In this document: piece by piece, positions 1-35,726 of the stretch
How the letters are laid out: every line of letters begins with the position of its first letter
Numbering within the stretch: the stretch's first letter is position 1
Assembly (NCBI GenBank): GCA_012960155.1
Contig: DUBU01000001.1
Coordinates: 57,262-92,987 of the forward strand
Reading direction: 5' to 3'
DNA: 35,726 bases
Origin: Micavibrio sp.
Lineage (GTDB): Bacteria; Pseudomonadota; Alphaproteobacteria; Micavibrionales; Micavibrionaceae
Translations under genes and position numbers: made by a program
The notes under the pieces: generated by a model
Database searches by the model: none
Seen by the model: only the letters and a program-made list of their open reading frames with translations
What the model was told of the DNA's origin: nothing

Positions 1-98
1 CCGCCCGGAACAAATTGTATAATCACAAAGCTCACAAGCATAATGCCGAGCAGCGTAGGGATCATAAATAACAGACGTTTTAAAATGTAATTGGCCAT
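1..98 (-). CDS. yejB: Peptide ABC transporter permease, YejB-like (5' end only)
   Basis: Only the first 32 or so residues are present; the gene continues past the left edge. The minus strand reads MANYILKRLLFMIPTLLGIM and then a hydrophobic stretch ending in FVPGG. This is the typical N-terminus of DppB/OppB-type permeases and is especially close to YejB: a basic first turn, the first transmembrane helix, then the P-G-G signature. YejB is an inner-membrane subunit of the YejABEF importer for oligopeptides and microcin C. The ATG at 96-98 gives the usual family start; no strong ribosome binding site is seen. A YejA-like binding protein is encoded 5.4 kb away on the same strand, so the two may serve one transporter. 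The exact family (Yej, Dpp or Opp) is not certain from so short a piece. Confidence 0.7.
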   Translation of the reverse strand, partial: MANYILKRLLFMIPTLLGIMLVSFVIIQFVPG

Positions 99-261
99 GC
101 GCCAAGAGTAATGGGAGCAGGGCACATGGACAACACCAAATTATTTGACATAATACAAGTGTCTCTGCTAAGGTATCGTTAAATCGGCGATCCCGTTTGT
201 TTTTTGTAATGCGCATGACCTTTGACGCGCGACATTATAAACGACGAAATTGAGGATAATT

Positions 262-648
262 ATGACCGAAGTAATGATTGCTAATCTATACGCAGCCTGC
301 GGGCTGATCTCTATTCTGGCGTACTGGCCTCAGATCAATAATCTGCGCATCTGCCGCGAAGCACAGAACGAAATCTCTATTAAGACATGGACAATATGGG
401 CGTTGGAAGGTGGCGTAGCATTAGCCTATGGCGTCTTCTGCCTGAAAGACTTCTTGTTCTGCGCCCTGACAATGCTGGATCTGGTGCTGGTCGTTACAAT
501 CATAGTCATGGTCATGCATAACCGCTATGTGCGCAGCGGCGTAGCGCATTCGCTAAGCAATGCGGCCTTCCGATATTATCTATGCCGTCCGTTTTTTGAT
601 GTGGCGCCTGTAGTTGTGACGCAAAACAGAAGATCAGGAGTACGCTAA
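262..648 (+). CDS. Small PQ-loop-like membrane protein, first tandem copy
   Basis: A 128-residue protein with three hydrophobic segments, roughly residues 6-22, 46-64 and 66-86. The first helix ends in Y-W-P-Q-I, which resembles the PQ motif of SemiSWEET/PQ-loop proteins, and the size fits a single three-helix bundle. Known SemiSWEETs of this size work as dimers and move small sugars, but transport is only an inference here. An ISIKTW segment precedes helix 2, and the C-terminal tail holds FRYYLCRPFFDV. Both are repeated in the next gene, showing the two are paralogues. The ATG at 262 is preferred over an upstream TTG at 250 because GAGGA (252-256) lies 5 bases before it. The stop overlaps the next start by one base, so the two are surely cotranscribed. 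Confidence 0.75.
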   Translation: MTEVMIANLYAACGLISILAYWPQINNLRICREAQNEISIKTWTIWALEGGVALAYGVFCLKDFLFCALTMLDLVLVVTIIVMVMHNRYVRSGVAHSLSNAAFRYYLCRPFFDVAPVVVTQNRRSGVR

Positions 649-1037
649 TGCTAGAAATTATCGCCGCCAATCTCTATGCGACATTTGGACTGATCTCTAC
701 CTCGGCTTATTGGATCCAAATAAGACGCTTGCAAAAAATCAGAACGACCCAGCACGAGATCTCAATCAAGACTTGGTCAATCTGGTCGGTGCAAAGCATG
801 GTGGCGCTATTTTACGGTGTGGTTTGCCTGCAGGATTTGCTGTTTTGTATGCTGACTATTTTGAATATGTCACTGATTATGACAGTCATATGTATGGTGA
901 TGCGCAATCGCTATGTGTTTAGCGGGCAGGCGCCTTCGGTTATAGTTGCGGCCTTTAGATATTATCTGTGCCGCCCGTTTTTTGATGTTGCGTCGATACC
1001 AATAGAAGTGCCTGTTAAAACAAGGTCACAGCGATAA
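648..1037 (+). CDS. Small PQ-loop-like membrane protein, second tandem copy
   Basis: A 129-residue paralogue of the preceding gene. It shares the N-terminal ANLYA...GLIS pattern, a Y-W-I-Q-I sequence in place of Y-W-P-Q-I, the ISIKTW-S/T-IW segment and the FRYYLCRPFFDV tail. The Pro of the PQ motif is therefore lost in this copy (Ile instead), while the tail is unchanged. That suggests the tail is functionally constrained and the transport motif less so. The start overlaps the upstream stop (TAATG), and CAGGAG at 635-640 lies 7 bases before the ATG. As a pair the products could form a heterodimer, as SemiSWEET-type half-transporters do; this is inference. No substrate can be named. Confidence 0.75.
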   Translation: MLEIIAANLYATFGLISTSAYWIQIRRLQKIRTTQHEISIKTWSIWSVQSMVALFYGVVCLQDLLFCMLTILNMSLIMTVICMVMRNRYVFSGQAPSVIVAAFRYYLCRPFFDVASIPIEVPVKTRSQR

Positions 1038-1119
1038 AGAACCGATTTTACTTGCGTAATGACAGGATTTTTATTACCATAAATTCATAGAGTGTTTCTT
1101 GGGCATTCACCGAAATTTG

Positions 1120-1146
1120 CAGTGACGAAGATAGTCTTCGTTATTG
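1120..1146 (+). promoter_or_regulatory. 5' hairpin just upstream of the micro-ORF ribosome binding site
   Basis: ACGAAGA (1125-1131) and TCTTCGT (1135-1141) form a perfect 7-bp stem with a 3-base loop. In RNA it can be extended outward to 12 pairs (1120-1146) with two G-U pairs. It ends only about 5 bases before the AAGGAG at 1152-1157. It has no T-run behind it, so it does not look like a terminator. It may stabilise the short mRNA or control access to the ribosome binding site. Confidence 0.45.
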
Positions 1147-1164
1147 GAAAAAAGGAGAAGAACT

Positions 1165-1263
1165 ATGAGAAACGCATTCAACAGAGGTGCAGCAGGCAGA
1201 CAAGCCGGCGGTGGCAGATTTAGACCATTACCACCAAGAGCAGCACCGCCACGTCCACGATAA
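1165..1263 (+). CDS. 32-residue Arg/Pro/Gly-rich micro-protein
   Basis: The ATG at 1165 opens a 33-codon frame ending in TAA at 1261-1263. AAGGAG at 1152-1157, 7 bases upstream, is among the best ribosome binding sites in the window. The product has 8 Arg, 6 Pro and 5 or more Gly among 32 residues, no acidic residue and no hydrophobic helix. Its first half is Gly/Arg-rich and its second half Pro/Arg-rich, ending in PPRPR. It is too short for a known domain and I do not recognise it. The composition suits a nucleic-acid-binding or ribosome-binding peptide, or a proline-rich antimicrobial-like peptide; both are guesses. It is followed by an inverted repeat at the convergent junction with the phosphatase gene. 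Confidence 0.55.
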   Translation: MRNAFNRGAAGRQAGGGRFRPLPPRAAPPRPR

Positions 1264-1282
1264 TATTAAAGCTGATCGATAT

Positions 1283-1310
1283 GCCGCAACGTTAATTCGG
1301 AAGTTGCGGC
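1283..1310. terminator. Inverted repeat at convergent gene ends, possible terminator
   Basis: GCCGCAAC (1283-1290) and GTTGCGGC (1303-1310) form a perfect 8-bp GC-rich stem with a 12-base loop, between the micro-ORF stop (1263) and the last codons of the minus-strand phosphatase gene (stop at 1292-1294). There is no T-run on either side, so it could be a weak, factor-dependent or mRNA-end-protecting hairpin rather than a classical intrinsic terminator. Confidence 0.4.
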
Positions 1311-1981
1311 TTGAGGTTCCATTCGCGCACATTCCAGTCCGTGCCGTCAAAATCAAGGATGCAGATCGCACCCGTCGAAATCTTGATGTTATGGTTTTCT
1401 AAAAAACCTTCAAAGTCACCCGTCAGGTAAGGCGCAAACCGCGCCACGCCGTTGGACGTGACAACCAGAACGGTTTCTTTATGATGGACAATATCTTTCA
1501 CCAGCTCCGCCGCAGGGTGGGGTGCGATATGCGGGTTCTGTGATACGTCATGCACTATCTTTTCCGCAAAGCCATGCCAGTTCAGAATTATTTCCTGCGG
1601 ATCAACATCCCAGCCTTCAGGCACAATCGCGCTTTTATCCCACGCCGCAATCGCGTCTTCACCAATGCGGGCAATAACGTCTTCTTCGGTCTTGTTTTCG
1701 TCGGGGCCGTAATCTATCTCGTTAAAAATCTCCAGCGCAAACGGGAACTGAGAGTACCCCGCAGCCTTCGTCGCGATCTCGGCTGTCTCGCGGGTACGCT
1801 GTAGTGTCGAGCAATATGTGACATCAGGGATCAGGTCGTGTTCTTTCAGGTAATGCCCGATCGCTTGCGCTTGCTGGCGGCCTTTTTCGGTTAGTGGCAA
1901 ATCCGTGCGCGCACCAACGCGGCGCGGCGTTTCTCCGCTTTCAAATGTATTGCCGTGCCGTGCGATTACCAGCGTGATCAT
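1292..1981 (-). CDS. Histidine-phosphatase-fold protein (phosphoglycerate mutase superfamily)
   Basis: A 229-residue protein. It starts with the phosphohistidine motif R8-H9-G10, followed by the family T-D-L-P-L-T-x-x-G-R-x-Q-A segment (about 26-39) and C-S-x-x-x-R-x-x-E-T-A (about 57-67). These supply the catalytic His, two Arg and the acid. The second active-site His, normally in a V-S-H-G-G motif, is not visible: the equivalent stretch reads V-T-S-N-G-V-A-R (about 174-181). Activity is therefore uncertain, although SNG-type variants occur in the superfamily. Its start overlaps the end of the O-antigen-ligase-like gene by 4 bases (ATGA). It is the last gene of a three-gene operon headed by a KdsB-like gene, so a substrate from surface-sugar metabolism is a reasonable guess. 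Confidence 0.85.
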   Translation of the reverse strand: MITLVIARHGNTFESGETPRRVGARTDLPLTEKGRQQAQAIGHYLKEHDLIPDVTYCSTLQRTRETAEIATKAAGYSQFPFALEIFNEIDYGPDENKTEEDVIARIGEDAIAAWDKSAIVPEGWDVDPQEIILNWHGFAEKIVHDVSQNPHIAPHPAAELVKDIVHHKETVLVVTSNGVARFAPYLTGDFEGFLENHNIKISTGAICILDFDGTDWNVREWNLKPQLPN

Positions 1982-3876
1982 TCGTTGACCTCATCACTTC
2001 CTGTTACAGGAAAAGAGTTGTAGTTATTCTGAATATCGGCAAGAGGTTTCAGCTCGCGCATTAAGGGCAAAAACTCTTCTCGTACTTTTATCGGATGGGG
2101 ATACTCCAAACCTTCAGATAACAGATTGAACGCATCTGCTGCGCGGCCATAGCCCAGATATAAATCTGCCAGTGCACGGCGGGCTTTGAAATGCATGTGG
2201 TCGCGATCAATTGCTTCCTTAAAGGCCGCTTCCGCATCACCCATATTGCCGCGCGTTAAATAGAGCAGGCCGCGCTTATAAGGGATTTCTGCCCAGGCGG
2301 GGTTCTGACTGTCGGCAATATCCAGCAGCATATTGCTCTGTTCGTAAAGGTGCATCTGTTCATCAATGCCGAACAGTGCATCGGCCTGCTCGGGGTTAAG
2401 CAGGTCAATATAAAGAGAGGCCAATTGTAATTCTGAGTCAATAAAGCTGCGCGGCGCCCATTTCTCGGTTTGCTGGATGGCAAGGGTGAACTGCTCGGGG
2501 CGACCACTATTCAAATAGTCTTGCGCCTTTAGCAGATTGATCTGAGCGTAGGCGGAGCTTGCCGCCATCACGCCGATCAGCGCGGCAAAGCTGACAATAA
2601 TCACGCCCATAAACGGTTTCTGCCAGCCCGCAAATTCAATCTCGACATAGGAATTGTCCGTGCGCGTCAAATCATAAAGCAGCGCCAGCCACACCCCGAC
2701 AATAATCAGGATCGGCATCAGATACATATGAAAGGTCGCGTGCGTATGCAGGATCAATGTAAACACCGCGGCAAACAAACCCATGATCAGCACTTTGTGA
2801 TTATCATTACGCTCCAGTGCGCTGATCGATTTGATCACGCGAAACATCAGCGCAAAACCGATCAGATAAAACAGGATCGGCGCGACAATACCCATTTCAA
2901 TCCCATATTGATACGGGTCCATATGCGCCCAGTTACCCGCGCTGTCATCCGCGCCCGGCATCCGCACAGACGGGTAGTATAAATAGAATGTTCCCAGCCC
3001 GAGGCCGAGCCACATATTATCACGCAGCAGCGGCCACGCATTTTCCCAGATCGCAACACGCGCCAGCGATGACGGGTCAATGCCAAAGGTCGCAATCTGC
3101 AATAGATGCGGGGCAAAGCGCCCGCCGCCGAAATGCGTTACCATGCCGAACACGATGCTGCCCGTCAGAACAATCACCAATACACGCTTCCACAGGCTCT
3201 GCGGCTGATGGCGCAACGTAATCGCCAGAGTGGCAAAGCCAAACAGCATGGCAATAAACCCGCCGCGACTTTCCGTGGCAACCAGCCCTGCAAATAACAC
3301 AGCGCAGAGCGCGAGCAGCGCCATGTATTTATTGTTCCCCTCACGCACGCCGATAAACAGCGCTAGCGCAGGCAGCAAACCCAGATTAATCAGCCCCGCA
3401 AGGTTATTCGGGTTCGGCAAAGGATGCGCGGCACGCGTGCCAAACTGCCCGTGCAGCACCGTAAATTGTATCACCGCCCATAAGGCGCAGATCGTAATGA
3501 CGCCCATAAACGCAATGAATAACGGCTTTAGCCATGCTTGCGGGTGGCCGGATAACAGCGGCGAAAAGAAACATAAGGGCAGGGCAAGGAATACAAGATA
3601 CGTAACAAGACTGGCAAACGGCACGGTACTCCATGCAATGCTGAGCGTCACATAAATCCAGAAGCCAAAGCACAGCATCGCCATCGGCGCGGCAGGAACA
3701 ATCAGCTTGTCACGCAAGGACGGCAGAACCGCCATCATCGAAAAGCTAAGCAAACAGGCAATGGCAGGGGCGTAATGAACATCGCGATATCCGCCAAAGA
3801 ACAAACCCATGACAAAGGCCGCTATAACAAGCAGCGTTCCGGTGTAGGGCAGGGCTTTGCTGATCTGTGCGCTCAT
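1978..3876 (-). CDS. O-antigen ligase/polymerase-like membrane protein with TPR tail
   Basis: A 632-residue protein with about ten to twelve transmembrane helices in the first 450 residues and a soluble C-terminal part rich in tetratricopeptide-like repeats (about 450-620, with A-x-x-x-F-x-x-A patterns). The middle holds the Wzy_C/WaaL region. One loop contains G-L-G-L-G-T-F followed by a long periplasmic stretch with a conserved-looking H-M-D-P, then E-M-G-I, the usual layout around the catalytic loop of O-antigen ligases. These enzymes transfer or polymerise undecaprenyl-linked sugars at the periplasmic face. The TPR tail is typical of the O-antigen-ligase-like group in proteobacteria. It overlaps both neighbours by 4 bases, so translation is likely coupled. 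Ligase or polymerase cannot be decided from sequence. Confidence 0.85.
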   Translation of the reverse strand: MSAQISKALPYTGTLLVIAAFVMGLFFGGYRDVHYAPAIACLLSFSMMAVLPSLRDKLIVPAAPMAMLCFGFWIYVTLSIAWSTVPFASLVTYLVFLALPLCFFSPLLSGHPQAWLKPLFIAFMGVITICALWAVIQFTVLHGQFGTRAAHPLPNPNNLAGLINLGLLPALALFIGVREGNNKYMALLALCAVLFAGLVATESRGGFIAMLFGFATLAITLRHQPQSLWKRVLVIVLTGSIVFGMVTHFGGGRFAPHLLQIATFGIDPSSLARVAIWENAWPLLRDNMWLGLGLGTFYLYYPSVRMPGADDSAGNWAHMDPYQYGIEMGIVAPILFYLIGFALMFRVIKSISALERNDNHKVLIMGLFAAVFTLILHTHATFHMYLMPILIIVGVWLALLYDLTRTDNSYVEIEFAGWQKPFMGVIIVSFAALIGVMAASSAYAQINLLKAQDYLNSGRPEQFTLAIQQTEKWAPRSFIDSELQLASLYIDLLNPEQADALFGIDEQMHLYEQSNMLLDIADSQNPAWAEIPYKRGLLYLTRGNMGDAEAAFKEAIDRDHMHFKARRALADLYLGYGRAADAFNLLSEGLEYPHPIKVREEFLPLMRELKPLADIQNNYNSFPVTGSDEVNE

Positions 3877-4682
3877 GCTGCTCCCGCCAGAAGTTTCTCG
3901 GCACGCTCGACATCCTCAGGCGAGTCGATCCCCGCCTGCGCAAGTCCTGCTTCAACATCCAGCGTGACAGTTTGTATCTCGATGCCGTTCTCTAAAAGGC
4001 GCAATTGCTCCAATCCTTCAAGCTGCTCGTAATGCCCTTGGGGCAACGTTTTGAACGTTTTGAGGATATCGTATCTGAACCCGTAAAGCCCGATATGCTG
4101 ATGCACGGGGGAGAACTGATCATCACCACCTGCGCGCATTGTCTCTTCCTTGCGAATGGCAGGAATAATGTTCTTTGAAAACCACAGCGCTTTGCCCGTG
4201 TTACCGAGTATCGCTGTCGTGCCGCTAAACGGTGTAATCGTCTTGGCTTCGCGCAGCGCATCCAGCTCGCTCCAGCGCAGCTTCACAACAGGCGTTACAA
4301 CCCCCGCGTTTGGATTAGCAATCGCCGCCGCCAGCATTTTCGGAATAGCATCCGCAGGCGTAAACGGTGCATCACCTTGCAAGCCAATGACAAAATCAAA
4401 ATCATCACCGCTCTTCTGCGCCGCTTCTAGAACGCGATCAGACCCCGTGTGACATTCATCTGATGTCAGTACGCAGTCGACGCCAATCTCGGCGCAGTGA
4501 TCGGCAATGCGCTGGTCTTCGGTCGCAACCAGCAATACCGCATCCCCGTCATACGCATCCGCCGCCGTGCGCCCGATCGCCACCACGCGGGACAACATCG
4601 TCTCCCCCGCAATCTTGACCAAAGGCTTCCCCGGAAACCGCGTCGACCCATAACGGGCAGGTATAATAATCGCAACTTTCAT
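3873..4682 (-). CDS. kdsB: 3-deoxy-manno-octulosonate cytidylyltransferase-like (KdsB family)
   Basis: A 269-residue nucleotidyltransferase. It begins with the KdsB signature A-R-Y-G-S-T-R-F-P-G-K-P-L (about 9-21), followed by A-T-E-D (53-56), T-G-S-D-R (79-83) and L-Q-G-D-A-P-F (101-107), and later H-I-G-L-Y-G-F-R and L-E-Q-L-R-L-L-E-N-G. KdsB makes CMP-Kdo from CTP and Kdo in the cytoplasm, the activated sugar for the LPS core. The usual Q-G-D-E-P is Q-G-D-A-P here (Ala105), and the later segment reads W-F-S-K-N-I-I-P rather than F-S-R-x-x-I-P. It may therefore be a divergent branch using a related sugar. It is first in the envelope operon and divergent from the small gene at 4818. Confidence 0.85.
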   Translation of the reverse strand: MKVAIIIPARYGSTRFPGKPLVKIAGETMLSRVVAIGRTAADAYDGDAVLLVATEDQRIADHCAEIGVDCVLTSDECHTGSDRVLEAAQKSGDDFDFVIGLQGDAPFTPADAIPKMLAAAIANPNAGVVTPVVKLRWSELDALREAKTITPFSGTTAILGNTGKALWFSKNIIPAIRKEETMRAGGDDQFSPVHQHIGLYGFRYDILKTFKTLPQGHYEQLEGLEQLRLLENGIEIQTVTLDVEAGLAQAGIDSPEDVERAEKLLAGAA

Positions 4683-4717
4683 GAGTCTTTTTTAGCACTA
4701 CAACCCGCCAACACCAA

Positions 4718-4730
4718 TAGCGTAACGCTA
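4718..4730. promoter_or_regulatory. Short palindrome in the kdsB upstream region
   Basis: TAGCGTAACGCTA is a perfect 6-bp inverted repeat around one central base. It lies 36 bases upstream of the kdsB-like start in a 135-base divergent intergenic region. The position suits an operator or a short mRNA hairpin for kdsB; no regulator can be named. Confidence 0.3.
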
Positions 4731-4780
4731 GTTATTAACCACGCGATCGTGTGCTGAAGGAAATGTGGTTGTTAAAATTG

Positions 4781-4798
4781 ATAGGAATTATATCCTAT
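4781..4798 (+). promoter_or_regulatory. Palindromic operator candidate upstream of the PG-binding-like gene
   Basis: ATAGGA (4781-4786) and TCCTAT (4793-4798) are perfect inverted arms around an AT-only 6-base centre, ending 19 bases before the ATG at 4818. A weak promoter could be placed across it (TTGTTA at 4769-4774, 16-base spacer, TATCCT at 4791-4796). The overlap of a palindrome with a possible -10 is what a repressor site looks like. Confidence 0.4.
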
Positions 4799-4817
4799 TA
4801 ATATAAGGAGTAACACA

Positions 4818-5144
4818 ATGAAAATCAAATCAACAGTATCTAAAGACAAATCTAATAACCCGGATGATGTGCTTGCTGTAAAGGTCGCATTGGCATCTCT
4901 CGGGTACTACGAAACACCTGGCTATGGACTGACTTCATACCCAGACAAAGCTATGTTTGCTGGTATAAAACAATTGCAAAAAGATTGGGGGCTTAAACAA
5001 GATGGAGTTGTTAAGCCTAGTGGAGAAACGGAGCAAAAGATAAAAGGCGTTTTAGGTAAGAGTCCTATTCAACGCTGTGTGACTTGTGGTGGGCCTCATG
5101 GTGGTTCCCACGGAGATCAATGTGAGTTTTGCGCAAATAAATAA
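4818..5144 (+). CDS. Small peptidoglycan-binding-like protein with a CxxC...CxxC tail
   Basis: A 108-residue protein. Residues about 12-78 match the PG_binding_1 pattern: N-N-P-D-D-V at the start, V-x-x-A-L-x-x-L-G-Y-Y, then I-K-x-L-Q-K-D-W-G-L-x-x-D-G-V-V-x-P-x-G-E-T. The last 23 residues hold two Cys pairs, C-V-T-C and C-E-F-C, 11 residues apart with two His between, which looks like a small zinc ribbon. No signal peptide or membrane helix is seen, so how a wall-binding domain would reach the periplasm is unclear. AAGGAG (4805-4810) lies 7 bases before the ATG. The gene is richer in A and Lys codons than its neighbours, hinting at accessory or transferred origin. The Cys tail could instead bind a redox partner. 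Confidence 0.7.
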   Translation: MKIKSTVSKDKSNNPDDVLAVKVALASLGYYETPGYGLTSYPDKAMFAGIKQLQKDWGLKQDGVVKPSGETEQKIKGVLGKSPIQRCVTCGGPHGGSHGDQCEFCANK

Positions 5145-5159
5145 GCAATTAAAATTGCT
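5144..5159. repeat. Inverted repeat spanning two convergent stop codons
   Basis: AGCAATT (5144-5150) and AATTGCT (5153-5159) are perfect inverted arms around two bases. They cover the last base of the plus-strand stop (5142-5144) and the whole minus-strand stop (5149-5151). The arm is AT-rich and has no clear T-run, so terminator function is only possible. Confidence 0.35.
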
Positions 5160-5526
5160 GGATGAATTGCTGTATGCTTTCTTCATCGTATCCAAGCAGA
5201 CGCCCAATGATAACATCGCAATGTGTGTCATTGGGCATATTTCCTGACCATGATTGCTCTCTGAGCCATAAATAGGTGCGCGCGCGCCATTCTTGATCGG
5301 GCAGGGTGAAGCAGACATGGCGCATTACTTCGCTCTCTTTGATCGATGGTGTCTCTTGGCTGAATCTTAGAATGCGCCCTTGTTCAACATAAGGCGCAAA
5401 AGCTTTTTCAGGAATAATTTCTTCGGCGATGATACCGTTTTCAGGAATAATGTCACCGAATGCGGCTAACGGTTTTTTACCCGCTAACATCAGGTCCAGT
5501 TCTTTACCTTCGTGCGGTCCTATCAA
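5149..5526 (-). CDS. Conserved-looking hypothetical protein
   Basis: A 125-residue soluble protein that I do not recognise. It has no signal peptide or membrane segment. The C-terminal half is rich in aromatics and charge (E-W-R-A-R-T-Y-L-W-L-R-E-Q-S-W) and ends in a Gln/Phe-rich helix. The frame has a TTG start at 5526, one base after the stop of the yejA-like gene, with GGGTG about 7 bases upstream; the first in-frame ATG is at residue 13, which would remove a short N-terminal piece. Because it is translationally packed behind yejA as the last gene of a six-gene run, it is expected to be expressed. No function can be inferred beyond operon membership. Confidence 0.65.
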   Translation of the reverse strand: MIGPHEGKELDLMLAGKKPLAAFGDIIPENGIIAEEIIPEKAFAPYVEQGRILRFSQETPSIKESEVMRHVCFTLPDQEWRARTYLWLREQSWSGNMPNDTHCDVIIGRLLGYDEESIQQFIQQF

Positions 5527-5527
5527 A

Positions 5528-7423
5528 TTATTTCACCCACCACGTATCCATGACACCTAACGCATAAGGCGCTTGGGTTTCGGGGTGGCCGAATTTGTCC
5601 CAGTAGGCGATGCGCCATGCGGCGAGGTGCCAGTTTGGAACAACATACCAGCCGCTTTTCAGGACGCGGTCCAGAGCGCGAGTGCGGATGACCAGCTCTT
5701 CGCGTGTTGGAGCTTTGACAATCAAATCAACCAGCGCATCAACGACAGGGTCTTTCAGGCCAAGATAGTTGCGGGAGCCTGTGGCATCTGCTTTGTCGCT
5801 GCCCCAGTATTCGCGCTGCTCGTTACCCGGTGACGTGGATTGTCCCCACGTTGTCACGATCATGTCGTAATCAAATTCCATCACACGGTTGATATATTGG
5901 CTGGCATCGACGATGCGCAGGGACGGCTTGATACCAAGGCGCTCCATCGCTTGCTTCCATGGCTGGAACCAGCGTTCAAACGATGCATTGGTATTGGCAA
6001 CCAGCAATTCAAACACGACAGGTTCGTTTGTGATCGGGCTGACCAGCGTGCCTTCGGCGTTTGTTTTGTATCCGGCCTCATCCAGTAACTGTTTCGCGAT
6101 GCGCAGATTGCCACGGTTGTTACCACTGCCATCTGACTTCGGAATTTTAAACTCTTCGGTAAAGACTGCAGGCGGTAACTGGTCGCGGAAGGCTTCCAGA
6201 ATTTCCAGCTCACGCCCTTCAGGCAGGCCTGTGGACTCCATCTCCGAATTTTCAAAGTAGCTGTCTGTGCGCACATAGGCATCAAACGCGAACTGTTTGT
6301 TCGACCATTCAAAATCAAATGCGTAGTTAATCGCTTTACGCAGTGCTTCATCTTGAAACATCGGACGGCGCAGATTGAACGCAAAGGCCTGCATACCTTG
6401 GGGCAGTGCATTCTCGATCAGCTCTTTTTTAATGCGGCCGTCAACAACAGGCGGCGCATCATAAGACGTCGCCCATAGTTTGGCCGTATATTCCTGACGG
6501 AAATCATATTCATTGGCGAACAAAGCTTCGAGCGAGACATTCTGATCGCGGTAATAATCATACGTAATGCGATCAAAATTATAACGGCCTTTATTTACGG
6601 GCAGGTTCTCACCCCACCAGTCTTTTACACGCACATATTCAATGCTGCGGCCCGCATCGATCTTGCCGATCTTGTAAGGGCCACTGCCTGGCGGCGGTGT
6701 CAGCGTTGTTTCTTCGAAATTGTTTTCTTCGCGTTCCCAGTGATGCTTGGGCAGGATCGGCAAGTCACCGACAATCAGCGGCAGCTCAAGATTGCCACCC
6801 TGATCAAATGTGAATTTCACGCGGCGATCATCCAGCGCCTCGACATTTGTAACGTTGTGGTAATAGGCACGGTAAAACGGATTGCCTTTAGTAGTCAGCA
6901 GCTCGAAACTATAGACGACATCATCGGCCTGCACAGGCTCGCCGTCATGCCATGTGGCATTCTCGCGCAATGTAAATGTAACTGCGCTGCGATCGGCAGG
7001 TGTTTCGACAGTCTCTGCCAGCGCGCCATACATTGTAAACGGCTCGTCTTGCGCTTTGGTCATCAGTGTTTCATAGGTCAGTGCCAGACCATCCGCAGAG
7101 ACACCTTTTGGAATATAAGGGTTCAGCGTATCAAAGGTTTCATTACCCCACATACGCAGTGTACCGCCTTTCGGGGCATCAGGATTCACGTAATCAAAAT
7201 GCGTAAAGTCTGCGGCGTATTTCATATCACCATGCATTGCGATGCCATGACCCACGTAGTTTTCAGCAGGGGTGATATCCTCAACGGCGTCTTCAACGGT
7301 CTCGATCGCCTCGTCTACGGCCTCTTCAATTGCCGCAGGAACGTCTGTTTCTGTCGGCGCTGTATCCTGCGCAAACGCGGGGTACGCCGTTACCATCAGG
7401 GCTAAGAACAATAAATGTTTCAT
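5528..7423 (-). CDS. yejA: Periplasmic peptide-binding protein, YejA-like (SBP_bac_5)
   Basis: A 631-residue extracellular solute-binding protein, the size expected for YejA. The ATG at 7423 is chosen because AGGAG lies 5 bases upstream and a clean signal peptide follows (MKHLLFLALMVTAYPAFA, cleavage after AFA at about residue 18). The mature domain opens with G-H-G-I-A-M-H-G and Y-V-N-P-D-A-P-K-G-G, a hallmark of the YejA group, and continues through W-H-D-G-E-P-V-x-A-D-D-V and G-S-G-P-Y, typical of family 5 binding proteins. YejA delivers peptides (in E. coli also microcin C) to YejBEF. Between signal and domain is a roughly 35-residue acidic Ala/Glu/Val-rich linker, which is unusual. Follows the HAD gene by 8 bases. 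Confidence 0.88.
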   Translation of the reverse strand: MKHLLFLALMVTAYPAFAQDTAPTETDVPAAIEEAVDEAIETVEDAVEDITPAENYVGHGIAMHGDMKYAADFTHFDYVNPDAPKGGTLRMWGNETFDTLNPYIPKGVSADGLALTYETLMTKAQDEPFTMYGALAETVETPADRSAVTFTLRENATWHDGEPVQADDVVYSFELLTTKGNPFYRAYYHNVTNVEALDDRRVKFTFDQGGNLELPLIVGDLPILPKHHWEREENNFEETTLTPPPGSGPYKIGKIDAGRSIEYVRVKDWWGENLPVNKGRYNFDRITYDYYRDQNVSLEALFANEYDFRQEYTAKLWATSYDAPPVVDGRIKKELIENALPQGMQAFAFNLRRPMFQDEALRKAINYAFDFEWSNKQFAFDAYVRTDSYFENSEMESTGLPEGRELEILEAFRDQLPPAVFTEEFKIPKSDGSGNNRGNLRIAKQLLDEAGYKTNAEGTLVSPITNEPVVFELLVANTNASFERWFQPWKQAMERLGIKPSLRIVDASQYINRVMEFDYDMIVTTWGQSTSPGNEQREYWGSDKADATGSRNYLGLKDPVVDALVDLIVKAPTREELVIRTRALDRVLKSGWYVVPNWHLAAWRIAYWDKFGHPETQAPYALGVMDTWWVK

Positions 7424-7431
7424 CACATCTC

Positions 7432-8328
7432 CTACCATTTAAAACCACAAAGGACATAGTCGGGGTTATGATCCTGTCCGTCAATCATGGCCGCGATTTT
7501 ATCCAGATCGGCCTCCTCTGGTGCATGGTCCATGGCAATCTCTTCCCAATGGATACCCGCTATATTAAATACGCAATCAATACCGTAACCATTTGCCCCT
7601 TGCACATCGGTATGCAGGGAGTCACCGACCGCCACGATTTTCGATTTATCTATGTTGTTCAGTTTCGCGTGCGCGCGTTCATAGACAGGCGCATGCGGTT
7701 TACCATGATACGCAACTTTGCCGCCAATCTGTTCGTAATAGGCCGCATATGTGCCGGGGCATTTTTTGATATCCTTGCCGACATTCACGATCAAATCAGG
7801 ATTGCCGCAGATCATCTCCAGCTGATTGTCCGCCGCGATTTGCAGCAGGGGCTTTACCGCTTCAAACTCTTCGTCGCTAAGATTGTATAAATCATTGATG
7901 ACAAAATCCGCGCCGTCGGGCGTATTGATTACGGTCACGCCGCTGTTGTTCGTCAGGTCTTTGCGATGCCCGAAATCACCATCTGCCATCGCGGCAAACC
8001 ATGCGGTTTGACCGCTGCGACTCTGAATATCTTCCTTTGCGGAATCGCCTGCCGTGACCAAGTCTTGATATAGGTGGCGACCGATATTCAGCGCTTCCAG
8101 CCTGCCAACAATAGAGGCGCTACTATCAGGCGTATTGGACAACAGGCAAACTGTTTTGCCCGCGCTCTGCAGATTTTCAAGGCATTCAATCGTTCCTGCA
8201 AATGGCGCAATCCCGTCATGCAGAACCCCCCATATGTCCAGAATAAAGGCATCGTAATCTGCTGCAATGTCTTGCAGACCATTTATCATTTTGTATGTCA
8301 TGGTTTCAATCGGGGCTGGTTGGGTCAT
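7432..8328 (-). CDS. HAD superfamily class IIA hydrolase-like protein
   Basis: A 298-residue NagD-like HAD protein. Motif I reads D31-I-W-G-V-L-H-D-G, then L-L-S-N-T-P (motif II), G-K-P-H-A-P-V-Y (motif III Lys) and A-V-G-D-S-L-H-T-D-V-Q-G-A (motif IV). This matches the TIGR01459-type class IIA family. The second motif I Asp, normally the general acid in D-x-D, is Trp33; the family is known for this D-x-W form, so the reaction may differ from ordinary phosphatases. The substrate is unknown. The ATG at 8328 is 4 bases after the tipF-like stop; a GTG at 8361 would overlap it by 29 bases, and an ATG at 8301 is also possible. It sits between a flagellar-placement gene and a peptide-binding protein in one run. 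Confidence 0.8.
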   Translation of the reverse strand: MTQPAPIETMTYKMINGLQDIAADYDAFILDIWGVLHDGIAPFAGTIECLENLQSAGKTVCLLSNTPDSSASIVGRLEALNIGRHLYQDLVTAGDSAKEDIQSRSGQTAWFAAMADGDFGHRKDLTNNSGVTVINTPDGADFVINDLYNLSDEEFEAVKPLLQIAADNQLEMICGNPDLIVNVGKDIKKCPGTYAAYYEQIGGKVAYHGKPHAPVYERAHAKLNNIDKSKIVAVGDSLHTDVQGANGYGIDCVFNIAGIHWEEIAMDHAPEEADLDKIAAMIDGQDHNPDYVLCGFKW

Positions 8329-8332
8329 AATA

Positions 8333-9709
8333 TTAAGCGGCTTTTTTGTGGAAGGCGGCACTATGGTCAGGCTTACCGAACAGATATCCCTGACCGTAAT
8401 CGATGTTGAAATCCAGAAGCTCGCGCAGCATATCTTCGCCTTCGATTTTCTCGACGATCATATCAATACCGAACGCATCCAGATGTTTTTTCAGGCGGTT
8501 AATGCGGTTAAATCCTGATTGCGTATTTGCTTCTTTCAAAAGCCATCCCGCCTCAAGCTTAATAAAACGCACTTGCAGTTCTTTCATCAGTTCCAGATCA
8601 AAACGGCGGGAACGCACGCGATCCATCGAGAAACGGCAGCCGAGTTTGCTCAGGGCTTTTAGCAACACGCGGGTTTTCTGGTCTGCGTTATAAAGCTCTT
8701 CCTGAGGAATTTCGAAAATCAGGCGCTGCGCCATTTTATGGTTCGTCCCTAAAAACGCGATCAAATCCGTCATAAAGCTTTTATCGCGGATGGTGCTTGC
8801 GGATACATTCAGCACATAAGGCGTCGTGCCGTTCTTCTCCCGATGGCTGCGCAGCATCTGCAAGCAGCGCAGTAATGTCAGATTATCTAGCGCGGCGACC
8901 AGCTCTTCACGGCGGGCAAAGTCCATGTAGCGTGCCGCGGGCAGATAAACACCGCCATTGGCGCGCACGCGGCCGAAGATTTCATACATACGTGTTTTAC
9001 GCTGGGGCAGGGATACGACAGGCTGCATGAAGATATTGATTTTGTCTTCGCGCACGGCGTGTTGAACCAGTTCACCGACCACGGTATCGCTGTATTTTTC
9101 ATGCCCCATGTTCATAGCCATATCGATATCATTTGCAGGCACAGTGCGGCTCGGCGGCGGTGCCATTTCAAGTTCCAGAACCGACGTATCATGCTTCGTA
9201 CCGATTTTAGGGCGCGGCTTCTCACCGAGTGCCGTCAGGCGGTTTACGATGGTTTGCAGCATGCCTTGCTCAACCGAGTTATCGTTATTGGCTTTCACCG
9301 CGTTGCCCATCTCGCCGAGACCTTCTTTAAGGATGGCGATGTCACTGCGGTTACGTGCAACTTCTCGTACCAGACGGTCATGGTTGGTGCTAATTTTTTC
9401 GATTGTGGCGCTCAGGCGGTTTTCCCAGATGCGGCGCCCCATGATGTCATAGGCCAGCAGGCCGCATAAAAACACCATGCCGCCCAGAACCAGCATGAAA
9501 TCCTGACTGGCAAACTGGCCTGCGATGAACAGAAAAACGAAGGCGGCAAACGTCGAAAACATGCCGCCAAGGATTGCCTTGCGCTGCATGTTGATGGCCG
9601 CCTGATCATGACGGCTGCTTGTAAACATACGGAATCCTGCCGTCTTTTCAGAAGCAGTTTTCGATGTTTTTGTGCTGTTTTTCTGTTTCTTCTTAAATTT
9701 AGGCAGCAT
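8333..9709 (-). CDS. tipF: TipF-like flagellar positioning protein with degenerate EAL domain
   Basis: About 458 residues. A Lys-rich N-terminus is followed by two transmembrane helices (about 45-64 and 71-88), a coiled-coil-like stretch (about 95-135), a Pro-rich linker, and a C-terminal EAL-type domain (about 210-450). This is the layout of Caulobacter TipF, a c-di-GMP-binding flagellar assembly factor. The EAL motif reads Y-E-I-F-G-R (Glu243) and N-V-S is kept (about 301-303). The catalytic D-D-F-G is M-D-R-V (about 362-365) and the E-x-x-E-S segment is altered, so hydrolysis is unlikely and a receptor role is favoured. The start is uncertain: ATG at 9709 (used here) overlaps pyrD by 11 bases, while a TTG at 9727 adds six residues. 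Neighbouring flagellar and ctrA genes support the call. Confidence 0.75.
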   Translation of the reverse strand: MLPKFKKKQKNSTKTSKTASEKTAGFRMFTSSRHDQAAINMQRKAILGGMFSTFAAFVFLFIAGQFASQDFMLVLGGMVFLCGLLAYDIMGRRIWENRLSATIEKISTNHDRLVREVARNRSDIAILKEGLGEMGNAVKANNDNSVEQGMLQTIVNRLTALGEKPRPKIGTKHDTSVLELEMAPPPSRTVPANDIDMAMNMGHEKYSDTVVGELVQHAVREDKINIFMQPVVSLPQRKTRMYEIFGRVRANGGVYLPAARYMDFARREELVAALDNLTLLRCLQMLRSHREKNGTTPYVLNVSASTIRDKSFMTDLIAFLGTNHKMAQRLIFEIPQEELYNADQKTRVLLKALSKLGCRFSMDRVRSRRFDLELMKELQVRFIKLEAGWLLKEANTQSGFNRINRLKKHLDAFGIDMIVEKIEGEDMLRELLDFNIDYGQGYLFGKPDHSAAFHKKAA

Positions 9710-10796
9710 GTTTTTTCTTTTTGCCAAGCTTTGTATCTGCGCCTACAGCTTCACTAATCTGACTATAACCATCCTGTTTCAATAGCGTGAGTAAATCTTG
9801 GTTAATATCCCGTGCTATTGTCGGGCCTTTATAAATCAGCCCTGTGTAAACTTGTACCAAACTCGCGCCGGCCTTGATCTTTTCATAGGCTTCGGCGCCT
9901 GACGAAATCCCGCCAAGACCGATGATCGGCACGTTACCTTTGGTCAGCTCATAGAAGTTACGGATAACGGCTGTTGATTTGTCGCGCACGGGCGCGCCGC
10001 TCAATCCGCCTTTTTCCAATGCGAAATCACCATCCAGATAATCAGGGCGATCAAGTGTTGTATTGGTTAGAATGATACCATCAATGCCTGAATCAATCAC
10101 GGCGCCTACCAGCTCGCCTTGTTGCTCCTCGGTCAGGTCAGGGGCGAATTTGACCAGCAGAGGCGGCGGGTCAATCTTGCACGCACGGCCACGCTCTTCG
10201 ATCACTTGTCCTATCAGATCCATCAATGGCTCGCGCTTCTGCAAATCACGTAAACCGGGAGTGTTAGGCGAAGAGATATTGATCGTCAGGTAATCTGCCA
10301 TAGGCGCCAGATGTTGAACCAGCAAGCGGTAATCTTTGGCAGGTTCTTTCTGGTCTTTGTTCATGCCGATATTCAGGCCAACCACACCATTCGGGCGTGG
10401 CTTGATATCGGAAAACTTGCTGAGATTGTCTTTGAATACATTCAGTCCGCCATTCGGAAATCCCATACGATTAATGACGGCTTCGTTGGGAATGTCACGG
10501 AATACGCGCGGCTTTGGGTTGCCTTCTTGGGGTTTTGGCGTGACTGTGCCGACCTCGACAAAACCAAAACCAAGGCGCAGCATGGGCGCGACCACGGCAG
10601 CGTTTTTATCAAATCCGGCCGCGAGTCCAACGGGGTTAGGGAAGCGTCTGTCCCATAGGGTAACTTGCAAGGCAGGGTCTTTAATCGCGGCATAGCGCGG
10701 CGCCAGCGGTGACTGCAAAGCTTTCAACGTAAGATCATGGGCCTTTTCAGGCTCCATTTTAAAAAACAGAGGGCGTAAAAGATCGTAAGGGGACAT
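9699..10796 (-). CDS. pyrD: Dihydroorotate dehydrogenase (quinone), class 2
   Basis: A 365-residue enzyme of de novo pyrimidine synthesis. It oxidises dihydroorotate to orotate with FMN and passes electrons to membrane quinones. Seen are N-P-V-G-L-A-A-G-F-D-K-N (FMN site), V-G-T-V-T-P-x-P-Q-x-G-N-P-x-P-R, N-R-M-G-F-P-N-G-G, N-I-S-S-P-N-T-P-G-L-R with the class-2 catalytic Ser, and I-L-T-N-T-T followed by G-L-G-G-I near the C-terminus. The N-terminal Y-D-L-L-R-P-L-F-F-K segment is the usual membrane-docking part of class 2. It starts 3 bases after pgsA stops, and its end overlaps the tipF-like gene. A short Lys-rich tail (K-L-G-K-K-K-K) extends past the catalytic domain. Confidence 0.96.
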   Translation of the reverse strand: MSPYDLLRPLFFKMEPEKAHDLTLKALQSPLAPRYAAIKDPALQVTLWDRRFPNPVGLAAGFDKNAAVVAPMLRLGFGFVEVGTVTPKPQEGNPKPRVFRDIPNEAVINRMGFPNGGLNVFKDNLSKFSDIKPRPNGVVGLNIGMNKDQKEPAKDYRLLVQHLAPMADYLTINISSPNTPGLRDLQKREPLMDLIGQVIEERGRACKIDPPPLLVKFAPDLTEEQQGELVGAVIDSGIDGIILTNTTLDRPDYLDGDFALEKGGLSGAPVRDKSTAVIRNFYELTKGNVPIIGLGGISSGAEAYEKIKAGASLVQVYTGLIYKGPTIARDINQDLLTLLKQDGYSQISEAVGADTKLGKKKKHAA

Positions 10797-10799
10797 GCC

Positions 10800-11354
10800 C
10801 TATGTTTTAATGTGGTTCAGTCCTGATTGCAAATACTTCCAGCCTGTCATGACCGTTAAAATTGCCGCAATTAACAGAAGTATTTTACCTAGCATATCCG
10901 CATAGAAATCATATGGCGCGATAATCAGGCATCCCGTCGCAATCATCTGCGCTGTAGTTTTCCATTTCGCAAGATTTGTCACAGGCAGTTTAACGTTTTT
11001 AGGCCCCAGATATTCACGAATGCCAGATACTAAAAACTCACGCATGATGATAATCACAACGGCCAGTACCATGAAATCATTGATACGATCAGCAGAGACC
11101 AGCATCAGCAATGTGGTGATGACGAAGATCTTGTCTGAGATAGGGTCCATAAACTTCCCGAATTCGGAGACCTGATTGAACTTGCGCGCAACCCACCCAT
11201 CCAAAAAATCCGTAACCGATCCGATAATAAACAAAAACAGACACAGCCAAGCCGCCCATTCAAATGGCAGGTAAAACAAAACAACCATAAACGGCAGCAA
11301 TGCCAGCCGCGTCATAGTCAGTACATTCGCAAGATTGTCCATGAGTCTGTTCAT
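10800..11354 (-). CDS. pgsA: CDP-diacylglycerol-glycerol-3-phosphate 3-phosphatidyltransferase
   Basis: A 184-residue integral membrane enzyme that makes phosphatidylglycerophosphate from CDP-diacylglycerol and glycerol-3-phosphate, the first committed step to phosphatidylglycerol and cardiolipin. The CDP-alcohol phosphatidyltransferase motif is complete: D49, D52-G53, A56-R57, G66, D70 and D74 in the order D-x2-D-G-x2-A-R-x8-G-x3-D-x3-D. Four to six hydrophobic helices surround it. The N-terminal N-L-A-N-V-L-T-M-T-R matches PgsA rather than phosphatidylserine or choline enzymes. It is first in a six-gene run down to 5149 and is divergent from the M48 peptidase gene with a 75-base gap. ATG at 11354 is used; an ATG four codons later is also possible. 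Confidence 0.93.
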   Translation of the reverse strand: MNRLMDNLANVLTMTRLALLPFMVVLFYLPFEWAAWLCLFLFIIGSVTDFLDGWVARKFNQVSEFGKFMDPISDKIFVITTLLMLVSADRINDFMVLAVVIIIMREFLVSGIREYLGPKNVKLPVTNLAKWKTTAQMIATGCLIIAPYDFYADMLGKILLLIAAILTVMTGWKYLQSGLNHIKT

Positions 11355-11400
11355 AGTAAAGGTGTAGCGAAGAATAGCCTGATATTCCAGTATATTATTT

Positions 11401-11429
11401 TTGACATATTTCTAGAAGAGGCGTAACTT
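11401..11429 (+). promoter_or_regulatory. Possible sigma-70-type promoter for the M48 peptidase gene
   Basis: A perfect TTGACA (11401-11406) is followed after 17 bases by TAACTT (11424-11429), a poor -10. If used, transcription would begin near 11436. That would exclude the GTG start at 11430 and favour the TTG at 11469, which has GGGAG 8 bases upstream. Confidence 0.35.
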
Positions 11430-12533
11430 GTGTGCGTTGCAGCAACGACTGCATCGGGAGAAAAGAAGTTGAACAGCAAAATAAAACAATGGCGTTATAA
11501 GCCGTTGGATAAGCAATTAGCACAAAGCGTTCTGGCCATCGCAGGAACGACAGCAACTGTCGGCGGTGCGCTTTTGTTATTACCTAATGCCGCGGTTTTA
11601 GGCGCAATCGCCTATGGCATGGCGGCAACGGCTATGCGGTGTCGTTTCGTGGTGCCTTTTCTCGCAAATCGTGAGCTCGCCAGACTTGTGAAGACAGGAC
11701 AGATAGCGGAGCTTCGTGACAATGGGCTCGTGCATAATATGCGCGCCATGGAGGCTCAGATGCGGCTAAAGCCAAGCAAAGGCTTATATGTTGCAGATAC
11801 GAATTTTATAGCGGAGCAGGATGAATATGGGCGTTTGTCTTATGCGGCAGAGTTTTTAAAGCGTCTGTATAACGGGATTAACGAAGAAAAGAGTGTGAAG
11901 CGGATTTTTGCCAGAGCGGCTGAATCAGAAAAAACGATGTACTGTGCGCTGACCCATTTTAATCTTGTCCTGACGACAAATGCCGCGATCAATAATTATA
12001 ATCGTGATGAACATAATTTGATTTTAGCGCATGAGCTTACGCATCTGAAAAACAGAGATGGCAAGACCTTGCGCGCTATTTGCGAGACGTTTACCCGTGA
12101 AACGAGTGGCGCACTGCTCGTATTGTCACCGGCACTTCTAGTTTCAATGCCTGTGGCGTTGTGTGGATTTGCGGTCGCTTCCTTAGCAGGGAATTTAGCA
12201 TTCAAAAAGGCATCTAGAGTTATGGAGCGTTTGGCGGATCGGGGCGCCATATATGTGACCCGCGATATTGAGGCGGCAAAAGGCGTAATGCGCCGCTGGA
12301 ACCAGACGGAACGCCCATGGAAAATCGATGAGGCCTTGCATACGCATCCCATAGGTACTTACCGTATGTCTAGTTACTGGGCGTCATTTGCCGAAGCGAA
12401 TGCCTATCCACCATTAAAGCTCGGCTTTACTAAAGCCGCAGGTATTTCTAAATTCTCCAACAGCGTAAGATCAACCGCGACGCCCTGGAAAGTGGCACCT
12501 TGTGATAAATCAGCAAAAATCACGCCGCTATAA
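11430..12533 (+). CDS. M48 family zinc metallopeptidase (HtpX/Ste24-like)
   Basis: A protein of up to 367 residues. The zinc motif H-E-L-T-H is at about 201-205, and the third ligand lies in M-E-R-L-A-D (Glu266, Asp270), as in M48 peptidases. T-H-P-x-x-x-x-R near the C-terminus is also typical of the family. One or two hydrophobic segments (about 32-70) precede the catalytic part and two more (about 226-258) lie between the zinc motifs, giving an HtpX-like membrane topology with a cytosolic active site. HtpX-type enzymes degrade misfolded membrane proteins. Start: GTG at 11430 has GAAGAGG 8 bases upstream; TTG at 11469 has GGGAG 8 bases upstream and would give 354 residues. The last 35 residues after the catalytic core look unconserved. 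Confidence 0.82.
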   Translation: MCVAATTASGEKKLNSKIKQWRYKPLDKQLAQSVLAIAGTTATVGGALLLLPNAAVLGAIAYGMAATAMRCRFVVPFLANRELARLVKTGQIAELRDNGLVHNMRAMEAQMRLKPSKGLYVADTNFIAEQDEYGRLSYAAEFLKRLYNGINEEKSVKRIFARAAESEKTMYCALTHFNLVLTTNAAINNYNRDEHNLILAHELTHLKNRDGKTLRAICETFTRETSGALLVLSPALLVSMPVALCGFAVASLAGNLAFKKASRVMERLADRGAIYVTRDIEAAKGVMRRWNQTERPWKIDEALHTHPIGTYRMSSYWASFAEANAYPPLKLGFTKAAGISKFSNSVRSTATPWKVAPCDKSAKITPL

Positions 12534-12541
12534 GGCGCGAT

Positions 12542-12572
12542 AAAAAACACCCGCCTGATCGGGCGGGTGTTT
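12542..12572 (-). terminator. Intrinsic terminator of ctrA
   Basis: AAACACCCGCC (12545-12555) pairs with GGCGGGTGTTT (12562-12572): an 11-bp GC-rich stem with a 6-base loop. On the minus strand the stem runs into six T (12542-12547 are all A on the plus strand). It lies 26 bases after the ctrA stop and 9 bases after the M48 gene stop, so it can also help end the convergent M48 transcript. Confidence 0.85.
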
Positions 12573-12597
12573 GAAGCGGGGGTATCTTTTGACTGTA

Positions 12598-13299
12598 TTA
12601 GCCGGCGGCTTTTGCTTTGTCGGCTGTCGGATCGCGTAGTACATAGCCGCGGCCCCATACAGTTTCAATGTAGTTATCGCCATTGGCCGCATTCTGGATT
12701 TTCTTACGCAGCTTGCAGATAAACACGTCGATAATTTTAACTTCAGGCTCGTCCATACCGCCGTATAGGTGGTTCAGGAACATTTCTTTTGTCAGTGTTG
12801 TGCCCTTACGCAGGGATAGCAATTCAAGAATGCCGTATTCCTTACCTGTCAGGTGCAATGGCTGACCGTCAACTTCAACTGTGCGTGTGTCCAGATTAAC
12901 CTTAACCTTGCCTGTAACGATCTCGCTCTGTGCGTGACCTTGGCTGCGACGAACGATAGCCTGAATACGGGCAACCAGCTCGCGCTTGTCAAACGGTTTA
13001 GTAAGGTAATCATCGGCGCCGAAGCCCAGACCTTTAATCTTGTTATCCAGCTCGGAAAGACCTGACAGAATAAGAATAGGGGTCTCGACTTTAGACGCGC
13101 GTAAACGCTTCAGAACCTCATAGCCGTCCATATCAGGCAGCATCAGGTCCAAAATAATGATGTCGTAATCGTAAATCTTGCCGATTTCCAGGCCGTCCTC
13201 GCCCAGATCTGTTGTGTCGACAATGTAGCCCTCTGATTTGAGCATAAGCTCGATACTTTTGGCGGTGGATGTATCGTCTTCTACCAATAATACCCGCAT
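12598..13299 (-). CDS. ctrA: Cell-cycle master response regulator CtrA
   Basis: A 233-residue OmpR-type response regulator. The receiver has the acidic pair near E7-D8-D9, the phospho-acceptor D51 in I-I-L-D-L, and the switch Lys in T-K-P-F. The winged-helix part contains [18 protein letters not shown] and the near-invariant [14 protein letters not shown], diagnostic of CtrA in alphaproteobacteria. CtrA controls flagellum, cell-division and methylation genes and, in Caulobacter, blocks replication initiation. GAGGA lies 7 bases before the ATG. Its upstream region holds a phased TTAA array, a predicted promoter and one GANTC site, suggesting autoregulation and possibly methylation control. A strong terminator follows. 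Regions past the H-T-H are short (A-D-K-A-K-A-A-G). Confidence 0.97.
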
Positions 13300-13350
13300 A
13301 ATATGATCCTCGGTTGTTTTGAATTTATAAAATAGATGGGTGTGGCTTTG

Positions 13351-13414
13351 TTAACCATTATTAATATATTTTAACAAATATTAACGCCGTTAACAAATCT
13401 TAATTTTAAGATTC
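13351..13414 (-). promoter_or_regulatory. Phased TTAA array (CtrA-box-like) with a GANTC site upstream of ctrA
   Basis: TTAA occurs at 13351, 13361, 13371, 13381, 13390 and 13400, steps of 10, 10, 10, 9 and 10 bases, plus another at 13406. Several read TTAAC. CtrA binds pairs of TTAA, canonically TTAA-N7-TTAA; here the spacing is mostly N6. The far end carries an 18-base near-palindrome AATCTTAATTTTAAGATT (13396-13413). GATTC at 13410-13414 is a GANTC, the CcrM methylation site. Confidence 0.75.
13368..13396 (-). promoter_or_regulatory. Predicted ctrA promoter inside the TTAA array
   Basis: On the minus strand TTGTTA (13391-13396) is followed after exactly 17 bases by TAAAAT (13368-13373), 4/6 and 5/6 matches to the housekeeping consensus. 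The start site would fall near 13361, about 62 bases before the ATG. The -35 and -10 both sit among the TTAA sites, so CtrA bound there would contact or block polymerase. Confidence 0.6.
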
Positions 13415-13445
13415 TAAAGTATTTATCTGATTTGGCTAGTGTTTT

Positions 13446-14744
13446 TTAGTGTTGAGCGTCTTGCTTTTGCGGGCGTGCAAGGGGCGTAACATTCTCGGAT
13501 TGGCTCGTATCCGGATCAGGCGAGTTCAGATTGTTATAGCAGGTTACACCATTACGTCCGTTTTCTTTTGTGTGATACAGCGCTTCATCTGATTGCTTCA
13601 GGTACAAATCAATGTCAGTAGAGTTGATCTCGGTTACACCGACAAAGCCCACACTCACTGTGTAGTCTAGCTCTTGCGGGTTGCCATCCTCGTCTTCATA
13701 AGGGCAGGGCGTGTTTTCTACGCGGCGGCATAGTTTCTCAAGGATCTGGTGTGCATAGTGCTGCTGTGTCTTCGGCAATACAATCGCAAACTCCTCCCCG
13801 CCGATACGGCCAACAACATCACCTGCACGGAATGATGTTTTAAGAATTTTGGAGAAGTGCTTCAGCACCAAGTCACCAACATCGTGACCATAAGTATCGT
13901 TCACGCTTTTGAAGTGGTCCAAATCCATAAGGGCCACGGCAACAGGCATGTTCTCGCGAATACCGCGCTTCAGCTCTATAACGGCACGGTTGATGAACGC
14001 ACGGCGGTTGCTAAGACCTGTAAGGGCGTCTTCCAGCGCGTATTTCTTCATCATACGGTTGTAATTCTCGATACGAGCAATCAGCGGACGGAAAATAAAG
14101 ACAGCCTCTGCCAGCAAAACCAGAAGGATCAAAGCAATACCTGCGTGCTGCAAACGTTGGTAACCATTAATCTTCTCTAGGATTTCAGTCTGATAGCTAT
14201 CTGTAGCCAGTTCCAGCGCCGGCTTAATGAAGCTGTTGTAATACAGATCCATATCTTCAATGGCGCGCTTGCGCTCTTCACCGTCAGATTGCTCGTTAGC
14301 ATTCAGGAACGTATTCGCATCTTTCAGATACTTATTAATATGGTCGGCAGCGGTATAAGGCGGATCATAGTAAACGCGGCGCAGGGCATTAGATTTATGC
14401 TTACCCAGCAGGTTTTTCTCTTCCATATAGTTCAAGATGAAATTATGGCTGTCCTCTACCTCGCGCAGGGATTGATAGATAAAGCGCAAATCAAGCGCAT
14501 CACCCAGACGGTCGTAATGCGGTGCATAAGAAAGGATTTGCTGCATTTCGGTGCGCTGCTTGTTGATCTGATAAGCAACTTCCGATGAAACTTTTTGCTG
14601 AGCTGAAATACCGGCCGTGACATAGTGGCCGCTCATGCTGACAAGAGCAATAAGCGCAAAGGCCAATATATAGGCTTTGGTAAGCAGCTTGGTAGGATCA
14701 CCTTTTGCTGCTTTTTTCTTCTTCTTGGTCTTGTTAACTGCCAT
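13446..14744 (-). CDS. Membrane-bound diguanylate cyclase (GGDEF)
   Basis: A 432-residue protein. A Lys-rich N-terminus is followed by TM helix 1 (about 24-46), a roughly 150-residue helical periplasmic sensor part, TM helix 2 (about 200-219), and a GGDEF domain (about 235-400). The active site is G-G-E-E-F (315-319), a catalytically competent form. An R-x-x-D inhibitory site (R306-A-G-D309) lies exactly five residues before it, so feedback inhibition by c-di-GMP is expected. D-L-D-H-F-K-x-V-N-D-x-Y-G-H is intact. The C-terminal 40 residues look disordered. It lies on the same strand as and upstream of ctrA, and is divergent from fliI. With the TipF-like c-di-GMP receptor nearby it may tie c-di-GMP to flagellar development. 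Confidence 0.93.
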   Translation of the reverse strand: MAVNKTKKKKKAAKGDPTKLLTKAYILAFALIALVSMSGHYVTAGISAQQKVSSEVAYQINKQRTEMQQILSYAPHYDRLGDALDLRFIYQSLREVEDSHNFILNYMEEKNLLGKHKSNALRRVYYDPPYTAADHINKYLKDANTFLNANEQSDGEERKRAIEDMDLYYNSFIKPALELATDSYQTEILEKINGYQRLQHAGIALILLVLLAEAVFIFRPLIARIENYNRMMKKYALEDALTGLSNRRAFINRAVIELKRGIRENMPVAVALMDLDHFKSVNDTYGHDVGDLVLKHFSKILKTSFRAGDVVGRIGGEEFAIVLPKTQQHYAHQILEKLCRRVENTPCPYEDEDGNPQELDYTVSVGFVGVTEINSTDIDLYLKQSDEALYHTKENGRNGVTCYNNLNSPDPDTSQSENVTPLARPQKQDAQH

Positions 14745-14847
14745 AGCGCCTTACTATAATCATTTTGTACCCCATGGTATATAATGTGGTAAAATAGTTA
14801 AAATAGTCCTACTCAAATTGACATAATCATAAGAAAATCAACGCATT

Positions 14848-16230
14848 ATGGATAGATTATCCGAAAAAGCCGAAGCTATGATTTCCCGTATGCCCGAATA
14901 CGAGGTTTATGGCCGCGTAACCAAGGTTTTGGGACTGCTTGTAGAGATTGCAGGATTCGGCACGGCTCTGTCAATCGGTTCTCAAGTGCATTTGAAGCCC
15001 GCCGAAGACCATATCATTCCCTGCGAAGTCGTTGGTTTTAAAGAAGGACACGCTCTTTTAATGCCCTTTGGCGCGCTGGAAGGGGTAAGTCTTGGATGCC
15101 CCGCTATAATAATGCGCACTAAACCTGTCATAATGCCTGATGAGCGCTGGCTGGGGCGCGTTATCAACGGTATGGGCGAGCCTATTGACGGGAAAGGGCC
15201 GTTGCCGCATGGCGCCCACGCTATGCCGCTGCGTAACACACCGCCTGCGCCGCATTCACGTCAGCGCATAGGTAGGCAGCTCGATCTCGGGGTTCGGGCT
15301 GTAAACACATTCCTCGCAACTTGTCGCGGACAGCGTATGGGCATTTTCTCGGGGTCAGGCGTGGGTAAATCGGTTCTGCTCTCTATGATGGCGCGCTACA
15401 CCGCCGCTGATATTTCCGTTATTGGTTTGATCGGTGAACGTGGCCGCGAGGTACAGGAATTTCTTGAAGATGATCTTGGCGAAGACGGGCTGGCGCGTTC
15501 TGTCGTGGTTGTGGCCACGGGTGATGAGCCCGCACTCATGCGTCGTCAGGCCGCTTATACGACGTTGGCAATCGCCGAGTATTTCCGTGACCAGCAGCGT
15601 CAGGTGCTGTGCCTGATCGACTCCCTGACACGCTTTGCAATGGCGCAGCGTGAAATCGGTCTGTCAGCGGGCGAGCCACCAACATCAAAAGGCTATCCGC
15701 CGACAACATTCGGTGAGCTGGCGCGCTTGCTGGAGCGCGCAGGCCCAGGGGCGCCTGATTCAGGCTCCATTACAGGTCTGTTTGCGGTGCTGGTGGAAGG
15801 GGATGATCACAACGAGCCTGTATCCGATGCTGTGCGCGGTATTGTTGATGGGCACATTGTTATGGAGCGTGCTATCGCCGACCGTGGACGCTATCCTGCG
15901 ATTAATGTGCTGAAATCCGTGTCTCGCTCTATGCCCAAAGCTGTCAGTGAGTCCAGAAATAAGATACTGCGCCGTGCCAAGAAAATCATCACGACCTATG
16001 AGGATATGGAAGAGCTCATTAGGCTAGGTGCCTATCGCAAGGGGAGTGACCCCGCCGTAGATGAAGCTATCGCGATTTACCCGAAGATCGAGGCGTTCCT
16101 GACCCAGAATAAAGATGATCGCACGTCAATTGATGAGGGGTTTTCCGTTCTGGCTGATATCGTCGGGATGGTTGATGACACCGATCCGCAGCAAGAAGCG
16201 CTTGATGATCTTGCAGAAGGACGTCATTGA
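14848..16230 (+). CDS. fliI: Flagellar type III export ATPase FliI
   Basis: A 460-residue F1-beta-like ATPase that powers and orders export through the flagellar type III apparatus at the inner membrane. Walker A is G-S-G-V-G-K-S (169-175). I-G-E-R-G-R-E-V-x-E-F, the Walker B region [11 protein letters not shown] and [11 protein letters not shown] diagnose FliI against the F-type subunits. The N-terminal part (about 15-90) carries the beta-barrel. No good ribosome binding site precedes the ATG at 14848. A TATAAT at 14780-14785 in the divergent gap is a possible -10 without a convincing -35. Partners fliJ and flhA lie downstream, with two small membrane genes interposed. Confidence 0.96.
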
Positions 16231-16231
16231 T

Positions 16232-16573
16232 ATGAAGCATCGTATTCGTGATCGAATTCAGCCTGGTAGCGACCCTAGGTGGCTGTTGATTGCTACTCTT
16301 AAGTCTATTGATGTTGGTGAGCTCATTCGCAATCCGGTGTTTTATATACTGCCATCATTACTCTGTATTATTTTGATGACATATACTGAATCATGGATAG
16401 AGCTGGTGTTCTGTTTAGGGATTGCGCTCTTATTATGTGCAATGTTTTGTGTATGGGGGCTTGCGGTCTACTGGATTGATAAAGTCTTTGGTGAAAAGAC
16501 GACAAATTTTCTGGGTGTAGTGCTTTTCTTTGCCACTATATGGGGCTTCTTTATGATTTTAGGGGCTCTGTAG
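16232..16573 (+). CDS. Small three-helix membrane protein between fliI and fliJ, copy 1
   Basis: A 113-residue protein starting one base after the fliI stop. A basic, soluble N-terminus (about 30 residues) is followed by hydrophobic helices at about 36-52, 56-80 and 93-112. I do not recognise the family. Its helices align with the next gene: L-L-C at the start of helix 1, a T-x-x-S-W-x-E-x-V-F turn, K-V-F/V-G before helix 3, and G-F-F/L-F at the end. The two are therefore likely paralogues. A farther upstream in-frame start would overlap fliI by over 100 bases and is rejected; AGAAGG lies 11 bases before the chosen ATG. Cotranscription with fliI suggests a link with export, but this is only context. 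Confidence 0.65.
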   Translation: MKHRIRDRIQPGSDPRWLLIATLKSIDVGELIRNPVFYILPSLLCIILMTYTESWIELVFCLGIALLLCAMFCVWGLAVYWIDKVFGEKTTNFLGVVLFFATIWGFFMILGAL

Positions 16574-16589
16574 CTTAAGGGGGAACGCC

Positions 16590-16958
16590 ATGTCTCATAA
16601 TGAAAAAGATTTTCAGGAGTACGACGATGCTCAAAAGCCGCTGGTGAAAAATCCGCTTCTTAATTTCTGGCTGACCCAAAATCTAGGCACGATTAAGAGG
16701 GCGCCGCTACTATGTGCCCTTACTCTGCTAATGTTCACTATTGGCATTACAATTGAAGGCAGTTGGGGTGAAGTCTTTGACTCGCTGAAGGCATGGATTG
16801 TAATCGGTGTCGTGCTGGCAATTTGGATCGGGATAATGCTCGGGTTGTCCAAAGTTGTCGGGGCAAAAGCGGCGGGTATTATTGGCGGACTATTGTTCTT
16901 GGCGGTGCCCATAGGCTTTCTATTTTTTATCGTTGCGTGCTGGGGCGGGGGCTGTTAA
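16590..16958 (+). CDS. Small three-helix membrane protein between fliI and fliJ, copy 2
   Basis: A 122-residue protein with an acidic soluble N-terminus (about 1-35) and three hydrophobic helices (about 40-56, 68-87, 95-117), ending in C-W-G-G-G-C. It matches the preceding gene across the helices (L-L-C, S-W-G-E-V-F, K-V-V-G-A-K, G-F-L-F-F). The N-termini differ, basic in copy 1 and acidic in copy 2, as would suit a complementary pair. AAGGGGGA at 16577-16584 lies 6 bases before the ATG, a strong site. The fliJ-like start follows the stop with no gap (TAAATG). The function is unknown; no known flagellar protein (FliO, FliQ, FliR) matches. Confidence 0.68.
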   Translation: MSHNEKDFQEYDDAQKPLVKNPLLNFWLTQNLGTIKRAPLLCALTLLMFTIGITIEGSWGEVFDSLKAWIVIGVVLAIWIGIMLGLSKVVGAKAAGIIGGLLFLAVPIGFLFFIVACWGGGC

Positions 16959-17387
16959 ATGGCCGATCTTGATCCGTTAATTCGCTACAGAAAGCATGGC
17001 GTTGATGAAAAACAGCGTGTGCTGGCAAGGTTGTATGGTATCTCCGAACAGCTAGAGGCGGAAAAACAGGCGCTCATTGATCAAATGGATAAAGAAAAGG
17101 AGCTGGCTAAACAGTCTGAGTCTGTTGATACGGCAGCCTTTCTCGGCAATTACCTAACAAATGCCCGCAAGAAAATAGACAGCATAGATAAAAAGCGCCG
17201 CAAGCTTGAAGCTGAAATCGCTGTCGCTCAAGAAGATATGCGTAATGCCTTTGCCGAAATGAAGAAGGTTGAAATCACGCAGCGTAAACGTAATGAACGC
17301 GAACGTGCTGAAGAACAAGCTAAAGAAGATCGTGATCTTGATGAAATTGCCTTGGAAGGCTATCGCCGCAAACTCGAGGAAGATTAG
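16959..17387 (+). CDS. fliJ: FliJ-like flagellar export chaperone
   Basis: A 142-residue, highly charged, almost wholly coiled-coil protein. It begins L-I-R-Y-R-K-H-x-V-D-E-K-Q-R, the usual FliJ opening, and has the length and heptad pattern of FliJ, the stalk-like partner of FliI that helps couple ATPase and export gate. It lies downstream of fliI and directly upstream of flhA, the expected place. The ATG abuts the upstream stop. Coiled-coil proteins are hard to assign by sequence alone, so position carries much of the weight. A 105-base gap to flhA shows no clear terminator or promoter. Confidence 0.75.
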   Translation: MADLDPLIRYRKHGVDEKQRVLARLYGISEQLEAEKQALIDQMDKEKELAKQSESVDTAAFLGNYLTNARKKIDSIDKKRRKLEAEIAVAQEDMRNAFAEMKKVEITQRKRNERERAEEQAKEDRDLDEIALEGYRRKLEED

Positions 17388-17492
17388 TAAAACTTGCCTT
17401 GGCGGGCGCTGAACCGTTTGCAACTTGTGAAAACCCTGCGTAAAATATAAGTTAGTATTCTTTATATCGGCCATTTCGGTCATCAGGAAATA

Positions 17493-19601
17493 ATGTCAGA
17501 CACTTCGGCGTCAAAATCAGGATCAGGAGCGAACCGTGCGCAGCTTTTATTAGGCAGCGCACTGCATGGTAACGTGCTATTGGCACTGGCGATCGTGGCA
17601 ATTTTGCTGTTTATGTTGGTGCCAATCCCGCCGATCTTGCTGGATCTGGGGCTCTCGATTTCTGTCACGCTCTCCGTGATCATTTTGATGCTGGTGTTGT
17701 TCATCGTAACACCCCTTGAATTTTCGACATTCCCAACCGTACTTCTTATTACGACGGCTTTGCGGCTAGGTTTGAACGTAGCCTCTACCCGTTTGATTTT
17801 AAGTAACGGTCAGAACGGCGATGACGCGGCGGGGCAGATTATTCAGGCCTTTGGCAGTTTCATTATTCAGGATAGTTACGTGGTCGGCGGCATCGTGTTT
17901 GCCATCCTTGTGATTGTGAATTTTGTTGTTATTACAAAGGGTTCCGGTCGTATTGCTGAAGTGGCAGCTCGTTTTACTTTGGACGCGATGCCCGGCAAGC
18001 AGATGGCAATTGATGCTGATCTGTCTGCGGGTATGATCACAGAGGATGAGGCTAAAACACGCCGCTCCCGATTGGAGCAGGAAAGCAGCTTCTTCGGGGC
18101 CATGGATGGTGCGGCGAAGTTCGTGCGCGGCGATGCTATCGCAGGTCTTCTGATTGTTTTCATTAACATTATTGGCGGTATCATCATCGGTACTGTCAGC
18201 TACGATATGAGCCTCGGCGAAGCAGCCTCAACATTTACAATACTGACAATCGGTGACGGTCTGGTAAGTCAGATTCCCGCGCTGATTATCTCTGTTTCAG
18301 CAGGCCTTTTGGTATCTAAAGCAGGTGTTGATGGCGCGGCAGAGCAGGTGCTGTTCGAGCAGTTCGGTCGATACCCTAAGGCATTGTTTATGTCTGCCGG
18401 TTTGATGTTTGCATTAGCATTAATCCCTGTTGTTCCTGCGCCGCCATTCATGTTCTTGGCAGCCGTGACGGCAGGCATCGGCTACTTGAATATGAAGCGC
18501 CTGCAAGAGGTTGAGGCTGAGCAAACTGAAATGAAACAGATTGCAGGGCCAAATGCGCCTGTGGCGGAAGAGCCTATATCCAAAGCGCTTGCGATGGATA
18601 CGATCCGTCTCGAATTGGGTTATGGTCTACTGCCGCTTGTGCAGGGTGAGGGCGATAACAAGTTAACAGATCAGATTAAGGGGCTGCGTCGTCAGCTGGC
18701 CGAGGACATGGGCTATATCCTGCCTGCTGTCCGTATTCAGGATAACTTGCAGCTGCCTGCCAATACCTACACAGTGCGCGTGAAAGAGATCGAAGTAGGG
18801 CGCGGGGAAGTACGCCCGGGTATGCTGTTATGTATGGATCCTGCTGGTGACCCGATCTCCTTGCCGGGTGAAAATACAATCGAGCCGACCTTTGGGTTGC
18901 CGGCTATGTGGATTGACGAACAATACCGCGAAGAAGCGCACTTTAAGGGCTATACCGTTGTTGATGCGCCGACCGTTGTCACAACACATATTACAGAGAT
19001 CATCAAAGACAATATGCCTGATCTGATGTCCTATGCAGAAACGCAGCGTCTGCTGGACGAGATGCCGCAGGAATACCAGAAGCTCGTCAGCGATGTCGTA
19101 CCGAACCAGATCAGTATTGGTGGTTTGCAGCGTATCCTGCAAAATCTGGTAGCCGAGCGTATTTCAATCCGTGACCTACCAGCCATTCTCGAAGGTGTTG
19201 CCGAGGCATCTAACTATACTAAAAATACCATGCTGATTACCGAGCATATTCGTAGCCGTCTAGGCCGCCAGATTTGTAATCAGAACGTCAATCAGGATGG
19301 TGTTGTGCCGCTCGTAACTCTTTCTCCTGAATGGGAGCAAACATTCGTTGAGGCCCTGATGGGTGACGGCGAAGAAAAGCAACTGGCCATGCCGCCAAGC
19401 AAGCTGCAGGAATTTATCAACGCCGTTCGTGAGACTTACGAAGCACAAGGCCGCATGGGGCTGGTGCCTGTCTTGCTGACATCACCTGGTATCCGCCCAT
19501 ATGTGCGCAGTGTAATCGAGCGTTTCCGTCCGCAAACCATCGTCATGTCACAGAACGAAATCCATCCGAAAGCCCGCATCAAGACGCTTGGCCAAGTCTA
19601 A
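17493..19601 (+). CDS. flhA: Flagellar export gate protein FlhA
   Basis: A 702-residue inner-membrane protein forming the nonameric export gate of the flagellar type III system. The N-terminal half has about eight transmembrane helices. The FHIPEP-family cytoplasmic loop is clear: R-F-T-L-D-A-M-P-G-K-Q-M-A-I-D-A-D-L, then R-x-x-x-E-x-x-F-F-G-A-M-D-G-A, and F-V-R-G-D-A-I-A. The C-terminal half (about 360-700) is the soluble docking ring. T-A-L-R-L-G-L-N-V-A-S-T-R in helix 3 is diagnostic. CAGGAA lies just upstream of the ATG. No flhB is visible in this window. Confidence 0.97.
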   Translation: MSDTSASKSGSGANRAQLLLGSALHGNVLLALAIVAILLFMLVPIPPILLDLGLSISVTLSVIILMLVLFIVTPLEFSTFPTVLLITTALRLGLNVASTRLILSNGQNGDDAAGQIIQAFGSFIIQDSYVVGGIVFAILVIVNFVVITKGSGRIAEVAARFTLDAMPGKQMAIDADLSAGMITEDEAKTRRSRLEQESSFFGAMDGAAKFVRGDAIAGLLIVFINIIGGIIIGTVSYDMSLGEAASTFTILTIGDGLVSQIPALIISVSAGLLVSKAGVDGAAEQVLFEQFGRYPKALFMSAGLMFALALIPVVPAPPFMFLAAVTAGIGYLNMKRLQEVEAEQTEMKQIAGPNAPVAEEPISKALAMDTIRLELGYGLLPLVQGEGDNKLTDQIKGLRRQLAEDMGYILPAVRIQDNLQLPANTYTVRVKEIEVGRGEVRPGMLLCMDPAGDPISLPGENTIEPTFGLPAMWIDEQYREEAHFKGYTVVDAPTVVTTHITEIIKDNMPDLMSYAETQRLLDEMPQEYQKLVSDVVPNQISIGGLQRILQNLVAERISIRDLPAILEGVAEASNYTKNTMLITEHIRSRLGRQICNQNVNQDGVVPLVTLSPEWEQTFVEALMGDGEEKQLAMPPSKLQEFINAVRETYEAQGRMGLVPVLLTSPGIRPYVRSVIERFRPQTIVMSQNEIHPKARIKTLGQV

Positions 19602-19615
19602 GGTAAGTCTAAGAT

Positions 19616-20677
19616 ATGGATGCCAACATCAAACAAGAAATCTGGGATCTCGCAGTTGATGTTGTCATGAACATGGGCGATGAAATTGACGAGCTTGAGC
19701 GTAAACGCAAAGGTCATGTCTGGGGGTGGTTGTTTTTCTCGATACTGAGCTGTTCTATCGTTGTGCCTGTTCTGTATTTGCTTGTGACTGTGCGCGTACA
19801 AGATGTGCCCCCTTTAATTTATGTATTTTTATTTTTTATCGGCGCGTTGCTGTTCTGGTGGAATTACTCGGTCGCGGATAAGGATTACAGGCGGCGCACC
19901 AAACAGAAATTTATGTTTGCTCTGGCACGCACTTTAAAAATGAAATACTCCCCGACAGGGCTTTTTAAAATTGGTCAGGTATATGACCACCATATTTTAG
20001 AACGTTATGCCAGGTCACATGAAGAAGATGGTTTGAGCTTCGTCTACCTAGATCGTGATGTGCATCTTCAGGAATATGCTACAGAAAAAACTACGCCGTC
20101 ATCACCAAGTATGCTTGAGGGGTTTATTGACGTGCTGACGGATACAATGTGGTCGCATTCTATTTGGCAGGGGCTATCTAGCTCTATGAGCCATTCAGGT
20201 GGGTCTTGGAATATTCCGAATGCGCGGCATACAGCGGGCAAGCGGCGTAACTTATTGCTGCGCATTGAAACGCGGAAGCAGCATCCGCATCATACTTTAT
20301 TGGTACCTAGGCGCTGGTTAAGGCGCGGGACATATTGGTTGCGCCCTGAATTCAGAAGGACGCCATTCAATAACTTTAAATTGATGCGCAAATATATGTT
20401 GGTCTCCACCGATGATGTGCAAACGCACGATATATTTAATCCTGCCTTTACCGAAGTGTTCTTCGAGTTCGAGAAAGCATTGGATGCAAGGTCAATGAGT
20501 ATGAGTATCAAAGGGGGCGAAGTTGTTGTGAGTGCGGAGCATTGTAAGAACTTATTCGAGTTAAGCCATCTGTTGAGCCCCATTAGTGCCAAGAGCATAG
20601 CCCGCGTTATCAGTGAGCTGGTTTTATGCCGCATGATGATCGACGAGCTAAAGCTAAGCCCGTATGTCGGGCTCTGA
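19616..20677 (+). CDS. DUF3137-like membrane protein
   Basis: A 353-residue protein. A short acidic helical N-terminus is followed by two adjacent transmembrane helices (about 36-58 and 65-82) and a large cytosolic part. The C-terminal region has the DUF3137-type pattern of an L-x-P-E-F block, Y-M-L-V-S-T-D-D-V-Q-T-H-D-I-F-N-P-A-F, then an x-I-K-G-G-E-V-V-V-S-A segment. The function of that family is not known. A Ser/His/Gly-rich stretch around 175-200 is likely flexible. It begins 14 bases after flhA stops and is probably cotranscribed, which could be chance. Its stop directly abuts the stop of the convergent ATP-grasp-like gene (20677/20678). A 6-bp hairpin (20657-20673) lies in its last codons. 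Confidence 0.7.
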   Translation: MDANIKQEIWDLAVDVVMNMGDEIDELERKRKGHVWGWLFFSILSCSIVVPVLYLLVTVRVQDVPPLIYVFLFFIGALLFWWNYSVADKDYRRRTKQKFMFALARTLKMKYSPTGLFKIGQVYDHHILERYARSHEEDGLSFVYLDRDVHLQEYATEKTTPSSPSMLEGFIDVLTDTMWSHSIWQGLSSSMSHSGGSWNIPNARHTAGKRRNLLLRIETRKQHPHHTLLVPRRWLRRGTYWLRPEFRRTPFNNFKLMRKYMLVSTDDVQTHDIFNPAFTEVFFEFEKALDARSMSMSIKGGEVVVSAEHCKNLFELSHLLSPISAKSIARVISELVLCRMMIDELKLSPYVGL

Positions 20678-22483
20678 TTACCTGATTGTGATTTGGTGCT
20701 GATCTGGGTTTTGCGCTTCAGCATTTTGCAATAGAGCGGAGGTAACGCTGGATGGCAAGGTGACATCAGGACAGTTTTGTCCAAGGACATTGAATGTGCC
20801 GTTTATGCTTATGCCAATAAAGCGTTCTGAGGGGCTTTCTAACCCGTAAATGCGTGTGATATGTGCTGCGACGGCATCAGGAGCTGCATCGTAAGTAAAG
20901 CAGGATGTAAGGTCGTATTCTTGCGTAAGGTCGCTAATAATCGGGGCTAGTTTATCAGCCTTTTTAGCGGAGGTTGTGGTGCCGTAAAACGCTGTATTCT
21001 CTAGTGGGGCTGCGGCCTGAGTAAAGGCTTGGGTAGTGTCGAATAGGCTGTATGTGCTCTCAAGATCTTCGGTCATCTCGCCAACGCTGTCCGGTGCCAG
21101 ATAATCATAAGTGAATAGACTACCCACAACGGCTAGGTACGCGCCGAGCAGCTTAGTAGCGTTGTCGAGATACCAGTCCATCGCTTTGAAGCGCCATAGC
21201 AGACGGCCTTCCTCAGCGCGGGTCAGGATGAAGTCTTTTAAGTCTTTGTCGCCGTAATTCTCGTATTTATTGCCGCGCCTCATAAGCAGCTTAACACCTT
21301 TTTCTTCTTTGTGGCGGTCGAATAAAGTCTGCGCAATATCGACAGGGTATGTTTCATGGCCTGATTTATAAAAGTCAAAATAGGCGTTCTCTAACGCCAC
21401 GTCAGCAGCGAGGTGGCGGTATACAGGATCGTCGCTATTCAGCCATTCGCGCATAAGTGCAGCAGGGTCGGCGCTTAGGACTTTGTCGAAATAGGCTTTC
21501 ATGCCGTTTGAAAGTTGACCGAAAATATCAGCCTTCAGGTCATCTTCTATGACGGGGCTAGTGGGGCCTTGCTTCACATCCGATATAAGGGCGTCGCTAG
21601 CGATCTCGTCTGTTGCGGCTTTAGTCGGGATTTTATAATACGCGTCGTGAAACTCGATATTCATTGCGCCGTTGTGGCGGTAGGCCGTCGCAATAACGCG
21701 AATAACTGGATCGTATTCTTGGGTTGTGCCGTCTTCGCCTGTAATCGGTAAGCGTCTGCCACGAATGACTTCCTGCGCGATAATAACGCTATCCCATGTC
21801 TTCTTGAATTTGGTCTTTAGGCGGCTGAATTTGCTTTTGTCGGTATTTGATCCGCGGCGCTCTAGTTCTTTGGTTGATTTGATTTCAACGCCTTCAGCTT
21901 GCGCGTTTTGGGGCTGTTTTAGGACCACATGGCTGTGTCCTTGAAAGTCATTTAGAATGGCACCCACAGGAAGCTTTTGTCCTTTGAGCGGGTATAGGTG
22001 CTGCTTGGGAAGTAAGGTGCCTAGTGCGTCTTCGGCTAGCGCGTAAAAGACACCTTTGTGACAATAGGCAGCATAAGCAAGTTTGCTTTGATTGCTAAAT
22101 AGAACGCGGCCACGGCAGTCTTCGTCCAGAAACTTGCGCTGTGCTCCGTTGGCAAAACCCATGCTTAGAAGGATAGCATCATACGCAGATATATCGGCAG
22201 GGTTATGGGGAGGGGCGGTTTTATCAATAGGTATAATGCCGATTACCGTTCCCGTGTCATCTTCCTTTAGCTGATGGCCGAGCTCGCTGTATTGATGCAG
22301 CTGCGGGCCTAGGCTCTCGATGAAAGGGTAGATTGTCTCGCGCGCCAGATTTTTACCTGTCATGCGCTCGTAGCCGGATAGCCCTGATTGTTGCAAAGTG
22401 CCGAGCTCGAGTATTTTTACGTCACCTGCGGGCGTGACCTTCAAATCAATGATGAATGACTCTATTTCGGCTTTGTCTGACAT
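20678..22483 (-). CDS. Large ATP-grasp-like protein of unknown function
   Basis: A 601-residue soluble protein. Residues about 10-38 read I-I-D-L-K-V-T-P-A-G-D-V-K-I-L-E-L-G-x-L-x-Q-S-G-L-S-G-Y, like the substrate-specificity part of some ATP-grasp ligases. About 183-200 gives H-V-V-L-K-Q-P-x-x-A-x-A-E-G-V-E, a Lys plus flexible loop that could bind ATP. About 233-240 (I-I-A-Q-E-V-I) and 257-263 (Y-D-P-V-I-R-V) fit the hinge and metal-site strands. The C-terminal 300 residues are helical and unassigned. This is pattern-based inference, not a firm domain hit. It stands alone between flhA and flhF on the opposite strand. The promoter sits so close to the ATG that a leaderless mRNA is predicted, and there is no ribosome binding site. 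Confidence 0.7.
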   Translation of the reverse strand: MSDKAEIESFIIDLKVTPAGDVKILELGTLQQSGLSGYERMTGKNLARETIYPFIESLGPQLHQYSELGHQLKEDDTGTVIGIIPIDKTAPPHNPADISAYDAILLSMGFANGAQRKFLDEDCRGRVLFSNQSKLAYAAYCHKGVFYALAEDALGTLLPKQHLYPLKGQKLPVGAILNDFQGHSHVVLKQPQNAQAEGVEIKSTKELERRGSNTDKSKFSRLKTKFKKTWDSVIIAQEVIRGRRLPITGEDGTTQEYDPVIRVIATAYRHNGAMNIEFHDAYYKIPTKAATDEIASDALISDVKQGPTSPVIEDDLKADIFGQLSNGMKAYFDKVLSADPAALMREWLNSDDPVYRHLAADVALENAYFDFYKSGHETYPVDIAQTLFDRHKEEKGVKLLMRRGNKYENYGDKDLKDFILTRAEEGRLLWRFKAMDWYLDNATKLLGAYLAVVGSLFTYDYLAPDSVGEMTEDLESTYSLFDTTQAFTQAAAPLENTAFYGTTTSAKKADKLAPIISDLTQEYDLTSCFTYDAAPDAVAAHITRIYGLESPSERFIGISINGTFNVLGQNCPDVTLPSSVTSALLQNAEAQNPDQHQITIR

Positions 22484-22488
22484 AGGAC

Positions 22489-22518
22489 GTTATAAAACGC
22501 GAGTTGTGATTATGTCAA
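22489..22518 (-). promoter_or_regulatory. Strong sigma-70-type promoter giving a leaderless mRNA
   Basis: On the minus strand TTGACA (22513-22518), an 18-base spacer and TATAAC (22489-22494) form a near-consensus promoter. The -10 ends only 5 bases before the ATG at 22481-22483, so transcription should begin at or within a few bases of the start codon. No ribosome binding site exists between them, consistent with leaderless translation. Confidence 0.65.
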
Positions 22519-22631
22519 TAAAATTTTCTTATAATTGAAGGATTCCCTTAGGGATTATTTACCTATATGATCTAGTATAGACGTAATAAGCGTTATATAA
22601 TCTATTAGATTCGGATCGAATTGCGAAACTC

Positions 22632-23687
22632 ATGAGACTCAAGTCTTTTTATGCAAAAACTATGACAGAAGCCATGCAAATGGTGCGCGATACCTTAGGG
22701 GAAGACGCTGTTATAGTTGCCACCAGAGAAGAGAACGGCGGTAAAGCCGTTAGAGTTACAGCCGCAGTGGAGCAGTCTGATCACTACGAAGAAGAGTTTG
22801 CATACCTGCCCGCACGGGGCGAATTGAGCGATACCACGGACGAAGGCCTGATGTTCGAAGAAGACACAGATAGCGAGAGCGAAATGTTGGAGAAGCTGAC
22901 AGATGTCATGCTGCGACACGCTGTGCCTGAAGAAATTATCGATCAGATCATTTCATGTGCAACCGTTATCGGTTTGGAGCAAGCTGATATCGCGCTGATC
23001 GCTGCGCTGGAGCACCTGTTCTCTTACAAGACATTGCCTGTAAAGCCTGAAGCCAAAGCTTATATGCTGGTCGGTCAGCCAGGTGCTGGTAAGACACTGG
23101 CAGTAGCCAAGCTGGCAACACGCGCTGTGATGAATGATTTGCGTGTGGCGGTGATAACAACCGATACGGTTCGCGCTGGTGGCTATGAGCAGTTAGCCGC
23201 GTTCACAAAGCTGTTGAATGTGAAGCTACGCCGTGCGTCCAACCCGCAAGAATTGCGTGATGCAATCGAGGCATCTTCAAGCGCTGACCAGATCTTTATT
23301 GATACAGCGGGCACAAACCCATTTAACACCGATGAAATGCGCGTGCTGGCCAAGCTGATGACAGCGGGTAATATTGAACCGATATTAGCAATGCCCGCAG
23401 GGGCCGATGCAGATGAGAGCGGCGAGATTGCGCGCGCTTATGCAACATTGGGTGTCACAAAGATGATGCCGACACGTCTTGATATCGCACGCCGTCTGGG
23501 TGGCCTTCTGGCCGCGGCGCATTGCGGTAGTCTGATTTTTGCAGATGCCAGCAACACACCAAAAGTTGCCGACGGCTTGATCGGGATGAGCCCGAAGCGC
23601 CTTGCATATCTGCTAATGCCTGAAGCTGCGAAAAAGCAGAAAAGGGAGAGCGTACAACCTCAAAAAGAAACTGTTTTTGCCGGATAG
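22632..23687 (+). CDS. flhF: Flagellar SRP-like GTPase FlhF
   Basis: A 351-residue protein setting the site and number of polar flagella. The N-terminus M-R-L-K-S-F-Y-A-K-T-M-x-E-A-M is the FlhF opening. After an acidic linker comes the NG domain with G1 motif G-Q-P-G-A-G-K-T (148-155), D-T-x-R-x-G-G-Y-E-Q-L (about 178-188) and D-T-A-G-T-N-P (224-230). The linker is short, as in alphaproteobacterial forms. It is followed after 15 bases by flhG, its antagonist. There is no ribosome binding site before the ATG. A TATAAT at 22596-22601 lies 30 bases upstream as a possible -10, but a -35 is not visible. The presence of flhF/flhG indicates polar, numerically restricted flagella. Confidence 0.95.
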   Translation: MRLKSFYAKTMTEAMQMVRDTLGEDAVIVATREENGGKAVRVTAAVEQSDHYEEEFAYLPARGELSDTTDEGLMFEEDTDSESEMLEKLTDVMLRHAVPEEIIDQIISCATVIGLEQADIALIAALEHLFSYKTLPVKPEAKAYMLVGQPGAGKTLAVAKLATRAVMNDLRVAVITTDTVRAGGYEQLAAFTKLLNVKLRRASNPQELRDAIEASSSADQIFIDTAGTNPFNTDEMRVLAKLMTAGNIEPILAMPAGADADESGEIARAYATLGVTKMMPTRLDIARRLGGLLAAAHCGSLIFADASNTPKVADGLIGMSPKRLAYLLMPEAAKKQKRESVQPQKETVFAG

Positions 23688-23702
23688 AATGTTACAGGAT
23701 AG

Positions 23703-24551
23703 ATGAACATGAGTGATACAACCACTGCAGAGAAGCAATCAGCTGGCAAGCCAGCCAACAACCCGACGGCACCGGCATTCCGTAAGGGTAAAAACGTTAT
23801 TGCTGTCGCAAGCGGCAAGGGCGGTGTGGGCAAGACATGGTTCTCTATCACGCTTTCTCATGCTCTGGCGCGCAGCGGCAAGAAAGTTCTGCTGTTTGAT
23901 GGTGACTTGGGTCTGGCTAACGTGGATGTGCAGCTCGGCCTGATGGCAAAGCGTGACCTGAATGATGTTATTCGTGGTCGCCTGAGCCTGGATAAGGTTA
24001 TTCAGCACTACGAAGAAGGCGGTTTTGATATTATTGCGGGCCGTTCAGGGCAGGCGTCTTTGTCCGCGCTGCCTAGTCAGCGTTTGGCAATGCTCCGTGA
24101 CCAGCTTCTGGAAGTTGCCGAAAAATATGATGTTGTGATTATCGATCTGGGCGCGGGCGTTGACCGTACCGTGCGTATGATGTCAGCTAGTGCAACGCGC
24201 ACGCTGCTGGTAACGACTGACGAACCAACATCACTGACAGATGCTTATGCATTTATCAAATTGGGTAACGCCGCAGGCATGTCCAAAAATGTGGGTATCG
24301 TGGTTAACCAGGCGCCAAGCAATGTCGAAGGTGAAAAGACTTATAAAACTTTGCTCAAGGCCTGCGAAAACTTCTTGCGCTTGAAGCCGCCGCTAGTAGG
24401 TATGGTTGCGCATGACCCGCGTGTTAAAGACTCTATCCGTCACCAGACGCCAATCCTTATCCGCTCTCCGAATACAGATGCGGCCGAAGATGTCGAGGAT
24501 ATTGCACGCGTCATGACAAAAGAACTCGCGAAAGTCAAAGCTGCTGGTTAA
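23703..24551 (+). CDS. flhG: Flagellar number regulator FlhG (MinD/ParA-type ATPase)
   Basis: A 282-residue MinD-like ATPase. After a roughly 30-residue flexible N-terminus comes the deviant Walker A K-G-G-V-G-K-T (39-45), then L-F-D-G-D-L-G-L-A-N-V-D-V-Q-L-G (the typical FlhG/YlxH switch) and V-V-I-I-D-L-G-A-G. FlhG limits flagellar number by acting on FlhF and on assembly of the C-ring. The canonical acidic T-P-E-P is D-E-P-T-S here (T-T-D-E-P-T-S-L-T-D-A-Y), normal for FlhG. Two possible starts six bases apart (ATG at 23703 and 23709) share an AGGA upstream. Its 3' end overlaps the convergent 120-residue gene by 4 bases. Confidence 0.94.
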   Translation: MNMSDTTTAEKQSAGKPANNPTAPAFRKGKNVIAVASGKGGVGKTWFSITLSHALARSGKKVLLFDGDLGLANVDVQLGLMAKRDLNDVIRGRLSLDKVIQHYEEGGFDIIAGRSGQASLSALPSQRLAMLRDQLLEVAEKYDVVIIDLGAGVDRTVRMMSASATRTLLVTTDEPTSLTDAYAFIKLGNAAGMSKNVGIVVNQAPSNVEGEKTYKTLLKACENFLRLKPPLVGMVAHDPRVKDSIRHQTPILIRSPNTDAAEDVEDIARVMTKELAKVKAAG

Positions 24552-24910
24552 GCAGGCTGAGGCGCTTTATCTCTAACAAGCTCATCCGTAATTTTGCTGG
24601 CTAAATGCTGGTTGTGTTCGCGCGCATTCAGGCTGTCCCATACGGCAAGGCTGCATCCCATGACCGCTGCTAAAGTAATTAGGCCCATTTCATTGGATTT
24701 TGCCATCAGCATCACAGTCATAACGCCGTTAATAGCGCCGGCTACTAATGACGCACAGATTAAGGCTTTGCTGCGATAGCTGGCGCTTTGATTGAAATAG
24801 TATTTTAAACGCTCGTCTGAAAGGCGTGATAGGCTGCCCTCTGACAAATTGGTTCTTCTGGATAGCTCCCAAAGCTGATCGCTTCTGCTTTTTTGTTTTT
24901 TATTATTCAT
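24548..24910 (-). CDS. Small two-helix membrane protein
   Basis: A 120-residue protein that I do not recognise. A charged N-terminus (about 1-45) with an S-D-Q-L-W-E-L-S-R-R segment is followed by two hydrophobic helices (about 47-68 and 74-92) and a charged tail. It is convergent with flhG and overlaps its stop by 4 bases. AGGGA lies 5 bases before the ATG at 24908-24910. A perfect 15-base palindrome with two TTAA sites sits 18 bases upstream of the start. It stands as its own unit, so no function is suggested by neighbours. Confidence 0.6.
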   Translation of the reverse strand: MNNKKQKSRSDQLWELSRRTNLSEGSLSRLSDERLKYYFNQSASYRSKALICASLVAGAINGVMTVMLMAKSNEMGLITLAAVMGCSLAVWDSLNAREHNQHLASKITDELVRDKAPQPA

Positions 24911-24927
24911 GATGGTCCCTGTTTTTT

Positions 24928-24942
24928 CTTTAATAATTAAAG
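24928..24942. promoter_or_regulatory. Perfect 15-base palindrome with two TTAA sites
   Basis: CTTTAATAATTAAAG is a perfect palindrome around one base. It lies 18 bases upstream of the small membrane gene and about 100 bases upstream of the FliK-like gene. The paired TTAA resembles the CtrA half-site, but the spacing (N3) is wrong for a standard CtrA box, so another regulator is as likely. Confidence 0.4.
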
Positions 24943-25040
24943 GACGCCCCAGATCATGTCAAAACGTTTGCTGAAGACTATGTGGATATATGAATGAAAT
25001 TCTTGTCTCTTTTTAAAGCAATATTTGGTGTAATAGAGGT

Positions 25041-27107
25041 ATGAGCGATTCATCCGGCTTTTCAGGATTTCCGCCTAAGATTACAGGCGCCGACAGCTAC
25101 CCGCAAAGCATGGGGGAGCTGAAGGCCAAGATTATTGCCATTCGCGGCGAAGCACGCGTGCAAAATGTCCGCGAAAAAATGGAAGGTGAAATCATCCGCA
25201 ACAACCGTGATGGCACAACCGATATCAAGACGCCGCGTGGTGAAATTACGATTGAGTTGCCGGTAAAAGATAAACCGCTCGAAGGCACGCAAATCCTGCT
25301 GGAAGTTCCCAAAGGTGAGCCACCGCGCCATGTTGTTATTCGTGAGGTGCGCACCGAGCCGCAGTCGCGTGTAAGGGAGCAATCAAGTAGCGAGCTGCAG
25401 GCTAAGCCCGCGCGCACAGACTCTGTGAAAATCACCCCGGAAACCAGCTTGTCACTCAGTAACCAGAGCGAGGTAGGCAGGCCTGCACCAACACAAGCAC
25501 CGAGTGTGCCACCTTTGCGTAATGGTGATTTCGTCCGTCTAACGCCGCTGCCTCAATATGAATCTATACTGCCATTGCAGGAAAATGTAAGGCAAGTGGT
25601 GGAGCAGATAGCGGCCCGTGCCGAAGTGGCTGCTTTTCAAACGGTACAAAATCTGGTGGCCGAAGTCGTAGCGCTGCCAAATCCGCAAATTGCGAATAAT
25701 ATAACAGCGGCACCTGCTCAGGCCCAGCAGCCGCAATTTCAGTCCCAGCTAGCAGCGGCGCCTGATTTTATTGCGACAACACAGTTACCACAGCAGGCCA
25801 TACAACTTGTGTCGACCTCAGTGCCAGCAGCACCTCAAACAACATTTACTTTACCGCCTGCATTAGACACGTTCCCGTCGCTAACATTGCAGCAGGTGGT
25901 CTCGGAAGCCGCCTCGCTAATAGCGCGCGATATACAGACATTCCAAAGCGTGCCGCCTCTGGCGATGCTACAAAAATCTATCCCTGCGGTTCAGAATATC
26001 CTGACACAAATGGCAGATCAGCAGCCGTCTGTAACTAAGAGCACGGCCAAGACGTTTGATGTGCAGATTAATACGATATTCCCGCCGCCTGTGGCCATGA
26101 CCACTATAAGCAGTACTCAGCAGCAAACAGGCGCGGAAGCACAGCAGCCTAATCTTGTTCCCGCCGTGCCACAACTGCAGGGTATAGAGAGCTTGTTAAC
26201 GCAGACGACACCTGTTGTCTCCAAAGCTGTCGTAGCAGGGCAAACAGCGATCGGTCAGCCTGTATTATCGGTATTCATGCCGCAAGAACAAAGCTGGCAA
26301 AGTTTTACTATTCCTGTTCAGCCGCAAAATTTGAACATGGGCATACAGATGGAAATTATGCCGCATATTCCTGCACAGGCAGCATCGGTAGGCTCCATGA
26401 TGACAGCCGTTTTGCCACCTTTCATTCCGTATGAATTTTTCTCCAGCTTCTCATGGCCAGCGGCTGAAGAGATTATCCAGACCCTCCAGCAGGCCGCACC
26501 ACAAGCCGCTCAAATGCTGGGACAGGCGACAACAACACCGTCTCTACCAACACGACTACCTGCGGCGGCGCTGTTATTTGTAGCAGCCGTCCGTGGCGGC
26601 GATATATCAGGCTGGCTAGGGGACAAGAATATCGACCTTCTTAAGCGTTTGGGTAAAGGTGATGCGTTAAATAGGCTCACCCGTGATCTGGGCGGTATTC
26701 AAAGAACATCTTCAGAGTCCGTGCAATCTCAGGATTGGCGGGGCATGGCACTGCCTATGGCATATGATGGTGATCTGACAAAACTGATGCTGTATTACCG
26801 CCATGACAAAACTGAAACCGAAGACGGTGAAAAGAAGCGTGGAACAAGATTTATCTTCGATTTGAACCTAACCAAAATGGGGGCTGTGCAGATTGATGGT
26901 TTGCACAGGCCGATCAATGAGAATGAAAACAGGCTGGATTTGATCGTGCGCACAACCAAGCCTGTCAGTGATCAAATGCGCAAAGCCATGCGGGCTGTTT
27001 ATATTGAAGCACTCCAGCAAGCACAGGCAATCGGCGATATTTCCTTCCAGAATGAGAAAGAAAAATTCGTGAAAGTCGAGATGCCGAAATCTGCTATGGC
27101 TTTGTAA
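25041..27107 (+). CDS. FliK-like flagellar hook-length control protein candidate
   Basis: A 688-residue protein in three parts. The N-terminal segment (about 25-105) has an alternating V/I pattern ending in I-K-T-P-R-G-E-I-T-I-E-L-P and G-T-Q-I-L-L-E-V, like the opening of alphaproteobacterial FliK proteins. A long Pro/Gln/Ala/Thr-rich middle (about 105-500) is of low complexity. The compact C-terminal part (about 560-688) has L-T-K-M-G-A-V-Q-I-D and L-D-L-I-V-R-T, resembling the FliK-type Flg_hook fold. FliK measures hook length and switches export specificity. No direct signature is conclusive, so alternatives are another exported or scaffold protein. It follows flhG across a 130-base gap containing the small minus-strand gene's start. 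Confidence 0.5.
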   Translation: MSDSSGFSGFPPKITGADSYPQSMGELKAKIIAIRGEARVQNVREKMEGEIIRNNRDGTTDIKTPRGEITIELPVKDKPLEGTQILLEVPKGEPPRHVVIREVRTEPQSRVREQSSSELQAKPARTDSVKITPETSLSLSNQSEVGRPAPTQAPSVPPLRNGDFVRLTPLPQYESILPLQENVRQVVEQIAARAEVAAFQTVQNLVAEVVALPNPQIANNITAAPAQAQQPQFQSQLAAAPDFIATTQLPQQAIQLVSTSVPAAPQTTFTLPPALDTFPSLTLQQVVSEAASLIARDIQTFQSVPPLAMLQKSIPAVQNILTQMADQQPSVTKSTAKTFDVQINTIFPPPVAMTTISSTQQQTGAEAQQPNLVPAVPQLQGIESLLTQTTPVVSKAVVAGQTAIGQPVLSVFMPQEQSWQSFTIPVQPQNLNMGIQMEIMPHIPAQAASVGSMMTAVLPPFIPYEFFSSFSWPAAEEIIQTLQQAAPQAAQMLGQATTTPSLPTRLPAAALLFVAAVRGGDISGWLGDKNIDLLKRLGKGDALNRLTRDLGGIQRTSSESVQSQDWRGMALPMAYDGDLTKLMLYYRHDKTETEDGEKKRGTRFIFDLNLTKMGAVQIDGLHRPINENENRLDLIVRTTKPVSDQMRKAMRAVYIEALQQAQAIGDISFQNEKEKFVKVEMPKSAMAL

Positions 27108-27212
27108 CACAGCGCGTTCTCCCCACCTATATTTATGCGGTTTGATACTGTTTTCTTGCGGTTTTTCTCAAAATGGCTAAGATGCCGCCATCACGGAAAA
27201 CACGAGTTAATT

Positions 27213-28094
27213 ATGACCGTTACGAATCGTATCGCTTTGGCGATATTTATACCGTGCCTTTTGGTGCTTTCTGCCTGCTTGGGGTCACTGCCTCTCGTGG
27301 GTGATTCGTCTATGGTGACGGGTGCGGGATTCAGAGAGCATCTGGCTAACGAATATACCAATCTGGCTGAATTTGAAGGCCAGTATATGAACGATAGACA
27401 GGATGCTGCACATTTTGAAGCCAAAGCGCGCCGTGTTTCTCGCGGCCAGCAGGTCATGCCCGATTCTGTCGATAGCCGTAACATCCCGCATTTCGCTGCT
27501 GAAGAGCTTGAGCGCGCCCGCGCGCGGTTGATCGATGCTTTGCGTACAATGTACACCAGCAATAACGAACCACTTCTGGCGCTGGCGCAAAGCCGCTTTG
27601 ATTGTTGGCTGGCGCATCAAGAAGACTACCCCGTAGAAGATGCCTATATCTCCTGTAAGATGTTCTTCTATGATGCGCTGTCATTGCTCAGCGTTTCTAC
27701 GGACACTAAATTCGGCGATGTCCATGCTGTGTTCTTTGATTCAGGGATGATTGAATTGCATGATGACGCTAAGGCGACTTTGCGCGACGTCGCTGAAATC
27801 ATGGAAAAGCGTGCTCAATGGGATGTTACATTGATTGGCTATACGGACAGCAAAGGTGATTTGGCCACAAATAAACAGCTTTCTATGCGCCGTGCCATTG
27901 CCGTGAAAAACTTCTTGGGTCAGAACGGTGTTCCATTTGATCATATCCATATCGCTGCCGCGGGAGAGATCTCCGATGGTCCTGATGATGCGCATAACCG
28001 CCGTGTTGAAATCGAACTGAAACCATCTTATGTAGCCGATCACGAGAAGCTATCCAATGCGCCGGGTTGGCAGCATATGGGTAAAGTGAACTAG
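27213..28094 (+). CDS. OmpA-family outer-membrane lipoprotein
   Basis: A 293-residue protein. The ATG at 27213 is chosen over an upstream ATG at 27135 because it gives a clean lipoprotein signal with lipobox L-S-A-C (Cys22). A helical middle region (about 35-155) is rich in Arg/Glu. The C-terminal OmpA-like domain (about 165-272) has F-F-D-S-G, G-Y-T-D-S-K-G, N-x-x-L-S-M-R-R-A and N-R-R-V-E-I-E-L, the peptidoglycan-binding signature of Pal, MotB and OmpA. It should anchor the outer membrane to the wall. It differs from Pal in its longer middle region. It lies in the flagellar region but there is no direct link to the motor. A short HAD gene follows after 4 bases. Confidence 0.85.
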   Translation: MTVTNRIALAIFIPCLLVLSACLGSLPLVGDSSMVTGAGFREHLANEYTNLAEFEGQYMNDRQDAAHFEAKARRVSRGQQVMPDSVDSRNIPHFAAEELERARARLIDALRTMYTSNNEPLLALAQSRFDCWLAHQEDYPVEDAYISCKMFFYDALSLLSVSTDTKFGDVHAVFFDSGMIELHDDAKATLRDVAEIMEKRAQWDVTLIGYTDSKGDLATNKQLSMRRAIAVKNFLGQNGVPFDHIHIAAAGEISDGPDDAHNRRVEIELKPSYVADHEKLSNAPGWQHMGKVN

Positions 28095-28098
28095 GCTG

Positions 28099-28755
28099 AT
28101 GGCGGACGCGCAAAACATTATCTTCCTTGATATTGACGGCCCTGTATTATCACCGCGCTTTCTAATGATGGCGCGCCGCTTCGAAAATAAAGACGCAAAG
28201 TTTCATGGCCTGACCAAGAAGTTTACTGAAATAGCCAAAGATCACTTCAATCTGGCGGACCCCGTCACTGTAATGATGATCACTGATTTGGCACATGAAA
28301 CGAATTCCAAAATTGTAATCTCTTCAATCTGGCGCCTGGGCGGCTATGAACAATTTGTCGAAGATTTCGAGGACTTTGGTTTTGATCGCGACCTGCTGCA
28401 CGAAGACTGGCGCACTAATGGCCAAGTGCTTGAGCGCCGCGAAGATGAGGTGCAGATCTGGCTGGATAGGCATCCTGAGGTGAAACGCTTCGTTACAATT
28501 GATGACGAACCATTGGATTTCGACAGCCATATTCAGGTCTGTGCCGTAAATGGATTTCTCGTCGATAACTACGATCAGGCTTATGAGATTTTGACTGGTG
28601 AGGAAAGCCCGCTTCCGATCAATCTATACAACCATGCGGCTGTGGACTTCTATGGTCCTGAGGCGCTTGTTGAAAATGACGAAAGCTTGAAGCGATGTAA
28701 CCAGCGCCTGGCCGATCGCCGAGCAGCCATCCGTAAGAAATACCAGCCTGATTAA
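28099..28755 (+). CDS. Small HAD-fold protein (HAD_SAK-like)
   Basis: A 218-residue HAD protein. Motif I is F-L-D-I-D-G-P-V-L, with both catalytic Asp present. Motif II lies in I-V-I-S-S-I-W-R and the last acidic motif in F-V-T-I-D-D-E. This I-V-I-S-S-x-W-R form with a W-L-x-x-H helix in between is that of HAD domains linked to Swiss-army-knife-type RNA repair proteins, which stand alone in many bacteria. A phosphatase or nucleic-acid end-processing activity is possible but not proven. It starts 4 bases after the lipoprotein stop and its end overlaps the flbD stop by 4 bases (convergent). Confidence 0.72.
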   Translation: MADAQNIIFLDIDGPVLSPRFLMMARRFENKDAKFHGLTKKFTEIAKDHFNLADPVTVMMITDLAHETNSKIVISSIWRLGGYEQFVEDFEDFGFDRDLLHEDWRTNGQVLERREDEVQIWLDRHPEVKRFVTIDDEPLDFDSHIQVCAVNGFLVDNYDQAYEILTGEESPLPINLYNHAAVDFYGPEALVENDESLKRCNQRLADRRAAIRKKYQPD

Positions 28756-30185
28756 TTCCCGCTACTCGCCGCAGGAATATCAAGCCCTTCATCCTTGTAC
28801 TGATTAAGCTTGTTGCGCAGCGTGCGGATCGATATGCCCAGAATATTGGCAGCGTGTGTACGATTACCCAATGTATGGTCCAGCGTATTCAAAATCATAT
28901 CGCGCTCAACATCGGCAATCGTGCGTCCAATCAGGTTCTCGACGGCTCCCGGGTTTTGTACGCCTTCACCACTTTGTTGTGCTTCGGTCGCAGTCGTTGA
29001 AGGTGCTTTTGCGGTTTTGCCGGCACTTGAAACGCCTGCAGGATCAGGCGCGTTAGTGGCAGTTGGCGCTGCTTGCCCCGGAGCTGTGCTACCTTGAATT
29101 TGAATGGCGTCGGGCTCGACCTCGTCCTTCATCGACATCAGGATCGCGCGGTGCATTGTGTTCTCAAGCTCGCGAATGTTACCGCGCCAGCCATGGCCTT
29201 TCAGCTTTTCCTGTGCTGCTGCTGAAATCTTCTTCTTGGCGATGCCGTTCTGTTCGGCAAACTTATCGCTAAAGAACTGTGCCAGACGCACAATGTCATT
29301 CGGACGTTCGCGCAAAGCGGGTAGGGCTATGTTAACAACATTCAGGCGGAAATAGAGATCCTCGCGGAACTCGCCTTTTTGAACGGATTGCTCCAGATTG
29401 CGGTTGGATGTGGCAATCAAACGCACATCGACTTTAACGGAGTCATTACTGCCAACACGTGTAACTTCGCGCTCTTGAATGACGCGCAGCAGTTTGGCTT
29501 GCAGCGATGGGTGCATCTCTGAAATTTCATCCAGTAGCAACGTGCCTTTATTGGCTTCTTCGAATTTACCGATACGGCGACCTGTCGCTCCGGTAAACGC
29601 GCCTTTTTCGTGACCGAAGAGTTCAGATTCCAGAAGGTTTTCGGGAATGGCTGCACAGTTCACGGCAATGAACGGACCTTCTTTACGTTTTGATTTACGG
29701 TGAATGTAATGCGACATCACCTCTTTACCGGTACCGCTTTCACCTGTGATAAACACGGTGGCTTCAGAAGGAGCAATCTTGTCTGCCAGCTCGACAACGG
29801 ATTTCATCGCCGGATCATCGGCAATCATTGTCTTGCTTTCTTCTGTGACAGCTTGCAGCACAGCCGCGATTAACTCTGCATCAGGTGGCAGCGGCACATA
29901 TTCTTTTGCGCCATCCTGAATAGCTTTTACAGCGGTGCGTGCGTCTGTGCCGATGCCACAGGCCACGACAGGCATATGAATGCGTTCGGTTTCCAGCTGT
30001 TTGATAAAGGCGCCGATATTTTGCTTAACATCCACCATGGCAAGGTCCGCACCTTTACCATTCAGAAGCGCGCCAAGGGCTTGTTCTGTATCTTCACAAT
30101 GTATGACTTTCGCGCCGCGTTGCAAGGCAATTTTACCAGCCGTGCTGATATGGCCTTCAAGTTGTCCGACGATCATTAAGCGCAT
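28752..30185 (-). CDS. flbD: Flagellar sigma-54-dependent activator FlbD
   Basis: A 477-residue protein closely following Caulobacter FlbD. A degenerate receiver (about 1-115; D52 is present but the N-terminal acidic pair and the K-P switch are missing) is followed by an AAA+ domain with Walker A G-E-S-G-T-G-K-E (148-155), the sigma-54 contact loop G-A-F-T-G-A (195-200) and Walker B G-T-L-L-L-D-E (214-220). The Ala/Pro/Ser-rich linker (about 365-420) and the C-terminal Fis-type helix-turn-helix (L-G-N-R-T-H-A-A-N-I-L-G-I-S-I-R-T-L-R-N-K-L) are nearly identical to FlbD's. It turns on late flagellar genes. GGAGGT lies 6 bases before the ATG. In Caulobacter flbD closes the fliF operon; here it is cut off by two opposite-strand genes. 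Confidence 0.95.
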   Translation of the reverse strand: MRLMIVGQLEGHISTAGKIALQRGAKVIHCEDTEQALGALLNGKGADLAMVDVKQNIGAFIKQLETERIHMPVVACGIGTDARTAVKAIQDGAKEYVPLPPDAELIAAVLQAVTEESKTMIADDPAMKSVVELADKIAPSEATVFITGESGTGKEVMSHYIHRKSKRKEGPFIAVNCAAIPENLLESELFGHEKGAFTGATGRRIGKFEEANKGTLLLDEISEMHPSLQAKLLRVIQEREVTRVGSNDSVKVDVRLIATSNRNLEQSVQKGEFREDLYFRLNVVNIALPALRERPNDIVRLAQFFSDKFAEQNGIAKKKISAAAQEKLKGHGWRGNIRELENTMHRAILMSMKDEVEPDAIQIQGSTAPGQAAPTATNAPDPAGVSSAGKTAKAPSTTATEAQQSGEGVQNPGAVENLIGRTIADVERDMILNTLDHTLGNRTHAANILGISIRTLRNKLNQYKDEGLDIPAASSGN

Positions 30186-30257
30186 ATGTGAACCTCCAAA
30201 ATAAAAATATAGTTTAACCCTTACGAAAGGGAAGAAAAAGGGGCTTTTCGATAAAGT

Positions 30258-30285
30258 TTGACGAAATAGGATTTTTACGAATAAT
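30258..30285 (+). promoter_or_regulatory. Promoter candidate for the tandem HxD genes
   Basis: TTGACG (30258-30263), a 16-base spacer and AATAAT (30280-30285) each match the housekeeping consensus in 5 of 6 positions. Transcription would begin near 30292, leaving a short leader with AGGGA (30298-30302) 7 bases before the ATG at 30310. It lies in the 124-base gap divergent from flbD. Confidence 0.5.
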
Positions 30286-30309
30286 GTGTCATTGAACAGG
30301 GACTATATA

Positions 30310-30963
30310 ATGAAAAATCTAGACTACTTGCCGCAGAATTACGATTCTATCAAAGTCGTTGATAGTTGGGACGCATTGCTGTCCGAACCTTTTGACGATG
30401 CTAGCTGCATACTGTTTCCCCGTACATTGTCAGGTGATTTTAATGCTCTTGCCCGCGCGGTCTCGATGCAGCGTAAAGGCTATCGTAAGGATATCCCGCA
30501 GAGCCTGGCGTCAGAGCACCGTTTACTCATGGAGGATATCGAACGTGTCAGGGCGCATTTGATTGCGATCGGGGTTAGCGCGTTTGAGCCAAGTCTTCGC
30601 ATAGAACACCGCGCCCGTTGGAGCTCGTTTTCGAGTGTCGATACGTGGCATGTTGATGGATGTAAGGACCCTGAATTCGGAAGGCTGCTATGCAATTATA
30701 ATGCGCCCACGACACAATGGCTCCGTCAGCAGGATGTGACTTACGCATCATTATCAATGCGCGCTAATGAACGCTTCAATAAAAAGATGTTCGCCAAAAC
30801 CTATTCGTTTGAGCCAGGGGATGTCTGGCGTCAGCGCTCGGCGTCATCACCGGTCAGCGAGCATATGCAAGATCGCGATAAATTATTCGTCCACCGCAGA
30901 CCGCCCGAGGTTAAGTTGCGTCACCGCAATGACCCGCCGCGTATGCTAATGGTAGCGGGGTAA
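30310..30963 (+). CDS. DUF1826-like HxD...H protein, first tandem copy
   Basis: A 217-residue soluble protein. The likely metal-binding residues are H114-V-D116 with a distal H195 and R211 near the C-terminus, the order seen in 2-His-1-carboxylate oxygenases and in DUF1826 proteins. Around them are G-R-L-L-C-N-Y-N-A-P-T-T-Q-W-L-R (about 124-139), F-E-P-G-D-V-W-R and V-H-R-R-P-P, which match the DUF1826 plan (H-x-D, R-L-L-x-x-Y, T-x-W-L, x-x-G-D, H-R-x-P). The substrate is unknown. The ATG at 30310 has AGGGA 7 bases upstream; an upstream GTG at 30286 is rejected. Its paralogue follows after 3 bases. Both sit opposite to the flagellar cluster, between flbD and a methyltransferase gene. Confidence 0.72.
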   Translation: MKNLDYLPQNYDSIKVVDSWDALLSEPFDDASCILFPRTLSGDFNALARAVSMQRKGYRKDIPQSLASEHRLLMEDIERVRAHLIAIGVSAFEPSLRIEHRARWSSFSSVDTWHVDGCKDPEFGRLLCNYNAPTTQWLRQQDVTYASLSMRANERFNKKMFAKTYSFEPGDVWRQRSASSPVSEHMQDRDKLFVHRRPPEVKLRHRNDPPRMLMVAG

Positions 30964-30966
30964 GCC

Positions 30967-31614
30967 ATGGTTAAGCGTCCTGATTATATTCCGGCAAACT
31001 ATCCGAATATTAAAGTGGTTGGCAGCCTGACCGAGCTGTTTAACGCAGAATTCGGCGAGGCTAATTGTATTCTGTTCCCGAGGCCGATAAGTGGTGAGTT
31101 CAATCAGTTGGCCAAACTGCTCAAAAAACACGGTACTGAAAAATTATATGATGAAGGGTTCGTCCCGCAATTTTATCGGGCCGAGCGCAGGCTTATCATT
31201 GATGATATGAAAGCCATTCGCCGCGAGCTACAAGAACGCGGTGTGAATACAGGCAGTGCGCTCCGCGTGGAAACGTCTGAAGGTTGGATAGAAAGCCAGT
31301 CTCCATGCGCATATCACGTTGATGGGTGCAGTAAACCGGAAATCGGGCGTATTTTATGCAGTTATAATGAGCCTGTAACGGAGTGGCTGCGTAACGAGGA
31401 TGCTGTCAATGTGCCGCAAGAGCGGATTCGTGATTTGTATAAAGCCAAAGAAGGCGCAACGATTCAGCGCTTCCGCCCTGGCGATATTTTTCGCATCAAA
31501 TCAATGCTCGGCAGGGAGATGACATCGAATGGTGAGGGGTGTTTCATTCATCGCGCGCCTGAGCCGACTGAAGAGACCAAACATTTGGTAAGGATGCTGC
31601 TAGTCGCTGGCTAA
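30967..31614 (+). CDS. DUF1826-like HxD...H protein, second tandem copy
   Basis: A 215-residue paralogue of the previous gene. Shared with it are I-K-V-V at the start, C-I-L-F-P-R, S-G-E/D-F-N, H-V-D-G-C (H117, D119), G-R-I-L-C-S-Y-N-E-P-V-T-E-W-L-R, F-R-P-G-D-I-F-R, F-I-H-R-A-P-E (H195) and the same ending R-M-L-L-V-A-G (R209). The region between residues about 40 and 110 has diverged freely while the predicted metal-site residues are all kept, which argues both are active. A Cys directly follows H-V-D-G in both copies. The stop overlaps the convergent methyltransferase stop by 4 bases. The pair is cotranscribed from the flbD-facing promoter. Confidence 0.72.
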   Translation: MVKRPDYIPANYPNIKVVGSLTELFNAEFGEANCILFPRPISGEFNQLAKLLKKHGTEKLYDEGFVPQFYRAERRLIIDDMKAIRRELQERGVNTGSALRVETSEGWIESQSPCAYHVDGCSKPEIGRILCSYNEPVTEWLRNEDAVNVPQERIRDLYKAKEGATIQRFRPGDIFRIKSMLGREMTSNGEGCFIHRAPEPTEETKHLVRMLLVAG

Positions 31615-32270
31615 GCTTTCTTGAACACAAGGCAGTGAGTGTGTTTGTAATCAGCAGCAGGTGGCGTATCCCACGCCACAATAATCTCTGATTTAAGATC
31701 AAAGCTTTTGCTGACAGCGTCGGCCATATCGCGCACAAGCGGTGTATAACGATGGCCGATAAGCAGATTGTCGACATGAACAATTAAAGTGGCGCCTTTC
31801 TTCATCAAGGGCGGCAGCTTCTTGAAGATGGCAGTCATACGCTTGAGGTAAACATCATACCCTGCATGTTTCGGGTCACCGTTATATAACGGATTCCATT
31901 TATGGCTTGCGGCCATGAAGGGGGGCGATGTCAGTACCAGATCAAATTTAGGGAAGTCGTGCTTATCCATTTTGAACGCGTCATCATGGCGCATCGCTGT
32001 CCAGTTTTCCATTTGTGCGGCAACCCATTCGTAACGATCGCGGTCAGCCTCGATGCCATAAGGAGCACGTCCCAGCTTCTCCGCTTCGAATAATGTAGTG
32101 CCAAGCCCTGCGAACGGGTCAAAAACCTTATCGCCTTTCTTGCTGTAATGCTTGATGAAGTGACGCACCAGAGTTTCAGGGTATTTGTCTTCATTAGTCG
32201 TGAAGTCAGGGGCTGCACGCTCCTGCTTGTAGGGTAATGTCACAAATAGGGGATGGGGTGCGTTGGCCAT
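31611..32270 (-). CDS. Orphan DNA methyltransferase (N4-cytosine/N6-adenine type)
   Basis: A 219-residue methyltransferase. The SAM-binding motif D-P-F-A-G-L-G-T-T (51-59) comes first, then the catalytic T-S-P-P-F (114-118). T-S-P-P is typical of amino-methyltransferases, particularly N4-cytosine enzymes. The C-terminal half has no evident long target-recognition domain, so it is compact. No restriction partner is nearby. It is not CcrM: it lacks the N-terminal D-P-P-Y arrangement and the C-terminal extension of that enzyme. Its start codon overlaps the motA stop by one base (TAATG), so translation is coupled with a flagellar stator gene, which is unusual. RNA methylation cannot be ruled out. 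Confidence 0.8.
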   Translation of the reverse strand: MANAPHPLFVTLPYKQERAAPDFTTNEDKYPETLVRHFIKHYSKKGDKVFDPFAGLGTTLFEAEKLGRAPYGIEADRDRYEWVAAQMENWTAMRHDDAFKMDKHDFPKFDLVLTSPPFMAASHKWNPLYNGDPKHAGYDVYLKRMTAIFKKLPPLMKKGATLIVHVDNLLIGHRYTPLVRDMADAVSKSFDLKSEIIVAWDTPPAADYKHTHCLVFKKA

Positions 32271-33112
32271 TATTCGAAGTAACGGATGCGATGCTCTGGC
32301 GGTAATTCGCTGTTCAGAAGCATTTCTAGACGGCGCGGATTTTCCTGGCGGGCAATTGAGCCCATCGCAGTCAGGATCAGATTTTTAATCATCGTTTCAT
32401 CACCTGAGTTGCGCTCCAGCTTGGCTGCCAGAGGACCAAGAATAACTGTGCCCATGATCGCGCCATAGAATGTCGTCAACAAGGCGACGGCCATAGCAGG
32501 GCCGATAGAAGACGGATCATCCAGCTGCGCTAGCATTTGAACCAGACCAACCAGCGTGCCGATCAAACCCATAGCAGGGGCAACTTCGGAAGCGCGGCGC
32601 AGGATGCTGGCAGAGCGTCTGTGACGTTCTGCTAGGGCATCAACTTCTTGTCCAAGAACGCGGTCAATATCTTCGCCGTTATAACCATCTGTGACCAGCT
32701 GTACGGCGCGGAATAGAAACGGATCTTTTTTTAGCTCACCTTCTGCGGCAGAAAGAGACAGCAGACCTTTTTTGCGAGCGACAGAGGCAATATCCATCAG
32801 CTGTATCGCCAGATCAGAAGGCGCACGGTAGCGACGGATCATCGTGTTTCCTAGGATGCCGGGCACGTGTTTGATTTCAGCCCAGGTGTAGGAAACAGCC
32901 GTCGCTGCCATCGTGCCGAGAACCACAATCAAAAATGACGGGCCGTTCAAGAAGTTGGCGTTACTGCTGCCCATAGCAATCGCAGCAATGATCAAGCCAA
33001 CTGCAGAGATAAGTCCCAAAATCGTTGATAGATCAGCACTCACGCGTGGCGGTGCTACGCGAATGCCCGGATCAGCGGCGGCTTGTTGATTCTGTGCGGC
33101 GTCAGTTGTCAT
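32270..33112 (-). CDS. motA: Flagellar stator protein MotA (PomA-like)
   Basis: A 280-residue stator subunit with four transmembrane helices (about 28-48, 58-76, 178-198, 205-226) and a cytoplasmic loop between helices 2 and 3 that touches FliG. A-P-A-M-G-L-I-G-T-L-V-G-L-V-Q-M-L and D-D-P-S-S-I-G-P-A-M-A-V-A-L-L-T-T are the most conserved parts and are closer to PomA/MotP-type than to E. coli MotA, which could mean sodium drive; this cannot be decided from MotA alone. motB, the ion-channel partner, is absent from the window. It follows fliN by 19 bases and overlaps the methyltransferase start by one base. Confidence 0.93.
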   Translation of the reverse strand: MTTDAAQNQQAAADPGIRVAPPRVSADLSTILGLISAVGLIIAAIAMGSSNANFLNGPSFLIVVLGTMAATAVSYTWAEIKHVPGILGNTMIRRYRAPSDLAIQLMDIASVARKKGLLSLSAAEGELKKDPFLFRAVQLVTDGYNGEDIDRVLGQEVDALAERHRRSASILRRASEVAPAMGLIGTLVGLVQMLAQLDDPSSIGPAMAVALLTTFYGAIMGTVILGPLAAKLERNSGDETMIKNLILTAMGSIARQENPRRLEMLLNSELPPEHRIRYFE

Positions 33113-33131
33113 TCAGTAAGAATCCGTTTTA

Positions 33132-33533
33132 TTAGCTGCGGTCAGATTTAACAATCTCTGTCATTGTAACGCCCAGCTTGTCTTCCACGACAACAACTTC
33201 GCCGCGGGCAACCAGACGGTTATTCACATAGATATCAATCGCTTCACCGACTTTACGATCCAGTTCCACAACCGCACCACGACCAAGTTTCAGCAATTGG
33301 CTAACCTGCATGGTAGAGCGCCCCAATACAGCCGAAATTTGCACAGGGATATCATAAATAGCAGTCACATCGCCGGCCATAGGCTCGCCGATTTCAAATT
33401 CGTGGCCGTTATCGGCGCTAAAGCCGCTTTCCTCGATCTCGTCAAGGTTCATGCCACCTTTATCGCCCATGATGTTATCAATCTCGTCTTGCGAGGCTAG
33501 GTTGTCATCTTGGTTTTGATCGTCATCGCTCAT
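33132..33533 (-). CDS. fliN: Flagellar switch protein FliN
   Basis: A 133-residue C-ring protein. A roughly 50-residue acidic Asp/Asn/Glu-rich N-terminus precedes the SpoA/FliN domain (about 57-130): I-P-V-Q-I-S-A-V-L-G-R-S-T-M-x-V-S-Q-L-L-K-L-G-R-G-A-V-V-E-L-D, then V-G-E-x-I-D-I-Y-V-N-N-R-L-V-A-R-G-E-V-V-V-V-E-D-K-L-G-V. This is a clear FliN match. It controls motor direction together with FliG and FliM and serves as a docking site for FliH. The ATG overlaps the fliH stop by 4 bases. Confidence 0.95.
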   Translation of the reverse strand: MSDDDQNQDDNLASQDEIDNIMGDKGGMNLDEIEESGFSADNGHEFEIGEPMAGDVTAIYDIPVQISAVLGRSTMQVSQLLKLGRGAVVELDRKVGEAIDIYVNNRLVARGEVVVVEDKLGVTMTEIVKSDRS

Positions 33534-34303
33534 TGGTCATCTCCGTCGGGCTCTTGCCGCGTAGGTTTATTCTGATCTTCGTCCTCGGATAGCAGGACAT
33601 CTTCTTGAATTTCGTCTGAGGCTTCCACCTCAATATTACCATTATCCTTATTAACAGGCGCATCGGCAAGCAGTACTTCAATTTCTTTGGCAATTTGCGA
33701 GGATAGTCGGGATATGTCTCTTAAACCACCGCCATCTTTCCAGCTCATGCGGCAATCACCAGCCTCTAACTTCGGGTCTGCTTTAACTGTGATCGTGCCG
33801 TTCAGGCTTTGTATGTGGCTGTTCTCAGCAACGTGCTGGGCAACCTTATCGGCAAAGTCGGGTGCCACAAAGAGTATGATCTCGGGCGCTTCGGGGTTTG
33901 CGGTAACAATCGTCTCGATGATGTTGTGTATTTCATCCAGACCGTGGCGCTCATTCAGCGAGGGGAATAGCTTTTTAAAGATCGCGTCAGCGAGTCGCAC
34001 TGCTTCGGCTTCATACAGCCGTGCTCGTTGATCTTCCTCTTGGAAAAGTGTCTGGATATCGCGCGCAATCATTTCCAGCAAGACTTCGGTCTGCTTCTCG
34101 AAACTCTTATGAGCTTCGTTTATGCCTTCACGTTTACCGTTCTCGAATGATTCTCTGCGGCTTTCCGCAAGTTCTTCTTCGGAGAAAGTAGGAGGTGGTG
34201 GCGGCTCTTCCTCGACAATTTCCTCTTCTTCCGGTTCATCAAAATGGATATTGTCGAATAAGAACTTCTTTTCTTTACGCTGCAATGTGTCTTGGTCTGA
34301 CAT
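33530..34303 (-). CDS. fliH: FliH-like export regulator
   Basis: A 257-residue, strongly acidic protein with a Glu/Pro-rich N-terminus (about 20-50), a helical middle with G-x-x-x-G spacing (E-N-G-K-R-E-G-I-N-E-A), and a compact C-terminal part (about 105-215). That plan fits FliH, the stator-like partner and inhibitor of FliI. A further 40-residue acidic tail follows. Position between fliG and fliN supports the call. The sequence of FliH is poorly conserved, so recognition rests partly on context. The start lies 9 bases after the fliG stop. Confidence 0.85.
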   Translation of the reverse strand: MSDQDTLQRKEKKFLFDNIHFDEPEEEEIVEEEPPPPPTFSEEELAESRRESFENGKREGINEAHKSFEKQTEVLLEMIARDIQTLFQEEDQRARLYEAEAVRLADAIFKKLFPSLNERHGLDEIHNIIETIVTANPEAPEIILFVAPDFADKVAQHVAENSHIQSLNGTITVKADPKLEAGDCRMSWKDGGGLRDISRLSSQIAKEIEVLLADAPVNKDNGNIEVEASDEIQEDVLLSEDEDQNKPTRQEPDGDDQ

Positions 34304-34312
34304 GCACTAGCC

Positions 34313-35329
34313 TTAGTAAATGAGTTCGTCTTCTTCGTTGCCTGAGGCAATGACAATTTCGCCGCGTGCTTCGAGGTCTTTGGTAACGTTCACAATGTAT
34401 TGCTGGGCTTCTTCGACCTCTTTCAGGCGGACAGGGCCCATAGCGGCCATATCTTCTTTCATAATTTTTGCCGCACGTTCGGACATGTTGGAGAAGAACA
34501 GGTCGCGCAGTGTTTCCGTGGCACCTTTTAGAGCTGGAGGCAGTTTGTCTTTGTCCACCGCACGGATAACCGTTTGAACTGCAGTCGGATCGAGCTTGAG
34601 CAGATCTTCGAAAGTAAACATAAGGCTGCGGATCTTCTCGGCACTTTCGGGAACGGATTTTTCCAGCTCTTCCATAAATTTGGACTCGGTCGAGCGCTCC
34701 AGAGAGTTGAAGATATCGGCCATCATTTCATGACTATCGCGGCGCTGTGTGCGGGCAAGGTTGGACATGAATTCTGTACGCAATGTGCGCTCGACATCTT
34801 CCAGCACTTCTTTTTGCACCGCTTCCATGCGCAGCATACGGTGAATAACTTCAAGCGCGAAGTTTTCAGGCAGCAAGGCTAGGCAGCGCGCGGCGTGTTC
34901 TGTTGCAATCTTGGACATTACAACGGCCACAGTCTGCGGATATTCTTTTTGCAAGAAGTTCGCCAGTATCTCTTCGTTTACGTTGCCCAGCTTCTCCCAC
35001 ATCGTGCGACCGGCAGGGCCGCGGATCTCTTCCATGATCTCGCCGACCTTGTCTTCGCCGAGAACTTTGGACAGAAGGCGCTCAGTTGAATCAAGGGTGC
35101 CGACAAGGGCGTTGGTAGAGCTCATTTGCTCCGCGAAATCTACGAATAGGCGCTCGACATCGTTGGAGCTAACTTTACCTAGGTTGGCCATCGTCTGGGA
35201 AATCTCCATGATTTCCTCGTCATCCATGTGTTCGAAAACTTTGGCGGTATGCTCTTCGCCTAAAGCAAGCAGGAATATCGCTGCTTTCTCAGCGCCTGAA
35301 AGTGTCCGATAGTCTTCACGTACCCGCAT
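34313..35329 (-). CDS. fliG: Flagellar motor switch protein FliG
   Basis: A 338-residue C-ring protein. The N-terminal domain opens with [16 protein letters not shown] and binds FliF. The middle has [15 protein letters not shown]. The C-terminal torque part carries [20 protein letters not shown] and [12 protein letters not shown]. All are canonical FliG segments. It interacts with MotA, encoded three genes downstream. It begins 25 bases after fliF stops. Confidence 0.97.
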
Positions 35330-35354
35330 GGCGGTTTGCCCTTGTTTTAAATAC

Positions 35355-35726
35355 CTATGCTTCCGAGCTCATCCAGCTTCTAAGAACAGAAACTGTTTCG
35401 TTCGGATAATTGTCCACGATGTCCTCGACCTTACGGATAGAGGATGCTTTTACCTTGCCTTCAACCTGCTGCATATTGATGAGCGTATCATCATCTTCTT
35501 CCAGAGCAGGGGGCTCGAATTCTTCACCTGAACGATCAGGGCCCGCCAGTGCAGGGTTAAGCGGTCTGCCGGCCAGCAATTCTGCTTCCAGACCATCTTC
35601 CATCTGTGGGCCTTCTGTTGCAAGCAAGCGGCCAACCATTGGCTGGATTACCAGCAGGATAACCAGAATAACCATGATCGCAACGGTAATAATTTCAACA
35701 GCGTCCAGTAGGTCTCCGCGCTCGAA
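35355..35726 (-). CDS. fliF: Flagellar MS-ring protein FliF (C-terminal part)
   Basis: The last 123 residues of a gene continuing off the right edge. The frame reads an [15 protein letters not shown] transmembrane helix followed by V-I-Q-P-M-V, then an acidic cytosolic tail ending in a helix ([20 protein letters not shown]) that binds FliG. The N-E-x-V-x-x-L-R-x-W ending is typical of FliF. The start is not visible. Upstream of fliG in the usual fliF-fliG order. Confidence 0.9.

Follow-up and report, generated by a model that had tools for sequence, protein, structure and literature searches.

Two adjacent genes of a Micavibrio sp. encode paralogous proteins, P0001 and P0002, which are probably Fe(II)/2-oxoglutarate (2OG)-dependent oxygenases, as judged from structure models and from the active-site motif. 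They lie between motA and flbD in the window, i.e., the whole stretch of 35,726 nucleotides that was analysed (contig DUBU01000001.1), at a junction that is variable among relatives. We tentatively favor, at close to an even call, a reading in which the pair are accessory oxygenases housed in this variable flagellar slot, with action on a motility-linked protein as their likeliest role. The genes, their residues, their branch in the family and their synteny are direct observations, and a flagellar or motility substrate for the predicted enzymes would be plausible.

The Gene Pair and Its Surroundings

The two adjacent open reading frames of 217 and 215 residues described in an earlier note on this DNA were confirmed (Table 1), as was the presence of H-x-D, a distal His and a C-terminal Arg in both. 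The proteins share the ending RML(M/L)VAG and have diverged elsewhere, as had been claimed, with 38% identity overall. They are tandem paralogues that probably originated from a duplication within this lineage. The ATG of P0002 is located 3 bases downstream of the P0001 stop codon, and the pair is therefore read as a single transcription unit. The G+C content of the two genes (51.1 and 48.9%) compares with 48–55% in the other 12 genes measured; a foreign composition was thus rejected, the pair resembling its neighbors in both G+C and GC3.

Table 1. Features of the motA-flbD region, with positions counted from the first nucleotide of the window.
Feature	Position	Strand	Basis
HAD_SAK_2 domain protein, downstream of flbD and convergent with it	28099–28755	+	Pfam PF18143, 53.7 bits
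flbD, sigma-54-dependent flagellar regulator, divergent neighbor of the pair	28752–30185	-	NCBIfam FlbD NF050807, 710 bits, below the cut-off of 750
Sigma-70-like promoter, TTGACG-N16-AATAAT, 5' of the pair in the flbD-P0001 intergenic region	30258–30285	+	Consensus match only, 10/12 positions
P0001, 217 aa, divergent DUF1826-like protein, predicted Fe(II)/2OG oxygenase (H114, D116, Y130, H195, R211)	30310–30963	+	ORF, Pfam, model, alignment
P0002, 215 aa, tandem paralogue of P0001 (H117, D119, Y133, H195, R209)	30967–31614	+	ORF, Pfam, model, alignment
Small N6_N4_Mtase (PF01555) methyltransferase, convergent with P0002	31611–32270	-	Pfam; overlaps P0002 by 4 bases and motA by 1 base
motA/pomA-type stator gene, usual neighbor of flbD among relatives	32270–33112	-	Profile matches and junctions of relatives
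fliN	33132–33533	-	Pfam

The pair stands on the strand opposite to the flagellar cluster, in agreement with the earlier note, since flbD, the methyltransferase gene, motA and fliN are all on the minus strand. The far flank comprises, in order, genes for the PF01555 methyltransferase, MotA, FliN, FliH, FliG and FliF, all on the minus strand, the last three names being our own assignments. Although motA stands between fliN and flbD here, as the earlier note states, it is not an insertion in this lineage, since it adjoins flbD directly in 45 of 86 readable junctions of relatives. Close matches of the methyltransferase (52–59%) occur in four of 11 genomes searched (G001, G002, G010, and G023), and the G010 copy sits outside the flagellar cluster.

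A promoter of its own had also been proposed for the pair, and a sigma-70-like consensus match is indeed found upstream. The scan of this region gave five matches where 2.2 were expected, this one being the sole match on the plus strand, with a moderate chance score of 0.057 relative to mononucleotide shuffles. A sigma-70 promoter common to the flbD-linked homologues of relatives was tried and rejected, because a site with two or fewer mismatches was present in only four of 15 upstream regions and is thus not conserved by that test, which used mononucleotide shuffles and start codons of our own choice. Sigma-54 control of these homologues was likewise rejected, with a single loose GG-N10-GC match across the 15 regions.

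Membership in the DUF1826 Superfamily

Within the DUF1826 superfamily, the pair falls in a branch found mostly in relatives of Micavibrio. Both proteins had been called DUF1826-like; by the Pfam profile (PF08856, gathering cut-off 22 bits) this stands for P0002 at 27 bits, but P0001 remains below the cut-off at 20.9 bits. Neither has a match in the NCBIfam profile search, and two flbD-linked homologues (L119 and L040) have no Pfam match at E ≤ 0.1. The proposed comparison with 2OG families gave no match for P0001 or P0002 in sequence-profile searches, and a sequence homology to a solved 2OG enzyme was sought without success.

The core FHxD...R..TY..TEW...GD...HRSP...RL of classical PF08856 proteins, for example PA5534 of Pseudomonas aeruginosa, is also present in the pair, and the H, D, H, and R positions are occupied in all 10 classical rows of the alignment as well as in both window proteins. 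The branch of the pair differs from classical DUF1826 in having an N-terminal consensus segment, Y..IKVV.SL...PR.L.GDFN. In a 45-row tree it is separated from the 10 classical rows with 100/100 support, and P0001 and P0002 are sisters (76/97, not starred). The tree holds 10 of 16 phylum-level DUF1826 loci; L122, L124, L126, L127, and L134 were left out because ORF picking took another frame, and L132 was also omitted. From L048, 100 N-terminal residues were trimmed, L076–L079 are absent from A3, and L077 and L079 are absent from the tree.

The branch also includes rows from Verrucomicrobia and Rhodospirillales. Two from records labeled Verrucomicrobia (L117 and L120) and one from a record labeled Rhodospirillales (L118) lie outside the Micavibrio family and form one clade with L048 and L051, a grouping suggestive of interphylum transfer or of mis-binned contigs.

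Predicted Active Site and Fold

Of 45 aligned homologues, 44 conserve H-x-D with the distal His, 43 have Arg or Lys where the window proteins carry their C-terminal Arg, and 43 have Tyr at position 133. The pattern of the Fe(II)/2OG superfamily, an HxD/E...H triad followed by a downstream Arg or Lys, is complete in both window proteins. The one exception to the triad is the flbD-linked copy of G049 (L078), which has NxE...D...N instead of HxD...H...R and has lost all three metal residues; by its sequence it may be a pseudo-enzyme or a decaying copy. The flbD-linked copy of G136 has lost the Arg, and that of G051 is short (172 aa) with a gap at position 80.

The prolyl hydroxylase PHD2 binds its metal by His313, Asp315, and His374, and holds the C5 carboxylate of 2OG by Arg383 and Tyr329, according to an excerpt of PMC8359944. 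The spacing from Asp to Tyr is 14 in P0001, in P0002 and in PHD2 (Asp315–Tyr329). In the 11 PHD2 rows obtained with VIA-align, the last model residue (215 or 217) is paired with PHD2 residue 389 in 10 and with residue 390 in one, so R209 and R211 would fall on Arg383, provided that no gap interrupts the last six positions. This spacing and the register of the Arg in the models are compatible with 2OG binding, and the predicted metal residues may cluster in space, as the earlier note had proposed to check.

AlphaFold models built from a 14-row alignment reached pLDDT 85.5 and pTM 0.85 for P0002, and 82.8 and 0.84 for P0001, with less confidence just before H-x-D (63 and 59 at residues 101–110). 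Oxygenases of the 2OG/Fe(II) superfamily account for 49 (P0002) and 47 (P0001) of the 50 VIA-align matches listed for each, the rest being acireductone dioxygenases; these classes were read from titles, and the lists contain the same few enzymes many times over. Such a list would be in keeping with a double-stranded beta-helix fold. The best Z among the matches listed is a modest 8.4 for P0002 and 8.2 for P0001, both to OkaE, in a range near 8 where VIA-align warns of common arrangements. KdoO, a Kdo hydroxylase, is also among the top structural matches (Z 7.2 for P0002 and 8.2 for P0001), but OkaE, related 2OG oxygenases and KdoO share only 8–16% identity with the pair. The substrates of these enzymes are small molecules or lipid A sugars. 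Prolyl hydroxylases align with the P0002 model as well, with Z 8.2 to P4H of P. putida (PDB 4j25) and 7.6 to PHD2, at about 9% identity and with a gap between Asp119 and His195 of 76 residues as compared to 59 in PHD2. Foldseek found no match of the P0002 model at E ≤ 0.001; its best E was 0.0095, TM-scores did not exceed 0.38 among the matches listed, and five of the 50 listed rows were other folds or families. The oxygenase-type activity proposed in the earlier note thus gains from the models matching 2OG/Fe(II) oxygenases and from the conserved H-x-D...H...R, but the structural scores are modest.

Distribution and Position in Relatives

A profile of 15 homologues was searched against 104 genomes of the family. 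Homologues were found in 26 and no match in 78, among them G053, while flbD was found in 99, including all 26 carriers, so the homologue is not a regular gene of flagellated members. A profile match of G004 at the fliH position (E 0.00088) was taken as false. The homologue adjoins flbD and diverges from it in 15 of the 26 carriers (G000, which is the genome of the window, G001, G008, G045, G049, G051, G055, G056, G103, G106, G122, G123, G124, G130, and G136). In the other 11 it was not seen beside flbD: nine have it elsewhere with a readable junction, and in two (G104 and G105) the contig stops within the junction. Extra copies at other places were found in G045 and G106. Named genomes, when scanned, yielded 12 loci, eight of them between motA and flbD, which are in genomes already among the 15 and so add names, not counts. 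Adjacent tandem copies occur in five carriers (G000, G044, G133, G104 twice, and G106 with one copy short), which is compatible with a paired function and would leave room for the heterodimer suggested in the earlier note. No common neighbor was found among 20 proteins at eight loci away from flbD.

Of the 99 flbD-bearing genomes, 97 had their junction fetched (G058 and G104, with flbD cut at a contig end, were left out), and 86 of these junctions were classed, ORFs under 120 aa being ignored in the count; among the 11 others, G024, G035, and G137 show fliG or fliH with neither motA nor fliN called. The homologue is present at 15 of the 86 junctions; flbD is joined directly at 51, to motA at 45 and to fliN with no motA called at six; and other genes lie at 20. 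Because of these direct joins and other genes, the motA-flbD junction is a variable slot. The homologue family is its commonest guest, and is divergent from flbD in all 15 cases. The link to this locus, which the earlier note had suggested as a check, is real: the homologue stands divergent beside flbD in 15 of the 26 carriers, although motA or fliN joins flbD directly at 51 of the classed junctions.

The linked copies of the window genome and of G001, of the same genus, are at best about 33% identical, as compared to 82% for motA. In two other genera, linked copies and motA have similar identities (79 vs. 84% for G008/G103, and 92 vs. 89% for G123/G124). The linked copies may have reached the flbD slot once or more than once, as their label changes four times on the tree but a single clade is not rejected by an AU test (p 0.29).

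Alternative Explanations

The main rival of a motility-linked role keeps the same chemistry and drops the flagellar function. The junction would be merely a permissive slot for accessory genes, whose cargo may be exchanged through homologous recombination between the conserved flanks of flagellar genes, and the Fe(II)/2OG oxygenases found there would act on a non-flagellar substrate such as a small molecule, a cell-surface component or an unrelated protein. This is a real possibility, if a doubtful one. It agrees with the 20 junctions that carry other genes and no homologue, with the nine carriers that have the homologue elsewhere and a readable junction (two more junctions being cut), with the eight unlinked loci that share no neighbor, and with the low identity at the same position in G000 and G001; on the other hand, no other family recurs at the junction as often, orientation relative to flbD is divergent throughout, and linked copies in two other genera are about as conserved as motA. 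A dedicated flagellar role has counts against it, namely the 78 genomes without a homologue, the 11 carriers in which none was seen beside flbD and the unrelated genes at the 20 junctions.

It is unlikely that the proteins are not oxygenases at all, being instead metal-binding proteins of zinc homeostasis or having some other activity, as may be the case for classical DUF1826 proteins beside COG0523 GTPases in Zur regulons. A phylum-wide search gave matches in 17 of 398 genomes, 16 besides that of the window, and at these 16 loci outside the family a COG0523-like GTPase is present within 1.5 kb in 10 and a Zur-like regulator in three, by our own reading of the ORF sequences. Published excerpts list PA5534 together with zigA in a set of zinc-response genes that N-acetylcysteine alters in P. 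aeruginosa (PMC9431628), name DUF1826 in a figure legend on COG0523 and Zur (PMC2770081), and discuss FTN_1758 of Francisella with Zur, with the domain found in predicted succinylglutamate desuccinylases (PMC5786701); in these excerpts DUF1826 appears in zinc and Zur settings, with no established function and no description as an oxygenase. The window pair differs in its separate branch, in having flagellar instead of zinc-regulon neighbors, and in that the cobW-type matches of its genome are only on other contigs. No Zur-box-like site was found within 29000–33000, and six matches in the window compare with 8.3 expected. Both the structural matches and the conservation of Arg and Tyr would suit 2OG binding better than a plain metal store, and Zur control by itself would not exclude an oxygenase. 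It is very improbable that the pair has no present function, whether as a decaying remnant or as cargo carried by a phage. The degenerate copy of G049, the short one of G051 and the patchy distribution would fit such a fate, but the two window genes are intact in both length and motif, and their G+C content is like that of their neighbors. A phage or plasmid origin was rejected, since tblastn of P0002 against 50,697 phage and 72,556 plasmid records gave no match; viral contigs, scanned twice (with P0002 and with A2), also held no relative.

Proposed Function and Its Significance

In the favored reading, that of accessory oxygenases with a motility-linked substrate, H-x-D and the distal His would hold Fe(II) in each protein, and the C-terminal Arg together with the Tyr 14 residues past the Asp would hold the carboxylate of 2OG. 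The enzyme would then hydroxylate a substrate, most likely a protein. The pair would form an accessory module placed in the variable slot between motA and flbD, with its own promoter and back to back with flbD, and its function would be tied to the flagellar program, as the repeated placement beside flbD suggests. Counting against this reading are, besides the modest structural scores and the variable slot, the residues lost from the flbD-linked copies of G049 and G136 and a search for a common flagellar promoter that found none.

A more specific version, in which the pair are oxygen- and iron-responsive protein hydroxylases whose covalent modification of FlbD, of its partner or of a motor protein times the building or the shutdown of the flagellum in these bacteria of a predatory lineage, is quite improbable. 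If true, it would give PHD-type signaling a counterpart in prokaryotes, encoded back to back with the target regulator. How FliX stimulates FlbD is described as an open question in an excerpt of PMC3930126, where covalent modification is suggested. The repeated placement at the flbD side in Micavibrio relatives touches on this question and offers a concrete setting for substrate hunting; a literature search on 2OG hydroxylases and flagellin gave nothing usable among the matches listed. The link to 2OG/Fe(II) oxygenases by fold and motif would also give all DUF1826 proteins, including the zinc-regulon members of Pseudomonas, a testable chemistry.

The other cargo at the 20 junctions includes alpha/beta-hydrolase-like proteins in five (by our own reading), a methyltransferase alone in two, a SET protein in one, and others. 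SET-domain proteins (PF00856, about 57–60 bits) were seen at the junction of G055 (L180:3126-3557, minus strand), beside a DUF1826-like gene, and of G026 (L200:3574-4083, minus strand), with no such gene. Together, the SET and methyltransferase genes are suggestive of protein- or nucleic acid-modifying enzymes as a theme at this junction.
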